A stretch of 64,000 nt of DNA from Streptomyces sp. NBC_00683 (GTDB lineage: Bacteria > Actinomycetota > Actinomycetes > Streptomycetales > Streptomycetaceae). Position 1 is the stretch's first letter. Each line of letters begins with the position of its first letter. Under the pieces are notes generated by a model. It had not been told where the DNA came from and searched no databases. It was given only the letters and a program-made list of their open reading frames with translations. Positions 1 through 64,000 of the stretch are shown here, one piece after another. The stretch spans positions 3,720,001 through 3,784,000 of the forward strand of contig NZ_CP109013.1 in NCBI RefSeq assembly GCF_036226745.1, in the 5' to 3' direction. Position numbers and translations under genes: made by a program.

Positions 1-447
1 CGGGCCGCCGAGGACGTCGCCGCGATCCTCGCCGACCCGCGCGGCTGGAGCAGGGGAGGAACCCGCTCCTTCCGCCAGGTGACCGACAGTTCGGCCGGGC
101 TGGTGATCCGTATCGGCACACCGGACACCACCGACCGGCTGTGCGGCACCTTCGACCTGAACACCCGCGGCGAGCTCAACTGCCGCGGCGACAAGGACGT
201 CATGGTCAACCTGCGGCGCTGGCAGCTCGGTTCACCGACATTCGACGGCTCGCCGGCCGAGTACCGGGCGCTGATCATCAACCATGAGGTCGGCCACTGG
301 CTGGGCCACGGCCATGAGACCTGCCCGGGCCCCGGGCGCCCGGCTCCGGCGATGATGCAGCAGATCAAGGGCCTGAAGGGATGCGTGTCGAACGCCTGGC
401 CCTACACCTCCGACGGAAAGTACCTGGGCGGCCCGTCCGCGCGCTGA
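1..447 (+). CDS. DUF3152 metzincin-like protein, C-terminal part
   Basis: The gene enters the window from the left; frame 1 is open from base 1 to TGA at 445-447, about 148 residues. The visible part carries HEVGHWLGHGH (about 283-315), an exact match to the HExxHxxGxxH zinc-binding signature of metzincin metalloproteases, and four cysteines that could form disulfides. This matches the actinobacterial DUF3152 family, usually secreted or membrane-anchored. Protease activity and substrate are inference; the family has no firmly established role that I know of. The N-terminal signal or anchor region lies outside the window. Confidence 0.85.
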   Translation, partial: RAAEDVAAILADPRGWSRGGTRSFRQVTDSSAGLVIRIGTPDTTDRLCGTFDLNTRGELNCRGDKDVMVNLRRWQLGSPTFDGSPAEYRALIINHEVGHWLGHGHETCPGPGRPAPAMMQQIKGLKGCVSNAWPYTSDGKYLGGPSAR

Positions 448-476
448 CCTCCACGTACGGAGCGGGGGGCAGGCCG

Positions 477-1109
477 TCATGAGCTGCGGAAGACCAGGCG
501 CCCGCCGAGAACGGTCGCGACACAGCTGCCCGCGCCCACCCTGGCCAGTTCCGCCGCGTCCCGCACGTCGAACACCGCCAGGTCGGCGGCGCCGCCGATG
601 ACCGGCGGCCCGCCGAACGCCCTCGCCGGCTCCCGTGCCCCCGCGAGCGGATCGAGGGACACGGGCCGGTCCGCGTCCCCCTCGGCCGGTGCGTGGACGC
701 GGAGTCCCGAGCGCATGACCGCCGTGCGCACGGCGGGCCGGGTGAAGGTGCCCGCGACGGCGGTCGTTCCGTGCCGGAGCATCCGCTGCAGCCCGCGCCG
801 GGCACTCGCGCCCCACCGGGCGTCGTCCATCCCGAGGGCGGCGACCGCGTCGCCGGTCAGCGGGACGGTGCCCAGTTCGTCCGCCTCGCGCGGGTCGGGG
901 TGGTAGGCCGCCTCCAGGAGGGCGGGCGCCGAGACGTTCACCAGGCCCGGCGTGATGAGCCCGGACCAGCGCCGCACCCTGGCCTGCGGGAAGGCGCCGG
1001 TGACGTCCCCGTACGAGCCCACGGAGACGACGAAGCCGCCGTCCACGGCCACGGAATCCGCCCCTTTTGGGGCGCCGAGGACCGCGTCGGCGGCATGAAT
1101 CGTCAGCAC
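477..1109 (-). CDS. Amidohydrolase-like (imidazolonepropionase-type composite domain) protein
   Basis: A 210-residue protein starting at GTG, 7 bp after the mqnC stop and so probably cotranscribed. It has the beta-sandwich lead-in of amidohydrolases (DAVLGAPKGADSVAVDGG) and a short middle with LITPGLVNVSAPALLEAAY where metal-dependent enzymes carry PGxVxxHxH. The HxH metal pair is therefore absent and the protein is about half the length of a true amidohydrolase. It ends in a typical composite-domain tail (GGAADLAVFDVRD). Its link to menaquinone synthesis rests only on operon position. It could be a degenerate deaminase or a non-catalytic partner; I do not assign a reaction. Confidence 0.75.
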   Translation of the reverse strand: MLTIHAADAVLGAPKGADSVAVDGGFVVSVGSYGDVTGAFPQARVRRWSGLITPGLVNVSAPALLEAAYHPDPREADELGTVPLTGDAVAALGMDDARWGASARRGLQRMLRHGTTAVAGTFTRPAVRTAVMRSGLRVHAPAEGDADRPVSLDPLAGAREPARAFGGPPVIGGAADLAVFDVRDAAELARVGAGSCVATVLGGRLVFRSS

Positions 1110-1116
1110 GGCAGGA

Positions 1117-2316
1117 TCAGTTGGCGTCGAGGAGCTTCAGCTCCGGGTGGGCGGTGCCGCCCGCGATCGCCGTGGACGAGATGTGCGAGACGACCCGCTC
1201 GTCGACCGGGTCGTTCGCCGGGTCGTCGTGGACGACGAGGTGCTCGTACGTCGTGGCGCGCTGCGCCGGTACCCGGCCCGCCTTGCGGATCAGGTCGATG
1301 ATCTCCAGGCGGTTCGAGCGGTGCTTGGCGCCGGCCGAGGAGACGACGTTCTCCTCCAGCATGATCGAGCCGAGGTCGTCCGCGCCGTAGTGCAGCGACA
1401 GCTGGCCGACCTCCTTGCCGGTGGTCAGCCAGGAGCCCTGGATGTGGGCGACGTTGTCGAGGAAGAGCCGGGCGATGGCGATCATCCGCAGGTACTCGAA
1501 GAGCGTGGCCTGCGTCTGGCCCTTCAGCTTGTTGTTCTCCGGCTGGTACGTGTAGGGGATGAAGGCGCGGAAGCCGCCCGTCCGGTCCTGTACGTCACGG
1601 ATCATCCGCAGGTGCTCGATGCGCTCGGCGTTGGTCTCGCCGGTGCCCATCAGCATGGTGGAGGTGGACTCGACGCCCAGGCCGTGGGCGATCTCCATGA
1701 TCTCCAGCCAGCGCTCGCCCGACTCCTTGAGCGGAGCGATCGCGGTGCGCGGCCGGGCAGGCAGCAACTCGGCGCCGGCACCGGCGAAGGAGTCGAGGCC
1801 GGCGGCGTGGATGCGCTGGATGGCCTCCTTCGCGGAGACGCCGGAGATGCGCGCCATGTGCTCGATCTCGGAGGCGCCGAGCGAGTGGATGACCAGCTGC
1901 GGGAACGCCTTCTTGATCGCGGAGAAGTGCTCCTCGTAGTACTCGACGCCGTAGTCCGGGTGGTGACCGCCCTGGAACATGATCTGTGTACCGCCCAGCT
2001 CGACGGTCTCCGCGCAGCGGCGCAGGATGTCGTCGAGATCGCGGGACCAGCCCTTGTCGGTGTCCTTGGGCGCTGCGTAGAAGGCGCAGAACTTGCAGGC
2101 CGTGACACACACGTTGGTGTAGTTGATGTTGCGCTCGATGATGTACGTCGCGATGTGCTCCGTACCCGCGTAGCGACGGCGGCGCACGGTGTCGGCCGCC
2201 ACCCCCAGCGCGTGCAGCGGTGCCGACCGGTACAGGTCGAGCGCCTCCTCCGGGGAGATCCGCCCGCCTTCGGCGGCGCGGTCGAGGACGGGCTGAAGGT
2301 CGGCCTTCTCGGTCAC
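1117..2316 (-). CDS. mqnC: Cyclic dehypoxanthinyl futalosine synthase (radical SAM)
   Basis: 399 residues. MqnC performs the radical-SAM cyclization of dehypoxanthinyl futalosine in the futalosine route to menaquinone. The [4Fe-4S]-binding CxxxCxxC is seen as C70-VTA-C74-KF-C77, directly after the family-typical ERNINYTNVC stretch. The length suits MqnC, and the start GTG at 2316 is preceded by AAAGGTGA. MqnE, the other radical-SAM enzyme of the pathway, is related, but the ERNINYTNVC region favours MqnC. mqnA lies two genes upstream on the same strand, supporting the pathway call; mqnB, mqnD and mqnE are not in this window. Confidence 0.93.
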   Translation of the reverse strand: MTEKADLQPVLDRAAEGGRISPEEALDLYRSAPLHALGVAADTVRRRRYAGTEHIATYIIERNINYTNVCVTACKFCAFYAAPKDTDKGWSRDLDDILRRCAETVELGGTQIMFQGGHHPDYGVEYYEEHFSAIKKAFPQLVIHSLGASEIEHMARISGVSAKEAIQRIHAAGLDSFAGAGAELLPARPRTAIAPLKESGERWLEIMEIAHGLGVESTSTMLMGTGETNAERIEHLRMIRDVQDRTGGFRAFIPYTYQPENNKLKGQTQATLFEYLRMIAIARLFLDNVAHIQGSWLTTGKEVGQLSLHYGADDLGSIMLEENVVSSAGAKHRSNRLEIIDLIRKAGRVPAQRATTYEHLVVHDDPANDPVDERVVSHISSTAIAGGTAHPELKLLDAN

Positions 2317-2388
2317 CGGGCTGTCACCTTTCGGCGGTTTCTCTACGGATCCACGGACCGATCCAGCCTACGCCAGGCCCTGCCGGAG

Positions 2389-4119
2389 TCAGGCGTCGGA
2401 CCGGGTCAGCGTGCCCTTCGGGGTGCCGGCGGCCTCCTCCTGGGAGCGGTAGCCGAGCTTGTCGCCGGTGAGGGTGAAGACCAGATCGGCGTCGCCGCCG
2501 GTGCACAGGGCGCTGTCGGCGTTGTCCGGGTCGGTGCGTTCCCGGATCCTCACCTCCGTTGCCGTACCGGAGACGAACCGGCCGATGCCCTTGCACTCGA
2601 CGGTCGTTCCGAGCACATCGAGCCGGTGCGAAAGGCGGACGACGTCCTCGCCCTTCCTGCCTTCCGTGAAGACGGCGGTGACCGTGCCGTGCGGCAGGCC
2701 GCTGCGTTCGGTGGTGGGCCCCTGCCAGGTGCCGGCGAACGCCTCGGGCAGCGTGCTCACCGGACCGCCGCCCGTGGCGGTCGGTTCCGGGGCGGTCGTT
2801 CCCGGGCTCTTCGACGCGGTGGCGGCCGGGGGCTTCGCGGCTCCGTCGTTGTGGCTGTCGGCGCCGCCGTCCTGCAGCAGGTCCTGGAGCATCCCCGTGC
2901 CGAGCGTCACCGCGGCGAGTGCTCCGGCCACGGCCAGCGCGACGGTGCAGCTCACCCGCCGCCCCCGGCCCGCACCGGGTTGCGAGTCGGCGCTCACGCT
3001 GACGGCGACGCGACCGCCGGATCCGCGCTGCCCGGGCACGCCGGTCCTGTCACCGCTGTCCGGACCGGCCGTACTCTCCCTGCCGGCCGGGCCCTCGGAC
3101 CCGCCGGTGCGCGGCGGCAGGGACGGCGGGGGCGGCGCGAGGGGCGGGCCGAACGTGCCGAGCGCCGCGTTCCCCAGTGACGCGTTGCTGAACGGCACCG
3201 GGCCGGACTGGACCGGGGTCTCCTGCGGCTCCAGGTCGAGCAGTGCCACCGCGGCCCGGCTGACCTCGCGCACCAGGGAGTTCGGCAGCCAGCCCGCCGT
3301 CACCAGCGCGGCGGCCCCGCCCGGCGCGAGCCTGCGGGCCAGCTCCGCCGGGGCCGGCCGGTCACCGGGGTTCTTCGCCAGACACCCGGCCACCAGTTCG
3401 CGCAGTTCGCCCTCCAGGTCGCCCAGTTCGGGTTCCTCGTGCACCACCTTGTAGAGGAGTACGGCGGAGGAGTCGCCCGCGAAGGGGGCGTTGCCGGTCG
3501 CCGCGTACGCGAGGACCGCCCCGAGCGAGAAGACGTCGGCGGCGCCGGAGATGTCCAGGCCCCGGATCTGTTCCGGCGCCATGTAGCCGGGCGAGCCGAC
3601 CGAGACCCCGGTGGAGGTGAGGGAGACGGTCGCGCCGAGGGCACGGGCGATCCCGAAGTCGATCAGCCGGGGGCCGTCGAGTGCCAGCAGGACGTTGGAC
3701 GGTTTCACGTCCCGGTGGATGAGGCCGTGGGCGTGCACGGCGTCGAGCGCCTCACCGAGGCCGGCACCCAGGGTCCGTACCGCGTACTCGGGCAGCGGGC
3801 CGTGCCGGGTGACCGCGTCCGAGAGCGGCGGCCCGGCGACGTAACCGGTGGCCACCCAGGGCACGGGCGCGTCCGGGTCGGCGTCCAGGACCGGGGCCGT
3901 CCACTGCGCTCCGAGCCGTCGGGCCGCTTCGACCTCGCGCCGGAACCGGGCACGGAACTGCTCGTCGAGGGCGAAGTGGGGGTGGACGACCTTGACCGCC
4001 ACGGTGCGTCCGCCCGCGCTGCGGCCCAGATAGACGCGGCCCATGCCGCCGGCCCCGAGCCGGCCGAGCAGCCGGTAGGCGCCGATGCTGTGCGGTTCGC
4101 CGGCTTCCAGCGGCTGCAT
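2389..4119 (-). CDS. Transmembrane Ser/Thr protein kinase (PknB-like)
   Basis: 576 residues. The N-terminal kinase domain (about 10-265) has the glycine loop [14 protein letters not shown], the VAVKVV lysine, HRDVKPSN around residue 133, DFG around 152 and the APE-type MAPEQ. A proline-rich linker follows, then one transmembrane segment near 388-410 and a roughly 165-residue outer domain of a lipocalin-like or unassigned type without PASTA repeats. It should be a membrane sensor kinase with a cytoplasmic catalytic domain; ligand and targets are unknown. ATG at 4119 has AGGGGGAGA upstream. It lies between mqnA and mqnC on the same strand but has its own candidate promoter. Confidence 0.9.
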   Translation of the reverse strand: MQPLEAGEPHSIGAYRLLGRLGAGGMGRVYLGRSAGGRTVAVKVVHPHFALDEQFRARFRREVEAARRLGAQWTAPVLDADPDAPVPWVATGYVAGPPLSDAVTRHGPLPEYAVRTLGAGLGEALDAVHAHGLIHRDVKPSNVLLALDGPRLIDFGIARALGATVSLTSTGVSVGSPGYMAPEQIRGLDISGAADVFSLGAVLAYAATGNAPFAGDSSAVLLYKVVHEEPELGDLEGELRELVAGCLAKNPGDRPAPAELARRLAPGGAAALVTAGWLPNSLVREVSRAAVALLDLEPQETPVQSGPVPFSNASLGNAALGTFGPPLAPPPPSLPPRTGGSEGPAGRESTAGPDSGDRTGVPGQRGSGGRVAVSVSADSQPGAGRGRRVSCTVALAVAGALAAVTLGTGMLQDLLQDGGADSHNDGAAKPPAATASKSPGTTAPEPTATGGGPVSTLPEAFAGTWQGPTTERSGLPHGTVTAVFTEGRKGEDVVRLSHRLDVLGTTVECKGIGRFVSGTATEVRIRERTDPDNADSALCTGGDADLVFTLTGDKLGYRSQEEAAGTPKGTLTRSDA

Positions 4120-4157
4120 ACGGTCTCCCCCTGTGGGCCTTTGGGACCTCCGACCGC

Positions 4158-4186
4158 AGCCTAGGGCGCACAGGTCATGCGGTCAC
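4158..4186 (-). promoter_or_regulatory. Candidate sigma-70-type promoter for the kinase gene
   Basis: On the minus strand a GTGACC -35 (4181-4186) and a TAGGCT -10 (4158-4163) are separated by exactly 17 bp, matching the vegetative Streptomyces pattern. The start site would fall near 4150, giving a leader of about 30 nt. This sits in the 357-bp gap 4120-4476 between mqnA and the kinase; the rest of the gap shows no convincing gene. Confidence 0.5.
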
Positions 4187-4476
4187 TGAGAACCCTTCTG
4201 CCGATTTCGCCCCTAAGGGCACGAAGGGCGGTTTTCGCCACAGTGAAAGGCGCGAATACGCCGTTCATCCGCGCGATACCGGGACGCAGGCCGGATGCGT
4301 TCCGGAGGTTGTCCGCTATTCGGCTTCGGGTGCACAGGGCGGGCCCCCGCCCATTCATCCCTTTGCCGGAAGGGAATGCCGGTGGCGGCCTCCGTACACG
4401 GAGACCGATAAACGGCCGGCCGACCCGGGAAGGTACGGGATTCACCTATTCCCGCACCATTCCCGTCGCGCCCGGG

Positions 4477-5390
<914 letters not shown>

Positions 5391-5526
5391 CATCGGGGCG
5401 CCCGGACGGCTCCCCGGGCCTCCTCCGGCACCCCCTTCGGGGACCCCTTCATGGCCTCGAGCGCACGTCCGCCAAACATCCGAGTGAAGTGATCTTTCCC
5501 TCTACCGCTCCCCGCAGACTGCGTGC

Positions 5527-5659
5527 TAGGCTCGCCCGCAAGTTGCAGTTTGGTTTCCCTTGCAGTACAGAGCCTGCGGAGCATGTAACCCGCAGGCTTT
5601 TGTAGTTTTCAGACTTGTTTGCAGGTTCTGGAGCAGGGCAACCCTTTGGCCCAAGGAGG
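5527..5659 (+). promoter_or_regulatory. Structured 5' leader of the cold-shock gene
   Basis: A TAGGCT -10-like box (5527-5532) is followed by a leader of about 125 nt. It holds a perfect 9-bp hairpin (AGCCTGCGG 5571-5579, CCGCAGGCT 5590-5598, 10-nt loop) followed at once by TTTTGTAGTTTT (5598-5609), the layout of an intrinsic terminator. A second small stem GGGC/GCCC (5636-5639, 5649-5652) abuts the Shine-Dalgarno AAGGAGG (5653-5659). TTGCAG recurs at 5543, 5560 and 5619. Attenuation or temperature-dependent refolding is inference. Confidence 0.55.
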
Positions 5660-5663
5660 GCTT

Positions 5664-5867
5664 ATGGCTACCGGAACCGTCAAGTGGTTCAACGCTGAAA
5701 AGGGCTTCGGCTTCATCGCCCAGGACGGCGGCGGCCCGGATGTCTTCGTTCACTATTCCGCGATCAACGCGTCCGGGTTCCGCTCTCTCGAGGAGAACCA
5801 GGTCGTGAACTTCGACGTCACTCAGGGACCCAAGGGTCCGCAGGCTGAGAACGTCACCCCGGCCTAG
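5664..5867 (+). CDS. Cold-shock protein, CspA family
   Basis: 67 residues, standard length for a single cold-shock domain. It has both RNA-binding motifs, KGFGFI (RNP1) and VFVHYS (RNP2), plus the N-terminal [13 protein letters not shown]. These proteins bind single-stranded RNA and DNA and melt secondary structure. The ATG at 5664 is chosen over upstream in-frame starts because AAGGAGG sits 4 bp before it and the family begins MATGTVKWF. Likely monocistronic: a strong hairpin terminator follows 42 bp after the stop. Confidence 0.95.
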
Positions 5868-5908
5868 TTGCCCGGGTCGGCCGATCGCGGCCGGTCAGCA
5901 GTACCCAA

Positions 5909-5948
5909 GGAGCCCCGCTCCCCCGCCCCGGCGGAGGAGCGGGGCTCC
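5909..5948 (+). terminator. Hairpin terminator after the cold-shock gene
   Basis: Perfect 13-bp inverted repeat (GGAGCCCCGCTCC at 5909-5921 against 5936-5948) with a 14-nt loop, followed by a short pyrimidine stretch. It has the GC-rich form without a long U tract that is common in actinobacteria. Confidence 0.75.
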
Positions 5949-6215
5949 TGCCTTTCGTCCACCGACCGGTGCCGCGCCCCTGCGGCGCCGACGGTGCCGG
6001 CACCCCGGTCGGCGTGCCCGGGGAGCTCCGTCCGACGCGGCGTCACATGTCCGAAAAGGCCGCCGTCCCCGAATCGTTGTCGAGGCCTTGTGCAGAGCGT
6101 CACCCACTGCTGACGAGTCCGCCTATAACAAGGCAGACTGTTGAGCGCGATACCAGCGCCACGGAGCAGAGCACGATCGGCAGGACCGGCGGGGCAAGCA
6201 GGACAGGGGGCATCA

Positions 6216-9188
6216 ATGGACCGCGACAACGGACCTCGTGTGCGCGTTCCGGAGCAACGTGCTCCGCAAGAACGGACGGCCGGCACCGAACTGCGCTTCG
6301 CCGTGCTGGGTCCCGTTCGCGCCTGGCGCGGCGAAGAGGCCCTGGCGTCCGGGTCGCCCCAGCAACGGGCCCTGCTGGTCGCCCTGCTCCTGCGCGACGG
6401 CCGCACGGCCACCGCCGCCGAGCTCATCGACGCCCTCTGGGGCGACGACCCTCCCTCTCAGGCGCTCGCGGCGGTACGGACGTACGCGTCCCGGCTCCGC
6501 AAGATCCTGGGCCAGGACACCCTGGTCAGCGAGTCGGGCGGCTATGCGATCCGGATCAGCCGCGAGGCGCTCGACCTCACGCTCGCGCAGGACCTGGCCG
6601 CCGAGGCGGAGAAGGCGCGCGGCGGCGGGGACCGCTGCCAGGCCCGCACCCTGATCAACAAGCTGCTCGGCCTGTGGGACGGCGAGGCGCTCGCCTCGGT
6701 GCCCGGCCCGTACGCGGAGAACCAGCGCACCAGCCTGGAGGAATGGCGTCTCCAGCTCACCGAGACCCGGCTCGACATGGACCTGGAGGTCGGCTGCCAC
6801 GCCGAGGCCGTCTCTGAGCTGACCGCACTCACCGCCGCGCACCCCCTGCGCGAGCGGCTGCGCGAACTGCTGATGGTCGCCCTGTACCGCAGCGGCCGCC
6901 AGGCCGAGGCGCTCGCGGTGTACGCGGACACCCGACGGCTGCTCGCCGAGGAACTGGGTGTCGACCCGCGCCCCGAACTGGCCCAGCTCCAGCAGCGGAT
7001 CCTGCAGGCCGACGAGGAACTGGCCCGCCCGGTCGACGAACCGGCCCCCGCCACCGTCCCGGTCCGCCCCGCCCAGCTCCCGGCCACCGTCCCGGACTTC
7101 ACGGGCCGCGCCCCCTTCGTGACCGAGCTGGGCGACCGGCTCGCCACCGCCGAGGGCTGCGTCATGGCCGTCTCCGCACTGGCCGGTATCGGCGGCGTCG
7201 GCAAGACGACGCTGGCCGTCCACGTGGCCCACCGGGCCCGCCCGCACTTCCCCGACGGCCAGCTGTACGTGGACCTCCAGGGCGCGGGCGCGAGAGCCGC
7301 CGAACCGGAGACGGTCCTGGGGTCGTTCCTGCGTGCCCTGGGCACCCCCGATTCCGCGATCCCGGACTCCCTGGACGAGCGGGCCGCCCTGTACCGCTCC
7401 ACCCTGGACGGCCGCCGCATCCTGGTCCTCCTGGACAACGCCCATGACGCGGCCCAGATCCGCCCCCTGCTCCCCGGCACGGCGGGCTGCGCGGCCCTGG
7501 TCACCAGCCGGGTCCGCATGGTCGACCTGGCGGGCGCACACCTGGTGGACCTGGACGTGATGTCCCCCGAGGAGGCCCTGCAGCTCTTCACCCGCATCGT
7601 CGGCAACGAACGCGTCACCTCCGAGCGCGAGGCCGCCCTCGACGTCGTCGCCGCGTGCGGGTTCCTGCCCCTGGCCATCCGTATCGCCGCGTCCCGGCTG
7701 GCCGCCCGCCGCACCTGGACGGTCTCGGTGCTGGCCTCGAAGCTCGCCGACGAACGCCGCAGGCTGGACGAGCTCCAGGCGGGCGACCTCGCGGTGAAGG
7801 CGACCTTCGAGCTCGGCTACGGCCAGCTGGAACCCCAGCAGGCCCGCGCCTTCCGCCTCCTGGGCCTGGCGGACGGCCCGGACATCTCCCTCGCGGCGGC
7901 CGCGGCCCTCCTGAACCTGGAGACGCACGCGGCGGAGGACCTCCTGGAGGCCCTGGTCGACACGAGCCTCCTGGAGTCGGCGGCACCGGGCCGCTACCGC
8001 TACCACGACCTGGTGCGCCTCTACGCGCGTGCGTGCGCGGAACGCGACGAACATCCGGCGGTGGAAAGGGAGCTGGCGCTGTCGCGGCTGCTGGACTTCT
8101 ACCTGGCGACGGCGGCCGGCGTGTACGCGCTGGAGCGGCCCGGGGAGCGGGTGCTCGACCACTTCTCGCGCACCGAGTACCCCGGTCTCACCTTCCGGGT
8201 CCGCGAGACCGCGCTGGACTGGCTCTTCTCGGAGTCCAGCGGACTGCTGGCCTGCGCACGCCAGTCGGCCGGATCCGGCATGCCCCGGCGGGCTTCCGAC
8301 CTGCTCATGGCCGTGGTCGATCTGGGTGAATCAGGCGCGAACTCCCATCAGTTCGCCACTGCGGCCAAAGCCGTGAGCGAGGCGGCCCGGGCGGCGGGGG
8401 ACGCGCGGGCCGAAGGCCGCGCCCGCACGATGCTCACCCATGTCCTCAGCGTCTCCGGACGGTTCGCCGAGGCGGAGACCGAGGCCAGGCGCGCTCTCGA
8501 ACTCGGCCGGCTGGCCGACGACCCGGTTTCGCTGGCGCAGGTCCCGAACCAACGAGGCATCGTCGCCCTCTACGAGAACCGGCACACCGATGCCGAAGCC
8601 CACCTGACGCAGGCACTGTCCGCCTTCCGCGCCGACGGCAACAAGCCGGGCGAGGCTTCGGCCCTGTGCAACCTGTCCCGGGTCCACCTGGCCACGGGGC
8701 GAACGGCCAGTGCGGTGGACCTCGCCCAGCAGGGCGTCGGCATCTACGAGGCGGACGCCTCGGGTCTGGCCCTGCGCCTCGCCAACGGGAAGTACGCGCT
8801 GGGACTGGCGCTCACCGGCACGGGCCGGACGAGCCTCGCCCAGCAGGCGCTCACCGAGGCCATGGCCATATTCCGTGACAGCCGCCAGCAGTTGTGGCAC
8901 GGAATGACCCTGTTCCGGCTGGCCGAGCTGCACCTCGCCATCCGCCAGCCGGCCCACGCGGCGTCCCATGCGGAGCAGGCGCTGGTGATCCTGCGGGGCA
9001 TCGGCGGCGACTGGCGGCGCGCGAACGTCCTCACCGCGCTGGGGCGGGGGCTCGCGGGCATAGGGCAGACCGACCGCGCACAGGTCTGCTGGAACGAGGC
9101 TCTCTCGATCTTCGACGAACTGGGGTCGCCGGAAGCCGATTCGGTACGCGCCCTGCTGGCACCGGCCCCGGTCGCCAGGGCTTCCTGA
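6216..9188 (+). CDS. afsR: AfsR-type pleiotropic regulator (SARP / NB-ARC / TPR)
   Basis: 990 residues from the ATG at 6216 (AGGGGG upstream); an in-frame start at 6141 is less likely. Order: OmpR-type winged helix (about 15-95, LRFAVLGPVRAWRGEEAL), BTAD domain (about 100-250), NB-ARC ATPase with Walker A GIGGVGKTT near 324-332 and a Walker B-like ILVLLDNAHD near 400, then TPR repeats to the end. AfsR is phosphorylated by AfsK and related kinases and activates afsS, stimulating secondary metabolism. Both partners lie nearby: afsS 195 bp downstream on the same strand and afsK at 11.1-13.5 kb. Length is close to that of S. coelicolor AfsR. Confidence 0.92.
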   Translation: MDRDNGPRVRVPEQRAPQERTAGTELRFAVLGPVRAWRGEEALASGSPQQRALLVALLLRDGRTATAAELIDALWGDDPPSQALAAVRTYASRLRKILGQDTLVSESGGYAIRISREALDLTLAQDLAAEAEKARGGGDRCQARTLINKLLGLWDGEALASVPGPYAENQRTSLEEWRLQLTETRLDMDLEVGCHAEAVSELTALTAAHPLRERLRELLMVALYRSGRQAEALAVYADTRRLLAEELGVDPRPELAQLQQRILQADEELARPVDEPAPATVPVRPAQLPATVPDFTGRAPFVTELGDRLATAEGCVMAVSALAGIGGVGKTTLAVHVAHRARPHFPDGQLYVDLQGAGARAAEPETVLGSFLRALGTPDSAIPDSLDERAALYRSTLDGRRILVLLDNAHDAAQIRPLLPGTAGCAALVTSRVRMVDLAGAHLVDLDVMSPEEALQLFTRIVGNERVTSEREAALDVVAACGFLPLAIRIAASRLAARRTWTVSVLASKLADERRRLDELQAGDLAVKATFELGYGQLEPQQARAFRLLGLADGPDISLAAAAALLNLETHAAEDLLEALVDTSLLESAAPGRYRYHDLVRLYARACAERDEHPAVERELALSRLLDFYLATAAGVYALERPGERVLDHFSRTEYPGLTFRVRETALDWLFSESSGLLACARQSAGSGMPRRASDLLMAVVDLGESGANSHQFATAAKAVSEAARAAGDARAEGRARTMLTHVLSVSGRFAEAETEARRALELGRLADDPVSLAQVPNQRGIVALYENRHTDAEAHLTQALSAFRADGNKPGEASALCNLSRVHLATGRTASAVDLAQQGVGIYEADASGLALRLANGKYALGLALTGTGRTSLAQQALTEAMAIFRDSRQQLWHGMTLFRLAELHLAIRQPAHAASHAEQALVILRGIGGDWRRANVLTALGRGLAGIGQTDRAQVCWNEALSIFDELGSPEADSVRALLAPAPVARAS

Positions 9189-9193
9189 CCGGC

Positions 9194-9211
9194 GTTCATC
9201 AATCGTTTATC
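9194..9211 (+). promoter_or_regulatory. Candidate AfsR/PhoP-type direct repeats in the afsS promoter region
   Basis: Two heptamers, GTTCATC (9194-9200) and GTTTATC (9205-9211), begin exactly 11 bp apart, the spacing used by SARP activators and by PHO boxes. They lie between afsR and afsS, where AfsR is known to bind in S. coelicolor. Possible -10 boxes are TACTCA (9230-9235) and TAAGGT (9284-9289); I cannot tell which is used. Confidence 0.5.
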
Positions 9212-9383
9212 GCCTCACGGCACTCTCTTACTCATCGATCCGTCGCGTCGGGGGGCAGACGGATTGCCGAGTGGCCACACCACTAAGGTGAACGGCCCTG
9301 GAAGGCCCGCCCGGCGATCCACGGGGGAACCGCCGGGCGGGCCCATCCATCCGCTGTCAGACCTTTTTCAGGAGTTGAACCTC

Positions 9384-9593
9384 ATGGCCGACAAGAGCGA
9401 CATCCTCAAGCCGACGGACGCGCACGCCACCGGCGAGGAGATCACCACTCAGGACGCCCACGCGACCGGTTCGCCGCTCAAGCCGGCTGACGCGCACGCC
9501 ACCGGCGAGGAGATCACCACTCTGGACGCCCACGCGACGGGCTCGCCGCTCAAGCCGGCGGACGCGCACGCCACCGGCGAGCCGGCCAACTAG
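9384..9593 (+). CDS. afsS: AfsS small repeat protein
   Basis: 69 residues from the ATG at 9384, with CAGGAG upstream. The protein is almost wholly repeats: DAHATG occurs five times, separated by GEEITT(Q/L) or SPLKPA linkers. S. coelicolor AfsS is of similar size, with repeats of this kind, and is the AfsR target through which actinorhodin and undecylprodigiosin are raised; its molecular mechanism is unsettled. Position directly after afsR supports the name. The sequence is acidic, low in hydrophobics and probably disordered. Confidence 0.85.
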   Translation: MADKSDILKPTDAHATGEEITTQDAHATGSPLKPADAHATGEEITTLDAHATGSPLKPADAHATGEPAN

Positions 9594-9611
9594 ACCTCAC
9601 GACGCACGGGG

Positions 9612-9652
9612 AGCGGCCGCGGCGGCGCGGAGGGGGTGCCGTCGCGGCCGCT
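9612..9652 (+). terminator. Bidirectional hairpin between afsS and the convergent gene
   Basis: Perfect 10-bp inverted repeat AGCGGCCGCG (9612-9621) / CGCGGCCGCT (9643-9652) in the 77-bp space between two convergent stops. It should serve both transcripts. Confidence 0.6.
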
Positions 9653-9670
9653 GCATGTCCGGAACAGGAT

Positions 9671-10207
9671 TCAGTAACGCAGTTCCGCGGTGACCAGGCA
9701 GCGCTTCACCCGGGAGACGGTCCGCGGGCTGTCCATGCGGACCGCCAGCGTCTGCGCCTGGTCGTAGTCGAGTTCGACCGTGGTCTCACCGGTGTCCACG
9801 GTGTTGCCGCTCGCGTCGAGGAACGTCACATCGACGTCGTACGTGTGTGTGCCCGTCGCCGTCGACCGGATCTGGACCGTCGACGTGGTGACCGCCTTGC
9901 GCTTGCCCTTGCGGGGCTGGGCGCAGCGGACGACCCGGACGTCGGGGGCGTCCGTCGCGGTCGCGGTGGGGGTCGGCGTGGAGTAGGTGGAGCCGCCGGA
10001 CGAACTACTCGACGAGCTGTCGTAGTCGTCGTCGTAGTCGTGATAACCGCCGTTGCTCTTCTTCGAGTTGGAGCATCCGCCGCCCGAGCTGCTGCTCTTG
10101 CTGCGGCTCTTGCCGCCCTTGCCGCCGCTGCTGGAGGTGGAGAATCCGGTGAGTGCGAGCACCACCACGACCAGTACCGCCGCGAACCTCATACGTCGCC
10201 GCATCAT
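9671..10207 (-). CDS. Secreted serine-rich hypothetical protein
   Basis: About 178 residues from the paired ATGs at 10207/10204, which have AAGGGGGG upstream; longer in-frame extensions lack this. It has a signal peptide (MRRRMRFAAVLVVVVLALTG), a 60-residue low-complexity stretch of Ser, Gly, Lys, Asp and Tyr, then a small beta-rich C-terminal domain (TYDVDVTFLDASGNTV...) with two cysteines, resembling FxLD/DUF-type extracellular folds. The expected lipobox cysteine after LTG is phenylalanine, so it is probably cleaved and released. No function assigned. Confidence 0.75.
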   Translation of the reverse strand: MMRRRMRFAAVLVVVVLALTGFSTSSSGGKGGKSRSKSSSSGGGCSNSKKSNGGYHDYDDDYDSSSSSSSGGSTYSTPTPTATATDAPDVRVVRCAQPRKGKRKAVTTSTVQIRSTATGTHTYDVDVTFLDASGNTVDTGETTVELDYDQAQTLAVRMDSPRTVSRVKRCLVTAELRY

Positions 10208-10423
10208 CGATGCAGCCCCCCTTTGTTTGTTGTCGGCCGTCCGGACGCCGCACAGCCGCGCGACACCGTAACGCACAGCATTCCCGCCGCGGACCCGCAG
10301 TCCAGTCATGGCCCTGTCACGGTCTGGCAATGGTCTCCGATGGCACGGGTGAGAGGCCGGGCGTAGCGTCGAGGCCGAGAGCGGTGTGGTTGTGTGCCTG
10401 CGCACAGGCCCGGGAGGCTGACG

Positions 10424-11080
10424 ATGATCCGCAATGTTCTCGGCTCCGTCCTTGCTCTCCTAGGAGCGGCGGCCGCCGTCCAGAGCCCCTTCCAGAGCTG
10501 GTACGACGGCCGCCTCGGCCGGGACTACCGCGTCCAGGACCTGTTCGACGGCATCAGCACCACCTCGTCGGCCGTGCTCGGTTCGATCCTGCTGCCGTTC
10601 CTCTTCGCCGCCCTGGTGACCGTGGTGGGCGTGGTGCTCCGCTCACGCTGGGTGGTGGCCGTGGCGGGCCTGATCGTCCTCGGCTTCACCGTGCTGTGGA
10701 TGGTCCGCCTGGGGCAGGCGACGGGCAGCCTGACCGTGGGCGGCGACGGGTCCGTGCTGCGGATGGGGGTGGCACAGGCGGCCGCGGGCGGTGTGCTGCT
10801 CCTGCTGGGCGCCCTCGTGATGTCGGGGCGGCGGCGGGAGGTACGGGCACCGCGTGAGGACCTCGACCCGTATCCCGTACCGCCGGACGACCATCCGGAC
10901 ACCTGGCCTCCGACGCAGGAGCCGGGGATGTCGGCGCAGACGACGCCGTGGCCGGAGCCGGAGGCGCACCCGTACACGGGGCCGGGGACCGGCCAGCACC
11001 GGGGCCGGTCCGACGAGGACACCGCCCCGTACCCGGTCCAGGACGAGGACGACGGCCGCTACCCCCCGCCCCGCCCGTGA
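10424..11080 (+). CDS. Small integral membrane protein with acidic/proline-rich tail
   Basis: 218 residues from the ATG at 10424 (GGGAGG upstream). Four hydrophobic segments are visible at about 1-20, 48-70, 77-97 and 110-130, followed by an 80-residue hydrophilic tail rich in Pro, Asp, Glu and Tyr. Unrecognised family. It is divergent from the secreted protein to its left and convergent with afsK to its right, so it is probably its own unit. Confidence 0.75.
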   Translation: MIRNVLGSVLALLGAAAAVQSPFQSWYDGRLGRDYRVQDLFDGISTTSSAVLGSILLPFLFAALVTVVGVVLRSRWVVAVAGLIVLGFTVLWMVRLGQATGSLTVGGDGSVLRMGVAQAAAGGVLLLLGALVMSGRRREVRAPREDLDPYPVPPDDHPDTWPPTQEPGMSAQTTPWPEPEAHPYTGPGTGQHRGRSDEDTAPYPVQDEDDGRYPPPRP

Positions 11081-11102
11081 GACGCCCGTGCGGCGTGCCG
11101 GG

Positions 11103-13490
11103 TTACGTCCGTGCCGCCCGGCTCCCCGTCCCCGTTCCCTTCAGCGCGTCCAGTGCGTACACGCACCGGTCCTTGCTGCAGGCGTAGACGACACCCGCCT
11201 GCGCGACCGGTGAGCCCGTGATCTCGCCGCCCGTGGCGAGCTTCCAGCGCAGCTGGCCGCCTGCCGCGTCCAGTGTGTAGAGCACGTGGTCCGCCGAGCC
11301 GAAGTGGACCCGGCCGTCCGCGACCACCGGGGCGCCGACCACGTCGCCGCCCGCCGCGAACCGCCACTTGGGCGTGCCGGTCACCGCGTCCAGCGTGTAC
11401 AGCGCGCTACCGCTGCCGACGTGCACGTTCCCCGCCGTGACCAGCACGGGTTCGATCGACTGCCGGGCCTCCGTCGCGATCCGCCACCGGTCCTTGCCGG
11501 TGGAGGCGTCCAGCGCGTACACGGTGCCGAGGTAGTCGGCGAGGTACACCCCGCCCCCGGTGACCGCGGGTCCGGGCGCGAAGGCGGGCGGTGACAGGAA
11601 GGCGGCCGGCGACTCGAAGTGCCAGCGCACCCGGCCCGAGACCGTGTCCACGGCCAGCACCCGGGTTCCCGCGGCGACGTACACGAAGCCGTCCGGCGCC
11701 GGGGTCACCCGTACGGGCACACCGCCGCAGGAGGCCGCGTCGCCGATGGGGTAGGACCACCGCTCCGTGCCGGTCCGGGCGTCGACGGCCCGCAGCCGCG
11801 CGTCCTGCCAGAGGTAGACCGTCCCGTCGTGGATCACCGGCCCGGCCTCGGGCGTCTCGAAGTCGCTCTGGACGCCCCGGGCCTCCCACAGCTTCTCGCC
11901 GCTGGACGCCTCCCACGCCTGTACGCCACCCCCGCGCGTCCCGGTCAGGACCGTGCCGCGGTCGGCCTTCAGCGAGTACACCCACGCGTCCGTCTGCAGC
12001 CGCCACCGCTCGGCGCCGGTCGCCGCGTCCAGCGCGTACAGGGACGGGCCGTCCGAGGCATGGATCCTGCCCCCGTCGACGGCCATCGCCCAGGCCACGT
12101 CCCGCGTCTTGAACTGGCGGCGCCCGTTGCCCACATCCAGCGCGTGGACCTCGAAGGACGTCACGTACAGCAGATCGCCGACCACGACGGGTGTGCCCCA
12201 CACATCGTTCGACATGCGGAAACGCCACGGCCGCCAGCGGTCCGGCGCCGCGTCCGGGGCGGGCGAGGGGGCGGGCACCGGGGCCGTGGGGGCGGCCCCG
12301 CCGGCCGCGCCGTTCAGCCCTGCGGGCGGGCGCACCCAGCCGGTCGCCGGGTCCGCGTGCGCGGCGGCCGCGCCCCGTACGTCCACCGGGCGCGGGCCCG
12401 GACCGATCGGCACCTGCGCGCCGGGCAGCCGCACCGGGCCGCCGTCGGGCGCGGGTGCCCCCACCCGCGACGGCGCGGGCGCGGTGCGTACGTCGCCGCC
12501 CGCGCGCCAGGCACCGTCCCAGTCGGCACCCGGGGGCGGCGGGCCGGGCTGCTGGGGCGGCGCGACCACGGGCGCGGGCACGGCGGCGGTGCGGCCGCCG
12601 CCCCTGCGCTGCTCGATCATCGCGGTCGCCCGGGGTGGCAGCCACGCCGACGCCGTACCGCTGTCGTCACTGCCGGAGGCGAACAGGTGCGGGGCCAGCT
12701 GGGCCTGCAGATCGGCCGGGCTGGGCCGCCGCGTCGCGTCCATCTGCATGCAGGACTCGATCAGCGGACGCAGGTCGTCGGGCAGCCCCTCCGTGTCGGG
12801 CCCCTCCCGCAACAGCATGAACACGGTCTCGACGGGATTCGCCCCGTGGAAGGGCGCATGTCCCGTCGCCGCGAAGACCAGGGTCGAGCCGAGCGAGAAC
12901 ACATCGCTCGCCCCCGTCACGCTCCGCGAGTCGCGGGCCTGTTCCGGAGACATGTACGCGGGAGTGCCCACCGCGACGTTGGTCATGGTCAGCCGGGTGT
13001 TGGAGACCCCGGACGCGATACCGAAGTCGATCACCCGCGGCCCGTCCTCGACCACGAGCACGTTGGACGGCTTCAGGTCGCGGTGGACCAGTCCGGCCCC
13101 GTGGATCGACTGCAGGGCCTCCGCGATGCCCGCGGCCAGCCACCGCACGGCCTGCGTCGGCATCGGCCCGCACTCACTCACTATCTCCTCGAGCGAGGGG
13201 GCGGGGACGTAGGCGGTGGCCAGCCACGGCACCGCCGCACGCGGATCGGCGTCGACGACGGCGGCGGTGTAGAAGCCGCTCACCGCGCGGGCGGCCTCCA
13301 CCTCGCGCGTGAAACGGACCCGGAACAGCTGGTCCTCGGCCAATTCCGTGCGTACCGTCTTGATCGCCACCCGCCGGCCCGACGCCGAGCGCGCGAGATA
13401 GACCAGCCCCATGCCGCCGGCCCCGAGTCGTCCCAGCACCTCGAACGGGCCGATCCGCCTCGGGTCATGCTGCGTCAGCTGCTCCACCAC
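11103..13490 (-). CDS. afsK: AfsK Ser/Thr kinase with PQQ-type beta-propeller
   Basis: 795 residues from the GTG at 13490 (GGAGG 10 bp upstream); this start reproduces the [15 protein letters not shown] beginning I recall for S. coelicolor AfsK. Kinase domain about 10-275: [20 protein letters not shown] lysine, HRDLKPSN near 135, DFG near 153. A Pro/Ala/Gly-rich linker follows, then from about 440 seven or so PQQ-like blades ([18 protein letters not shown] and similar). Known role: phosphorylates AfsR and also the polarisome protein DivIVA. It faces away from afsR/afsS and has its own upstream region. Confidence 0.93.
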
Positions 13491-13684
13491 TTGCCTGCCA
13501 CCTCCCCGTACGGACCTCAGGAACAGAAGCCCGCGAAATCCCGCCCTGTGCAGCGTCTCACCACTGGGCACCACCTGGCGGTGCGCACCCTGATTCTTCC
13601 TGGCTCAGGCCCCGGTTGCGAACCCGGGGGCGGATCGGGGTGTCTTGTGGCACTCCACCCCTTTCAGGACAGCCGCGGCAACAG

Positions 13685-14494
13685 CTACGGCAACAGCTCG
13701 GTCGGCTGCAGTACGGCGAAAGCGGCGCCCTGGTCGTCCTGGAGGACCGCCATGCGCCCGTACGGAATGTCGAAGGGGGGAGCCGAGATCCGGCCACCCA
13801 GGCGGGTGGCGGTCTCGACCGTACGGACACAGTCGGCTACGGCGAAGTAGTTGAGGAAGTAACTGGGCATCATCTCGGGGAACGCGTCCGTGATGACGCT
13901 CCGTCCGCCGATCGCGGTGCCCGGCCCAGGATCACTGCCGGCCGGGGACCACATGCGGAAGTCCGTACCGAGCACATCGCTGTCGCCGCCCCCGCCCTCG
14001 GGCTCGTCGAGGGCCGTGCCCTGGAAGCCGAAGACCTCCTCGTAGAAGGCGTCCACACGCTCCGGCTGCCGGGTGTAGACCTCGGTCCAGCAGAAGGACC
14101 CCGGCTCGTTCTGCTTCTCGAAGCCGGCCCTGTCCCCCGCCTGCCACAGCCCGAAGACCCCGCCGCCGGGATCGGCCGCCTGGGCGAGGACACCGGCCCG
14201 GCCCGCCCGGACGGGTTCGGTGATCACCTGGCCGCCCGCCTCACGGATCCCGGCGACGGTGGCGAGGATGTCGTCGGTGGCGAAGTAGACGCCCCAGGCG
14301 GTCGGCATGCGGCCGTCCTGTTTGGCGGCGAGTGCGGCGACGAGCTTGCCGTCGCTGAAGGCGTCGGCGAAGGGCATGCCGTCACCCGCCCGGAAGGTCC
14401 AGCCGAAGAGCCCGCCGTAGAAGCGCTTGCCGGCTTCGAGGTCGGAGAGCTGCACATCCACCCAGCACGGCGCCGACTGCGCGAATACGGCCAT
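13685..14494 (-). CDS. Two-domain VOC (glyoxalase/bleomycin-resistance fold) protein
   Basis: 269 residues from the ATG at 14494 (GGAAGGA upstream; the longer frame is unsupported). Two tandem VOC modules: first CWVDVQLSDLEAGKRFYGGLFGW, second GSFCWTEVYTRQPERVDAFYEEVFGF. This is the CFP30B-like double-VOC layout common in actinobacteria. Such proteins bind metals or small hydrophobic ligands; no substrate can be inferred. Upstream lies the 377-bp gene-free stretch with DnaA-box-like repeats. Confidence 0.85.
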   Translation of the reverse strand: MAVFAQSAPCWVDVQLSDLEAGKRFYGGLFGWTFRAGDGMPFADAFSDGKLVAALAAKQDGRMPTAWGVYFATDDILATVAGIREAGGQVITEPVRAGRAGVLAQAADPGGGVFGLWQAGDRAGFEKQNEPGSFCWTEVYTRQPERVDAFYEEVFGFQGTALDEPEGGGGDSDVLGTDFRMWSPAGSDPGPGTAIGGRSVITDAFPEMMPSYFLNYFAVADCVRTVETATRLGGRISAPPFDIPYGRMAVLQDDQGAAFAVLQPTELLP

Positions 14495-14626
14495 GGGCCC
14501 GGGTCCTTCCGTAGCGGTGACGCCCGTCACAGTCAACGTAACGTCGGGTGCCGCGTGGCGCGCCCCGAGCATCCCGACGCGCCTAAATAGAACATTCGCC
14601 CGAATCGTGAAGGTTCTGCGCCCCTC

Positions 14627-14671
14627 GTGGACGAAAGTTGTCCACCGAAGTTATCCACAGGCTGTTGATAA
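14627..14671 (+). repeat. Cluster of DnaA-box-like 9-mers
   Basis: Within 45 bp: GTGGAC and GTCCAC form an inverted pair around a 7-bp spacer (14627-14632, 14640-14645); TTGTCCACC (14638-14646) is 8/9 to the Streptomyces box TTGTCCACA; TTATCCACA (14651-14659) is an exact E. coli-type box; and TGTTGATAA (14663-14671) is TTATCAACA on the other strand. The site lies in the gap 14495-14871 between the VOC gene and the TetR gene, where I see no coding region. DnaA binding is inference. Confidence 0.45.
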
Positions 14672-14871
14672 GACCGTCACACCGGAAGCTCCCACCGCGC
14701 CGGCAGCTGCGGTTCACCTTCGTCCGCCGGCTCCGCACCCACCCCGGATCACCTTCCTCCGGACCGGGCCCGCCCCCGCGAAAAAGCGCCGTGCACCCCG
14801 CCGGCACTGGGGCGTTCCCCATTTGCAGTCGGTCAAATCGCGCTCCGATCACCCCTCGGTAAGCTGACGGC

Positions 14872-15519
14872 ATGACAGGACAAGTACGCACCGTCGACGG
14901 CCGCGTGGCTGGTCGGCGCGGTCAGGCGACGCGGCAGAAGCTGCTCGACTGCCTCAGCGAGATGCTCAGCTCCTCGCCGTACCGGGACGTCAAGGTCATC
15001 GACGTGGCCCGGAAGGCGGGGACTTCACCCGCGACCTTCTACCAGTATTTCCCCGACGTCGAGGGCGCCGTCCTCGAAGTCGCCGAGGAAATGGCCAAGG
15101 AGGGTGCCGGCCTGACCGAACTGGTCGCAGGCCGCTCCTGGATCGGCAAGGCCGGCTGGCAGACATCCGAAGAACTCGTCGAGGGATTCCTCGACTTCTG
15201 GCGGCGCAACGACGCGATCCTCCGCGTCGTGGACCTCGGTGCGGCCGAGGGCGACAAGCGGTTCAACAAGATCCGCATGAAGATCCTGAACTCGGTCACC
15301 AACTCCCTGACGGATTCGGTCAAGGAGCTCCAGTCCAAGGGCAAGGTCGACAAGGACGTCAGCCCCGCCGCGGTGGCGGGCTCCATGGTCGTGATGCTGG
15401 CCGCGGTCGCCTCGCACCAGAAGGGTTTCACGACCTGGGGTGTGAAGCAGGCCGAACTCCGGCCGAACCTCGCCCTGTTGGTACACCTCGGTATCACCGG
15501 CAAGAAGCCGGTCAGGTAG
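14872..15519 (+). CDS. TetR-family transcriptional regulator
   Basis: 215 residues. The N-terminal helix-turn-helix (about 18-65) has KVIDVARKAGTSPATFYQYFPD, the recognition-helix pattern of the family. The C-terminal half is helical (FLDFWRRNDAILRVVDLGAAEGDKRFNKIR) and should form the ligand and dimer domain. Ligand and targets unknown. It reads away from the VOC gene, with the DnaA-box-like cluster about 200 bp upstream. The next gene is 159 bp downstream. Confidence 0.88.
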   Translation: MTGQVRTVDGRVAGRRGQATRQKLLDCLSEMLSSSPYRDVKVIDVARKAGTSPATFYQYFPDVEGAVLEVAEEMAKEGAGLTELVAGRSWIGKAGWQTSEELVEGFLDFWRRNDAILRVVDLGAAEGDKRFNKIRMKILNSVTNSLTDSVKELQSKGKVDKDVSPAAVAGSMVVMLAAVASHQKGFTTWGVKQAELRPNLALLVHLGITGKKPVR

Positions 15520-15678
15520 GCGCCGGCCAGGACCCCCCACACACGCCGGGCACCCGCGGCCACCCCGCGGCGCCCCCCGTCCTGTCTCACCGACGGCGGA
15601 CCACTCCCCACGTGGTCCGCCGTCGGCGTTCCCGCACCCCACTGGGCGAACGGCCCCGCAAAGCTGTGGAATGGATCC

Positions 15679-16347
15679 ATGAGCGATGCACAGAAGGCCT
15701 TCCGCGACCTGCTCCACGCCCAGCGCGTCTGGGACGTCACCCTCCCCCGCTTCGACCCGTCCACCGCACCCGCCGACCCCCTCACCCTCTTCCACACCTG
15801 GTTCGCCGAGGCGGTGGACGCCGGACAGACGGAACCGCACACCCTGACCCTGGCGACCGTGGACGCCGAGGGAAGGCCCGACGTGCGGACGCTGATGCTG
15901 CACGACGCGGACGAGCGCGGCTGGCACTTCGCCACGCACTCCACCAGCGAGAAGGGCCGCCAGCTCGCGGCCCGCCCGCACGCGGCCCTCAACTTCTACT
16001 GGCCCGCCCAGGGGCGCCAGATCCGGGTACGGGGCACGGTCACCCCCGTGGGCCGTGCGGAGAGCCTGGCCGATCTGCACGCCCGGTCGACCGGCGCGCT
16101 GGCCGCCGCGCTGACGGGTTCGCAGAGCGAGGTGCTCGCCTCGTACGAGGAGCTCGTCCGGGCCTCCGAGGCCGCCTGGGAACGCGCCCGGGCCGAGCCC
16201 GACGCGGACGCGGAGACCTGGACGCGCTATGTGGTCGAGCCCCAGGAGGCGGAGTTCTTCCAGGGCGACGCGCAGCGGCGGCACGTACGGCTGCGCTACC
16301 GCCGCGAGGCCGGCGGCACGTGGACCCGCGAACTGCTCTGGCCGTAG
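15679..16347 (+). CDS. Pyridoxamine 5'-phosphate oxidase-family flavoprotein
   Basis: 222 residues. FMN-binding split-barrel with PNPOx hallmarks: LATVDAEGRPDVRTLMLHDADERGWHFATHSTSEKGRQLAARP and a C-terminal dimerization region ending RHVRLRYRR...WTRELLWP. It differs from the canonical pdxH at 39.2 kb: the linker is shorter and the substrate-contact residues are not clearly kept. It may act on another reduced cofactor or substrate rather than PNP/PMP. ATG at 15679 chosen because the family begins just before the helix FRDLLHAQRV. Confidence 0.8.
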   Translation: MSDAQKAFRDLLHAQRVWDVTLPRFDPSTAPADPLTLFHTWFAEAVDAGQTEPHTLTLATVDAEGRPDVRTLMLHDADERGWHFATHSTSEKGRQLAARPHAALNFYWPAQGRQIRVRGTVTPVGRAESLADLHARSTGALAAALTGSQSEVLASYEELVRASEAAWERARAEPDADAETWTRYVVEPQEAEFFQGDAQRRHVRLRYRREAGGTWTRELLWP

Positions 16348-16496
16348 TCACCGCACCGGTTCCGTGAACGCTTGTGTGCAGGCGCAGCCGAAATCAGCCC
16401 CAGAACGCACAGCAACCACGCATCCGTGATCAATTCGCAACCGATTCCGGTCTTGACCGAGACCCATCAAGTGAACGCCGGATTACGCTCCGGAAC

Positions 16497-17687
16497 ATGT
16501 CAGACAGCACATCCACCGCCGGTGGCCCCGTTCTCCCCTCCTCCATCGACCGCACCGACGACCGGCCGGTCTATGTGATCGGCGGCGGGCCGGGCGGCCT
16601 CGCCGTCGCAGCGACCCTGCGGGAACAGGGAGTACGGGCCGTGGTGCTGGAGAAGTCCGGTGCCGTCGGGGCGTCCTGGCGCCGCCACTACGACCGGCTG
16701 CACCTCCACACCACCCGGCGCTGGTCGGCTCTGCCGGGGCTGGCGATGCCGCGCCGGTTCGGGCGCTGGGTCTCGCGCGACGACGTGGTGCGCTACCTGG
16801 AGAAGTACGCCGAGCACCACGGGCTGGAGGTGGTGACGGGCGTCGAGGTGAACCGGATCGACCCGGCCGCCGACGGAACCGGCTGGCAGCTGACCGCGAC
16901 CGGCGGCCGGATGCTGACCGGACGGGCCGTCGTCGTGGCCACCGGCTTCAACCACACCCCGCGGACACCCGACTGGCCCGGCACGGACACCTTCACCGGC
17001 GAACTGACGCACGCCGCCGAGTACCGCAACCCGGCGCCGTACGCGGGCCGGGACGTCCTCGTCGTCGGCATCGGCAACACCGGGGCGGAGATCGCCGTGG
17101 ACCTCGTGGAGGGCGGCGCCTCCCGGGTACGGATCGCGGTCCGCACCACGCCGCACATCGTGCGCCGCTCGACGGCGGGCTGGCCGGCGCAGGCGACCGC
17201 CGTCCTGGTCCGCAGACTGCCGGTCCGCCTGGTCGACCGCGCCGGTGGCCTGCTGTCCCGCATCTCCGTCCCCGACCTCTCCGGGCAGGGACTGCCCCGA
17301 CCGGAAACGGGCCTGTACTCCCGGGTCAAGGAGGGCGCGATCCCGGTCCAGGACGTCGGCCTGATCGACGCGGTGAAGCGCGGCCGGGTGGTCCCCGTGG
17401 CGGCCGTCGAGTCCTTCGACGAGAACACGGTGGTGCTGGCCGACGGAACCCGGATCACCCCGGACGCGGTGATCTCGGCGACCGGGTACCGGCGGGCCCT
17501 GGAGGACCTGGTGGGCCACCTCGGCGTACTGGACGCCCGCGGCCGCCCCGTGGTCCACGGCGCCCACAGCCCGCGACAGGCACCCGGCCTCTACTTCACC
17601 GGGTTCACCAATCCGATCAGCGGGAACCTCCGCGAAATGGCCCTGGACGCCCGGAAGATCGCCGGACGGCTGGCCCGCAGTCGCTGA
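16497..17687 (+). CDS. FAD-dependent monooxygenase (CzcO/FMO-like)
   Basis: 396 residues from the ATG at 16497; no strong Shine-Dalgarno. Two Rossmann motifs are present: GGGPGGLAVAATLREQG near residue 25 for FAD and GIGNTGAEIAVDL near 186 for NADPH. Between them is a CzcO-type aromatic stretch, YDRLHLHTTRRWSALPG. It probably hydroxylates or Baeyer-Villiger oxidizes a small molecule; substrate unknown. Convergent with the MFS transporter, 45 bp stop to stop. Confidence 0.88.
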   Translation: MSDSTSTAGGPVLPSSIDRTDDRPVYVIGGGPGGLAVAATLREQGVRAVVLEKSGAVGASWRRHYDRLHLHTTRRWSALPGLAMPRRFGRWVSRDDVVRYLEKYAEHHGLEVVTGVEVNRIDPAADGTGWQLTATGGRMLTGRAVVVATGFNHTPRTPDWPGTDTFTGELTHAAEYRNPAPYAGRDVLVVGIGNTGAEIAVDLVEGGASRVRIAVRTTPHIVRRSTAGWPAQATAVLVRRLPVRLVDRAGGLLSRISVPDLSGQGLPRPETGLYSRVKEGAIPVQDVGLIDAVKRGRVVPVAAVESFDENTVVLADGTRITPDAVISATGYRRALEDLVGHLGVLDARGRPVVHGAHSPRQAPGLYFTGFTNPISGNLREMALDARKIAGRLARSR

Positions 17688-17732
17688 CCCGGGCAGCCGC
17701 TCGCGCGGCGGGGCCTGCCACGGGCTCCCGCC

Positions 17733-19070
17733 TCAGCCGACGGCCGCGTCCTTCAGCGCGCCGTCGGCAGGCTTCCGCCGGATCACCAGCGCCATCAGGG
17801 CGGCCGACGCGCACAGTGCCCCCGACGCGTACCAGACCACGTCGTACGAACCGAACACATCACGTGCGACGCCGCCCAGGAACGCGACCAGGGCCGCGCC
17901 CACCTGGTGCGAGGCCAGCACCCAGCCGAAGACGATCGCGCTGTCCTCGCCGTAGTGCTCGCGGCACAGGGCCAGGGTCGGCGGGACCGTGGCGACCCAG
18001 TCCAGACCGTAGAAGATGATGAAGAACAGCATCGACGGGTGCACGGCCGGTGCCATCAGCATCGGCAGGAACAGCAGCGAGATGCCCCGCAGCGCGTAGT
18101 AGACGGCCAGCAGCCTGCGGGCGTCGAAGCGGTCCGTGAGCCAGCCGCTGAATACCGTGCCGATGATGTCGAAGATCCCGATGACCGCCAACAGCGAGGC
18201 CGCCGCGGTGATCTCCATGCCGTGGTCGTGGGCCGAGGGCACGAAGTGGGTGCGGATCAGGCCGTTGGTGGAGGCGCCGCAGATGGCGAACGAGCCGGCC
18301 AGCAGCCAGAACGGCCCCGTGCGGGCCGCGTCGAGCAGGACCCGTACGGTACGGGTCGCCGCGCCCACCGCGGGAGCCGGCTTCTCCACGTACGGACCGC
18401 CGTACGGAGCGAGCCCCACGTCGGCCGGGTGGTCCCGCATCAGGAGCCAGACGAACGGGACGACGACGAGCGCGGCGAGGGCGACCGTCACCGAGGCCGG
18501 CCGCCAGCCGTGCTCGTCGACGATCCAGGCGCACAGGGGGAGGAAGACCAGCTGGCCGGAGGCGCCGGCCGCGGTGAGGATGCCGGTGACCAGACCCCGG
18601 CGGGCGACGAACCAGCGGTTGGTGACGGTGGCCGAGAAGGCCATGGCCATCGAGCCGGTACCCAGGCCGACGAGCAGGCCCCAGTAGATCATCAGCTGCC
18701 AGGACGCCGTCATCCAGACGCTCGCCAGCGCCCCGGCGGCCACCGCGCTCAGCGCGACCACCACGACCCTGCGGATGCCGAACCGGTCCATGAGTGCGGC
18801 GGCGAACGGCGCGGTGAGCCCGTACAGCGCCATGTCGATCGAGACGGCAAGGCCGATCTCCCCGCGCGACCAGCCGAACTCCGTGTGGAGGGGGTCGATG
18901 AGGAGGCCGGGGAGGGAGTTGAAGGCGGCCCCGCCGATGATCGTCACGAAGGTGACGGCGGCCACGATCCATGCCCGGTGGATGCGCGGGCGGGAGGAAC
19001 GGCGGGGTGCGTCGGCGGGAGTGGTCCGACGGTCGTCGTCCCTGGCGGCGCTTTCGGTTGTCTGTGTCAC
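17733..19070 (-). CDS. MFS transporter
   Basis: About 445 residues if translation starts at the GTG at 19070 (VTQTTESAARDD); the start is uncertain because no good ribosome site is seen and a longer frame is open to 19142. Twelve hydrophobic segments are visible, with MFS loop motifs DRFGIRRVV after TM2-3 and DRFDARRLL in the second half. The overall pattern resembles oxalate/formate-antiporter-like MFS proteins. Substrate unknown. The N terminus is a charged cytoplasmic stretch of about 30 residues. Confidence 0.87.
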   Translation of the reverse strand: MTQTTESAARDDDRRTTPADAPRRSSRPRIHRAWIVAAVTFVTIIGGAAFNSLPGLLIDPLHTEFGWSRGEIGLAVSIDMALYGLTAPFAAALMDRFGIRRVVVVALSAVAAGALASVWMTASWQLMIYWGLLVGLGTGSMAMAFSATVTNRWFVARRGLVTGILTAAGASGQLVFLPLCAWIVDEHGWRPASVTVALAALVVVPFVWLLMRDHPADVGLAPYGGPYVEKPAPAVGAATRTVRVLLDAARTGPFWLLAGSFAICGASTNGLIRTHFVPSAHDHGMEITAAASLLAVIGIFDIIGTVFSGWLTDRFDARRLLAVYYALRGISLLFLPMLMAPAVHPSMLFFIIFYGLDWVATVPPTLALCREHYGEDSAIVFGWVLASHQVGAALVAFLGGVARDVFGSYDVVWYASGALCASAALMALVIRRKPADGALKDAAVG

Positions 19071-19170
19071 GCAGCCAGCATCCGGGGGCCGCGCCCCCCG
19101 TACGAGTGGCTGGACAGACACCCTTCGCAGGGATCGGGCCACCGGGGATCGGGCCGCCCACTCCGTACGG

Positions 19171-19605
19171 TCAGGCGCCGGACCTGTTCCGGTACACGGT
19201 GTGCACGGCCCAGGCCAGGGCGGCTCCCACCACGTACCAGAACAGGTCGGGGGCGTTGAACGTCGAGCCGAGCACCAGCCGGGCCACCGTGCTCCGCCCG
19301 GACAGCTGGGCCGGGACCCCCGTCAACTGCGCCGCTTCGACCGCCCAGCTGAACGCGAGGGCCGACCCCGCAGCCGTCAGCGGCCGCACCCTGGGCACGA
19401 GGAACAGGACGAGGGCGTGGATCAGTACGGTGTAGAGCGCGTCCCCCGCGTACTTCGCGAGCTCACCGCCCGCCACGGACCGCACGCCGAGCCCCGCCGC
19501 CACCGTCACAAGAGCTGCTGCCGCCGCCACCGCCCGGGAACCGGCCACCGAGGGAATGAATGCGGGGCCCGCCGACTTTTCCTTCACGTCGATGACACCT
19601 ATCAC
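19171..19605 (-). CDS. DUF2809-type small membrane protein
   Basis: About 144 residues from the GTG at 19605, or 138 from the GTG at 19587; longer in-frame readings overlap the divergent AraC-type gene and are rejected. Four hydrophobic helices, with VAAAAALVTVAAGLGVRS, DALYTVLIHALVLFLV, SWAVEAAQL and DLFWYVVGAALAWAVHT, the VanZ/DUF2809-like layout. Function unknown. It diverges from the GlxA-type regulator, so the two may share a control region of about 40 bp. Confidence 0.7.
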   Translation of the reverse strand: MIGVIDVKEKSAGPAFIPSVAGSRAVAAAAALVTVAAGLGVRSVAGGELAKYAGDALYTVLIHALVLFLVPRVRPLTAAGSALAFSWAVEAAQLTGVPAQLSGRSTVARLVLGSTFNAPDLFWYVVGAALAWAVHTVYRNRSGA

Positions 19606-19646
19606 CCCTAAGGTCTCAGCAAGCCGGCCGTGGGAGAGGAATCCGC

Positions 19647-20642
19647 ATGCCGCACCGCGTCGTCGTACTCGCCCTCGACGGGCTGCTCCCCTTCGAACTG
19701 GGCATTCCCCAGCGGATCTTCGGCCGTTCACTGAGCTCCGAGCCCCTCAACAGGGGCACGAAACTGTACGACGTCGTGACCTGCTCCGTCCGCCCGCCGG
19801 GCAAGGTGGCCACCGACGCGGACTTCAGCATCGTCGTCGAGCACGGCCCCGAGGCACTGGCGACCGCGGACACGGTCGTCGTCCCCGCCTCGTACGAGCT
19901 CGGCCCGGTGTACTCGGAGGGCAGGCTCACCGACGAGCTCGCCGCCGCTTTCGCGTACATCAGGCCGGGTACGCGGATGGTCTCCATCTGCACGGGGGGC
20001 TACGTCCTGGCCGCCGCCGGCTACCTCGACGGCCGCCCCGCCACCACGCACTGGTCCTCCGCCGACCACTTCCAACGGCTCTTCCCGAACGTCCGCGTCG
20101 ATCCGGACGTCCTGTTCATCGACGACGGCGACGTCCTGACCTCCGCCGGGGTCGCCGCCGGAATCGACCTCTGCCTGCACATCGTGCGCCGCGACCACGG
20201 CACCGCCGTCGCCAACGACGTCGCCCGCCGCACCGTCGTCCCCCCGCACCGCGACGGAGGCCAGGCCCAGTACATCCAGCGGCCCGTCCCCGAGACGCAG
20301 TTCGCGACGACGACCGGCGCGCGGGCCTGGGCGCTCGGCAGGCTGGAACAGCCGATCCTGCTCCGCGACCTGGCGCACCAGGAGTCGATGAGCGTACGGA
20401 CGTTCACCCGCCGCTTCCGCGAGGAGGTCGGCATCAGCCCGGGGCAGTGGCTCACCCAGCAGCGGGTGGAACGGGCGCGGCAGCTGCTGGAGTCCACGGA
20501 CCTGTCGGTCGACCAGGTGGCACGGGACGCGGGGTTCGGTACGGCCACGTCCCTGCGGCAGCATGTCCAGGCGGCGCTGGGGGTGTCGCCGACGGTGTAC
20601 CGGCGTACGTTCCGCTCGACGGTCCCCGGGCAGGGACGCTAG
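19647..20642 (+). CDS. GlxA/FtrA-type AraC regulator with DJ-1/PfpI domain
   Basis: 331 residues. The N-terminal DJ-1/PfpI-like domain (about 1-185) has VSICTGGYVLAAAGYLDGRPATTHW, where the nucleophile-elbow cysteine position is kept. The C-terminal double AraC helix-turn-helix (about 220-325) has MSVRTFTRRFREEVGISPGQWL and VARDAGFGTATSLRQHV. Members regulate varied catabolic and stress genes, with the DJ-1 domain as sensor. Targets unknown; the divergent DUF2809 gene and the downstream region are candidates. Confidence 0.9.
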   Translation: MPHRVVVLALDGLLPFELGIPQRIFGRSLSSEPLNRGTKLYDVVTCSVRPPGKVATDADFSIVVEHGPEALATADTVVVPASYELGPVYSEGRLTDELAAAFAYIRPGTRMVSICTGGYVLAAAGYLDGRPATTHWSSADHFQRLFPNVRVDPDVLFIDDGDVLTSAGVAAGIDLCLHIVRRDHGTAVANDVARRTVVPPHRDGGQAQYIQRPVPETQFATTTGARAWALGRLEQPILLRDLAHQESMSVRTFTRRFREEVGISPGQWLTQQRVERARQLLESTDLSVDQVARDAGFGTATSLRQHVQAALGVSPTVYRRTFRSTVPGQGR

Positions 20643-20661
20643 GACACACGGGCCGCCGTCC

Positions 20662-21123
20662 TCAGAGACTGGCCCGTCGCGCGAGGTCGCCCGGCTGTTC
20701 CTGGATCACCGGGACCATCACGGGGCCGCCCCGGTCGACCTCGCACCAGATCCGTTTCCCGGCGCCCTCCGGCAGCCAGCCCCAGCGGTCCGCCAGGCCG
20801 TCGACCAGCTCCAGGCCACGGCCGTTGGTGTCCTCGCCCTCGGCGTGACGCGGCTGAGGAGGACAACAGCTGGTGTCGGCCACCTCGACCCGCACCGTCC
20901 CGGTCGATCCCGAGGAGCCGAACAGCATCCGCAGCACGGCCGGGCAGCCCGTGTGGACCACCGCGTTCGTGACGAGCTCCGAGATCAGCAGGATGAGCGT
21001 CTCGGCGAGCGGCTCATCGTCCTCTATTCCGGACCCGACCAGTCGCGACCGCGCCCATCTGCGGGCCCTCCCCACCTCTGCGGGATCCGGCCCGACCTCC
21101 AGCTGAACCTGAAGCACCTGCAC
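20662..21123 (-). CDS. Anti-sigma-type ATPase (HATPase_c_2, serine kinase fold)
   Basis: 153 residues. GHKL-fold ATPase of the RsbW/SpoIIAB-like class: N box ELVTNAVVHTG, G1 EVADTS, G2 NGRGLELVDGLADRWG. In Streptomyces such stand-alone ATPases bind STAS proteins or sigma factors, or take part in conservon-like circuits. The GTG start at 21123 is fixed by an in-frame stop two codons upstream; its own Shine-Dalgarno is weak and it follows an 8-codon ORF with a very good one. A STAS protein is encoded 1.2 kb upstream, but pairing is inference. Confidence 0.85.
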   Translation of the reverse strand: MQVLQVQLEVGPDPAEVGRARRWARSRLVGSGIEDDEPLAETLILLISELVTNAVVHTGCPAVLRMLFGSSGSTGTVRVEVADTSCCPPQPRHAEGEDTNGRGLELVDGLADRWGWLPEGAGKRIWCEVDRGGPVMVPVIQEQPGDLARRASL

Positions 21124-21126
21124 CGC

Positions 21127-21153
21127 TCACACCATCCGAACCGGCGGACACAT
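21127..21153 (-). CDS. 8-codon upstream ORF possibly coupled to the ATPase gene
   Basis: ATG at 21153 encodes MCPPVRMV and stops at 21127-21129, 3 bp before the ATPase GTG. GAGGAGG (21163-21169) lies 9 bp upstream of this ATG, ideal spacing, whereas the ATPase start has no comparable site. Re-initiation from this mini-cistron may load ribosomes on the ATPase gene. Alternatively the Shine-Dalgarno is used directly at long range. Confidence 0.35.
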   Translation of the reverse strand: MCPPVRMV

Positions 21154-21664
21154 CGCCTCGCGCCTCCTCAGGGTCACGGAACGTGACTCCCCTGCGAGAC
21201 AGCATGGTTGACGTACAGTCACCGCAACAAGCGCTTCGGGCATATTCCAGCGCGAAGGAGTACGCGTGGTGCATACTGTGCGACGCACGCTGCGGAGAGT
21301 CGAACAGGAGCGCGTCGACGCCGAGGGAGCTGACTCCCCGGCAGGCCCGGCGCATCTCCGTGGGTCACGAGCAGGGCACCGTTCCCGGCCCGGAGTCGCC
21401 GCACAGGCCACATCCGGATCCCTCGGTTCCAGAACCACTCGCATCCAACGGAGCGTACCCGAGCCGGGTGGACGACTCCGCCCGGTGACGAGTCGGACCA
21501 GGACACAACCCGGTATCGGCTGCACTGCGTCACCCCGCACCCCGCCGCCCGCACGCGTCCGCTCCGCCCCCCACCAGCCCGGGACCCCCGGGCCCGCCCA
21601 CCGCGGTCGATGCGGCGGGCCCGGCGCGAACTGCTTGTGCGGTTGGGCGTGTTGAGCGGAGTTC
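21154..21664. other. Gene-poor gap of about 510 bp
   Basis: Open frames exist on both strands (for example 21183-21488 plus) but their composition is Arg/Pro/Ser-rich with irregular third-position bias and no recognizable domain. A minus-strand TTGTTG-18-CATGCT box pair around 21203-21232 could drive the ATPase gene. I see no RNA gene. Confidence 0.4.
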
Positions 21665-22195
21665 CTACGCGTCCGGCTCGATCACGGTGAAGTACGCCGC
21701 GAACGCGGCCACCGCGTCCGATTCGGCGATCCGGCCGTCCCCGTCGGCGTCCAGGCTCCGGGCCGCGACGCCCGCGACCGCGTCCTCGGCGCCCAGGACC
21801 CGCAGGGCCCGCTCCACGGCCGCCACAGGGGCGGACGCCGAGCCGGCGGACTCCGCTCCGCCGGCGACGGAGATCGCCGCGCGCAGGAACGGGCGGGCGA
21901 TCTCCGCGAAGCGCTCGGGGCTGTCACGCAGCCGCTTCACGGCCCCGCCCACGAACTCCTCACGGGTGACACGCTGGTCCCCGTCCACATCGGCGATGCC
22001 CGCCATGCCCTGCCAGAAGGCCTCGGCGCCCGTGTAGAGGGCCTGCCCCTTGTCGCAGCGGGCCGTCGTACCGAACTCGGTGAGCAGACGGGATGCCGCG
22101 GCGTTGAAATCGGCGCGATCGATGTAGCCGTTGCCGTCCTGGTCGAAGGCGGCGAAGCGGTGCGCGATCTTGCGCTCGTACTCTGCGCTGTCCAT
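21665..22195 (-). CDS. EF-hand calcium-binding protein
   Basis: 176 residues. Three well-formed EF-hand loops: DQDGNGYIDRADF (about 19-31), DVDGDQRVTREEF (about 69-81) and DADGDGRIAESDA near 150; a fourth, degenerate pair position lies between the second and third. No signal peptide or membrane span, so cytosolic. Resembles the calmodulin/CabC-like proteins of Streptomyces, which buffer Ca2+ or act in aerial development; the precise role here is unknown. Confidence 0.9.
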   Translation of the reverse strand: MDSAEYERKIAHRFAAFDQDGNGYIDRADFNAAASRLLTEFGTTARCDKGQALYTGAEAFWQGMAGIADVDGDQRVTREEFVGGAVKRLRDSPERFAEIARPFLRAAISVAGGAESAGSASAPVAAVERALRVLGAEDAVAGVAARSLDADGDGRIAESDAVAAFAAYFTVIEPDA

Positions 22196-22277
22196 GCGGG
22201 GAGCGTACGACGCCGAACGGCGTCACGTGTCACTAAAGCCCTCAGCCGGTGTTACAACCTGGTCTTAACTCAGGAGG

Positions 22278-22652
22278 TCACGCCGTGAGGGGCCGGGACT
22301 CCTCGTCCGTGGCGGCCTCGGCGTCGGGGTAGACCTCGAAGAGGCGGCGCACCCCCAGGGCACCGAGCACCTTGTTGACGTGCGAGCCGTCCTCCGCGCC
22401 CCTGGCCGGGAGGATCAGCCGCAGCCGGCCGCCGCAGGACTTCATCAGGCGGCGGGATGCGATCAGCACGCCGACACCGCTGGAGTCGCAGAAGAGGACG
22501 CCCGAGAGGTCGAGGACCACGTCGTGCTGGCCCTCGGCCACCGCCCCGTGGACGGACTGGCGTACGACGGGTGAGGTCACCAGATCGAGTTCGCCCCGGA
22601 TCCGCAGCACGGTCCACTCGCCCTGTTCGGTCTCGTCCACCTTCAGCGTCAC
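22278..22652 (-). CDS. STAS-domain anti-sigma factor antagonist
   Basis: 124 residues from the GTG at 22652 with GAGAGG upstream. Single STAS domain with the phosphorylatable-serine motif LDLSGVLFCDSSGVGVLIASRR, typical of BldG/RsbV-like proteins that release a sigma factor when dephosphorylated. It is divergent from an ECF sigma gene, 289 bp apart, so shared control is possible. A candidate kinase partner is the HATPase protein encoded at 20.7-21.1 kb. Confidence 0.9.
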   Translation of the reverse strand: MTLKVDETEQGEWTVLRIRGELDLVTSPVVRQSVHGAVAEGQHDVVLDLSGVLFCDSSGVGVLIASRRLMKSCGGRLRLILPARGAEDGSHVNKVLGALGVRRLFEVYPDAEAATDEESRPLTA

Positions 22653-22941
22653 GCGACTGGGCCTCTCGTTCCGGGGAATCCCGAGGATGCGGAAGTTTCC
22701 GTTCCTCCTCGCGGCTGCCCCCGTCCGCCGCCCGTGAAACACCGCCCGCCCACCGGACCGGCGCTGGTTTCATCCAGAAATGATCACTTGAAGTCCGTTT
22801 ACCCTGCCCGGAAACGGCAACGCGTGACGTATTCCCTATCATCCGGCGCCACTCGAGGGACGTACTTGGTGGAAAGGTGCGTGCACGGCCGACAGCGGCC
22901 ACTACATTCGACGTGACGAGGGGCACAGGGCTGGGGGCACG

Positions 22942-23544
22942 ATGGCGAAGGACGCACCACCCCGCTGGGACCGCCGGATGCAACAGCGGCTGTCGCGCGG
23001 CGAGGCGGCGGCTCTCGGCGAGCTCTACGACCGGTTCGCGGCGCTCATCCACAGCCAGGCCCACCGGATGCTCGACGACGAGGAAGCCGCGGACGCGGTG
23101 ACCCGCGAGGTGTTCGGCTACGTCTGGGAGAACCCCGACGCGTACGACCCCAAACAGGGCTCCATGAGGTCCTGGGTGACCCGGCTCACCCATCACCGGT
23201 CCGTGCAGTGGCTCCGCAGGGCACACGACGACGTCGATGACGACGAGGCCGGTTCCGGCGGCCAGGACGGCACCCTGTCGGCGGAGGAGCTGGAGCAGCG
23301 GGTGCGCAGGGCCACGGCCGCGGCCCGCGCCGACTACATCGTCGCGTCGATGCCCGCGCCGCTGCGCGCCGCACTGGAGCTCGCGTACATCCAGCGCCGG
23401 GACTACCGGCAGACCGCGGCCGACCTCGGTGTCACCGGGGACGAGGCCCGGCGCCGGCTGCGCCTGGGGCTGCAGCTGCTCTCGACCGCGAACAACCGTC
23501 CGCTGGAAGGCTTCTCACCGCCCGGATACGGGCGGGCGCTGTGA
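22942..23544 (+). CDS. ECF-type RNA polymerase sigma factor
   Basis: 200 residues. Region 2 (about 18-95: LGELYDRFAALIHSQAHRMLDDEEAADAVTREVFGYVWENP) and region 4 (about 125-185: LRAALELAYIQRRDYRQTAADLGVTGDEARRRLRLGLQLL) are both present, with the short acidic linker usual in ECF sigmas. It is translationally coupled to the next gene by a GTGA overlap, marking that protein as its anti-sigma factor. The ATG at 22942 is preceded by a G-rich stretch. Confidence 0.9.
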   Translation: MAKDAPPRWDRRMQQRLSRGEAAALGELYDRFAALIHSQAHRMLDDEEAADAVTREVFGYVWENPDAYDPKQGSMRSWVTRLTHHRSVQWLRRAHDDVDDDEAGSGGQDGTLSAEELEQRVRRATAAARADYIVASMPAPLRAALELAYIQRRDYRQTAADLGVTGDEARRRLRLGLQLLSTANNRPLEGFSPPGYGRAL

Positions 23545-24773
23545 CCGGGGGCAACGACGGGAACGGCCGCGACGGGGAGAACCTGGGCGCGCGGCGCATA
23601 CCCGGACCACGGGCCGCCGCGGACGACAGCGAGGACCTCACGGCGATGACTCCCCCGGAGCCCGGCCCTCCGGCCCTCTCCCACAAGGTGCTCAAGTCCC
23701 TTCTCGGCGCCTGGGCCCTGGCCGCCTGTTCGGCCGAGGAGACCGCCGCGGTCGAGGACCACCTCACCGTGTGCGCACCCTGCGCGGAGGAGGCGCTGCG
23801 GCTGCGCGACGCCGTGGGGCTCCTGCACAGCGACGTCAGCCTGGACCTGGATCCGATGCTCCGGGCAAGGGTTCTGGAGGGCTGTCTGGGCCGCCGCCCG
23901 GCGAAGATCCCGGTCCCGGCCTGGGCCGCTCCCTACGACGCGGAGACCGCCAGGCTCGACGCCCTGCTCCGGGACATCGGCGACTCCGAGTGGCACGCGC
24001 CGGTCCGGCTGAAGTGGTTCGAGGGCGAGCGCCAGGTCAACCGCAAGACGACGGTGGCCGGAGTGATCGCCCATCTGATGGCCGTGGACGGCCTGGTCTC
24101 CACGGCTCTCGGGCTCGACGACCCGCTCGGAGCCGGTGTGAAGCCCCTGTCGCCGACGGAGCGCACCGAAACGTATTGGTCAGCCGCTTTCAGGCCGCCC
24201 ACGCGGGCCGTCCGGGAACCCTGGCGCGACCAGAGCCACACCCTCATCCGTACGGTGTCCTTCGCCGGCCGCGGTGTCGCGGAACAGTCCGTTCCGTACG
24301 GGGACTTCGCCCTCCCGCTGCAGGACTCGCTCCTGGAGCGGGCCTTCGAGTGCTGGGTGCACGGCGGCGACATCGCGGACGCGGTGGACTACCCGTACGA
24401 GCCGCCCGCCGCCGCCCATCTCCACCGGATGATCGACCTGGCGGCCCGGCTGCTGCCCGCCACCCTCGCGGGCCGCCGCCGCGCCGGGCTGGCCGCGCCC
24501 GCCCGGCAGCTGGTCACGGCCGGATCCCCGGGCCGGTCCCTCCACCTGGAGGTCGAGGGCCGGGGCGGTGGCAACTGGTACATCGCGCTGGACTCACCGG
24601 CCGCCGTCGGCTCCCCCGACCACACGGTCGCGCAGGTCGCACTCGACGGCGTGGAGTTCTGCCGGCTGGTCGCCGGACATGTCCCGCCGGTGGAAGCCGC
24701 GGCGGGCCAGGAGGGCGACCGCGAGGCGATCCGCGACGTGCTGTTCGCCGCGGCGTCCCTCAGCCGGCTGTGA
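23541..24773 (+). CDS. Zinc anti-sigma factor fused to an MDMPI-type domain
   Basis: 410 residues. The N-terminal zinc anti-sigma module has H74-x3-C78-x2-C81, preceded by the helix LKSLLGAWALAAC. From about 125 the protein carries a mycothiol-dependent maleylpyruvate isomerase (MDMPI/DinB-like) helical bundle (ETARLDALLRDIGDSEWHAP...VAGVIAHLMAVDGL) and its C-terminal domain (LHLEVEGRGGGNWYIALD). No transmembrane segment is seen, so it is a cytosolic anti-sigma. GTG at 23541 overlaps the sigma stop. The fused domain could sense a thiol or metabolite; that is inference. Confidence 0.88.
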   Translation: MTGGNDGNGRDGENLGARRIPGPRAAADDSEDLTAMTPPEPGPPALSHKVLKSLLGAWALAACSAEETAAVEDHLTVCAPCAEEALRLRDAVGLLHSDVSLDLDPMLRARVLEGCLGRRPAKIPVPAWAAPYDAETARLDALLRDIGDSEWHAPVRLKWFEGERQVNRKTTVAGVIAHLMAVDGLVSTALGLDDPLGAGVKPLSPTERTETYWSAAFRPPTRAVREPWRDQSHTLIRTVSFAGRGVAEQSVPYGDFALPLQDSLLERAFECWVHGGDIADAVDYPYEPPAAAHLHRMIDLAARLLPATLAGRRRAGLAAPARQLVTAGSPGRSLHLEVEGRGGGNWYIALDSPAAVGSPDHTVAQVALDGVEFCRLVAGHVPPVEAAAGQEGDREAIRDVLFAAASLSRL

Positions 24774-24843
24774 ACCGGTCAGGCGCTGGGGTCTTTCGTT
24801 TGGATCAGGCCGGACCCCGCGAGCCCGGCATGATCCAGAGGCC

Positions 24844-25746
24844 CTAGGCGAAGACCACCGTACGGCGGCCGTTGAGCAGGATGCGCCGCTCGGCGTGCCA
24901 CTTGACCGCGCGCGCCAGCGCCTGGCACTCCACATCGCGCCCGATGGCGACGAGCTGGTCCGGCGTGACGCCGTGGCCCGCCCGCTCGACCTCCTGCTCG
25001 ATGATCGGCCCCTCGTCGAGGTCGGCGGTCACGTAGTGCGCCGTGGCACCGATCAGCTTCACTCCGCGCGCATGGGCCTGGTGGTACGGCTTCGCGCCCT
25101 TGAAGCTCGGCAGGAAGGAGTGGTGGATGTTGATGATCCGGCCGCTCAACTGCTTGCAGAGATCGTCGGAGAGCACCTGCATGTAGCGGGCCAGCACGAC
25201 CAGCTCGACGTTCTCACCGCGTACGAGCTCGAGGAGCTGCGCCTCGGCTTCCGCCTTGTTCTCCCTGGACACGGGGATGTGCCGGAACGGAACGCCGTAC
25301 GAGGCGACGAGCTCGGCGAAGTCCGTGTGGTTGGAGACGACGGCCACGATCTCGACCGGCAGCGCCCCCATGCCGGAGCGGAAGAGCAGGTCGTTGAGGC
25401 AGTGCCCGAACTTGCTGACCATCAGCACGACCCGCATGCGGTCGGAGGAGCGGTGTATCTGCCAGTCCATCCGGAACGAGTCGCCGATCGCGGCGAAGCT
25501 GGCCCGCAGCTTGTCCACGTTCACCGTGACGTCCGCGGAGAAGTGGACCCGCATGAAGAAGAGACCGGTGTCGTGGTCGCCGAACTGCTGGCTGTCCTCG
25601 ATGTTGCAGCCGGTCATGAAGAGATAGCTCGACACGGCGTGCACGATGCCCTGTTTGTCGGGGCACGAGAGCGTGAGGACGTACTGCTCGGCAAAGGCGT
25701 CCGAGGCAGCGGCGGGGACGGATTCGGCAGGCTGCGGCGCGGTCAT
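24844..25746 (-). CDS. purU: Formyltetrahydrofolate deformylase
   Basis: 300 residues from the ATG at 25746. N-terminal ACT domain (about 20-95, VLTLSCPDKQGIVHAVSSYL) and a C-terminal formyltransferase-fold catalytic domain with NIHHSFLPSFKGAKPY and LDEGPIIEQE, holding the Asn-His-Asp hydrolytic triad. It releases formate from 10-formyl-THF and balances the one-carbon pool. The gene to its right is the small conserved SCO4402-type protein on the same strand, 28 bp away, so the two are probably cotranscribed. Confidence 0.95.
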   Translation of the reverse strand: MTAPQPAESVPAAASDAFAEQYVLTLSCPDKQGIVHAVSSYLFMTGCNIEDSQQFGDHDTGLFFMRVHFSADVTVNVDKLRASFAAIGDSFRMDWQIHRSSDRMRVVLMVSKFGHCLNDLLFRSGMGALPVEIVAVVSNHTDFAELVASYGVPFRHIPVSRENKAEAEAQLLELVRGENVELVVLARYMQVLSDDLCKQLSGRIINIHHSFLPSFKGAKPYHQAHARGVKLIGATAHYVTADLDEGPIIEQEVERAGHGVTPDQLVAIGRDVECQALARAVKWHAERRILLNGRRTVVFA

Positions 25747-25774
25747 TCCCGTAGGGTGCCACACCCTTCCCGGG

Positions 25775-26221
25775 TCAGGCCGATCTGGTCATGATGCGGA
25801 GCACGTCCAGGGAACGCGGGGGAATGTCCGGGTCCTCCGCGTCGTTCGTGGCGAGCATCACATGGGCTTCGCGAGCGGCCGCGACGGCCTCGGGCCAGCC
25901 CTGGTGCTCCAGGTAGACGGAGACGGGAGCGTCCGCGCCGACCTGGTGCATGATGCGCAGCACCCGCAGCGCGGCGACGTCCACGAGGGCGGCCTCGGCC
26001 GAGTCGCGGAAGATCGTCCCTACGTACTTCTCGGCGGACCAGTTGTCCAGCCAGGTGTCCTCGACCAGGCGGTACACGGCGTCGGTGACGTCGCCGTACC
26101 CCTCCCGGCCGGCCAGCCAGCACTCATGGTGGAAGACGGGGTCGGAAAGCATGTGCAGCGCCGAGCGCACATTGCTGCGCCAGCGCCACCACGGCATGTC
26201 GTTGAGCGGCATGTCGCCCAT
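25775..26221 (-). CDS. Small conserved actinobacterial protein (SCO4402-like)
   Basis: About 148 residues from the ATG at 26221 (MGDMPLNDMPWWRWRSNVRSALHMLSDP); an upstream start at 26308 is possible. Soluble, acidic, helical, with DTWLDNWSAEKYVGTIFRDSAEAALVD and a C-terminal half around GWPEAVAAAREAHVMLATND. I recognise it as a conserved Streptomyces protein next to purU but know of no function. It diverges from the lipoprotein gene to the right. Confidence 0.75.
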   Translation of the reverse strand: MGDMPLNDMPWWRWRSNVRSALHMLSDPVFHHECWLAGREGYGDVTDAVYRLVEDTWLDNWSAEKYVGTIFRDSAEAALVDVAALRVLRIMHQVGADAPVSVYLEHQGWPEAVAAAREAHVMLATNDAEDPDIPPRSLDVLRIMTRSA

Positions 26222-26389
26222 GGTGGAGGAGCGACGGCCGCGACGGGAAGTGTTCTCCGAACCTTGCTGCACGGTTGTCGATCGTACGTTCCCTCCGCCC
26301 GTGTGCACACAGCCCCCTGTAATTCATCTTTACGTCACCGAGCGTTGAACGGAGCACACTGCGGCGTTACACCTGGGGCGGAAAAGTTC

Positions 26390-27667
26390 ATGCCCATGAC
26401 CGGATGGCGACGCCTCACCTCCCCCCGCCCCTACAAAGTCCTCACGTGTACGGCGGCGGCAGGGGCGCTGCTGATATCCGGCTGCGGGGTGATCCCTGGA
26501 GTCTCGGGGGGCTCCAGGGAGCCCGTGACCGTCATGACCTGGGCCCCCGACGCGACCGGCGCCGACTCGGTGAACATGGCGGGCATGCCTGCCATGGCGA
26601 GGACCTACGGCCGCTGGATCAACGAGCAGGGCGGCATCGACGGTCACGAGCTGCGGGTGATCACCTGCAACGAGGACGACACCTCGCGCGGCGCGGCGAA
26701 GTGCGCCCGGCGTGCGGTCGACGAGAACGCGGTCGCGGTCGTCGGCTCGTACAGCAGGCACGGCCGGTCCTTCCTGGCCCCTCTGGAGGCCGCCGGCATT
26801 CCGTACATCGGCGGCTACGGTGCCTCGGCCGACGAGTTCGTCAGCTATCTCTCCTACCCGGTCAACGGCGGCCAGTCGGCCCTGCTCGCGGGCAACGGGC
26901 AGCAGTTGGCGGCCACGTGCGACAAGGTGTCGCTCGTACGGCCCGACTCGCTGGTCGGTGACGGCATGCCCTCGCTCGTCGACTCGAGCCTCTCCAAGGC
27001 CGACCGGCCCGCGTCCTACGACATCAGGGCTCCCGAGGGGGCCACGTCGTACGACTCGCAGGCGTCCAAGGCTCTCCAGCAGGCCGACGACGGCTGTGTG
27101 ACCGCGGTGCTGGGCGAGCGCACGGAGACGTTCTTCGACTCGTTCCGCCGTCTGGAGCCGGAGGACAGCGAGGTCCGCATCTCCTCCGTGCTCGGCAGCA
27201 TCGGGCAGCCGCTCATCGACCGTACGGGCGGCCGGAACAGTCCGTTCGAGGGCGCGTACGTCACCGGCTGGTACCCGGACTCGGGCGATGCCCGCTGGGC
27301 CGAGATGCGGGGAGTGATCGAGAAGTACGCCTTCGGCGACAACCGGATCGACCCCGAGGACACCGGCGTGCAGACGACGTGGATCGCGTACACCGCGCTC
27401 AGGAAGGTCGTCGAGGCGATGGACCGGCCGGAGATCACGGCGAGCAGCCTGGCGGTCGCACTCAACCGGGGCGCCGAGGTGGACACCGGCGGCCTGACAC
27501 CGGTCCTGCGCTGGCGCTGGGCGGACACCATCGGCTCGCCCGGGTATCCGCGCATCGTCAACGGGCAGGTGACGTTCCAGGTGGTGCGCGAAGGGCGCCT
27601 GGTCGCCCAGAAGAAGGGCTTCGTGGACGTCACGGAGACCCTGATGGACGCCCGCCGCATGGTCTGA
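26390..27667 (+). CDS. Solute-binding lipoprotein (branched-chain amino acid/Leu-Ile-Val-type)
   Basis: 425 residues. Signal peptide with lipobox LLISGC, then a type-I periplasmic-binding fold: WAPDATGADSVNMAGMPAMARTYGRWINEQGGIDGHELRVI is the typical start of a LivK-like receptor, followed by AVVGSYSRHGRSFLAPLEAAGIPYIGG. No permease or ATPase gene is adjacent, so it is either an orphan receptor or an extracellular sensor. Start at 26390 or the second ATG at 26396. A strong hairpin follows. Confidence 0.88.
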   Translation: MPMTGWRRLTSPRPYKVLTCTAAAGALLISGCGVIPGVSGGSREPVTVMTWAPDATGADSVNMAGMPAMARTYGRWINEQGGIDGHELRVITCNEDDTSRGAAKCARRAVDENAVAVVGSYSRHGRSFLAPLEAAGIPYIGGYGASADEFVSYLSYPVNGGQSALLAGNGQQLAATCDKVSLVRPDSLVGDGMPSLVDSSLSKADRPASYDIRAPEGATSYDSQASKALQQADDGCVTAVLGERTETFFDSFRRLEPEDSEVRISSVLGSIGQPLIDRTGGRNSPFEGAYVTGWYPDSGDARWAEMRGVIEKYAFGDNRIDPEDTGVQTTWIAYTALRKVVEAMDRPEITASSLAVALNRGAEVDTGGLTPVLRWRWADTIGSPGYPRIVNGQVTFQVVREGRLVAQKKGFVDVTETLMDARRMV

Positions 27668-27670
27668 CGT

Positions 27671-27714
27671 ACGGCCGAAGGGCCCCGGCCGAGGAGCCGG
27701 GGCCCGAGGGCCGT
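27671..27714 (+). terminator. Large bidirectional hairpin terminator
   Basis: Inner perfect 10-bp stem GGGCCCCGGC (27680-27689) / GCCGGGGCCC (27696-27705) with a 6-nt loop, extended by an outer ACGGCC (27671-27676) / GGCCGT (27709-27714) stem across small internal loops. It fills the space between two convergent genes. Confidence 0.7.
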
Positions 27715-27719
27715 GCCCC

Positions 27720-29180
27720 TCAGAGCTGGGTGGGGGCGCGCTTGGTCAGGCTGTACTTCTCGGCGATGGAGTTCCACAGCCCCGAGGCCTCGCGCTTCGC
27801 GAGGGTGGCCTCACCGCTCGACGCGGTGGCCTTGGCCGTCTCATCGGTCGACCTGGCCTTGCCGCCCTTGCAGACCTTCTTGTTCTTCGCCTGGCCGGCC
27901 CACGCGGCGTAGTGGTCATCGGCCTCCGCCGACGCCTGCCAGGCCTTCGTCAGCGAGGACTTCAGCTCCGCGTGGCTCGGCAGCTGGTCCACGGACAGCC
28001 CTTCGAGCCGGGTCACCAGATCGCGGCGCTGCGCTGCGGCGCCCCTGAGATCGGCGGCCGCCTGGTCCAGCGCCCGGCAGCTCTTGATCTTCTCCACCGC
28101 GCCGATCACCGCCGCACGGCTGTTGTTGCTGTCGGCGAGCAGCTTGTCCAGCGCCTGGGCCTGCGGCTCCGCCGGGTCGGCCGCCTTGGCGGTCGGCTCC
28201 CCGGCGGCGGGTGAACTCTGCGCGGCCACCGGCTGCTTGTCGTCCTTGCCGCCCTCGTCGCCGCCGCTCATCAGCGCGCCCGCACCGAGCCCGATGACGG
28301 CACAGCCGACGACGACCGCGGCGATCAGCTTGATGTGCGAGGACCGTCCGCCCTGCCCGCCACGCCCCTGGTAGTCCGGCGGCTCCTGCGCGCCCTGCAT
28401 GCCCGGCGGGAAGGGCTGCTGGGCCTGCGGCGGCTGCGGCTGCCCGTGCGCACCCTGGTAGGGCCGGCCGGGCTGCTGGTGGCGCGGCTGCTGCTGACCG
28501 GCGTCGAAGCGGGGCATCTGCTGCGTGGCGCCCGCCGGCTCCTCGCTGCGGAACAGGCTGTCGAACTCCGCGGGCGGCTGCCGGTCGCCCGGGGCCCCGG
28601 GCCGTATGCCGTACGGAGCTCCACCGGGCACCGGCGGTATGTACTGGGTCGCGTCCGCGTCGCCCGCCTGGGCGGGCTGGGACGTCTGCCCCAGGTACTG
28701 GGTCGACTCGGCGTGGTGCTCGGGCGGCAGGCCACCGGGACCGGCTCCCCCGGGGACGGGCGCGATGTACTGCGTGGCGTCCGCGTCCCCGCCCGCTCCC
28801 ATGCCGGGTACGGCCTCGGGCGGCAGGGGCTGGGCGTACGGCTGCTGGTACGGGTCCTGCCGGTGCGCGTACGGGTCCTGCGGGGCGGCGTACTGCTGCT
28901 GCTGGGGCTGGTACTGCCCGTGCTGCGGTGCGTACGCACCCGGCTGGTGCTGCTCCGGCGGGAGCTGCCCCGGGGCCGTGCCGTCCTGGTGCGCGTCCTG
29001 CGGCCCCCAGGGCTGGCCCCACGGCTGCCCGCCCGCGGGGGCGGCCTGGTCGGCCGCCGGGCCGCCTGCGGGCCCTCCCGCGGTCCAGGGGGCACCGCCC
29101 TCCGCGGGCAGCACGACACCTTCGTGCGCGGGCCGTACAGCAGGGAGCTGCCGCTCGTCACCCTGTCCGCTCTGCGTCAC
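27720..29180 (-). CDS. Membrane protein with Pro/Gln-rich cytoplasmic half
   Basis: 486 residues. The first 280 are low complexity, rich in Pro, Gln, Gly and Tyr, and contain two near-copies of DADATQYI(A/P)PVPGG plus a related ESTQYLGQ; such TQ(Y/F) clusters are typical phosphoacceptor-like regions of actinobacterial kinase substrates. One membrane span (IKLIAAVVVGCAVIGLGAGAL, near 290) leads to an extracytoplasmic helical domain of about 170 residues with two cysteines. Unknown function. Topology and composition resemble Ser/Thr-kinase-regulated envelope proteins, which is inference. Confidence 0.8.
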   Translation of the reverse strand: MTQSGQGDERQLPAVRPAHEGVVLPAEGGAPWTAGGPAGGPAADQAAPAGGQPWGQPWGPQDAHQDGTAPGQLPPEQHQPGAYAPQHGQYQPQQQQYAAPQDPYAHRQDPYQQPYAQPLPPEAVPGMGAGGDADATQYIAPVPGGAGPGGLPPEHHAESTQYLGQTSQPAQAGDADATQYIPPVPGGAPYGIRPGAPGDRQPPAEFDSLFRSEEPAGATQQMPRFDAGQQQPRHQQPGRPYQGAHGQPQPPQAQQPFPPGMQGAQEPPDYQGRGGQGGRSSHIKLIAAVVVGCAVIGLGAGALMSGGDEGGKDDKQPVAAQSSPAAGEPTAKAADPAEPQAQALDKLLADSNNSRAAVIGAVEKIKSCRALDQAAADLRGAAAQRRDLVTRLEGLSVDQLPSHAELKSSLTKAWQASAEADDHYAAWAGQAKNKKVCKGGKARSTDETAKATASSGEATLAKREASGLWNSIAEKYSLTKRAPTQL

Positions 29181-29340
29181 CGGGACTCCTACGTGTGAAC
29201 CTATGGAATCGTCGGCTCACGCTATCGGGTGGCTGCCGCCCCACGCCAAGCGCCCAGGAGCGCTCACCACCCCTTCACACAGCCGGTAACACGCAGCCCG
29301 CTTCCGGCGCTGTTCATGGCGGACTCGAAGAATCGGCAGC

Positions 29341-30723
29341 TCAGGCGGCCTGAAGCTCCATCCTGGCGCCGAACTCCCGGACCGCGGGCGTCTCCCCGTA
29401 CGGCAGAAGCCGCTGCTTGAGGTCATCGAGATATTCAGCACCCCGGCTGGAGCGCACCGTGCCCAGGAGCTCCATCGCCCGCAGGCCCGTGTGGCACGCC
29501 TGCTCCACCTCACGCTGCTGCACCTGCGCGGTGGCCAGCAGGACCAGCCCGATCCCGCGGCGGCGGGTCCGGGACTCCGGGAGGGCCGCGAGAGCCTCCT
29601 TCGCCCTGCGCGCGGCCGGCTCCGCCTGCCCGAGGTCGCGGTGGCAGTGCGCCAGCTCGTCCGCGAGGTAGGCCGCGTCGAAGTGCGCGATCCAGGACGG
29701 GTCGTCGCCCGTGTCCGGGTCGGCCTGCTCCAGTGCCGTCAGCGCCCGGCCCGCCACCACCTGGCAGGTGCGGGCATCCCCCATCAGCGCGTGCCCCCGG
29801 GCCTCCGCCGCGTGGAACATCGCCTCCGCGCGCGGCGTCACCCGGCCCCGCGCACCTTCCTGCGCCGCCCGTGCAAGCTGCGCGATCTCGCGCGGATTGC
29901 CGAGCTGGGCCGCGAGATGGCTCATCGACGCGGCCAGCACATAGCCGCCGTACGCCCGGTCGCCCGCGGCTTGGGCGAGGCGCAGCGCCTGGATGTAGTA
30001 CCGCTGGGCCAGCCCCGGCTGACCGGTGTCGACGGCCATGTACCCGGCCAGTTCGGTGAGCCGGGCGGCCGCGCCGAACAGCTCCCGGCCGACGGACTCG
30101 CGGTACGCCCCCGAAAGGAGCCCCGACACCACGCTGTTGAGGTAGTGCACGAGGACGGGCCGCACATGTCCGCTGCCGAAGCGGTGGTCCAGGTCGACGA
30201 GCGCGGCCGTCATCGCCCGCACCGCCTCCACGTCCGGCATGCCCACCCGGGCACCCGCCGTCCGTGCCACCTGCGGGTCGGCGCCCGTGATCAGCCAGTC
30301 CCGGCTGGGCTCGACCAGCGCCGAGGCTGCCACGGCCGACCCGGAGAGCAGGTCGCGGCGCCCCACGTCGCTGCGCCACAGCTCGCAGACCTGCTCGATC
30401 GCACCGAGCACGGTGGGCGCGAACTGCAGGCCCACTCCCGAGGCCAGGTTCTTGCCGTTGGCCATGCCGATCTCGTCGATCGTGACCGTACGGCCGAGCT
30501 TGCGGCCGAGCGCCTCGGCGATGATTCCCGGTGCCCTGCCACGCGGTTGCTGTCCGCGCAGCCAGCGGGCCACGGAGGTCTTGTCGTAGCGGAGGTCGAG
30601 CCCGCGCTCCGTCCCGACCATGTTGACGCGACGTGCGAGGCCCGCGTTGGAACAGGCGGCTTCCTGGATGAGCGTCTGAAGCCGTTCGTTCGGCTGACGG
30701 GCGACGAGAGGCCTGGCTGCCAT
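29341..30723 (-). CDS. NsdA-type regulator with TPR-like C-terminal domain
   Basis: 460 residues from the ATG at 30723 (AGGGGGA upstream). The N-terminal HTH-like block CSNAGLARRVN ... LRYDKTSVARWLRGQQPRG is the hallmark of NsdA-family proteins, which repress sporulation and antibiotic production in S. coelicolor. The C-terminal 330 residues are TPR-like helical repeats. It is a paralog rather than provably NsdA itself. A perfect inverted repeat lies 17-42 bp upstream of the start and may be an autoregulatory operator. Confidence 0.82.
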   Translation of the reverse strand: MAARPLVARQPNERLQTLIQEAACSNAGLARRVNMVGTERGLDLRYDKTSVARWLRGQQPRGRAPGIIAEALGRKLGRTVTIDEIGMANGKNLASGVGLQFAPTVLGAIEQVCELWRSDVGRRDLLSGSAVAASALVEPSRDWLITGADPQVARTAGARVGMPDVEAVRAMTAALVDLDHRFGSGHVRPVLVHYLNSVVSGLLSGAYRESVGRELFGAAARLTELAGYMAVDTGQPGLAQRYYIQALRLAQAAGDRAYGGYVLAASMSHLAAQLGNPREIAQLARAAQEGARGRVTPRAEAMFHAAEARGHALMGDARTCQVVAGRALTALEQADPDTGDDPSWIAHFDAAYLADELAHCHRDLGQAEPAARRAKEALAALPESRTRRRGIGLVLLATAQVQQREVEQACHTGLRAMELLGTVRSSRGAEYLDDLKQRLLPYGETPAVREFGARMELQAA

Positions 30724-30739
30724 TTTTCCCCCTGAGACC

Positions 30740-30765
30740 GCAGTGATCAATGAAGGGATCACTGC
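30740..30765. promoter_or_regulatory. Candidate operator: perfect 9-bp inverted repeat
   Basis: GCAGTGATC (30740-30748) and GATCACTGC (30757-30765) are perfect inverted copies with an 8-bp spacer, 17 bp upstream of the NsdA-type ATG and so within its probable promoter or leader. Centre-to-centre spacing of 17 bp suits a dimeric helix-turn-helix protein. Confidence 0.45.
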
Positions 30766-30995
30766 CCGGCACATACACAAGAAATGCGCATATTCATCTG
30801 CATTGGGTACGAGCAGTAGCGAGTTGGCACAGTCCTGCAGTGGTTACCCGCACATCGGTGCACTGCCTCACGCGCGCCCCCGCCCATGCCTCCGTGCGCC
30901 CCATATGCAGGATCGATCCGCCGTGTCCCACTGCGCCACGCCCGTAACCCCAGGTGGCGGCGGTAGTTGTGTTCTTCGTGGAAGAGCCCATCGGA

Positions 30996-31655
30996 GTGAC
31001 GGAAGCCGCACAGGTCCCCCAACAGCGAGGTGAACAGCTGCTCGACGCCGCAGCGCGGTACGCGGAGGAGCGGCACTGGGACGTGTTTCCCGGCACCTGG
31101 CTCGAAGCGGTGGAGGGGATGGAACGCTGCTCGTGCGGCGACGCCGGCTGTCCCTCCCCCGGAGCCCATCCCACCCGGCCCGACTGGGCCGGGCATGCCA
31201 CCGGCAGCGCCGCGGCCGCACGTCGGATGTGGGTGGAGCACCCGAAGTCCTCGGTGCTCCTGCCGACCGGTCGCGCCTTCGACGCGCTCGACGTCCCGGA
31301 GTCCGCCGGGTTCCTGGCCCTGGCCCGGATGGAGCGGATGGACCTCACGCTCGGCCCGGTGACGTGCACCCCCGACCGCCGCATGCTGTTCTTCGTGCTC
31401 CCCGGCGCCGCGGCCAAGGCACCCGATCTCGTGGGGCACCTGGGCTGGGACGCCGCGGCGATCGACCTCGTGGGCCGGGGCGAGGGCGATTACGTGGCCG
31501 GGCCGCCGACCCGCGTGGGCGGGCGCGGTGCGGTCCAGTGGGCCCGCCGGCCGACCCACAGCAACCGGTGGCTGCCGGACGCGGCGGAGCTCATCAGCCC
31601 CCTCGCCTACGCCTGCGCACGGGAGGCCGCCGACGCCCGGACGCGCCTTTCGTAG
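30996..31655 (+). CDS. Bifunctional primase/polymerase-like protein
   Basis: About 219 residues from the GTG at 30996 (GGAAGAG 9 bp upstream); in-frame GTGs at 30954-30978 are alternatives. It resembles the N-terminal prim-pol domain of plasmid and phage replication proteins: LLDAAARYAEERHWDVFPGTW, a CSCGDAGCPSPGAHP cysteine cluster, and VLLPTGRAFDALDVPE. Conserved Streptomyces chromosomes carry such short versions outside mobile elements; activity is not demonstrated. It lies just upstream of, and may be cotranscribed with, the ABC transporter genes. Confidence 0.75.
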   Translation: MTEAAQVPQQRGEQLLDAAARYAEERHWDVFPGTWLEAVEGMERCSCGDAGCPSPGAHPTRPDWAGHATGSAAAARRMWVEHPKSSVLLPTGRAFDALDVPESAGFLALARMERMDLTLGPVTCTPDRRMLFFVLPGAAAKAPDLVGHLGWDAAAIDLVGRGEGDYVAGPPTRVGGRGAVQWARRPTHSNRWLPDAAELISPLAYACAREAADARTRLS

Positions 31656-31692
31656 GGTGTCCCCACGAGCAGGGATACCGAAAGGCAGTGGC

Positions 31693-32529
31693 ATGCCGGA
31701 CCATGCGGACACGGACAGCGGAACCGTGACGGACAACACGGTCATCTCCGGCGCGGTGGTGGGCGCGCCCGCTGTGCGGGTACAGGGGCTGTGGAAGCGG
31801 TTCGGCGAACAGGTCGCGGTCGCCGGGATCGATCTCGAGCTGCCCGCAGGCAAGTTCGTCGGCCTGGTGGGCCCCAACGGCGCGGGCAAGACCACCACGC
31901 TCTCGATGGTGACCGGGCTGCTCAGGCCGGACATGGGGAAGATCGAGGTCGGCGGGCACGACGTCTGGCGGGACCCGGTAGCGGTGAAGGCAAGGATCGG
32001 GGTGCTTCCCGAGGGACTGCGGCTCTTCGAGCGGCTCTCGGGGCGTGAACTCCTCGCGTACATCGGGCGGTTGCGCGGCCTGCCGGGCGCAGAGGTCGAC
32101 AAGCGGGCCACCCAGCTGCTCGACGTGCTCGATCTGGCGGGTGCCCAGCACAAGCTGGTCGTGGACTACTCGACCGGGATGCGCAAGAAGATCGGTCTGG
32201 CGGCCGCGCTGCTGCACAACCCCGAAGTCCTCTTCCTCGACGAGCCGTTCGAGGGCGTCGACCCGGTGTCGGCGCAGACCATTCGCGGCGTTCTGGAGCG
32301 CTACACGCGCTCCGGCGCCACCGTCGTCTTCTCCAGCCATGTGATGGAGCTCGTCGAGTCGCTCTGCGACTGGGTGGCCGTCATGGCGGCGGGCCGGATC
32401 CGGGCCCACGGCACGCTGGCCGAGGTGCGCGGCGACGCGTCCTCGCTGCAGGACGCGTTCCTCGAACTGGTCGGCGCGGGCAGCCGGGACACCGGGGAGT
32501 CCCTGGACTGGCTGGGCGGCACCCGATGA
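31693..32529 (+). CDS. ABC transporter ATP-binding subunit
   Basis: 278 residues. Walker A GPNGAGKTTT near 65, signature YSTGMRKK, Walker B VLFLDEPFEGVD, and an H-loop SSHVMELVE. The MRKK-type signature and overall form match ABC-2 exporters of the CcmA/DrrA type. It overlaps the permease gene by ATGA, so they form one unit. Likely exports a hydrophobic molecule or lipid; substrate unknown. Confidence 0.93.
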   Translation: MPDHADTDSGTVTDNTVISGAVVGAPAVRVQGLWKRFGEQVAVAGIDLELPAGKFVGLVGPNGAGKTTTLSMVTGLLRPDMGKIEVGGHDVWRDPVAVKARIGVLPEGLRLFERLSGRELLAYIGRLRGLPGAEVDKRATQLLDVLDLAGAQHKLVVDYSTGMRKKIGLAAALLHNPEVLFLDEPFEGVDPVSAQTIRGVLERYTRSGATVVFSSHVMELVESLCDWVAVMAAGRIRAHGTLAEVRGDASSLQDAFLELVGAGSRDTGESLDWLGGTR

Positions 32530-34169
32530 CCGTGCTCGACGCACCCGTGGGGTCCACCGTCCCGGCCGTCGGTGGCCACGGCCTCGTCCCCGTCTTCGTA
32601 CAACTCAAGCTGACGCTGCTGCGCAACGGTCTGCGCCAGTCGTCCGGGCGGCGGGCCGCCTATGTCGCGTCCCTCGTCGTCACCGTGCTGCTCGCCGTGG
32701 GCCAGGTGATCGGGCTGGTCGTGCTGCGCGGCAACGCCCAGGCGGAGACCCTCGTGGTCCTGATGACCGCGGTGGTCGCGCTCGGCTGGGCGGTGATGCC
32801 GCTGTTCTTCCCGAGCGGCGACGAGACCCTCGACCCGAGCCGGCTGGTCATGCTTCCGCTGCGGCCCCGCCCGCTGATCGGGGCGCTGCTGGTGGCCTCG
32901 CTGATCGGTATCGGGCCGCTCTTCACACTCGCCCTGGTTCTCGGCTCGGTGATCGCCGTGGCACGGGGCTGGGCGGCGGTGGTGACCTCGGTCGTCGCCG
33001 TACCGCTGACGCTGCTGGTCTGCGTGGCGCTGGCCCGGTCCGTGGCCACGGCCAACATCCGGCTGCTGACCTCCCGCAAGGGCCGCGATCTCGCGGTGCT
33101 CAGCGGGCTGGTGATCGGGGTGGGCATCCAGTTCGTCAACTTCGGTGCGCAGCGCCTGGGCCGGGCGGGCGGGCTGTCCTCGCTCGAACCGCTCGCGGAC
33201 GTGGTGCGCTGGCTGCCGCCGGCCTCGGCACTCGGCGCGGTGGGGTCCGCGTCCGAGGGGGCGTACGGGACGGCTCTCGCGCAACTGCTGCTCTCCGTGC
33301 TCGCCCTGGGTGCCCTGGGGTGGCTGTGGCAACGGAGCCTGGTGAAGCTGATGACGTCACCGGACGGTTCCACGATCGCCGCCGCCGAGCCTGCCTCCAA
33401 GCGGTCCGGAGCCGGCCGCTCCGGACTCTTCGCGCTGCTTCCCGAGGGGCGTACGGGGACGGTGATGGAGCGGAGTCTGCGGTACATCGCGCGGGACCCG
33501 AAGACGAAGGCGACCTGGGTGACGGCACTGGCGATCGGTCTGATCGTGCCGGTGCTCAACGCGGTCCAGGGGACCGGCTCGGTCTACCTCGCCTCCTTCG
33601 CGGCGGGGATGCTCGGCATGCAGATGTACAACCAGTTCGGGCAGGACACCTCCGCCTTCTGGATGGTGGCGCAGACGATCTCCTCGCCCCGGGACGCCTA
33701 CCTCGAACTGCGGGCGCGGGCACTGGCGCTGCTGCTGATCACCCTGCCGTACACGGCTCTGGTGACGGTCGTGAACGCGGCGGTGCTCGGGGACTGGGCG
33801 ACGCTGCCGGCGGGTCTGGGGCTGTCGTTCGCCCTGCTGGGCGGGATGCTCGCGACGGGCGCCATGGCCTCGGTGCTGTTCCCCTACTCGATCCCGCAGG
33901 ACGGTGCGTTCAAGAACGTGGCGCCGGGGCAGGGCGGGCTGGCCTGGATCTCCATCCTCGGCGGGATGGTGACGGCCGGACTGCTCTGCGGGCCCGTGAT
34001 CGGGCTGACGATCTGGCTGCACACGGCCGGACTGCGGGATTGGCTGTGGCTGGTGCTGCCCGTGGGCACGGTGTACGGGGCCTTCATCGGGTGGCTGGGG
34101 GTACGGCTGGCCGCGCCCCGCGCGGCGGACCGGCTCCCGGAGATCCTGACCGCGGTCAGCAAGGGCTGA
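32526..34169 (+). CDS. ABC-2-type transporter permease
   Basis: 547 residues with about 12 hydrophobic spans (for example YVASLVVTVLLAVGQVIGLVVL, LIGALLVASLIGIGPLFTLALVL, WVTALAIGLIVPVLNAVQG). Its coupling to the upstream ATPase by a 4-bp overlap shows it is the membrane partner. A hydrophilic cytoplasmic stretch of about 60 residues near the middle separates two sets of six spans, as if two half-permeases were fused. Substrate unknown. Confidence 0.88.
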   Translation: MTVLDAPVGSTVPAVGGHGLVPVFVQLKLTLLRNGLRQSSGRRAAYVASLVVTVLLAVGQVIGLVVLRGNAQAETLVVLMTAVVALGWAVMPLFFPSGDETLDPSRLVMLPLRPRPLIGALLVASLIGIGPLFTLALVLGSVIAVARGWAAVVTSVVAVPLTLLVCVALARSVATANIRLLTSRKGRDLAVLSGLVIGVGIQFVNFGAQRLGRAGGLSSLEPLADVVRWLPPASALGAVGSASEGAYGTALAQLLLSVLALGALGWLWQRSLVKLMTSPDGSTIAAAEPASKRSGAGRSGLFALLPEGRTGTVMERSLRYIARDPKTKATWVTALAIGLIVPVLNAVQGTGSVYLASFAAGMLGMQMYNQFGQDTSAFWMVAQTISSPRDAYLELRARALALLLITLPYTALVTVVNAAVLGDWATLPAGLGLSFALLGGMLATGAMASVLFPYSIPQDGAFKNVAPGQGGLAWISILGGMVTAGLLCGPVIGLTIWLHTAGLRDWLWLVLPVGTVYGAFIGWLGVRLAAPRAADRLPEILTAVSKG

Positions 34170-34198
34170 GGGGCCGGGCCGCCGGAGCAGTCGGCCCG

Positions 34199-35092
34199 TC
34201 AGGGGCTGACGGGCTCCCTGTCGTCCCGGAAGTCCTCGGCGAGCTGCTCCAGGAACGGCTCCACCGCCGTGCGCCAGCCCTCCGGCTGGTCGTAGTGGAC
34301 GAGGTGGCCGGCATCGGCCACCTCCGCGTACTGCCCGCGCGGCAGGACGCGGACCATTTCCTGGGCCTCGGCCCGGCCGAGCTCGCCGTCGAGGCCGCGC
34401 AGGACCAGGGCGGGGCACTGGACCTGCGCCAGCTCCTCCCAGTGGGCGTCGTAGACCCAGGTCGCCCGGGACCGGAGCATCTGGCGGCGGGAGAAGACGG
34501 GGCGCCAGCCGTCGGACCGCTCGGCCATCACCTCGGCGAAGAACTCACCGCGGGACGGATTGGGCCGCTCCACCCAGGGGTCGTCCTCGCCGAACCACTT
34601 CCGTACGTCGGCGAGGGTCGCGAAGGGGACCGGCCACGCGTCGAACCAGTCCTCCCATTCCCGTTGCGAGGCGGCCCCGAGCGCGGAGGCCCGCATGTCG
34701 CAGATGATCAGGGCCTTGACGAGGTCGGGGCGCTTGGCCGCGAGCTGCCACGCGGTGAGAGCGCCCATCGAATGTCCGATGAGGGTGACGGGCGCGAGAC
34801 CGAGCTGTTCGATCGCCGCCTCGGCGTCGGCGACGTACGCGTCACGGGTGTAGGGCCCCTCGGCCGGCTTCTCGCTGCGGCCGTGCCCGCGCTGGTCGAG
34901 GCCGACGGGCCGGTGCCGCTCGGAGAGCCAGCGGGCTGTGGAGGACCAGTGCGTGGCGCGTCCCATCAGCCCGTGGAGCAATAAGATCCCGGGGGCGCGC
35001 TCGGCCTCCGCGCGCCCTTTGGGCGGATCGGCGAAATCCCAGGCGGCAAGGCGTACGCCGTCGGATCCGGTCACATCAATGCGCCGCACCAT
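34199..35092 (-). CDS. Alpha/beta-fold hydrolase
   Basis: 297 residues from the ATG at 35092 (GGGGGTG upstream; a start at 35125 is possible). It has the nucleophile elbow GHSMG, the oxyanion HG in LLHGLMGRATHW, GLDQRGHGRSEKP, and a late histidine in DAGHLVHYDQPEGW. A cap domain lies between. Substrate unknown: esterase, lactonase or C-C hydrolase all possible. It is convergent with the ABC permease, and the 638-bp gap to its right holds only regulatory-looking structure. Confidence 0.9.
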   Translation of the reverse strand: MVRRIDVTGSDGVRLAAWDFADPPKGRAEAERAPGILLLHGLMGRATHWSSTARWLSERHRPVGLDQRGHGRSEKPAEGPYTRDAYVADAEAAIEQLGLAPVTLIGHSMGALTAWQLAAKRPDLVKALIICDMRASALGAASQREWEDWFDAWPVPFATLADVRKWFGEDDPWVERPNPSRGEFFAEVMAERSDGWRPVFSRRQMLRSRATWVYDAHWEELAQVQCPALVLRGLDGELGRAEAQEMVRVLPRGQYAEVADAGHLVHYDQPEGWRTAVEPFLEQLAEDFRDDREPVSP

Positions 35093-35331
35093 AGGTTCTG
35101 GCACCCCCTTCTGGTCCTCGATCACCGTGTGGTCGCCTCCGCCAGACTATCGAACCTTTATTCGAAAATCGGGTTCCGACTCGTAACACCCCACGTTCGA
35201 GTGACAGCCCTCCAGGATTGACGCCCGCCACTGCGGGGAGACCTTCTGCGGGAAGCGGACCGCTCGGGGACAGGGGTCCGTGGGGACTGACCTTGAGAGC
35301 TCGGGGCTCCAGGTCAGCGCAGGGGAGGACC

Positions 35332-35359
35332 GGCCCCGGCGCCCTCGGGCGCCGGGGCC
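35332..35359. terminator. Strong GC hairpin inside the gene-free gap
   Basis: GGCCCCGGCGCCC (35332-35344) and GGGCGCCGGGGCC (35347-35359) are perfect 13-bp inverted copies separated by only two bases, effectively a 12-bp stem with a CTCG loop. TTCCCC follows on the plus strand. No annotated gene ends here, so it may terminate an unannotated plus-strand transcript of 100-200 nt. Confidence 0.6.
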
Positions 35360-35633
35360 TTCCCCTGTTCCGGAACAGATCGGTCCGCGCTCACGCGGAG
35401 CTGCCGGGGCGCGCCACCCGCGCCGTACGGCCATCAGGGCGCCCGGGAGCGCGGCAGCCACCTCGCGGTGCACATGCCAGTACGACGGGCGCATTCCCTG
35501 CTCCCTCCCCGACCGCGCGGCAGGCTCTGCCGACACTCTCAGGTCATATGCCTGGCCACAGCCTGGCACGCGATTCGCCCGGGCGCTGCGATTCCGGACG
35601 GAAAACAGAAAGCGGGCTTTACTGGTCCACTTC

Positions 35634-35667
35634 TGCACGTGCATCTGCATCCGCGACTGCAATCGCA
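35634..35667. repeat. Hexamer-phased TGCA repeat
   Basis: TGCA occurs at 35634, 35640, 35646 and 35658, and CGCA at 35664, all on a 6-bp phase; one unit between is CGCGAC. The array lies about 65-95 bp beyond the desR stop. Such short phased repeats can be protein-binding arrays; no binding protein can be named. Confidence 0.4.
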
Positions 35668-35730
35668 AGGCCGTCGAGGCCCTGCCCGCCGAAGCCCCGA
35701 AGAGGCCCCGGCGAAGCCTTGGCCAGGCCT

Positions 35731-36423
35731 TTAGCGCTTGGCGACGAAGACGTGCGAGGCGACCTCGGAGTCCAGCTCCGCCGCCTCACCGCTGGAACCG
35801 ACCAGCACGCCGCCGGGCGACTCCGTCACGCTGACCACCGAGCCGGGCTGCACGCCCGCCCGCCGCAGCGTGTACATCAGCTGGGCGTCCGTCTGGATCG
35901 GCTCACCGATCCGGCGCACCACCACGGTCTTGCCCTCCGCGCCCGGGTCGAGCTCGGACAGGCTCACCATGCCCTCGTCCAGGAACGGATCGGCCTCCGC
36001 CTGCTCGCCCAGCTCCTCCAGGCCCGGGATCGGGTTCCCGTACGGAGACTCCGTCGGGTGCCGCAGCAGCTCCAGCACCCGGCGCTCCACGGCCTCACTC
36101 ATCACGTGCTCCCAGCGACAGGCCTCGGCGTGGACCTGCTCCCACTCCAGACCGATCACGTCGACGAGCAGGCACTCGGCGAGCCGGTGCTTGCGCATCA
36201 CGCGCGTCGCGAGGCGGCGCCCCTCGTCGGTCAATTCCAGATGGCGGTCACCCGCGACCTGGACGAGCCCGTCCCGCTCCATGCGCGCCACCGTCTGGCT
36301 GACCGTCGGACCGCTCTGGTCCAGCCGTTCCGCGATCCGGGCGCGCATCGGGACCACGCCTTCCTCTTCGAGCTCGAGGATGGTGCGGAGATACATCTCC
36401 GTTGTATCGATCAGTCCGGACAT
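35731..36423 (-). CDS. desR: DtxR/IdeR-type iron-dependent repressor
   Basis: 230 residues, full DtxR length. N-terminal winged helix (QSGPTVSQTVARMERDGL), dimerization domain with metal ligands visible as M (TTEMYLRTI) and C-x-x-E-H (CRWEH), and a C-terminal SH3-like FeoA domain. The Cys-Glu-His set is the iron-type arrangement, not MntR. In S. coelicolor the orthologous region encodes DesR, repressor of siderophore genes. No DtxR-box-like site is evident in this window. ATG at 36423 with GAGGGG upstream; divergent from the SIS gene. Confidence 0.9.
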   Translation of the reverse strand: MSGLIDTTEMYLRTILELEEEGVVPMRARIAERLDQSGPTVSQTVARMERDGLVQVAGDRHLELTDEGRRLATRVMRKHRLAECLLVDVIGLEWEQVHAEACRWEHVMSEAVERRVLELLRHPTESPYGNPIPGLEELGEQAEADPFLDEGMVSLSELDPGAEGKTVVVRRIGEPIQTDAQLMYTLRRAGVQPGSVVSVTESPGGVLVGSSGEAAELDSEVASHVFVAKR

Positions 36424-36611
36424 ACGTGCCCCTCGATGCTGTGACATGAAGTCGTCGTGCGATGGCCCTGCACCAATTCTGACGCATAGCAACGACAACC
36501 GTGCCGCCGCGGCGGCAGCCGGTGCACCGGAGCGGTATTGACAGCCCACTGGTCCAGACCGCAACGTGATCCGCGGCACGGACACCCCACCCCGTAGGAA
36601 AGGCCTCCTCG

Positions 36612-37367
36612 ATGAGCGACAGCACGCTTGCCGGTCAGTTCTTCGACGCAGCGATCGGCCTGTTGGAGCGTGTGCGCGACGAGGAGTCCGCCGCCGTCGC
36701 GGCCGCCGGTGCCGCGATCGCCGACACCGTCGCCGCGGGCGGCCGGCTCTTCGCCTTCGGGGCGGGGCACTCCTCCCTCGCCGCACAGGACGTCGTCTAC
36801 CGGGCGGGCGGATTCGCCCTGATGAACCTGCTCGCCGTCCCCGGCACCGTCGGCGTCGACGTCATGCCGGCCACGCTCGGCTCCGCGCTGGAGCGGGTGG
36901 ACGGTCTCGCGAGCGCCGTGCTCGACTCCAGCCCCGCGACGTCCGGCGACCTCCTCGTGATCATCTCCCTGTCGGGGCGCAACGCGCTGCCCGTGGAGAT
37001 GGCGCAGAACGCCCGGGCGCTCGGGCTGACGGTCATCGGCGTCACCTCGGTCGCGTACGCGACGGGCACCCGGTCGCGGCACACCTCGGGGGGATTCCTG
37101 CGGGACCACTGCGACATCGTCCTCGACAGCAAGATCTCGATCGGTGACGCGGAACTGACGGCGGACGGGATCGAGGCGCCGTTCGCGCCCGCGTCGACGG
37201 TCGTCACCAGTGCGCTGATGCAGGCGATGATGGCCACCGCCGCGGAGGAGCTGGTCGCCCGGGGGATCGAGCCGCCGCTGCTGCGGTCGGGGAACGTGGA
37301 CGGCGGGCACGAGTGGAACGGTCGCGTGATGCGGGAGTACGGGGACCGGATCTTCTACCGGCACTGA
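36612..37367 (+). CDS. SIS-domain sugar-phosphate protein (UPF0309)
   Basis: 251 residues. Single SIS domain with GAGHSSLAAQDVVYRAGG and IISLSGRNALPVEMAQNARALG, which forms the phosphosugar site. It is the UPF0309 family, kept next to desR in S. coelicolor. Likely an isomerase or phosphosugar-binding regulator; substrate unknown. A TTGACA box at 36538-36543 sits 68 bp upstream of the ATG, with only a weak -10. Confidence 0.9.
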   Translation: MSDSTLAGQFFDAAIGLLERVRDEESAAVAAAGAAIADTVAAGGRLFAFGAGHSSLAAQDVVYRAGGFALMNLLAVPGTVGVDVMPATLGSALERVDGLASAVLDSSPATSGDLLVIISLSGRNALPVEMAQNARALGLTVIGVTSVAYATGTRSRHTSGGFLRDHCDIVLDSKISIGDAELTADGIEAPFAPASTVVTSALMQAMMATAAEELVARGIEPPLLRSGNVDGGHEWNGRVMREYGDRIFYRH

Positions 37368-37428
37368 GCGGTGCCACGGACCGAGCGGCGCGGAGCGGCG
37401 CCCCGGACCGGGGTGCACGGTTCCGTCC

Positions 37429-38829
37429 TCACACGCCCGACGGGTCGCCGCCGCCGGCGGTCAGGCGCGCCAGGTCCACCGCCGAGGCGACCCGGACCGC
37501 CACGCTCTCCGCGTACATCGCGTCCGGGCGTTCGAACGCGCTGCGGCTCCCCGAGCGCAGGAACGTCACCACGCCCAGCGTCCGCCCCCGGCTCCGCAGC
37601 ACCGCGCACAGCGCGTGCACCGCATCCCGCGGCCACTGGCGTTCCACCGCCCACTCCTCGCCCGCCCCGGCCCGCGCGCTGGCCCGTACCGAGCCCGTAC
37701 GCTCCACCGCCTGCAGGGCAGGGTGCCCCGGCCCGTACCGCACCGGGATCGAGCCGCCCGACACCGGCAGGCACGGGCCCGGCGCGTCGGCCGGCGTCGC
37801 CGCGGCCCGCACCAGCCGCTCCCCCGCCAGCAGATCGACCACCACATGGTCGGCGAACCCGGCCAGGGCGAAGTCCAGCGAGGAGGTCGCCGCCTCCATG
37901 GGGTCCTCGCACTCGGCCGCCTGGCGGGCCGCCCGGTGCAGCTGGTTCGACCGGAAGCGCACCCGGTCCGCCTCCTGCTCCGCGAGCTTCGCCGCCGTCA
38001 CGTCCCGGAACAGCCAGCCGACCCCCAGCGGGACCGGTTCCTCGGCCAGGGGCGACGCCAGCCGCAGGAACCCGCTGCGCCAGCAGCGCCGCCGGTCGCC
38101 CTCGGCCGTCCTGAGCGTCACCCACAGCTCCGCGGGCGCGGGCGGCGACCCCTCGGCGAGCACGTGCTGCAGCGCGCCCTCCAGGTCCTCGACCCCCTGG
38201 ACGACCAGTTCGCCCAGCGGACGTCCCAGCAGCGCCGTACGCCCGCCTCCCAGCGCCCGCGCGGCGTAGGAGTTGACGACGGTCGGCCGCAGATCGACAT
38301 CGACGAGGACGACACCCCACGACGCGTCCTCGAACAACGCCTCGCTCAGCGCGATGGACCGCTCCAGATCGATCTGCGCGTGCACCTCACTGAACGCGCA
38401 GTACACCCCGGCCGGCTTCCCGCCCTCGCCGCGCACCCCGGAGGACTGCGTCCGTACGAGCACCCGCCCGCCGTCCTTGCGCAGCAGCGCGAACTCGTGG
38501 ACCTGCCGCCCGGGGGCGTCCATGGCGGACATCAGCCGGCCCTGCACGTCCCCCGCGTCCGCGCTCCGCACCGCCCACCCGGCGAATCCGCTCCGCCCCA
38601 CGGCTTCCCCGGCGGACCAGCCGAGAATCCGCTCGGCCTCACGGTTCCAGTGGGTGATCGTGCCGTGGGCGTCGAACGCGCAGAGCGCGGCGTCCATCCC
38701 GTCGAGCAGCGCCGCGAGCAACTGGGACCCGGGGATCGCAACCGCACGGGGCTCGCGCCCGGGGTCCGGCTCGGGGTCCTCGTCGGGTCCGAGCGCGTCG
38801 GTGGTTCCACTGCTCCTGGAAGCACTCAC
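37429..38829 (-). CDS. PAS-PAS-GAF sensory protein without an output domain
   Basis: 466 residues from the GTG at 38829. Two PAS domains (about 30-150, DAALCAFDAHGTITHWNREAERILGW; and about 165-285, GVVLVDVDLRPTVVNSYAARALGG) and a GAF-like domain (about 300-455). Streptomyces proteins of this layout usually end in a PP2C or SpoIIE phosphatase or an ATPase; here the chain ends after GAF, with no kinase, phosphatase or DNA-binding domain. It may act by protein contact. Ligand unknown. Reads away from the intergenic small-RNA locus. Confidence 0.85.
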   Translation of the reverse strand: MSASRSSGTTDALGPDEDPEPDPGREPRAVAIPGSQLLAALLDGMDAALCAFDAHGTITHWNREAERILGWSAGEAVGRSGFAGWAVRSADAGDVQGRLMSAMDAPGRQVHEFALLRKDGGRVLVRTQSSGVRGEGGKPAGVYCAFSEVHAQIDLERSIALSEALFEDASWGVVLVDVDLRPTVVNSYAARALGGGRTALLGRPLGELVVQGVEDLEGALQHVLAEGSPPAPAELWVTLRTAEGDRRRCWRSGFLRLASPLAEEPVPLGVGWLFRDVTAAKLAEQEADRVRFRSNQLHRAARQAAECEDPMEAATSSLDFALAGFADHVVVDLLAGERLVRAAATPADAPGPCLPVSGGSIPVRYGPGHPALQAVERTGSVRASARAGAGEEWAVERQWPRDAVHALCAVLRSRGRTLGVVTFLRSGSRSAFERPDAMYAESVAVRVASAVDLARLTAGGGDPSGV

Positions 38830-38949
38830 TCCGTACCCCCCGCAGGACGTGTTCCGCATTGCCGCACGTCAGACCATTGAACTCGAACGTGAGCCACCGC
38901 ACAGCCACTTCCGCGAAATCCGGCGGCCATCCGATCCCCGATAAATGGC

Positions 38950-38978
38950 TTGTGTCTCCCGGGACGGGTTCCTAGGCT
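38950..38978 (+). promoter_or_regulatory. Promoter of the intergenic small transcript
   Basis: TTGTGT (38950-38955), 17-bp spacer, TAGGCT (38973-38978): a good vegetative Streptomyces promoter. Transcription would start near 38985, about 8 nt before the extended Shine-Dalgarno. Confidence 0.6.
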
Positions 38979-39011
38979 GTGGTCACACGTCGAAAGGAGG
39001 TGATCCGAAAA

Positions 39012-39050
39012 GTGCAGTCTTATCGGATTCGTGAGGTGGCTGCGGGCTGA
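39012..39050 (+). CDS. 12-codon small ORF behind a perfect Shine-Dalgarno
   Basis: GTG at 39012 encodes MQSYRIREVAAG and stops at 39048-39050. AAAGGAGGTGATCC (38993-39006) is complementary over all 14 bases to the 3' end of 16S rRNA, one of the strongest ribosome sites imaginable, with GGAGG 11 nt before the start. The stop codon lies in a small hairpin (GGGCT/AGCCC, 39044-39056). It could be a leader peptide, a stalling peptide, a ribosome-binding decoy, or the remnant of a gene: the first residues recall small HTH/TOBE proteins starting MQSYxI. Confidence 0.45.
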   Translation: MQSYRIREVAAG

Positions 39051-39112
39051 CAGCCCGTCGTCGCACACAGTGCACCTCGGCAGGCTGTCTGCCGAAACCC
39101 AAGCAGTCACCG

Positions 39113-39178
39113 ACCCGCAGGCTCGCCGGTAAGTCCGGCCGGCTCCTCCGCAAGGAGGGACCAGAGCCTGCGGGTTTC
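39113..39178 (+). ncRNA. Three-way-junction RNA ending as a terminator
   Basis: Outer stem ACCCGCAGGCTC (39113-39124) / GAGCCTGCGGGT (39164-39175), perfect over 12 bp, encloses two helices: GCCGG/CCGGC (39125-39129, 39135-39139, loop TAAGT) and CCTCC/GGAGG (39145-39149, 39154-39158) capped by a GCAA tetraloop of the GNRA class. TTTC follows. The CCTCC arm could instead pair with the GGAGG of the small ORF's ribosome site. A further 6-bp hairpin (39078-39094) lies between. With its promoter this makes a transcript of about 190 nt ahead of no plus-strand gene. Confidence 0.55.
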
Positions 39179-39210
39179 TGCGTGTCCGGGGCCCGGTGGG
39201 GCCCAGGGCC

Positions 39211-39921
39211 CTACGGGCAGAGCCGCTCCACGGTCCAGTCCTCGCCCTCGCGTACGTAGCGCAGCCGGTCGTGCAGCCGGTTCTCGTGGCCCTGCCAGAA
39301 CTCGATCGTCTCCGGTACGACGCGGAAGCCGCCCCACTGCGGGGGTGCGGGGACCTTCTCGCCCTCCGGGTAGCGGGCGGCCAGCTCCTCGTAGCGCGTC
39401 ACCAGCTCCTCGCGGGAGCCGATCACCGTGGACTGCTCGCTCGCCCAGGCGCCGAGCTGGGAGCCGTGCGGGCGGGTACGGAAGTAGGCGACCGTCTCCT
39501 CGCGGCCGACGCGGACCGCGGTGCCGGTGACGATGACCTGGCGGGCCAGCGGGTGCCAGGGGAAGAGCAGCGAGACGTAGTGGTTCGCGGTCAGCTCCCG
39601 GCCCTTGCGGGAGCCGTAATTGGTGAAGAAGACGAAACCGCGGTCGTCGTAGTGCTTCAGCAGCACCGTGCGGGAGGACGGCCGGCCCTCGGGCGTGGCC
39701 GTGGAGACCACCATCGCGTTCGGCTCGTGGAGTGCGCCGCCCCCGGCGACCTGGCGGAACCAGTGGGCGAACTGGTCCATCGGATCGGCGGCGAGGTCCT
39801 TCTCGGTGAAGTCCTCGGAGCGGTACTGCTCGCGCATCGCGGCCGGATCGGTGGTGCAATCGGAGGCAGAGGCGCGAGAGGAGGCGGAAGCGGAAGACGG
39901 AGTGGCATCAGCTGTGGGCAC
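39211..39921 (-). CDS. pdxH: Pyridoxamine 5'-phosphate oxidase
   Basis: 236 residues from the GTG at 39921, with an unstructured N-terminal tail of about 27 residues before [10 protein letters not shown]. Canonical PdxH marks: [42 protein letters not shown] (FMN contacts), [14 protein letters not shown], and the terminal R-x-D-R-x-R...W-x-V-E-R-L-C-P. It makes pyridoxal 5'-phosphate from PNP or PMP with FMN and O2. Divergent from the citrate synthase gene, as in S. coelicolor. Confidence 0.93.
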
Positions 39922-40096
39922 GGGGCCATCCTGCCGCAGCGGGTCGGTGTGCCGGGCCGGTAGGGGGCACAACCGCCCGCCGGAGCAACCCGGTGCTGTG
40001 CGGGATGTCACCCTTCCCCGCATCGTGGGTACCCGCCAGTATCGAGAGCGGGCCTCCGTGGCCTGCATACAGCCGCCGAGCCGAGGGAGCCGCCCG

Positions 40097-41206
40097 ATGT
40101 CCGACTTCGTACCCGGACTTGAAGGAGTCGTCGCGTTCGAGACGGAGATCGCCGAGCCCGACAAGGAAGGCGGCTCGCTCCGCTACCGCGGCGTCGACAT
40201 CGAGGACCTCGTCGGCCATGTGTCGTTCGGCAACGTCTGGGGTCTGCTGGTCGACGGGGCGTTCAACCCCGGCCTGCCGCCCGCCGAACCGTTCCCGATC
40301 CCCGTGCACTCCGGCGACATCCGTGTCGACGTGCAGTCCGCGCTCGCCATGCTGGCGCCCGTGTGGGGTCTCAAACCGCTGCTCGACATCGACGAGGAGA
40401 CCGCCCGCAACGACCTGGCGCGGGCCGCGGTGATGGCCCTGTCGTACGTGGCCCAGTCGGCGCGCGGCCAGGGGCTGCCGATGGTTCCGCAGAGCGAGAT
40501 CGACAAGGCACAGTCCGTCGTGGAACGGTTCATGATCCGCTGGCGCGGTGAGCCGGACCCCCGGCACGTGAAGGCGGTCGACGCCTACTGGACCTCTGCG
40601 GCCGAGCACGGCATGAACGCCTCGACGTTCACCGCCCGCGTCATCGCGTCGACCGGCGCGGACGTGTCGGCGGCGCTGTCGGGTGCGGTGGGCGCGATGT
40701 CGGGTCCGCTGCACGGTGGTGCCCCGTCCCGGGTCCTCGGCATGATCGAGGAGATCGAGCGGACCGGCGACGCCACCGCGTACGTGAAGAAGGCCCTGGA
40801 CAAGGGCGAACGGCTGATGGGCTTCGGCCACCGCGTCTACCGCGCCGAGGACCCGCGCGCCCGCGTCCTGCGGCGTACGGCCCGCGAGCTGGCGGCGCCG
40901 CGCTTCGAGGTGGCGGAGGCGCTGGAGAAGGCCGCCCTCGAGGAGCTGCACGCCAGGCGCCCGGACCGGGTGCTGGCGACGAACGTCGAGTTCTGGGCGG
41001 CGATCGTGCTGGACTTCGCGGAGGTCCCGGCGCACATGTTCACGTCGATGTTCAGCTGCGCCCGTACGGCGGGCTGGTCGGCACACATCCTGGAGCAGAA
41101 GCGGACGGGCCGGCTGGTGCGCCCCTCGGCGACGTACGTCGGTCCGGGTTCGCGCAACCCGCAGGAGATCCCGGGGTACGAGCAGCTCGCCGACCTGGGG
41201 AACTGA
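40097..41206 (+). CDS. citA: Citrate synthase (short type, citrate synthase 2)
   Basis: 369 residues, the short bacterial type. Catalytic marks: [16 protein letters not shown] (His), [14 protein letters not shown] (His) and [17 protein letters not shown] (Asp). It condenses acetyl-CoA and oxaloacetate to citrate. Streptomyces usually encodes several synthases; this is the accessory gene next to pdxH, and a 2-methylcitrate role cannot be excluded. ATG at 40097. A long hairpin terminator follows. Confidence 0.9.
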
Positions 41207-41291
41207 CGGGAGCGGGGCGCCACGTTCCGCTGCTCACCGCGGGGTCGACATCTCTTCTGCCCTGGCTGCTCGGCGAGGCCGGCCTGTTCAA

Positions 41292-41329
41292 GGGGGGAAC
41301 CGCGCGCAGGCGTGGGCGCGGTTTCCCCC
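41292..41329 (+). terminator. Terminator after the citrate synthase gene
   Basis: GGGGGGAACCGCGC (41292-41305) pairs with GCGCGGTTTCCCCC (41316-41329) with one G-T wobble; flanking TCAA/TTGA lengthens the stem to about 18 bp. It also faces the convergent small gene at 41339. Confidence 0.75.
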
Positions 41330-41338
41330 TTGAGCCAT

Positions 41339-41668
41339 TCATGCGTCGGGGTGGGTGCGCGGGAGTCCCAGTTCCGGCAGGTCGAGGTTGTCCTTGTGCC
41401 GGAACTCGGTGCAGCCGCACCTGTCGCCGTACTTCTGCTGGCTGTTGCCGTAGCTGTCGTTGTTCCAGGTGTGGTGCCCGTAATCGTGATGGCATTCGGT
41501 CGCCCTGCCTCGGGAGTGCTCGGGCTGTGCGTGCCCGCACGTGGCGCACAACGGGTACACGACCACAGGGCGCAGGATGGATCCGCTCCGCAGAATCACC
41601 ACAAGGGCCACTGCGGCCGCGATGATCAAGACCATTCCTACGAGACCGACGACATGCTCCGCGCTCAT
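41339..41668 (-). CDS. Small membrane-anchored Cys/His-rich protein
   Basis: 109 residues from the ATG at 41668. One transmembrane helix (VVGLVGMVLIIAAAVALVVIL, about 5-27) is followed by a Cys/His-rich region: CATCGHAQPEH, CHHDYGHHTW, DRCGCTEFRH. The four cysteines and clustered histidines suggest a metal site. Unrecognised family; metal binding is inference. Codon use is like its neighbours. It lies downstream of the TetR gene on the same strand with about 65 bp between. Confidence 0.7.
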   Translation of the reverse strand: MSAEHVVGLVGMVLIIAAAVALVVILRSGSILRPVVVYPLCATCGHAQPEHSRGRATECHHDYGHHTWNNDSYGNSQQKYGDRCGCTEFRHKDNLDLPELGLPRTHPDA

Positions 41669-41733
41669 GTTCAAGCCCCCGCTGTCAGTGCCGGCCGGCC
41701 CTGCGATCAGCCCGCCGATCGGTGGTTTCCACG

Positions 41734-42348
41734 CTACGGGGCAGGACTGACAGCGGGCCCCAGCGCCTCGTCCAGCAGCGCCGCCCACTGGGCCACGACC
41801 CTGCGCCGACGGGCTGTGTCGTCGGTGAGGACGTTGGCGAGGCCGAGGCCGCGGGCCATGTCGAGGAGGCCCTGGACCGTCTCGCGGACTCCGGGGCTGC
41901 TCTCGTCGGCGCCGAGGAGCTCGACGGCGATGCGGTGGGTCTCACGGCCCACGCGGGCCTCTAGTTCGGTGACGCGGGGACGGAGCTGCTCCTCGTTGGA
42001 CGCGGCGACCCAGAGCTGCAGCGCGGCGCGGAAGAGCGGCCCCGTGTAGAGGTCGACGATGGCGGCGAGCACCGCCGGGCGGCCCTGGACGGGCAGGGCG
42101 CGCAGGGCGGCCGAGCGTTCCTCGGCGACGTACTCGACGGCGCCGGTGAACAGGTCCTCGCGGGTGGGGAAGTGGTGCTGGGCGGCGCCGCGCGACACCC
42201 CGGCGCGTTCGGCGACGACGGAGACGGTGGAGCCTGCCCAGCCGTGTTCGGCGAGGCAGGCGACCGCCGCTTCCAGGAGCCGTTGGCGGGTGGCCCGGCT
42301 CCTGTCCTGCTTGGGGGATTTCGGGTTCGGGGGCGTTACCACACCCAT
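41734..42348 (-). CDS. TetR-family regulator of the catabolic operon
   Basis: 204 residues. Helix-turn-helix in STVSVVAERAGVSRGAAQHHFPTREDLF (about 39-67), with a helical ligand domain behind. ATG at 42348 overlaps the end of the enoyl-CoA hydratase gene by 13 bp, so it is cotranscribed with the acyl-CoA operon and is the obvious candidate regulator (AtuR-like). The likely operator is the palindrome at 52078-52091. The inducer would be an acyl-CoA of the pathway; inference. Confidence 0.88.
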   Translation of the reverse strand: MGVVTPPNPKSPKQDRSRATRQRLLEAAVACLAEHGWAGSTVSVVAERAGVSRGAAQHHFPTREDLFTGAVEYVAEERSAALRALPVQGRPAVLAAIVDLYTGPLFRAALQLWVAASNEEQLRPRVTELEARVGRETHRIAVELLGADESSPGVRETVQGLLDMARGLGLANVLTDDTARRRRVVAQWAALLDEALGPAVSPAP

Positions 42349-43070
42349 GCGGGGTCCCGTCGTTCGAGGAAGGCCGTCATCCCCTCCCGTGCCTCGGCGG
42401 AGGCGAACAGGGCCGCCGAGCGGGCGATGAGGTCTTCTGCGTGCTGGTCGAAACTCTCCCGCACAGTAGCCGTGGCCAGCTCCTTCGAGGCGGCCAGCCC
42501 CTGCGGCGACGCCCTGCGCAGTCCGTCCAGTACCGGTACGAGCGCCTTGTCCACGTCCTCGGCGGCGAGGCTCACGAGACCGATCCGCGCGGCTTCCGCC
42601 GCGTCGAAGCGTTCCCCGGTGAGGTAGTAGCGGGATGCCGCGCGGGGGTCCAGGCGGGGCAGCAGGGGCAGGGAGATGACTGCCGGGGCGAGGCCGAGGC
42701 GTGATTCGGTGAGCGCGAAGGAGGAGTCGGGGCCCGCGACCGAGATGTCGCAGGCGCCGAGCAGCCCGAGCCCGCCGGCCCGGACGTGCCCGGTGACCCG
42801 GGCGACGACCGGTTTGGGCAGGGTGACGATGCGCCGCATGAGGGCGACGAAGGCGTGCGGGTCGGCCGGCGCGGTGAGGTCGGCGCCCGCGCAGAACGTG
42901 TTGCCGGTGTGGGTGAGGATCACCGCCCGTACGGTGTCGTCCGCCGCGCAGTCGTCGAGTGCCCCGGCCAGTTCGGAGACGAGCCGTGCGCTCAGGGCGT
43001 TGCGGTTGGCCGGGGAGTCGAGCGTGAGGGTGGTGATGCCCCGCTCGTGGGCACGTTCCGCAAGGGTCAT
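42336..43070 (-). CDS. Enoyl-CoA hydratase/isomerase family protein
   Basis: 244 residues. Crotonase fold with GNTFCAGADLT (oxyanion loop) and KPVVARVTGHVRAGGLGLLGACDISVAG; the second-position residue where hydratases carry Glu cannot be assigned with certainty. In the context of a carboxylase and an AtuA-like protein it may act as an isohexenylglutaconyl-type or methylglutaconyl-type hydratase. Start ATG overlaps the ligase stop by 4 bp. Confidence 0.88.
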   Translation of the reverse strand: MTLAERAHERGITTLTLDSPANRNALSARLVSELAGALDDCAADDTVRAVILTHTGNTFCAGADLTAPADPHAFVALMRRIVTLPKPVVARVTGHVRAGGLGLLGACDISVAGPDSSFALTESRLGLAPAVISLPLLPRLDPRAASRYYLTGERFDAAEAARIGLVSLAAEDVDKALVPVLDGLRRASPQGLAASKELATATVRESFDQHAEDLIARSAALFASAEAREGMTAFLERRDPAWVW

Positions 43071-44644
43071 CGCTGCTTCTCCCTGTCGCGCAGTTCCCGT
43101 CGGAGGATCTTGCCCGAGGCCGCGCGGGGTACGGCCTCGATGAATTCCACCCGCCGGACCTTCTTGTACGGGGCGACCTGCCCGGCGACGTACGCCATGA
43201 CGTCGTCGGCGGTGAGGTCCTGGGCGGCGGGCTGGCGTACGACGTAGGCCTTGGGGATCTCGTTGCCCTCGCTGTCGTACACCCCGATGACGGCGGCGTC
43301 CGCGACGGACTCGTGGGTCAGGAGCAGGGCCTCCAGGTCGGCGGGTGCGACCTGGTAGCCCTTGTACTTGATCAGTTCCTTCACCCGGTCGACGACGTGC
43401 AGCCAGCCGTCCGCGTCGACACGGCCGACGTCCCCGGTGTGCACCCAGCCGTCCGCGTCGATCATCTCGGCGGTGGCTTCGGGGCGTCCGAGGTAGCCCT
43501 TCATCACCTGGGGGCCGCGGATGAGGATCTCACCGTCGGTGCCTGTACCGACGTCCTTGCCGGGGTCCTCGATCGACACGATCCGCATCTCGGTGCTGGG
43601 CAGCAGCTTCCCGACGGCACCGGGCGGCGGGTTCTCGGCGTCCAGCGGCACGACGTGGGTGCCGGGCGAGAGTTCCGTCATTCCGTAGGCCTGGCGTACG
43701 GGCGGCAGGCCGAGGCGGGCCGAGCACGCGGCGGCGAGTTCGGCGTCCAGGGGGGCGGCGGCGCTGACGATGTACCGCAGCGAGGACAGGTCGTAGTTGC
43801 CGACGGCCGGGTGCTTGGCGAGGGCCAGGACGATGGGCGGGGCCACGTACAGCCCGCTGATGCGGTGCTCCTGGATGGCGCCGAGGAACTGGTCGAGGTC
43901 GAAGCGGGGCAGGACGACGACCGTGGCTCCGCAGCGCAGCGGGACGTTCATCAGGGCGGTCAGCCCGTATATGTGGAAGAAGGGAAGGACGGCCAGGATG
44001 CTGTCGCCGGGGCCCATGGGGATGAAGGGGCGCAACTGCTCCAGGTTGGTGCCGATGGAGCGGTGGGTGAGCATGACGCCCTTGGGGGTTCCGGTGGTCC
44101 CGGAGGAGTACGGGAGGGCGGCGATGTCCTCGGCGGGGTCGAACGCGATCTCGGGTTCCGGGGCGGTGGAGCCCAGCATGTCGAGTACGGAGGTGTGCCC
44201 GTCGGCCTGGTCGCAGACGAAGATCTCCTGGATGCCGCCCGCGAGTTCGGCCGCCCGGCGGGCCACGTCCAGGAACATGGACACGGTGACGATCCAGCGG
44301 GCGGCGGAGTCCTTCAGCTGCTTGGCGAACTCCTTGGCCGTGGCCAGCGGGTGCACGGTGGTGACGGAGGCTCCGGCGCGCGTGGCCCCGTAGAACACCG
44401 GGGGGTAGGCGATCGTGTTGGGGCTGTGCAGGGCGAGGACGTCGCCCTTGCGGAGTCCCGCTTCGGCGAGGTGGGCGGCGATGCGGCGGTGGAACGTGTC
44501 GAGCTGGCCGTAGGTGAGGGAGAGGCCGTTCGTACCGTCGATCAGGGCGACCGTGTCGCCGAATGCGGCGGCGTCGCCCAGTACCGCTTCGTGGATGGGT
44601 GTGTCGAGGGCCGGAACGTCTGCGTACTCACTGCGGAACACCAT
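43067..44644 (-). CDS. AMP-forming acyl-CoA synthetase (4-coumarate-CoA ligase-like)
   Basis: 525 residues. ANL-superfamily signatures: YSSGTTGTPKGVMLTH (P-loop), VRQAYGMTELSP, GWVHTGDVGRVDADGWLHVVDRVKELIKYKGYQV, and the catalytic lysine region PRAASGKILRREL. It activates a carboxylic acid to its CoA thioester, presumably the operon's entry substrate. A 130-bp gap separates it from the dehydrogenase gene, the only sizeable one in the operon. Confidence 0.92.
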   Translation of the reverse strand: MVFRSEYADVPALDTPIHEAVLGDAAAFGDTVALIDGTNGLSLTYGQLDTFHRRIAAHLAEAGLRKGDVLALHSPNTIAYPPVFYGATRAGASVTTVHPLATAKEFAKQLKDSAARWIVTVSMFLDVARRAAELAGGIQEIFVCDQADGHTSVLDMLGSTAPEPEIAFDPAEDIAALPYSSGTTGTPKGVMLTHRSIGTNLEQLRPFIPMGPGDSILAVLPFFHIYGLTALMNVPLRCGATVVVLPRFDLDQFLGAIQEHRISGLYVAPPIVLALAKHPAVGNYDLSSLRYIVSAAAPLDAELAAACSARLGLPPVRQAYGMTELSPGTHVVPLDAENPPPGAVGKLLPSTEMRIVSIEDPGKDVGTGTDGEILIRGPQVMKGYLGRPEATAEMIDADGWVHTGDVGRVDADGWLHVVDRVKELIKYKGYQVAPADLEALLLTHESVADAAVIGVYDSEGNEIPKAYVVRQPAAQDLTADDVMAYVAGQVAPYKKVRRVEFIEAVPRAASGKILRRELRDREKQR

Positions 44645-44774
44645 GGCGGTCCCCTGTCGTCGCGGTGCGGCGGGCGCGGGGCCCCGCTCCGAGGAGCGGG
44701 GCCGCCACGCGGGTGTGAAGAGACAGAATCGCCCCTGCCGTACGGAATGGGGAGACCCTGGACCACGTGCGTCC

Positions 44775-45938
44775 TCAGTACGACTTCGGCAGTCCCAGCG
44801 ACTGGTGGGAGACGTAGTTCAGGATCATCTCCCTGCTGACGGGCGCGATGCGGGCCACGCGTGCCGCCGTGATCAGGGAGGCGAGGCCGTACTCGCGGGT
44901 GAGGCCGTTGCCGCCGAGGGTGTGGACGGCCTGGTCGACGGCCTTCACACAGGCTTCGCCGGCCGCGTACTTGGCCATGTTGGCGGCCTCGCCGGCGCCG
45001 ATGTCGTCGCCCTCGTCGTACAGCCGGGCCGCCTTCTGCATCATGAGGCGGGCCAGTTCCAGCTCGATGTGGGCGATGGCGAGCGGGTGGGCTATGGCCT
45101 GGTGGGCACCGATGGGCGCCTTCCACACCTGGCGGGTGCGCGCGTACTCGACTGCCTTGCCGAGCGCGTACCTCCCCATCCCGATGCCGAACGCGGCCGT
45201 CATGATCCGCTCGGGGTTGAGCCCGGCGAACAGCTGGAGCAGTCCGGCGTCCTCATCACCCACCAGCGCGTCGGCGGGCAGCCGTACGTCGTCGAGGGTC
45301 AGCTCGAACTGCTTCTCCGGTGCGTGGAGTTCCATGTCGATCTGCGAGCGGCCGAAGCCGGGGGTTTCGCGCGGGACGATGAAGAGGCAGGGCTTGAGCG
45401 TGCCGGAACGCGCGTCCTCGGTGCGCCCGACGATGAGGGTGGCGTCCGCGATGTCGACGCCGGAGACGAAGACCTTGCGGCCGGTGAGGACCCAGCCTCC
45501 CCCGCTCTCGCGACGGGCGGTGGTGGTGATGCGGTGGGAGTTGGACCCGGCGTCGGGTTCGGTGATGCCGAAGGCCATGGTGAGGCTGCCGTCGGCGAGG
45601 CCGGGCAGCCATTGCTGCTTCTGGCTCCCGGTGCCGAAGCGGGCGATGACGGTGCCGCAGATGGCGGGCGACACGACCATCATCAGCAGGGGCGATCCGG
45701 CGGCGCCGAGCTCCTCCAGGACGATGGAGAGTTCGGCCATGCCGCCGCCTCCGCCGCCGTACTCCTCGGGAAGGTTGACGCCGAGGTAGCCGAGTTTGGC
45801 GGCGTCGCTCCACAGCTCGTGGGGGTGGGAGCCCTCGCGGATCACGGAGGTCATGTAGTCGCGCCCGTAACGCGTGCCGAGTGCGGCGACGGCGGCGCGC
45901 AGCGCCTTGTGCTCTTCGGTTTCGAGGACGGTGCTCAT
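44775..45938 (-). CDS. Acyl-CoA dehydrogenase
   Basis: 387 residues. FAD-dependent ACAD with AFGITEPDAGSNSHRITTTAR and the C-terminal VDQAVHTLGGNGLTREYGLASLITAARVARIAPVSREMILNYVSHQSLGLP. It introduces the alpha-beta double bond before carboxylation; in this context it plays the AtuD or isovaleryl-CoA dehydrogenase-like role. ATG at 45938 overlaps the carboxylase alpha stop by 4 bp. Confidence 0.92.
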   Translation of the reverse strand: MSTVLETEEHKALRAAVAALGTRYGRDYMTSVIREGSHPHELWSDAAKLGYLGVNLPEEYGGGGGGMAELSIVLEELGAAGSPLLMMVVSPAICGTVIARFGTGSQKQQWLPGLADGSLTMAFGITEPDAGSNSHRITTTARRESGGGWVLTGRKVFVSGVDIADATLIVGRTEDARSGTLKPCLFIVPRETPGFGRSQIDMELHAPEKQFELTLDDVRLPADALVGDEDAGLLQLFAGLNPERIMTAAFGIGMGRYALGKAVEYARTRQVWKAPIGAHQAIAHPLAIAHIELELARLMMQKAARLYDEGDDIGAGEAANMAKYAAGEACVKAVDQAVHTLGGNGLTREYGLASLITAARVARIAPVSREMILNYVSHQSLGLPKSY

Positions 45939-47908
45939 GCGTTCTCCTCCGGTGCGGCGGAATCCGGTGCGGCGGATCCCGTGTCTGCGGGTTCGGTGAC
46001 GACGGCGAGCAGGGCGCCGACCTCGACCTGGTGGCCGGGGGCGGCGTGGAGCACGGTGAGGGTGCCGGAGGCCGGGGCGAGGATGCGGTGCTCCATCTTC
46101 ATCGCCTCCAGCCAGATCAGCGGCTGTCCGGCTTCGACGGCCACGCCCGGTGCGAGCCCGTCCGCGAGGCGGACGACGGTGCCGGGCATGGGCGCGAGCA
46201 GGGAGCCGGGTTCGGTGCGTTCGGTGGGGTCGGTGAAGCGGGGCAGGGCGGTGAAGGTGTACGAGCCGCGGTCGCCGTCCACGTACACGCGCCCGTCGTG
46301 TTCGGCGACGGCGAAGTGCCGGGTGACGCCGCCCGTTTCGAGACGGACGCTGCCGGGTGCGGCGGAGACGACCCGTTCGCCGGATTCCGGCTGGAGTCCG
46401 CCGCGCCCGGTCCGGTAGGTGATCTCGTGCTCGCTGCCGTCGGGTTCGCCGCGGTAGCTCCTGGCCTGGGGCCGGGAGGCGAGGTTGCGCCAGGCGCCGA
46501 AGCGGGCGGGGCCCGAGGCGGGCCGGTCGGCGGCCCGGGCGAGGGCGGCGGCGGTCGCGGCGAGGCGCTGCTCCCCGGCGTCGGGCCCGGGGGTGAGGGC
46601 GGCGAGGTGCCGGTCGTAGAAGCCGGTGTCCGGCCGGGCGCCGGTGAAGTCCGGGTGGCGCAGGGACCGTACGAGCAGGTCCCGGTTGGTGACCGGCCCG
46701 TGGATGCGGGCGCGTTCGAGGGCGCGGGCGAGGAGGCGTACGGCTTCGGTACGGGTCGGCGCGTGCGCGATGACCTTGGCGAGCATCGGGTCGTAGTGCA
46801 CCCCGACGGTGTCGCCGCCGGTGTATCCGGTGTCGAGGCGCAGCCCGGGCTCGTCCGGCACCTCCAGGGTGTGCAGCGCACCGGTCTGCGGCTGCCAGCC
46901 GGCGGCGGGGTCCTCGGCGTACAGCCGGGCCTCGACGGCGTGCCCGTGCGACTCCGGGGGCGTGGCGGCGGGCAGCGGTCCGCCCTCCGCTACCCGGAGC
47001 TGCAGGGCGACGAGGTCGAGCCCGAACACCGCCTCCGTGACGGGGTGTTCGACCTGGAGGCGGGTGTTCATCTCCAGGAAGTACGGGCGCCCTTCGGCCG
47101 ATACGAGGAACTCGACCGTTCCCGCCCCCCGGTAGCCCACCGTCTGCGCGGCCGCGACCGCGGCGTCGTGCAGCCGCTGCCGCAGCGCGTCGTCGAGGCC
47201 GGGCGCGGGGGCCTCCTCGATGACTTTCTGGTGGCGGCGCTGGAGCGAGCAGTCGCGGGTGCCGAGCGCCCACACCGTTCCCCGGTCGTCCGCCATGATC
47301 TGGACCTCGACGTGCCGGCCGCGTTCGACGTACGGCTCGGCGAAGACCTCGCCGTCCCCGAAGGCCGAGGCGGCCTCCGCGGAGGCAGCGGTCAACTCAC
47401 CGGGCAGGTCGGCGAGTTCCCGTACGATCCGCATCCCGCGTCCGCCGCCGCCCGCCGCCGCCTTGAGCAGCAGCGGAAGGTCCTCGGCGGTGGCGCGGCC
47501 CGGGTCGACGGGGGCGAGCAGAGGCACCTCGGCGGCGGCCATCAGCTCCTTGGCCCGGGTCTTGGACGCCATCAGCTCGATGGCCTTCACCGGCGGCCCC
47601 ACCCATACGAGGCCCGCGTCCTGCACGGCCTGGGCGAATCCGGCGTTCTCGGAGAGGAAGCCGTACCCGGGGTGCACGGCGTCGGCGCCCGCCGCGAGGG
47701 CCGCGGCGACGACGAGGTCGCCGCGCAGATACGTATCGGCGGGTGCGGCCCCCGGGAGGCGCACGGCGCTGTCCGCCTCGCGTACGTGCAGGGCTCCGGC
47801 GTCCGCGTCCGAGTACACGGCGACGGTGGAGATGCCCAGTTCACGGCAGGTGCGGAAGATCCGGCAGGCGATCTCGCCGCGGTTGGCGACAAGGAGAGTG
47901 GTGATCAT
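45935..47908 (-). CDS. Acyl-CoA carboxylase alpha subunit (biotin carboxylase + BCCP)
   Basis: 657 residues. Biotin carboxylase/ATP-grasp N-terminal half (VANRGEIACRIFRTCRELGISTVAVYSDADA; KAAAGGGGRGMRIV; EFLVSAEGRPYFLEMNTRLQVEHPVTEAV), then a BT linker and a C-terminal biotinyl domain with the attachment lysine in EAMKMEHRI. Pairs with the beta subunit just upstream (7 bp apart). Methylcrotonyl/geranyl-CoA carboxylase type by size and domain order. Confidence 0.93.
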   Translation of the reverse strand: MITTLLVANRGEIACRIFRTCRELGISTVAVYSDADAGALHVREADSAVRLPGAAPADTYLRGDLVVAAALAAGADAVHPGYGFLSENAGFAQAVQDAGLVWVGPPVKAIELMASKTRAKELMAAAEVPLLAPVDPGRATAEDLPLLLKAAAGGGGRGMRIVRELADLPGELTAASAEAASAFGDGEVFAEPYVERGRHVEVQIMADDRGTVWALGTRDCSLQRRHQKVIEEAPAPGLDDALRQRLHDAAVAAAQTVGYRGAGTVEFLVSAEGRPYFLEMNTRLQVEHPVTEAVFGLDLVALQLRVAEGGPLPAATPPESHGHAVEARLYAEDPAAGWQPQTGALHTLEVPDEPGLRLDTGYTGGDTVGVHYDPMLAKVIAHAPTRTEAVRLLARALERARIHGPVTNRDLLVRSLRHPDFTGARPDTGFYDRHLAALTPGPDAGEQRLAATAAALARAADRPASGPARFGAWRNLASRPQARSYRGEPDGSEHEITYRTGRGGLQPESGERVVSAAPGSVRLETGGVTRHFAVAEHDGRVYVDGDRGSYTFTALPRFTDPTERTEPGSLLAPMPGTVVRLADGLAPGVAVEAGQPLIWLEAMKMEHRILAPASGTLTVLHAAPGHQVEVGALLAVVTEPADTGSAAPDSAAPEENA

Positions 47909-47915
47909 CTGTGCC

Positions 47916-49514
47916 TCACATCCGGAAGATGCCGAAGCCGCCGCGGGCGCCCTCGACCGGTGCCGTGTGGATCGCGGACAGGCACATCCCGAGGACGGTC
48001 CTGGTGTCGCGCGGGTCGATGACCCCGTCGTCGTACAGCCGCCCCGAGAGGAACATGGGCAGCGACTCCGACTCGATCTGCTGCTCCACCATGGCGCGCA
48101 GTCCCGCGTCGGCCTCGTCGTCGTAGGGCAGGCCCCTCGCGGCGGAGGAGGCGCGGGCGACGATCGACAGGACGCCGGCGAGCTGCTGGGGGCCCATGAC
48201 GGCGGACTTGCTGCTGGGCCAGGCGAAGAGGAAGCGGGGGTCGTAGGCGCGGCCGCACATGCCGTAGTGACCGGCGCCGTAGGAGGCTCCCATCAGCACG
48301 GACAGGTGCGGGACCTTCGAGTTCGACACCGCGTTGATCATCATCGCGCCGTGCTTGATGATGCCGCCCTGCTCGTACTCCTTGCCGACCATGTAGCCGG
48401 TGGTGTTGTGCAGGAACAGGAGCGGGATGTCGCGCTGGTTGGCGAGCTGGATGAACTGCGCGGCCTTCTGCGACTCCTCGCTGAACAGCACGCCCTGGGC
48501 GTTGGCGAGGATGCCGACCGGATAGCCGTGCAGCCGCGCCCAGCCGGTGACCAGACTCGTCCCGTAGAGCGGCTTGAACGCGTCGAAGTCCGATCCGTCG
48601 ATGAGCCGGGCGATGACCTCGCGCGGGTCGAAGGGGACCTTGAGGTCACCCGGGACGATCCCGACGAGTTCGTCCTCGTCGTACTTCGGCGGCTCCACGA
48701 TCCCGGGATCGGGGTGCGCCTTGCGCCAGTTCAGCCGGGCGACGATCCGGCGGGCCTGGCGCAGCGCGTCGTGCTCGTCGAGCGCGAAGTGGTCGGCGAG
48801 CCCGGACGTGCGGGCGTGCATCTCGGCGCCGCCGAGCGATTCGTCGTCGCTCTCCTCGCCGGTGGCCATCTTCACCAGCGGCGGGCCGCCGAGGAAGACC
48901 TTCGACTGCTCCTTGATCATGACCGTGTGGTCGGACATGCCGGGGACGTACGCGCCACCGGCGGTGGAGTTCCCGAAGACGACGGCGACGGTGGGGATCC
49001 CGGCTGCCGACAGCCGGGTGAGGTCGCGGAACAGCGCGCCCCCCGGGATGAAGATCTCCTTCTGCGAGGGCAGGTCCGCCCCGCCCGACTCGACCAGGCT
49101 GATGCAGGGCAGCCGGTTGGCGAAGGCGATCTCGTTCGCCCGCAGGGCCTTCTTGAGCGTCCACGGGTTGGAGGCACCGCCGCGTACGGTCGGGTCGTTG
49201 GCGGTGATCAGGCACTCGACGCCCTCCACCACCCCGATCCCGGTGACGAGCGAGGCGCCGACCGCGTAGTCGCTGCCCCACGCGGCGAGCGGGGACAGTT
49301 CCAGGAACGGGGTGTCCGGGTCGACCAGCAGCTCGATCCGCTCGCGGGCCAGCAGCTTGCCGCGCTTGCGGTGCCGCGCCACGTACTTCTCGCCGCCGCC
49401 CGCGAGGGCCTTGGCGTGCTCGGTGTCGAGCTCGGCGAGCTTCGCGAGCATGGCCTCGCGGTGGGCGGCGTAGTCGGGCCCGGCGGTGTCGAGTGCGGTG
49501 GGCAGGACGGTCAT
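47916..49514 (-). CDS. Acyl-CoA carboxylase beta subunit (carboxyltransferase)
   Basis: 532 residues. Two crotonase-type carboxyltransferase halves: GIGVVEGVECLITANDPTVRGGASNPWTLKKALRA and GNSTAGGAYVPGMSDHTVMIK in the first, GVLFSEESQKAAQFIQLANQRDIPLLFLHNTTGYMVGKEYEQGGIIKHGAMMINAV in the second. This matches methylcrotonyl- or geranyl-CoA carboxylase more than the propionyl type. The AtuA-like neighbour favours geranyl-type, and no HMG-CoA lyase is present; still inference. ATG overlaps the AtuA-like stop by 4 bp. Confidence 0.93.
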   Translation of the reverse strand: MTVLPTALDTAGPDYAAHREAMLAKLAELDTEHAKALAGGGEKYVARHRKRGKLLARERIELLVDPDTPFLELSPLAAWGSDYAVGASLVTGIGVVEGVECLITANDPTVRGGASNPWTLKKALRANEIAFANRLPCISLVESGGADLPSQKEIFIPGGALFRDLTRLSAAGIPTVAVVFGNSTAGGAYVPGMSDHTVMIKEQSKVFLGGPPLVKMATGEESDDESLGGAEMHARTSGLADHFALDEHDALRQARRIVARLNWRKAHPDPGIVEPPKYDEDELVGIVPGDLKVPFDPREVIARLIDGSDFDAFKPLYGTSLVTGWARLHGYPVGILANAQGVLFSEESQKAAQFIQLANQRDIPLLFLHNTTGYMVGKEYEQGGIIKHGAMMINAVSNSKVPHLSVLMGASYGAGHYGMCGRAYDPRFLFAWPSSKSAVMGPQQLAGVLSIVARASSAARGLPYDDEADAGLRAMVEQQIESESLPMFLSGRLYDDGVIDPRDTRTVLGMCLSAIHTAPVEGARGGFGIFRM

Positions 49515-51214
49515 GCGGTCACCTCCGGTTCTTCCAGGAGCGCTGCGGGGACGGGGAGATGACGGGACCGCAGCCACTCCCCCACCGCCTTGGCCTGCGG
49601 ATCGAAGCGGGCCTGAGCGGCGACGCCCTCGCCGAGGAGGCCGTGGACGACGAAGTTCAGCGCCCGCAGGTTCGGCAGGACGTGGCGTACGACGGTGCGC
49701 CCGGCGGTCTCCGGGAGGAGCTCCTGGAAGCGGGCGACGGTCAGCTCGTGGGCCAGCCACCGCCACGCGTCGTCGCTGCGTACCCAGACACCCACGTTGG
49801 CGTCACCGCCCTTGTCGCCGCTGCGGGCTCCGGCGACGCGGCCGAGCGGTGCGGAGCGGGTGGGGCCGGGGGGCAGCGGCTCCGGGAGCCCGGGCTCCTC
49901 GACCTCTTCGAGCGCCCTGCACCGTACGGCCGGGGGCACGGCCTCCCGCTCCCCGTCCGGCAGGACGGCCACGTGCCCGACCTCGTCGGCCGGTACGTAC
50001 GCGGCCTCGAACACTCCGTAGGGCGCGCCCTTCCCGGGCGGGGCTGTCACATGGAAGCCGGGGTAGCTGCCGAGCGCCAGCTCGACGGCCGCCCCGGACA
50101 CCGCGCGCCCGACCGCTTCCGCGTCCCGGTCGCGGACGACGAGCCGCAGCAGGGCGCTTGCGGTCTCCTCGCTCGCGGCATCGGCCCGGTCGGTACGGGC
50201 CAGCTCCCACCGCACCTCGGCGGGCCGCCGCCCGCCGCGGGCCAGGGCGTCGGCGAACTGGTCCTGCACGAGCTGTGCCTTGGCCCCGATGTCGAGTCCG
50301 GTCAGCACGAAGACGACCTCGTTGCGCCAGCCGCCGATCCGGTTGAGCCCGACCTTGAGCGTGGGCGGCGGCGCCTCGCCCCGCACCCCGGAGATCCGTA
50401 CCCGGTCCGGCCCGTCCTGCGTCAGCCGTACGGTGTCGAGCCGGGCGGTGACGTCCGGTCCGGCGTACCGGGCCCCGCCGGTCTCGTACAGCAGCTGGGC
50501 GGTGACGGTGCCGATGTCGACGACACCGCCCGTACCGTCGTGCTTGGTGATGACGCTCGACCCGTCCTCGTGGATCTCGGCGAGCGGGAACCCGGGCCTG
50601 CGCACGTCGTGATCACCGAAGAACGCGTAGTTCCCGCCGGTGGCCTGGGTCCCGCACTCCAGTACGTGACCGGCGACGACGGCCCCGGCGAGGGCGTCGT
50701 GGTCCTCGGCGCCCCAGCCGAAGTGGGCGGCGGCGGGCCCGGTGACGAGGGCGGCGTCGGTGACGCGTCCGGTGACGACGATGTCGGCCCCGGCACGCAG
50801 GCAGGCGGCGATCCCGGCGCCGCCGAGGTAGGCGTTGGCGGTGAGGAATCCGTCGGGCACGGGCCGGCTGTCGCCCTCGACATGTGCGACCCGTACGGGC
50901 ACGCCCACCTTGTCGGCCAACTCCCTCACGGCGTCGGCGAGCCCGGACGGATTGAGCCCTCCCGCGTTGGCGACGATCTTCACGCCGCGTTCGTGGGCGA
51001 GCCCGAGGTTCTCCTCCAACTGCCGCAGAAACGTGGACGCGTACCCGCGTTCGGGGTCTTTCAGCCGGCTGCGCCCCAGGATCAGCATGGTCAGCTCGGC
51101 GAGGTAGTCCCCGGTCAGGACGTCGAGGGGACCGCCGGTGAGCATCTCCCGTACGGCGTCGAAGCGGTCGCCGTAGAAGCCGGAGGCGTTGCCGATGCGC
51201 AGCGGTCGCGTCAT
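49511..51214 (-). CDS. Acyclic terpene utilization AtuA-like protein (DUF1446)
   Basis: 567 residues. Family marks: [41 protein letters not shown] at the start and [21 protein letters not shown]; the C-terminal 110 residues form the extra domain of full-length members ([17 protein letters not shown]). AtuA is required for citronellol/geraniol growth in Pseudomonas, but its reaction is unknown to me. It links this operon to acyclic-isoprenoid or branched acyl-CoA breakdown. Overlaps its neighbours by 4 bp on both sides. Confidence 0.88.
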
Positions 51215-52017
51215 CGGTCCCCCTGCCGGGGGCGCCCGGGACCGGCGGGCCCGGCGAAGGCCTGCGCGATGTCCAGCCACCGCTCGGCGTCGGCGCCCAC
51301 GGCGTGCAGGGCGAGGTCGTCGCGATGGGCGCGCTGGGTGACGAGCAGGCAGAAGTCGAGCAGGGGCCCGGTCACGCGCTGCGCGGCGTCCTCGGGCCCG
51401 TGGACGGCCAACTCGCCGTCCGGCCCCTCCAGTTCCACCCGGAACGGCTCGGCGGGAGGCTGTTCGCCGCGCACGAAGTAGGCGTAGTCCCGGGCCCGCA
51501 CCCCGATCCTGGCGACATGCCGCAGCCTCGCGGTCGGTTTCCGTGTCACGCCGAGGGCATCGGCGACGTCCTGCCCGTGCGCCCAGGTCTCCATGAGCCG
51601 CGCGGTCGCCATCGAGGCGACGCTCATGGGCGGCCCGTACCAGGGGAACCTGGCCCCGGCGGGCGCGTCGCGCAGCGCCGTGTGAAGCAGCGCCCTGTCC
51701 TCCCGCCACTGCACGAGCAGGGCATCGGGCGGCAGGAGCGCCACCCTCTCGGCGGCTGCCTGATCGACGAAGGTCTCCGGGTCGGCGACCGCCCTGTCGA
51801 CCTCGGCCGCGAAGGCGTCGGGCTCGGTGACGGCGATCAGCGCGACCTCGTCGGTCCAGTTCAGGTGAGCGATCTGATGGGCGACGGTCCACCCGACGGC
51901 GGGCGTCGGCCCGGCCCACCCCTCCGCGCTCAGTCCGGCTACCAGCAGGTCGAGTTCGTCGCTCTCCTGACGCAGATCCTCGAGTACGGCGGCTGTCACG
52001 GCCGATGCATCGGACAC
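51211..52017 (-). CDS. TIGR03084/MDMPI-like metal-binding protein, first gene of the operon
   Basis: 268 residues from the GTG at 52017 with GGGAG upstream. N-terminal DinB/MDMPI bundle ([53 protein letters not shown]) and a matching C-terminal domain. The usual metal histidines appear in [10 protein letters not shown] and [11 protein letters not shown]. It may be a mycothiol- or metal-dependent transferase/isomerase. It heads the eight-gene operon and faces the palindromic operator. Confidence 0.85.
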
Positions 52018-52077
52018 GGTGCGCTCCCTGGGGGCGTGGCGGTGTGCCCCGGAGCATGCCAGCGCCCCAGAAAACAA

Positions 52078-52091
52078 GCAAGCATGCTTGC
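52078..52091. promoter_or_regulatory. Palindromic TetR-type operator upstream of the catabolic operon
   Basis: GCAAGCATGCTTGC is a perfect 14-bp palindrome, 61 bp upstream of the operon's first start codon and the only A/T-richer island nearby. On the minus strand its TTGCTT half can serve as a -35 with CATGCT 17 bp on as -10, so bound repressor would block polymerase. Confidence 0.55.
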
Positions 52092-52185
52092 ATTATTTTC
52101 CCGCGGAGACCCCTCCGGAATCGGGAGCGGTTGTCGGCACCTCCACGCGGCCGGGCGCACGGAATGCGGAAATGAGCGCTCCCGA

Positions 52186-52557
52186 TCAGGCGCCGCCGTC
52201 CACCCGGTAGCCGGGGACGGAGGGCCAGCGGACGGTGAGGACCACGGACTCCGCCTCCGCGTACCAGGAGTGGTCGATGCCCCGACCCCAGACGACGTAG
52301 TCACCCTGCCGGGCAAGCAGCACGCTTCTCCCGGGAAGCTCGACGCGGAACCGGCCGCTGATGAGGACCAGCAGGGCGGTGCGTTCCTCGCCGGTCACCC
52401 ACCGGGCCCGCTCGTCGCCGCGCGGGTGTACACCCCATTTGATCTCCAGAGCCTCACTGCGCCGGGGATCACCGGCGTCCTTGAAATGCCCGAGCAGCCA
52501 TCCCTGGTCGAGTGCCGCGTCCCGGCCGGCGTTGCCCACGTACACGCTGTCGCTCAT
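52186..52557 (-). CDS. Cupin-fold protein
   Basis: 123 residues from the ATG at 52557. Beta-barrel cupin pattern: ALLVLISGRFRVELPGRSVLLARQGDYVVWGRGIDHSW, with His in the second motif; few metal ligands are clear. It resembles small conserved Streptomyces cupins of unknown function. It diverges from the secreted-protein gene at 52657 and is separate from the operon to its left. Confidence 0.75.
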   Translation of the reverse strand: MSDSVYVGNAGRDAALDQGWLLGHFKDAGDPRRSEALEIKWGVHPRGDERARWVTGEERTALLVLISGRFRVELPGRSVLLARQGDYVVWGRGIDHSWYAEAESVVLTVRWPSVPGYRVDGGA

Positions 52558-52656
52558 GGCTCCGGAACGTAGCCGACGGTCAAAGGCGCCTACGCACGGT
52601 CCCGTCCGGTCTACCGTGGGCTGCCCGCAGATGCGGGGGACGCGGAGCGGGGGCTG

Positions 52657-53190
52657 ATGGTCATGGAGCGGTCGGGTGGAGTGAGCCGGCGGGCGTGGCT
52701 CGCGCTGGGTGTCGGGGCCGCTGCCGCCGTCGCGGTCGGCGGCGGCGTGTACGCCCTCGGCGGCCCGACGGAGGCGCAGCAGGACGCCGAGCAGGTGCTC
52801 ACGGATGTCGCCCCGCTGCAGGAGCAGTTCGGCGAGGCGGGACGGCTGTCGGACCCGCACTGGCTGGCGTACGACCCCGACGAGGCCGAGCGGAGCCGGG
52901 AGTTCCTGCCGAACCCGGACGCGCGCTACCGGGTGGTGGGCGTGGCACGGCTGCCCGTCGGCACGGGCGCGTCGATCGTGGCGACGCCTTCGTACGCCTT
53001 CGCGCCCGCCGATCCGGCGGACGTGCCTGACGCACTGACCCAGTTCCTGCCGGGGAAGGCGCGGTGGATGAGCAGTGCGGCCTTCGACCGGCTCCTGCTG
53101 GCTCCCGGCACGGGGGGCATTACCGGTGGCCGGTTCTTCCTGGACCCGTCGACGGACAGCCTGTATTTCGACGCGGTCGAACAGCCGTAG
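52657..53190 (+). CDS. Secreted or membrane-anchored hypothetical protein
   Basis: 177 residues. SRRAWLALGVGAAAAVAVGG is a Tat-like (RR) or Sec signal/anchor. The mature part is about 145 residues without cysteines or recognised motifs, ending GGRFFLDPSTDSLYFDAVEQP. Unrecognised family. Start could be the ATG at 52657 or 52663. Possibly cotranscribed with nothing; the VapB promoter follows 70 bp later. Confidence 0.7.
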   Translation: MVMERSGGVSRRAWLALGVGAAAAVAVGGGVYALGGPTEAQQDAEQVLTDVAPLQEQFGEAGRLSDPHWLAYDPDEAERSREFLPNPDARYRVVGVARLPVGTGASIVATPSYAFAPADPADVPDALTQFLPGKARWMSSAAFDRLLLAPGTGGITGGRFFLDPSTDSLYFDAVEQP

Positions 53191-53245
53191 GCCCGCGGCA
53201 GGGCGGCCGAGTCGGCGGGTCACCCGGATGGCGAGATCGGGTGCC

Positions 53246-53268
53246 CTACATATGGCAGGTGGTACCCT
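53246..53268 (+). promoter_or_regulatory. Candidate promoter for a leaderless vapB mRNA
   Basis: TACCCT (53263-53268) lies 7 bp before the vapB ATG with GGTACC embedded, so transcription should begin at or next to the ATG. A weak GTGCCC-like -35 sits near 53241-53246. VapBC operons are usually autorepressed at such sites. Confidence 0.4.
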
Positions 53269-53275
53269 GTGAGGC

Positions 53276-53518
53276 ATGATAAAGACGACCGTGTACCTTC
53301 CCGAGGACCTGGAAGTACGGCTGGACGCCGAGTCGTCCGCCACCGGGATAAGCAAGGCCGAGCTCATCAGGCGGGGCATCGCGCTGCTCCTCGAGAACGC
53401 CGAGCGCCCCAAGGGGACCCGCAGCCTTCCGGTCTTCGACAGTGGGCGCCCGCTCAGCCCCGAAGCGATGGACGACAGCGTCTACGAGCACATCAAGGAA
53501 CGAGCGGCACGCCGTTGA
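53276..53518 (+). CDS. vapB: VapB-type antitoxin (ribbon-helix-helix)
   Basis: 80 residues. N-terminal ribbon-helix-helix DNA-binding domain: KTTVYLPEDLEVRLDAESSATGISKAELIRRGIALLL. The C-terminal part should wrap the toxin (SVYEHIKERAARR). It overlaps the toxin start by TTGA, so the pair is translationally coupled and the antitoxin is made first. Antitoxin also likely represses the operon. Confidence 0.9.
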   Translation: MIKTTVYLPEDLEVRLDAESSATGISKAELIRRGIALLLENAERPKGTRSLPVFDSGRPLSPEAMDDSVYEHIKERAARR

Positions 53519-53949
53519 TCATCGTTGCCGACACGTCCGCCCTGTTCGCCGCCTTCGATGCGGCACAGCCGGAGCATCCCGAGGCCGCACGGATCCTCGA
53601 GTACGAGAGGCTCGCCATCTCACCTCTCGTCGTCACCGAACTGGATCACCTGGTGCACCGGGATCTGGGCTTCCCGGCTGCGATGCAGGTGATGGAGGCG
53701 CTCAACTCCCGTATGGCAGACGGGCAGTACAGGCTGGCCGAGCTGAAGCCCGCAGATCTCGGCGCAGCCCATCAGGTACGCCAGAAGTACGAGGGGCTGA
53801 GGCTGGACCTCGCGGACGCGGTGGGCGTCGTCCTCGCGGACCGGTACAGGACCGACCGCATCTTCACCCTCGACCAGCGGGACTTCCGGGCCATCACCCC
53901 TCTGACACCCGGTCTCAGCGCGTTCCGCATCCTGCCCGTCGACGCCTGA
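53515..53949 (+). CDS. vapC: VapC-type toxin (PIN-domain ribonuclease)
   Basis: 144 residues from the TTG at 53515. PIN-domain acidic residues are visible in VADTSALFAAFD, VVTELDHL, LADAVGVVLADRY and FTLDQRDF, the usual four-acid Mg2+ site for cleaving RNA (often tRNA or rRNA in VapC). It forms a toxin-antitoxin pair with the upstream RHH protein. Located in an otherwise core region; no transposon or phage gene is adjacent. Confidence 0.9.
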   Translation: MIIVADTSALFAAFDAAQPEHPEAARILEYERLAISPLVVTELDHLVHRDLGFPAAMQVMEALNSRMADGQYRLAELKPADLGAAHQVRQKYEGLRLDLADAVGVVLADRYRTDRIFTLDQRDFRAITPLTPGLSAFRILPVDA

Positions 53950-53957
53950 GCCCGCGC

Positions 53958-54125
53958 CTACTCCGTGCGGTCGCCCTCGGCCTGCGAGGGTTCGGTCCGT
54001 GGAACGTCCGGGTGGATCTCGGAGGCCCGGCTGCTCCCGGCGGGTTCGTCGCGGTCACCCTCGGCCTGCGAGGGAGTGTGCGCGTACAGCCCGTCGTACT
54101 CATCGGTTCCCTTCGTGGATCCCAT
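53958..54125 (-). CDS. Small hydrophilic protein with repeated SQAEGDR motif
   Basis: 55 residues from the ATG at 54125 with GAGGAAGGGGG upstream. Highly charged and disordered, with PSQAEGDR occurring twice (about 18-25 and 46-53), plus GST-rich ends. It follows the EamA gene on the same strand with 17 bp between, so it is probably the second gene of that unit. No homologue known to me. Confidence 0.6.
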   Translation of the reverse strand: MGSTKGTDEYDGLYAHTPSQAEGDRDEPAGSSRASEIHPDVPRTEPSQAEGDRTE

Positions 54126-54141
54126 GGGCGGGCCCCCTTCC

Positions 54142-55107
54142 TCAGCTCCCTTCCATGGTCCCTCTGCGCGACGCGGCGCGCACCGCACCCATGCTGGCGC
54201 CGATGACCAGGGCGATGGCCAGGGCGTCGGTCGTGGAGAGCGCCTGGTCGAGGATGAGGAAGCCCGCCGTGGCGGCGATGGCGGGTTCCAGGCTCATCAG
54301 GATCGCGAAGGTGGGTGCGGGCAGACGGCGCAGGGCCATGAGTTCCAGGGTGTACGGGAGGACCGAGCTCAGCACGGCCACGGCCGCGCCCAGGGCCAGC
54401 GTGGACGGCACCAGGAGCTTCGAACCGGCCTCCATGATGCCGAGCGGGAGCGAAAGGACCGCCGCGACGACCATGGCCAGGGCCAGGCCGTCCGCCTGCG
54501 GGAAGCGGCGGCCGGTGCGTGCGCTGAAGACGATGTACGCCGCCCACATCGCGCCCGCCCCCAGGGCGTACGCCGCTCCGACCGGGTCCAGGCGGTCGAA
54601 GCCTCCGCCGCTCAGCAGGACGACGCCGCCGAGGGCCAGGCCCGCCCAGACGAAGTTGACCAGGCGGCGGGACGCGACGACGGAGAGGACCAGGGGACCC
54701 AGCACCTCGAGGGTGACGGCGGCGCCCAGCGGGATGCGGTCGGCGGCCTGGTAGAAGAGCGTGTTCATGCCGCCCATCGCGATGCCGAACGCCACGACCG
54801 TGCCCCAGTCCGCCCGGGAGTGCCCGCGCAGCTTCGGACGGCAGACGGCCAGCAGGACGAGCGCGGCGGCGGCCAGGCGCAGCGTGACCACGCCGAGTGC
54901 GCCGGCCTTCGGCATCAGCAGGACCGCGACCGCCGCGCCGAACTGCACGGAGAGCCCGCCGGCGACCACCAGCGCGACCGGCACCAGGGCCGCCCTGCGG
55001 GCGCCGGGACGGCCCGGGCGGCCGTGGCCGGGCTCGTCGAGCGCGGCCACCGCCTCCGGTACGGCGACGGCTGCGGCCGGCTCTGCGGCACTGCGCTGGT
55101 CGTTCAC
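54142..55107 (-). CDS. EamA/RhtA-family transporter
   Basis: 321 residues from the GTG at 55107 with GAGAGG upstream. Ten hydrophobic helices in two EamA repeats: first around LVVAGGLSVQFGAAVAVLLMPKAG and GIAMGGMNTLFYQAADRIPLGAAVTLEVLGPLVLSVV, second around ALGAGAMWAAYIVFSARTG and AILMSLEPAIAATAGFLILDQAL. RhtA-type members export amino acids such as threonine or homoserine. The adjacent divergent LysR gene probably controls it. Confidence 0.9.
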   Translation of the reverse strand: MNDQRSAAEPAAAVAVPEAVAALDEPGHGRPGRPGARRAALVPVALVVAGGLSVQFGAAVAVLLMPKAGALGVVTLRLAAAALVLLAVCRPKLRGHSRADWGTVVAFGIAMGGMNTLFYQAADRIPLGAAVTLEVLGPLVLSVVASRRLVNFVWAGLALGGVVLLSGGGFDRLDPVGAAYALGAGAMWAAYIVFSARTGRRFPQADGLALAMVVAAVLSLPLGIMEAGSKLLVPSTLALGAAVAVLSSVLPYTLELMALRRLPAPTFAILMSLEPAIAATAGFLILDQALSTTDALAIALVIGASMGAVRAASRRGTMEGS

Positions 55108-55248
55108 CTTGGACCTCTCGAAAAGTTCAGTGGAGTGCACTAGCAGGTCCACAGTACGGCACTACCCGTTCAGGCCTCGCCCCTTCACCGTAGAGACGCG
55201 CGCGCCGTGCGTGAAATGCCGATTGCGCTCCCGTTATGCTCCCCACGC

Positions 55249-56145
55249 ATGAGCACAGGACAGTGCAGTGGCGGAGGCGGCGGACGCGGTATCGAGCTCC
55301 GGCACCTCCGGGCCTTCCTCGCGATCGCCGAGGAGGGCAGCGTCACCCGGGCCGCCTCCAGGCTCCGGCTCACCCAGCCCGTCGCCTCCCGGACGCTCGC
55401 GGCCCTGGAGAAGCACCTGGGCGTTCGGCTCGTCGACCGGTCCACGCACCATCTCGCCCTCACCGCCGAGGGCGTCCTCTTCCGGGACAAGGCCGCCGCC
55501 GCGGTCGGCGCCTTCGACGAGGCCGTCGACGCCGGACGGCTGCGCAACTGGCCGCTGCGGCTCGGGCACGCCTGGTCGGCGTTCGGCCCGTACACCACAC
55601 CCCTGCTGCGGACCTGGCAGCAGCGCCACCCGCAGACCCCGCTCGAACTGCTGCGGATCGACGACCGTACGGCCGGCCTGACCCGTGGCGAGGTCGACGC
55701 GGCGCTCCTGCGCGGGCCGGTGGACGCGCCGGGGCTCGTCACCGAGCTGCTGTTCACCGAGGACCGGGTCGCGGCCGTCGCCGCCGACGGCCCGCTCGCC
55801 GCCCGCCGGTCGCTGTCACTCGCCGACCTGGCCGGCGGTGCCGTCGTCCTGAACACCGTCTCCGGCACCACCACGCTCGGCCTGTGGCCCCCGCACGCGC
55901 GGCCCGTATCCACGCTCACCGTCGCCAACACCGACGACTGGCTCACCGCCATCGCCGCGGGACGCGGGGCCGGGGTCTCCGCCGCGTCCACCGCCGACAT
56001 GCACCCGCACGCCGGGGTCGCGTACCGGCCGCTCGACGACGCCCCGCCGCTGCCCGTCCTGCTGGCCCGGCGGGACGGGCCGGGCCACCCGGCCCTGCCG
56101 CAACTGGTCGCGCTCGCACGGGAGATCGTCGACCGCGGGGAATGA
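55249..56145 (+). CDS. LysR-family transcriptional regulator
   Basis: 298 residues from the ATG at 55249. N-terminal winged helix: ELRHLRAFLAIAEEGSVTRAASRLRLTQPVASRTLAALEKHLGVRLVDR. C-terminal periplasmic-binding-like effector domain. LysR proteins typically control the divergent neighbour, here the EamA transporter, sharing a 141-bp region that holds an AGTGCACT palindrome. Effector unknown. Confidence 0.92.
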   Translation: MSTGQCSGGGGGRGIELRHLRAFLAIAEEGSVTRAASRLRLTQPVASRTLAALEKHLGVRLVDRSTHHLALTAEGVLFRDKAAAAVGAFDEAVDAGRLRNWPLRLGHAWSAFGPYTTPLLRTWQQRHPQTPLELLRIDDRTAGLTRGEVDAALLRGPVDAPGLVTELLFTEDRVAAVAADGPLAARRSLSLADLAGGAVVLNTVSGTTTLGLWPPHARPVSTLTVANTDDWLTAIAAGRGAGVSAASTADMHPHAGVAYRPLDDAPPLPVLLARRDGPGHPALPQLVALAREIVDRGE

Positions 56146-56212
56146 AGCGCCGGGGTGCGGCAGTTGGCAGCTGAGCACAGTCCAACCGAACCGATCACTC
56201 CGGGGGCATGCC

Positions 56213-57388
56213 ATGTCGGACGAGGACAGGACCATCACCGTGTACGGCACGGTCGCGGCCGGTTTCGAGGGCGTACGGGAGGAGTTCGCCGCCGTACTCG
56301 CCGAGGACCACACCGAGCCGGGCGGCCAGCTCGCCGTCCACCACCACGGCCGCCGGGTGGTGGACCTGTGGGCCGGGGAGGGGATCGCCGGGGATTCGCT
56401 GCCCGCGGTGTACTCCTCCACCAAGGGCGCCGCGCACCTCGTCCTCGCCCTGCTCGTCCAGGACGGCGTCCTGGACCTGGACCGGACGGTCGCGTCGTAC
56501 TGGCCGGAGTTCGCCGCCGAGGGCAAGGGCGGGCTGACCCTGCACGAGCTGGTCTCGCACCGCTCCGGGGTGGTCTGGGCGGACGGCGGACTCGGCGTCG
56601 CGGAACTGGCCGACGACCGGATACTCGCCGAGCGGCTGGCCGGCCAGCGGCCGTTCTGGGAGCCGGGGACGGCGTACGGGTACCACGCGCTGGTGATCGG
56701 CGCCCTCACCGGTGAGGTCGTACGCAGGGCCACCGGGCGGTCGGTCCAGGAGCTGTTCGAGGAGCGGGTGCGCGCCCCGTACGGTCTGGACTTCCACCTG
56801 GGACTGCCCGAGGCGCTCGAACCGCGGTACGTGGCCATCCGGCCCGGCGTGCCCACGCCCGAGCAGGCCGCGGAGGCCGAGGCGAACCCCGTGGACCCGG
56901 AGGGCCTGATGGCGCTCGCGTTCGGCTGGACGTCGGACCCGCCGCTCGACCTGGTCGAGTTCGCCAACACCCGTGCCGTGCGCGCCCTCGGCCAGGCCTC
57001 GGCCGGCGGGGTGGCATCGGCGCGCGGGCTGGCCGGGATGTACGCGGCGGCGATCTCGGAGGTGGACGGCCGGGCACCCCTGCTCAAGCCGGACATGCTG
57101 GCCGAGGTCGGCCGGGTGCGGTGGACGGGCACCGACGTGGTGACCGGAGAACCGAACCCCTTCACGGTCGGCTTCGAGGCGTCGCAGGTGCCCTACCCGT
57201 TCCTGGGCGAGGGGGCGTTCGGGCACGCGGGGGCCGCGGGGTCGCAGGCGTTCGCCGACCCGGTCCACGGTGTGGCCTACGGCTACACGCGACGCCGGTT
57301 CGCGCTGCCGGGCGGGCCCGCGCCGGAGAACGAGCGGCTGGCCGCGGCGGTGATCCGGGCGGCGGACGGGGTGCGGGTGGACGCGTAG
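56213..57388 (+). CDS. Serine hydrolase (beta-lactamase/DD-peptidase fold, EstB-like)
   Basis: 391 residues. SxxK nucleophile as S68-S-T-K71 (VYSSTKGAAHL); the Tyr motif appears in YGYHALVIGALTG; an H-x-G triad replaces KTG (FGHAGAAGSQAF). This arrangement is class C beta-lactamase-like, typical of esterases such as EstB. No signal peptide, so probably cytosolic. Substrate unknown. Confidence 0.88.
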   Translation: MSDEDRTITVYGTVAAGFEGVREEFAAVLAEDHTEPGGQLAVHHHGRRVVDLWAGEGIAGDSLPAVYSSTKGAAHLVLALLVQDGVLDLDRTVASYWPEFAAEGKGGLTLHELVSHRSGVVWADGGLGVAELADDRILAERLAGQRPFWEPGTAYGYHALVIGALTGEVVRRATGRSVQELFEERVRAPYGLDFHLGLPEALEPRYVAIRPGVPTPEQAAEAEANPVDPEGLMALAFGWTSDPPLDLVEFANTRAVRALGQASAGGVASARGLAGMYAAAISEVDGRAPLLKPDMLAEVGRVRWTGTDVVTGEPNPFTVGFEASQVPYPFLGEGAFGHAGAAGSQAFADPVHGVAYGYTRRRFALPGGPAPENERLAAAVIRAADGVRVDA

Positions 57389-57507
57389 CGCGCGTGCGGT
57401 GCGCAGTGTGCCGGGTCAGGTGTGGACGGGGCCCTGCACGGGCGCCCCGGTCCGGAGCACCGGGTCCGTCCTCGAACGCCGGACGGGCTGGAACGGCCAG
57501 GAACCCG

Positions 57508-57547
57508 CACAGGCGGCCCGGTCCCGCGCGGGACCGGGCCGCCTGTG
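57508..57547. terminator. 40-bp perfect palindrome between convergent genes
   Basis: The two 20-bp arms are exact reverse complements with no spacer (centre at 57527/57528; arms start with CACAGGCGGC and end with GCCGCCTGTG). It lies 3 bp from the LCP stop and about 120 bp after the serine-hydrolase stop, so it should fold into a very stable hairpin terminating both transcripts. Confidence 0.7.
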
Positions 57548-57550
57548 GCG

Positions 57551-59356
57551 CTACTTGGCGCAGACCGCCTTGTCCGCCTGGACCTGCTGGATGTCCTTCG
57601 GGGCCTTCTGTGGGGCCGCGAGCGGGGTGCCCGCTTCCTTGAAGTCCGGGCCCAGCGTCAGCACCATCGGGTCCATCGCGCCCGCGTCCGTCGTCGTCGG
57701 CTTCAGGGCCGAGGCCGACAGGCCCATCAGGTCGGCCAGCCGGCGTGCCTGGTCCGCCTGGTTGGGGGCGTAGACCAGCTGGGTCTTCGCCACCTTCTCG
57801 GGTGCGTTGGCCTGGTTGGCGGACTTGAGCACGCCCTCCTCGTTCTGCAGCCAGTCCAGCGCTTCCTGCGCGGACCCTGCCGGGGCCCCGCCGTTGAAGA
57901 CGTCGACCCGCACGTCCGCCGGGTCGGCCATCTCGCCCTTGAGCTTGGCGGCGTCCTTGGCCTTGGCCGCGGCCTTCTCCTGCTTCTCCACCGCGGTGAA
58001 GGAGACGTCCTCGCGCATCATCGAGAACACCTGAGGGGCCTTGGTCTCGTCCAGGACGACCGTGGCCTTCACCTTCTCGGTCGGGTTGTCTATCACCGGC
58101 ACCGTGGTGAAGGTGATGTTCTTCGGGTCGACCGAGGCCAGTTCCATGCCCAGTTTGCGGAGCTGGTTGATGTCACTGATCTTGTCGTCGACGGTCAGCG
58201 CCTTGGTGCCCGCCTCCGCGAGGCTCCACATCTTCGTGGGGCTGGTCAGGGTCTCGTTGGACTTCAGCTTCCGCATCAGCGAGCCCAGGAACTGCTGCTG
58301 GATCTCGATCCGGCTCAGGTCGCCGCCGAATCCGACCGAGTGCCGGGTCCGCAGGAAGGCCAGCGCCTGCTCACCGTCGAGGGTGTGCTCGCCCTGGTCG
58401 AGCTTGAGGTGGGAGTCCGGGTCGTCGATGTCCTTGGCGAGGCAGACGTCCACGCCGCCGACGGCCGCGGTCATGGTCTTGACCGCGTTGAAGTCTGCCA
58501 CCATGAAGTGGTCGACCTTCATCCCGGTGATCTCCGTGATGGTGCGCATGGTGCAGCTGGGCGTACGCCCGGACTGCCCGAGGCTCTCGTTGAACCGTTT
58601 GTCCGGGGTTCCCGCGATGTCCTTGGTCGTGCCGTCGCTCTGGTCCGTCGGGCAGTCCGGGATGTCCGTTATCAGGTCGCGCGGAATGCTCAGCGCGGTC
58701 GCGTTCGTACGGTCCTTGGAGACGTGGAAGAGGATCGTGGTGTCGGCGTGGCCGACGCTGCCCTTGTCCCCGTAGCCCTCGTTGCCCTTGCCGGTCCGCT
58801 TGTCGGTCCCGATCACCAGGATGTTGATCGGGCGGTCCTTGCTGAAGCCGCCGGTGCCGGCACCGTCGCTGGAGACGGAGGTGATGTTGCCGTTGAAGTG
58901 CTGGTACACGAGGTAGCCCGCGGTACCGACGCCGACCAGCAGGAACGCCAGCACGCCGCCCGTCCAGACCAGAGCCTTCTTCTTGGCGGACTTCTTCGGC
59001 TTCGGCCTGCGGCGGCCCGTCGACGGCCCTGCCGCCCGGCCCGCGGCGCGACCGCCCGGCTCCCGTGCGTCGTCCCGGTCCCCGCGGCCGGACCTGCGTC
59101 CGCCGCGCTGCCCGGGTACGGAGGTCCGCTCCTCGTCCGGCGGTGCCGCCGGGCCGGATCGGCGGCGCGGGGAGGGCGCGGATGCGGCGCCCTGGGATGT
59201 GCCGCTTCCGGATCTCCTGCTTCGGGGGGAAGCCGGTGCGGCTGATCGCCCTGTGGAGGGGGTCAGTCGCAGTTCGTAATCACCGGTGTCCGGGTTGAGT
59301 ACCCACTGGTCTGCGGGGTCGATACCCTCGTCCCGCCCACGGCCTTGCGCGTCCAC
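57551..59356 (-). CDS. LCP-family cell-wall glycopolymer ligase (LytR/CpsA/Psr)
   Basis: 601 residues. A cytoplasmic Arg/Pro/Gly-rich N terminus (about 1-125), one transmembrane helix (about 128-150, LVWTGGVLAFLLVGVGTAGYLVY), the LCP catalytic domain (about 170-340, INILVIGTDKRTGKGN, HADTTILFHVSKDRTNATALSIPRDL, FLRTRHSVGFGGDLSRIEIQQQFLG), and a C-terminal LytR_C domain (about 455-550). It attaches glycopolymers (wall teichoic acids or, in Streptomyces, teichulosonic-type polymers) to peptidoglycan. GTG at 59356, GGAGG upstream. Confidence 0.93.
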   Translation of the reverse strand: MDAQGRGRDEGIDPADQWVLNPDTGDYELRLTPSTGRSAAPASPRSRRSGSGTSQGAASAPSPRRRSGPAAPPDEERTSVPGQRGGRRSGRGDRDDAREPGGRAAGRAAGPSTGRRRPKPKKSAKKKALVWTGGVLAFLLVGVGTAGYLVYQHFNGNITSVSSDGAGTGGFSKDRPINILVIGTDKRTGKGNEGYGDKGSVGHADTTILFHVSKDRTNATALSIPRDLITDIPDCPTDQSDGTTKDIAGTPDKRFNESLGQSGRTPSCTMRTITEITGMKVDHFMVADFNAVKTMTAAVGGVDVCLAKDIDDPDSHLKLDQGEHTLDGEQALAFLRTRHSVGFGGDLSRIEIQQQFLGSLMRKLKSNETLTSPTKMWSLAEAGTKALTVDDKISDINQLRKLGMELASVDPKNITFTTVPVIDNPTEKVKATVVLDETKAPQVFSMMREDVSFTAVEKQEKAAAKAKDAAKLKGEMADPADVRVDVFNGGAPAGSAQEALDWLQNEEGVLKSANQANAPEKVAKTQLVYAPNQADQARRLADLMGLSASALKPTTTDAGAMDPMVLTLGPDFKEAGTPLAAPQKAPKDIQQVQADKAVCAK

Positions 59357-59715
59357 GGTTGCCTGCGTCCTCCGTCGGGGCCCACGCGGCGCCTCCCCCT
59401 CAAGGCGCTCGGTGTGTCATACGGCAGTGCGCCCGACCTGCGAGGTCGGCCGCACCGGAGCGCTCACACTAGCTGCCCGTTCGCCTGTGAGCGACGATCG
59501 TGACAAATCAAGCTCCGCACAGGGGACATACCGCCACATTCGTCACCACTTCCCCACCCGCCACGCCGTTTCATCCGGCACGCGAGGCCCGGAGCGCCCG
59601 GACGAGGCACCTTCCGAACCAGATTTCAAACAGAAGTGACCACAAGGAATCCCCAAACAACTCGTCAATTCTCCTATAGTTGGCGTGACTTGATCAGGAA
59701 CAATCAGCTCCAGTT
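59357..59715. other. Intergenic region upstream of the conservon and LCP gene
   Basis: 359 bp between divergent genes. It holds the LCP and cvnA control regions. A TATAGT box at 59675-59680 may be the cvn -10; no -35 is convincing. A TAGTGT box on the minus strand (near 59470) could serve the LCP gene. I see no gene or repeat. Confidence 0.4.
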
Positions 59716-61290
59716 GTGGCTCTTTCAACACAGCCGCACCGAAGCGTCCGTATTGTCCCTGCCCCCGCCCCGAACCGTCCGCCCCGAGGACTCCGATTGC
59801 GCCCTTCACTCCGGCCAACCGCACTCGCCCTGCTGATATCGGCAGCCGTCACCGGTTCCCTGTGCCTGTGGGCGGCAGCCGCCTCACCCACCTCGGTACG
59901 GACCCCAGTCATCTGGGGGGCGGTCGCAGCTGCCGTGCTGCTGTGCGCCGCGGCGACCATCACGGTCCGTACGCTCGCCGCCGCGCGCAACCTGCGTGCC
60001 CTGCGGGCCGCCGACGCCGAACGCTTCACCGCCGAGACCTCCCGCCTCGTCTCGACCTCCGCCTCGGAGGCCCAGCGCTACACCGCGGAGACCGCCCGCA
60101 TCAGAGCCGCGGCCGCCGCCGAGACCGCCCGTGTCACCAGTGAGGCGCACGACCGGGTCGCCCGGGTCACCGCCGACGCCTCCGAGCAGAGCGCCCGCCT
60201 CGGCGCCGAGGCCGAGCGGCTCACCGCCCGTGCCCGGCGCAGTGAGACCGAGCGCGCGGCAGCGGTCGCCGCCTGCGCCAACGCCGCCGGCCGGATGCAG
60301 GCCCTGGCCACGAGCATGCTGGCCGACCTGCGCGAGATGGAGCACCGCCACACCGCCGAGGACGTCCTCGGCGATCTGCTGCACCTGGACCACCGCACCG
60401 CCCAGGCGGGCCGTCTCGCCGACTCCATCGCCGTGCTCACCGGCGCGCGTTCCGGGCGCCGCTGGGCAAAGCCGATCGTCATGGAGTCGATCCTGCGCGG
60501 CGCGATGGGCCGTATCGGCAGCTACCAGCGCATCCGCCTGCACTCCACGAGTGACGTCGCGATCGCCGGTCACGCCGCCGAGGGTGTCATGCACGCGCTC
60601 GCGGAACTCCTCGACAACGCCACCAACTTCTCGCCGCCCACGGCCGAGGTGCACGTGTACGTCGAGGAGGTCCCGGCCGGCATCGTCGTCACCGTCGAGG
60701 ACAGCGGTCTGGTGATGAGCGATGTGCAGCTGCGCCGTGCGGAGCGTGCCGTGTCCGCCGAGAACCAGGACCTCACGGCCCTGTCCGGCACCCGGCTCGG
60801 CCTCGCCGTCGTCGGACGGCTGGCCCGCAAGCACGGCCTCACCGTCTCCTTCCGGCCGTCCGCGCGCGGCGGCACGGGCGCGCTGATGATGCTGCCGCAG
60901 GAGCTCATCTCCCGTACTCCCTTGCCGGCCCCCGTGCCCGCCGCCCGCCCCGAGCCGGAGCCCGACCACGCAACGGCGGCGACACCGTCCGCCGCCCCCG
61001 CGGCGGACAGGCAGGACCAGGGCTCCCCCGAGCCCGTACCCGGGTCCTCGACGGATTCCGATTCCGAATCCACCGGTGCAGTACCCCAGTTCGGTGACAG
61101 CGGCCTGCCCAAGCGCCGCCGAGGCCGCACCCTGGCCGCCGCCGAATCCCGTACCGGCAATGCCACCCCCGGCGGAGCCGATTCCCCCAGGCCCCGTACC
61201 ACCGACCCGAAGGTCCAGGCAGCACGCTTCAGCACCTTCAGCCAGGCGGTACGAGCCAACTCCCCGCACCCGGAAGGCAACACCCGATGA
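59716..61290 (+). CDS. cvnA: CvnA: conservon sensor histidine-kinase-like protein
   Basis: 524 residues from the GTG at 59716; a TTG at 59797 is an alternative. Two membrane spans (ALALLISAAVTGSLCLWAAAA and VIWGAVAAAVLLCAAATITVRTL) with an extracytoplasmic loop between, a long charged coiled coil, then an HATPase domain (HALAELLDNATNFSPP, the N box) and a Pro/Ser-rich tail. No clear phosphoacceptor histidine domain. It heads a classic conservon; the next three genes follow at 4-bp overlaps. Confidence 0.88.
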   Translation: MALSTQPHRSVRIVPAPAPNRPPRGLRLRPSLRPTALALLISAAVTGSLCLWAAAASPTSVRTPVIWGAVAAAVLLCAAATITVRTLAAARNLRALRAADAERFTAETSRLVSTSASEAQRYTAETARIRAAAAAETARVTSEAHDRVARVTADASEQSARLGAEAERLTARARRSETERAAAVAACANAAGRMQALATSMLADLREMEHRHTAEDVLGDLLHLDHRTAQAGRLADSIAVLTGARSGRRWAKPIVMESILRGAMGRIGSYQRIRLHSTSDVAIAGHAAEGVMHALAELLDNATNFSPPTAEVHVYVEEVPAGIVVTVEDSGLVMSDVQLRRAERAVSAENQDLTALSGTRLGLAVVGRLARKHGLTVSFRPSARGGTGALMMLPQELISRTPLPAPVPAARPEPEPDHATAATPSAAPAADRQDQGSPEPVPGSSTDSDSESTGAVPQFGDSGLPKRRRGRTLAAAESRTGNATPGGADSPRPRTTDPKVQAARFSTFSQAVRANSPHPEGNTR

Positions 61291-61736
61291 CCGCGACCAC
61301 CGACGAGAAGCTCAACTGGCTGCTGGAGGGGCTGCTCGACCGCACGCCCGGCGCCCGGCACGCCCTCGTCCTGTCCCGGGACGGCCTCAAGCTGTGCCGT
61401 ACGCCCGAGCTCTCCGTCGACCAGGCCGACCAGCTGGCCGCGATCTCCGCCGGCATCCAGAGCCTGTCGCACGGCGCGTCCATCGAGTTCGGTGACGGCA
61501 CGGGTGGCGTGCGGTCCGCGATGGCAGAGTTCTACGGCGGTGTGCTGTTCATCGTCGAGGCGGGCGCCGGCGCCCATCTCGCGGTCGTGGCCGCCGAGGA
61601 GTCCGACGTCGGCCTCGTCGGCCACAACATGAGCGAACTCGTCGAGCAGCTCGGCGAGTACCTCGTCGCCCCGCCCCGCACTCCCGTAGAAGTGGACGAC
61701 GCAGCGGCCACCGCCGCGGAAACCGCGGACGTATGA
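61287..61736 (+). CDS. cvnB: CvnB: roadblock/LC7-domain protein
   Basis: 149 residues. Roadblock/LC7 fold: NWLLEGLLDRTPGARHALVLSRDGLKLCRTPELSVDQADQLAAISAGIQSLSHGASIEFG. In conservons the CvnB proteins act with CvnD, resembling MglB/MglA GTPase-activating pairs. ATG overlaps the cvnA stop. Confidence 0.92.
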   Translation: MTATTDEKLNWLLEGLLDRTPGARHALVLSRDGLKLCRTPELSVDQADQLAAISAGIQSLSHGASIEFGDGTGGVRSAMAEFYGGVLFIVEAGAGAHLAVVAAEESDVGLVGHNMSELVEQLGEYLVAPPRTPVEVDDAAATAAETADV

Positions 61737-62104
61737 CGTCGGCGCCGCGCCCCCGCCCCGGACGCGACGACGACCCGGACCGGCTGTACACCCTCACCGG
61801 TGGCCGCAGCCGGTCCGACTCGGCCGCGTTCGACCTCGTGACGCTCGTGGTCGCCGAGTGCGACCCGAACCCCGGTATGCAGTCGGAGCACGTCGCGATC
61901 CTGCGGATGTGCCGGCGCCCCACCGCCGTCGTCGAAATCTCGGCAACCCTGAATCTGCCCGTCAGCATCGTCCGCATCATGCTCTGCGACCTGCTCGACA
62001 CCGGCCGGATCAGCGCCCGCCATCCCCGTACTGCCCGTGTCGAGGACCGGCTCCCCGACACCGACACCCTGGAACAGGTGCTCGTTGGACTCCGCAACCT
62101 CTGA
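61733..62104 (+). CDS. cvnC: CvnC: DUF742 protein
   Basis: 123 residues. DUF742 hallmark PDRLYTLTGGRSRSDSAAFDLVTLVVA and the helix-turn-helix-like region ILRMCRRPTAVVEISATLNLPVSIVRIMLCDLLDTGRI. The conserved third conservon protein, contacting the GTPase and sensor. Starts at ATG 61733, overlapping the cvnB stop by 4 bp. Confidence 0.92.
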   Translation: MTSAPRPRPGRDDDPDRLYTLTGGRSRSDSAAFDLVTLVVAECDPNPGMQSEHVAILRMCRRPTAVVEISATLNLPVSIVRIMLCDLLDTGRISARHPRTARVEDRLPDTDTLEQVLVGLRNL

Positions 62105-62747
62105 CCGTGCCGCCCTGCAGGCGACAGCCGACAACGGACTGAAGATCGTCGTTGTGGGCGGCTTCGGGGTCGGCAAGACCACCATGGTCCGTTCCGTGAG
62201 CGAGATCCGTCCGCTCAACACCGAAGAGACCATGACCCGCGCGGGCGAGGCCGTCGACCACCTCGACGGTGTGCAGTCCAAGACGTCCACCACGGTCGCC
62301 TTCGACTTCGGCCGGATCACGCTGGACAAGCGCTCGGTCCTCTATCTCTTCGGCGCGCCCGGACAGGAACGCTTCTGGTTCCTGTGGGACCGCCTCTTCT
62401 CCGGGACCCTGGGTGCCGTCGTACTCGTCGACACCCGGCGGCTCGCCGACTCCTGGTACGCGATCGACCGGCTGGAGCACCACGGCACGCCGTTCATCGT
62501 CGCGTGCAACGACTTCGGCGGCCCGCTCCACACCGAGCAGCAGATACGCGAGGCGCTGGACCTCTCCCCCGACGTTCCGCTCGTCGAGTGCGACGCCCGG
62601 GACCGGTCCTCCAGCAAGTACGTCCTGATCACGCTCGTCGAGCACCTCCACGCACTCTCCGTCGCCCGATCCCGGACCGCCGAGGCGGCCCTGGCAGGAA
62701 GCACGGCTTCGGCGGCGGCCGCAAAGACCCCGGAGCCCACGCTGTGA
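62085..62747 (+). CDS. cvnD: CvnD: small Ras-like GTPase
   Basis: 220 residues from the TTG at 62085 (GGAACAGGTG upstream), overlapping cvnC. G1 P-loop GGFGVGKTT near residue 21, switch region STTVAFDFGRI, G3 FGAPGQERFWFLWD, G4-like NDFGG. Conservon GTPases lack some G4/G5 consensus, as here. The C-terminal 30 residues are Ala/Thr-rich. It couples to the P450 gene by GTGA. Confidence 0.92.
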   Translation: MDSATSDRAALQATADNGLKIVVVGGFGVGKTTMVRSVSEIRPLNTEETMTRAGEAVDHLDGVQSKTSTTVAFDFGRITLDKRSVLYLFGAPGQERFWFLWDRLFSGTLGAVVLVDTRRLADSWYAIDRLEHHGTPFIVACNDFGGPLHTEQQIREALDLSPDVPLVECDARDRSSSKYVLITLVEHLHALSVARSRTAEAALAGSTASAAAAKTPEPTL

Positions 62748-63979
62748 CCCAGTGCCCCGTGTCCCACGGTTCCGTCCCGCTGTCCGGAGAGCGGTTCCAG
62801 ACCGATCCCGTGCGGCTGTACCGGGACATGCGGCGCGACCACGGCGCCGTGGCTCCGGTCGTGCTCGACGGCGACGTCCCCGCCTGGCTGATCCTCGGCT
62901 ACCGCGAGCTGCACCAGGTCACCAACGACCCGGTGCTCTTCAGCCGGGACTCCGACCTGTGGAACCAGTGGGACAACATCCCCGACACCTGGCCCCTGCT
63001 CCCGATGATCGGCCGCAAGCAGCCCTCGATCCTCTACACGGTCGGCGAACGGCACAGCGTCCGCGCCGCGATGATCAGCAACGCGCTGGAGGGCGTCGAC
63101 CCGTTCGAGCTGAAGCGGTACGCGGAGGAGTTCGCGGACGGCCTCATCGACCGGTTCTGCTCCACCGGCCGGACCGACATCATCGCCGAGTACGCCATGC
63201 TGCTGCCCGCCCTGATCCTCGCGAAGCTCTACGGGTTCGGCAACGAGGTCGGCTTCGCCCTCGTCGGCGCGCTCAACGACATGATCGACGGCCGTGAGCG
63301 GGCCCTCGCCGGACAGCAGCTCCTCGGCGGGTCCATGTTCCAGCTCCTGGCCGACAAGCACGCCGAGCCGGGCGACGACGTCGCGACCAGGATGCTGAAC
63401 GACCCCGGCGGCTTCACCGACGAGGAGGTCGCCCAGGACCTCATGGTCATGATGGCGGCGGGCCACCAGGCGACCGCCGACTGGATGGGCAACTCGCTGC
63501 GGCTGATGCTGACCGACGACCGCTTCGCCGCTTCGCTGTCCGGCGGCCGGCACAGCGTCGCCGAGGCCATGAACGAGGTGCTCTGGGAGGACACCCCCAC
63601 CCAGAACGTGGCAGGCCGCTGGGCCTCCCGCGACACCCACCTCGGCGGACGTCACATCCGCTCCGGCGACCTGCTGATCCTCGGCATCGCCGCCGCGAAC
63701 GGCGACCCGCAGGTGCGCACCGACGGCTCCACGCTCACCGGCGGCAACAACGCCTTCCTCTCCTTCGGGCACGGGGAGCACCGCTGCCCCTTCCCCGCGC
63801 AGGAGACGGCCGAGGTCATCGCCCGTACGGGGATCGAGGTGCTCCTGGACCGGCTTCCGGACGTGGACCTCGCCGTCCCCGCGGACCAGCTCACCCGGCG
63901 CCCGTCCCCGTGGCTGCGTGGGCTGACGGACCTGCCGGTGCAGTTCACGCCCACTCCCGCCCTTGGAGGCCAGAAATGA
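62744..63979 (+). CDS. Cytochrome P450, CYP157-type, without ExxR
   Basis: 411 residues from the GTG at 62744, overlapping the cvnD stop. The heme-thiolate loop FGHGEHRC (C348) is intact. The K-helix ExxR position reads E278-V-L-W281, so the normally invariant arginine is absent, as described for the CYP157 family. The I-helix motif reads A239-G-H-Q242-A243-T, so the usual acid-alcohol pair is Q-A. CYP157 genes in Streptomyces commonly sit in conservons beside a CYP154. Substrate unknown; catalysis may need a partner. Confidence 0.9.
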   Translation: MTQCPVSHGSVPLSGERFQTDPVRLYRDMRRDHGAVAPVVLDGDVPAWLILGYRELHQVTNDPVLFSRDSDLWNQWDNIPDTWPLLPMIGRKQPSILYTVGERHSVRAAMISNALEGVDPFELKRYAEEFADGLIDRFCSTGRTDIIAEYAMLLPALILAKLYGFGNEVGFALVGALNDMIDGRERALAGQQLLGGSMFQLLADKHAEPGDDVATRMLNDPGGFTDEEVAQDLMVMMAAGHQATADWMGNSLRLMLTDDRFAASLSGGRHSVAEAMNEVLWEDTPTQNVAGRWASRDTHLGGRHIRSGDLLILGIAAANGDPQVRTDGSTLTGGNNAFLSFGHGEHRCPFPAQETAEVIARTGIEVLLDRLPDVDLAVPADQLTRRPSPWLRGLTDLPVQFTPTPALGGQK

Positions 63980-64000
63980 CCCGGATCGTCCTCGATCCCT
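63976..64000 (+). CDS. Second P450 of the conservon (CYP154-like), first codons only
   Basis: ATG at 63976 overlaps the CYP157 stop (ATGA) and the frame runs MTRIVLDP off the window end. The residues match the short N terminus of CYP154-type P450s, and the CYP157-CYP154 pairing is typical, so the identification is contextual. The rest of the gene is outside the window. Confidence 0.6.

Follow-up and report, generated by a model that had tools for sequence, protein, structure and literature searches.

In the trp and his leader-peptide attenuators, translation of a short open reading frame (ORF) selects among alternative RNA structures, and in the S15 mRNA a pseudoknot entraps the 30S subunit near the initiation site. 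SgrS, RNAIII and Spot 42 are dual-function sRNAs, and tmRNA holds a short ORF inside a pseudoknotted RNA, with the stop codon in a helix. The small RNA described here resembles each of them in part. As in the trp and his attenuators, translation of a short ORF may act as the chooser of RNA structure, but the RNA is free-standing, without a constant downstream gene and without a run of one codon kind. With the S15 mRNA it shares a pseudoknot near the initiation site and a strong ribosome site, yet it encodes no ribosomal protein, is not known to bind a protein ligand and has a terminator loop as its pseudoknot partner. It is a small structured RNA carrying a short ORF, as are SgrS, RNAIII and Spot 42, but its peptide is not conserved apart from pairing. 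The short ORF in a pseudoknotted RNA and the stop codon in a helix recall tmRNA, whereas the start and ribosome site are the RNA's own; no Rfam match to tmRNA, with its tRNA-like domain, was found in 36000-42000 at E up to 1. What appears to be new is the conservation of the ORF and its being held by pairing largely absent from the Rfam consensus, and an orphan sRNA family thereby gains an architecture: a conserved frame, an unconserved product and three pairings beyond that consensus.

Identity and range of the RNA

The window, that is, the whole stretch of 64,000 nucleotides of Streptomyces sp. NBC_00683 that was analysed, holds on its plus strand (38985..39183) a full-length match to Rfam RF02471 (Ms_IGR-5), complete over model positions 1-184 and above the gathering score (cmscan; 84.6 bits, gathering 45, E 2.8e-18). 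The element is a member of this family, which is described as 'Actinobacteria sRNA'. Because of the full-length match, a fold z-score of -6.82 and the rare 15-mer of its ribosome site (see below), the observation stands above chance. At E up to 1, no Rfam family besides RF02471 was found in 36000-42000, nor was a metabolite-binding domain indicated there, which speaks against the metabolite-sensing RNA that an earlier note on this DNA had considered.

In the passages of the literature that were found, the S. lividans counterpart SLIV_16488 is given as validated by RNA-seq ('yes'; PMC8079986), the S. avermitilis RNA is published as an sRNA transcription unit (PMC8780764) and an sRNA of M. smegmatis overlaps IGR-5 (PMC10454040). 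Ribosome-protected reads lie on the Ms_IGR-5 RNA in M. abscessus and M. smegmatis, with the caveat, made in the same passages, that non-coding RNAs may show footprints via co-sedimenting RNPs (PMC4974804). S. coelicolor scr4389 is among the 11 confirmed ncRNAs listed in another source (PMC8388888). The passages found state no function for RF02471, and the ORF, the helices P2 and P0 and the pseudoknot are absent from the published accounts found, which include few subscription papers, so that absence from the record as a whole is unproven. Going by gene numbering, scr4389 may be the RF02471 RNA of S. coelicolor.

RF02471 has a single match in the NBC_00683 genome. Under strict filters, it matched 60 of 61 genomes of a genus sample (one match each), 249 of 394 genomes of a class sample (247 above the cut-off) and 40 of 198 genomes of a phylum sample (20 above the cut-off); by the Rfam model and these filters, 145 of the 394 class genomes had no match. 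Searching plasmids and phages by blastn with the 206-base element gave no match. The sole genus genome without a match (G008; 5.5 Mb, 98% complete, 740 contigs) may reflect loss or an assembly gap, and two genomes of the class sample (G143 and G400) carry two matches each rather than one.

A pattern scan found at least 80 loci, two of which (L162 and L185) duplicate loci among the 120 relatives compared below, and one of which lies in a MAG titled Spirochaetia bacterium. In the phylum of this MAG, R1, a model built in this analysis without the pseudoknot pairs, though its sequence consensus spans both strands, matched 4 of 60 genomes; by class, it matched 1 of 4 genomes in one and 10 of 48 in another, the sets overlapping. 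The RF02471 architecture is seen at L270-L280, in genomes grouped with the MAG. In the Rfam scan of ten loci of this spirochaete group, eight were listed at E up to 1, each below the 45-bit cut-off, and no family other than RF02471 appeared up to E 1. Judged from sequence, the architecture reaches beyond Actinomycetota, to the genomes grouped with the Spirochaetia MAG, which widens the known range of the family. The earlier note had missed this presence outside Actinomycetota, as well as the Rfam family itself and the ORF-binding P0, P2 and pseudoknot.

Transcription signals, ribosome site and reading frame

The -35 box TTGTGT (38950..38955) and, after a 17-nt spacer, the -10 box TAGGCT (38973..38978) are read directly from the plus strand, as the earlier note had proposed. 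The last upstream TANNNT lies 15-17 nt ahead of GGAGGTG in 120 of 120 relatives, and the two T's of the -35 box TT are retained in 71% and 64% of them, respectively. Upstream of the -35 box, an A-tract (38943..38945, plus strand) may be UP-element-like; among the 120 loci, 83% have an A 53 nt ahead of GGAGGTG and 86% have one at 52 nt. The transcription start probably lies near 38984-38985. An E. coli-type scan of 38600-39600 returned no promoter and no U-tract terminator; it is thus conservation, rather than that consensus, that supports the promoter and the terminator.

The terminator stem pairs 39112..39124 with 39164..39176 (plus strand) in 13 pairs, one of them G-U, and encloses two hairpins, one of them with a GCAA loop, which bears out the stem with two helices and a GNRA loop described earlier. 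Its cells are paired to 97.7%, and 11 of 12 pairs are changed on both sides (54 sequences). The first inner hairpin (39125..39143, plus strand) includes GUCC at 39133-39136, although the minimum free energy (MFE) fold draws a shorter loop; the second (39145..39158, plus strand), CCTCC-GCAA-GGAGG, is variable in relatives. Sequestration of the ribosome site by its CCTCC arm, a suggestion of the earlier note, finds no support, as this hairpin is missing in the predicted folds of the f4 loci shown (for example, L031-L041). A U-tract closes the terminator in some spirochaete-group members such as L271 and L275.

The RNA lies between a divergent gene for a PAS-domain protein (37429..38859, minus strand; Pfam) and a convergent pdxH frame (39211..40164, minus strand; Pfam PNPOx_N), followed by a citrate synthase frame (39668..41206, plus strand; Pfam Citrate_synt). 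In flanks of about 1.5 or 3 kb per locus, this set recurs, as matching protein clusters, among the 120 loci (PAS 34, pdxH 37 and citrate synthase 43), and a second set (GCV_T 32, THAP4-like 30 and aminotransferase IV 22) occurs in family f4, which is probably the mycobacteria, and in others. The downstream neighbour is, depending on the family, convergent pdxH, a convergent THAP4-like protein or a co-directional histidine phosphatase, the last in five loci of family f18. Since the neighbouring genes differ between families, the RNA is not the leader of one gene, in agreement with the free-standing small transcript postulated earlier. An attenuator for citrate synthase was considered and ruled out by synteny.

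The extended ribosome site GAAAGGAGGTGATCC (38992..39006, plus strand) is complementary to the 16S 3' tail over 15 nt, one more than the earlier note had counted. Seven copies of the 15-mer GAAAGGAGGUGAUCC exist in the 8.52 Mb genome, namely the six 16S 3' ends (opposite strand) and this site. At least 15 contiguous pairs with the 16-nt 16S tail (G-U allowed) can form in 113 of 120 relatives, with a mean duplex energy of -28.6 kcal/mol over the 120; of 120 other GGAGGTG sites taken from the same loci as control, none reaches 15 pairs and one reaches 14. The site is thereby predicted to be capable of a duplex of about 15-16 bases with the 16S 3' tail.

The 12-codon ORF MQSYRIREVAAG (39012..39050, plus strand; GTG start, TGA stop), already seen in the earlier note, is kept in all of the 120 loci, each time with a start, a stop and 12 codons. 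With the start position taken 21 nt ahead of the invariant GAGGTG, the starts are ATG in 55, TTG in 44, GTG in 20 and ATT in 1, the spacing from ribosome site to start takes four values and the distance from start to stop only one. The script that chose the ribosome site favoured candidates with GGA ahead of codon 7 and a stop no more than 8 codons away, and did not weigh the start codon or the exact length. In a frame control that counted short ORFs starting 4-17 nt after GGAGGTG with ATG, GTG or TTG, such an ORF began in frame 0 in 119 of the 120 loci (other frames, 8 and 15), in 13 of 25 out-of-class loci (1 and 4) and in 11 of 11 spirochaete-group loci (0 and 2); allowing near-cognate starts, the counts became 120 (30 and 26), 23 (5 and 8) and 11 (3 and 7), respectively. 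Counted from GAG, the stop codon comes fifth in all of the 120 loci and, among the far loci, in 35 of 36.

Where found, the ORF has 11, 12, 13, 14, 15 or 17 codons. Among the matches listed from the pattern scan, 78 of 80 have 12 codons, with 11 in L223 and 14 in the Spirochaetia MAG; 23 of 25 out-of-class loci, with near-cognate starts admitted, have 13-15; and nine of the 11 spirochaete-group loci have 14, the others 15 and 17. Ten out-of-class ORFs start with CTG (6), ATC (2) or ATT (2) (L124, L125, L127, L135, L137-L139, L143, L145 and L146); the combination of a weak start with a very strong ribosome site recalls infC. For the out-of-class locus L130, no NTG or ATT/ATC/ATA start was found in frame. 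L141 is a divergent member: its ORF, of 10 codons, is shifted in frame with respect to GAGGTG, and the terminator sequence shown lacks GUCC.

The peptide consensus is M-x3-[RW]-T-[RC]-E-V-[AT]-[AV]-[RGS], with E-V invariant in the 120 loci and Thr at codon 6 in 115 of them. Across the 120 loci, variation at the third positions of codons 2-4 is in no clear excess, and the sequences gave no clear sign of an amino-acid constraint, other than RNA pairing, that would indicate a conserved functional peptide. The ORF is conserved and the peptide is not, and RNA pairing accounts for the consensus residues. The specific stalling or decoy peptide entertained in the earlier note fits poorly with codons 2-4 and with amino acids that track pairing.

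Pairings that involve the reading frame

Comparison of relatives shows codons 5-12 bound into a fold by the pseudoknot, P0, P2 and P3, together with the RNA 5' end and the terminator. In P2, the 5' arm GGUGGCUGC (39035..39043, plus strand; codons 8-11) pairs with the 3' arm GCAGUCACC (39103..39111, plus strand), which lies before the terminator. The Rfam consensus differs: GCAGUCACC is unpaired in its structure line, bases of the ribosome site pair with the P2 5' strand instead, and, as printed, it has neither P0 nor the pseudoknot, both of which are described here for the window RNA. With the 3' arm located by similarity to a consensus string that itself contains the arm, 1057 of 1080 P2 cells are paired in the 120 loci, compared with a column-shuffle mean of 1025.8 (maximum 1035), a maximum of 1055 in within-family permutation and at most 682 in slid registers. 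Variants in relatives include GGTGGCTAC/GTAGCCACC, GGTGACCAT/ATGGTCACC and GGTGTCCGC/GTGGACACC. An independent tool, run on 54 of the 120, counted 97.1% paired and 4 of 9 pairs changed on both sides. All nine pairs form in 69 of 78 pattern-scan loci among the matches listed, and P2 takes the form of 4+4 pairs around a small bulge in 20 of 25 out-of-class loci and 10 of 11 of the spirochaete group.

P0 joins the RNA 5' end, CACG (38986..38989, plus strand), to CGUG (39030..39033, plus strand), which is codon 7 plus the first base, G, of codon 8. When 150 anchored columns were scanned for coupling, the strongest signal linked the leader to the codon-7 third base, and the pseudoknot flank ranked third. 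P0 is fully Watson-Crick in 99 of 120 loci, compared with a permuted mean of 56.8 (maximum 69) and a within-family maximum of 88. Besides CACG/CGUG, the sets include CACA/UGUG (codon R to C), CUUC/GAAG (R to E), CGCG/CGCG and CACU/AGUG, and out of class CCAG/CUGG, CGUG/CACG, CAGG/CCUG and CGAG/CUCG. It forms in 24 of 25 out-of-class loci and, with the spirochaete group included, in 29 of 36 (permuted maximum 20); taken by itself, the spirochaete group has a weak P0, with the full 4 pairs in 5 of 11.

The pseudoknot pairs CGGAUU (39024..39029, plus strand; codons 5-6) with AGUCCG (39132-39137, plus strand) in the first inner terminator hairpin. In that hairpin, every one of the 120 loci has GUCC 14-32 nt past the P2 3' arm, the least paired copy being chosen in the 7 loci with more than one in the interval, and this GUCC is wholly unpaired in the predicted fold of 77 of the 120, a fold that may misdraw the loop. 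It faces GGAC in 115 loci and GGAU, with a U-G wobble, in 5. The flank pair, between the third base of codon 6 and the base before GUCC, forms in 90 of 120 loci (G-C 43, U-A 24, A-U 19 and a few G-U) and is unpaired in 30; the shuffle gave a mean of 53.4 (maximum 69), and within families a mean of 72.6 (maximum 89 in 5000). Among the matches listed from the pattern scan, 47 of 65 loci have the flank pair (shuffle maximum 43).

Since the core varies among the 120 only between C/G and U-G, a double change of the core rests on the pattern-scan set. Among the matches listed, 75 of 80 loci (leaving out L162, L185, L217 and two short loci, and accepting AUCC only without GUCC) have 62 C/G, 12 T/A (GGAU/AUCC) and 1 T/G. 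GUCC is missing from the expected interval in 13 of 78 loci among the matches listed, 12 of which have AUCC facing GGAU; the thirteenth, L217, is the Spirochaetia MAG locus. The GGAU core turns Thr into Met or Ile; the amino acid therefore follows the RNA. In the spirochaete group, pseudoknot partners include TGACC/GGTCA in L280 and TGACT/AGTCA in L276 and L278, as returned by a permissive 5-mer search of the far loci that sometimes chose another site. P0, P2 and the pseudoknot flank all exceed their shuffle controls, and the check that the earlier note had proposed, stem covariation together with a conserved ORF in relatives, brought out both.

In the MFE fold, P3 pairs codon 12, the stop and the following bases (39045..39056, plus strand) with 39083..39093 (plus strand), and 76.9% of its cells are paired in alignment A1. 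The MFE fold of the window also contains a competing hairpin, P1 (39003-39008 with 39023-39028), whose comparative support is marginal (548 of 600 cells; shuffle mean 538.9, maximum 547). Here the bases after the ribosome site pair with GGAC, and for the same five bases P1 is a poorer fit than the 16S tail (column counts of 120: 106, 120, 120, 115 and 87 for P1; 116, 120, 120, 115 and 115 for 16S). P1 is therefore kept only as an alternative state. Ahead of the P2 3' arm (window about 39095-39100), AAUNCC-like bases recur in the alignment and are unpaired in the fold; they are possibly a seed or a protein site.

A proposed role for the ribosome, and rival explanations

We consider it somewhat probable that this small RNA stands alone and is operated by the ribosome, and that what is conserved is its translation as such rather than the peptide. 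Since start, frame and stop are kept and no peptide is conserved beyond pairing, the conserved function would most simply be ribosome passage or docking. The ribosome-protected reads in the two mycobacteria and the variable downstream genes agree with this reading. Against it count the caveat on such footprints, the weak P0 of the spirochaete group, the exceptions L130 and L141, the competing P1, the 30 loci with an unpaired flank, the narrow core variation among the 120 and the 145 class genomes without a match under strict filters. A 30S subunit would dock on the ribosome site. Positions +13 to +18 from the start mark the edge of an initiating 30S, and as the pseudoknot stands there, ribosome entry may be gated. 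An elongating ribosome reading codons 5-12 would melt the pseudoknot, P0, P2 and P3 and so release the RNA 5' end and a CACC strand, and the latter could pair with the ribosome site, limiting re-initiation; 6-7 contiguous pairs (G-U allowed) are possible in 101 of 120 loci, a count without control, which suggests self-limitation. The RNA would thus exist in two forms, folded when untranslated and opened when translated, and would read out the ease of ribosome initiation. As for its output, our guess is that the folded form persists and is active, either in trans or by holding 30S subunits, and that translation switches the RNA off or marks it for decay.

Taken further, and more tentatively than its first part, this reading would make the RNA a device of at least two phyla with the ribosome as ligand, which senses initiation capacity through a frame placed in a pseudoknotted fold behind a 15-16-nt 16S complement, the peptide being a by-product. 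It would then be a free-standing RNA that measures ribosome engagement; few dedicated bacterial RNA sensors of this kind are known.

The strongest competitor, with a minor share of the probability, is a trans-acting base-pairing sRNA, in which the freed strand of AAUNCC and GCAGUCACC is the seed and the ORF only couples decay or activity to translation. The Rfam class (sRNA), the S. avermitilis transcription unit and the S. lividans RNA-seq validation, as given in the passages found, agree with it, as do the recurrent AAUNCC-like bases before P2, but internal pairing already explains much of the conservation. Less probable still is a dual-function sRNA or micropeptide gene, whose 12-residue peptide acts and whose fold only controls its synthesis. 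The ORF in all 120 loci, the invariant E-V and the Thr at codon 6 would be expected of such a gene; these residues, however, sit in pairing codons, codon 7 changes between R, C, E and S with the leader and codon 6 from T to I or M with the loop, codons 2-4 behave as described above and L141 uses another frame. As a general caution, a conserved micro-ORF does not by itself imply a functional micropeptide.

A cis-acting leader or attenuator of a downstream gene would share the short ORF, the switchable helices and the terminator, and in some loci a co-directional gene does follow (the histidine phosphatase of the five f18 loci), but the downstream neighbours vary by family and the next gene in the window is the convergent pdxH, so that this explanation is very improbable. 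A degraded gene, as the earlier note had allowed, or chance signals carry hardly any probability at all in the face of the Rfam match, the covariation and conservation across genus, class and beyond. The favoured reading remains that of an RNA operated by the ribosome.

A minor observation concerns the stop codon of the ORF. High-GC actinobacteria usually favour TGA, yet in the 120 loci the stops are TAG in 102, TGA in 12 and TAA in 6. The excess of TAG could reflect P3 pairing or the choice of release factor.
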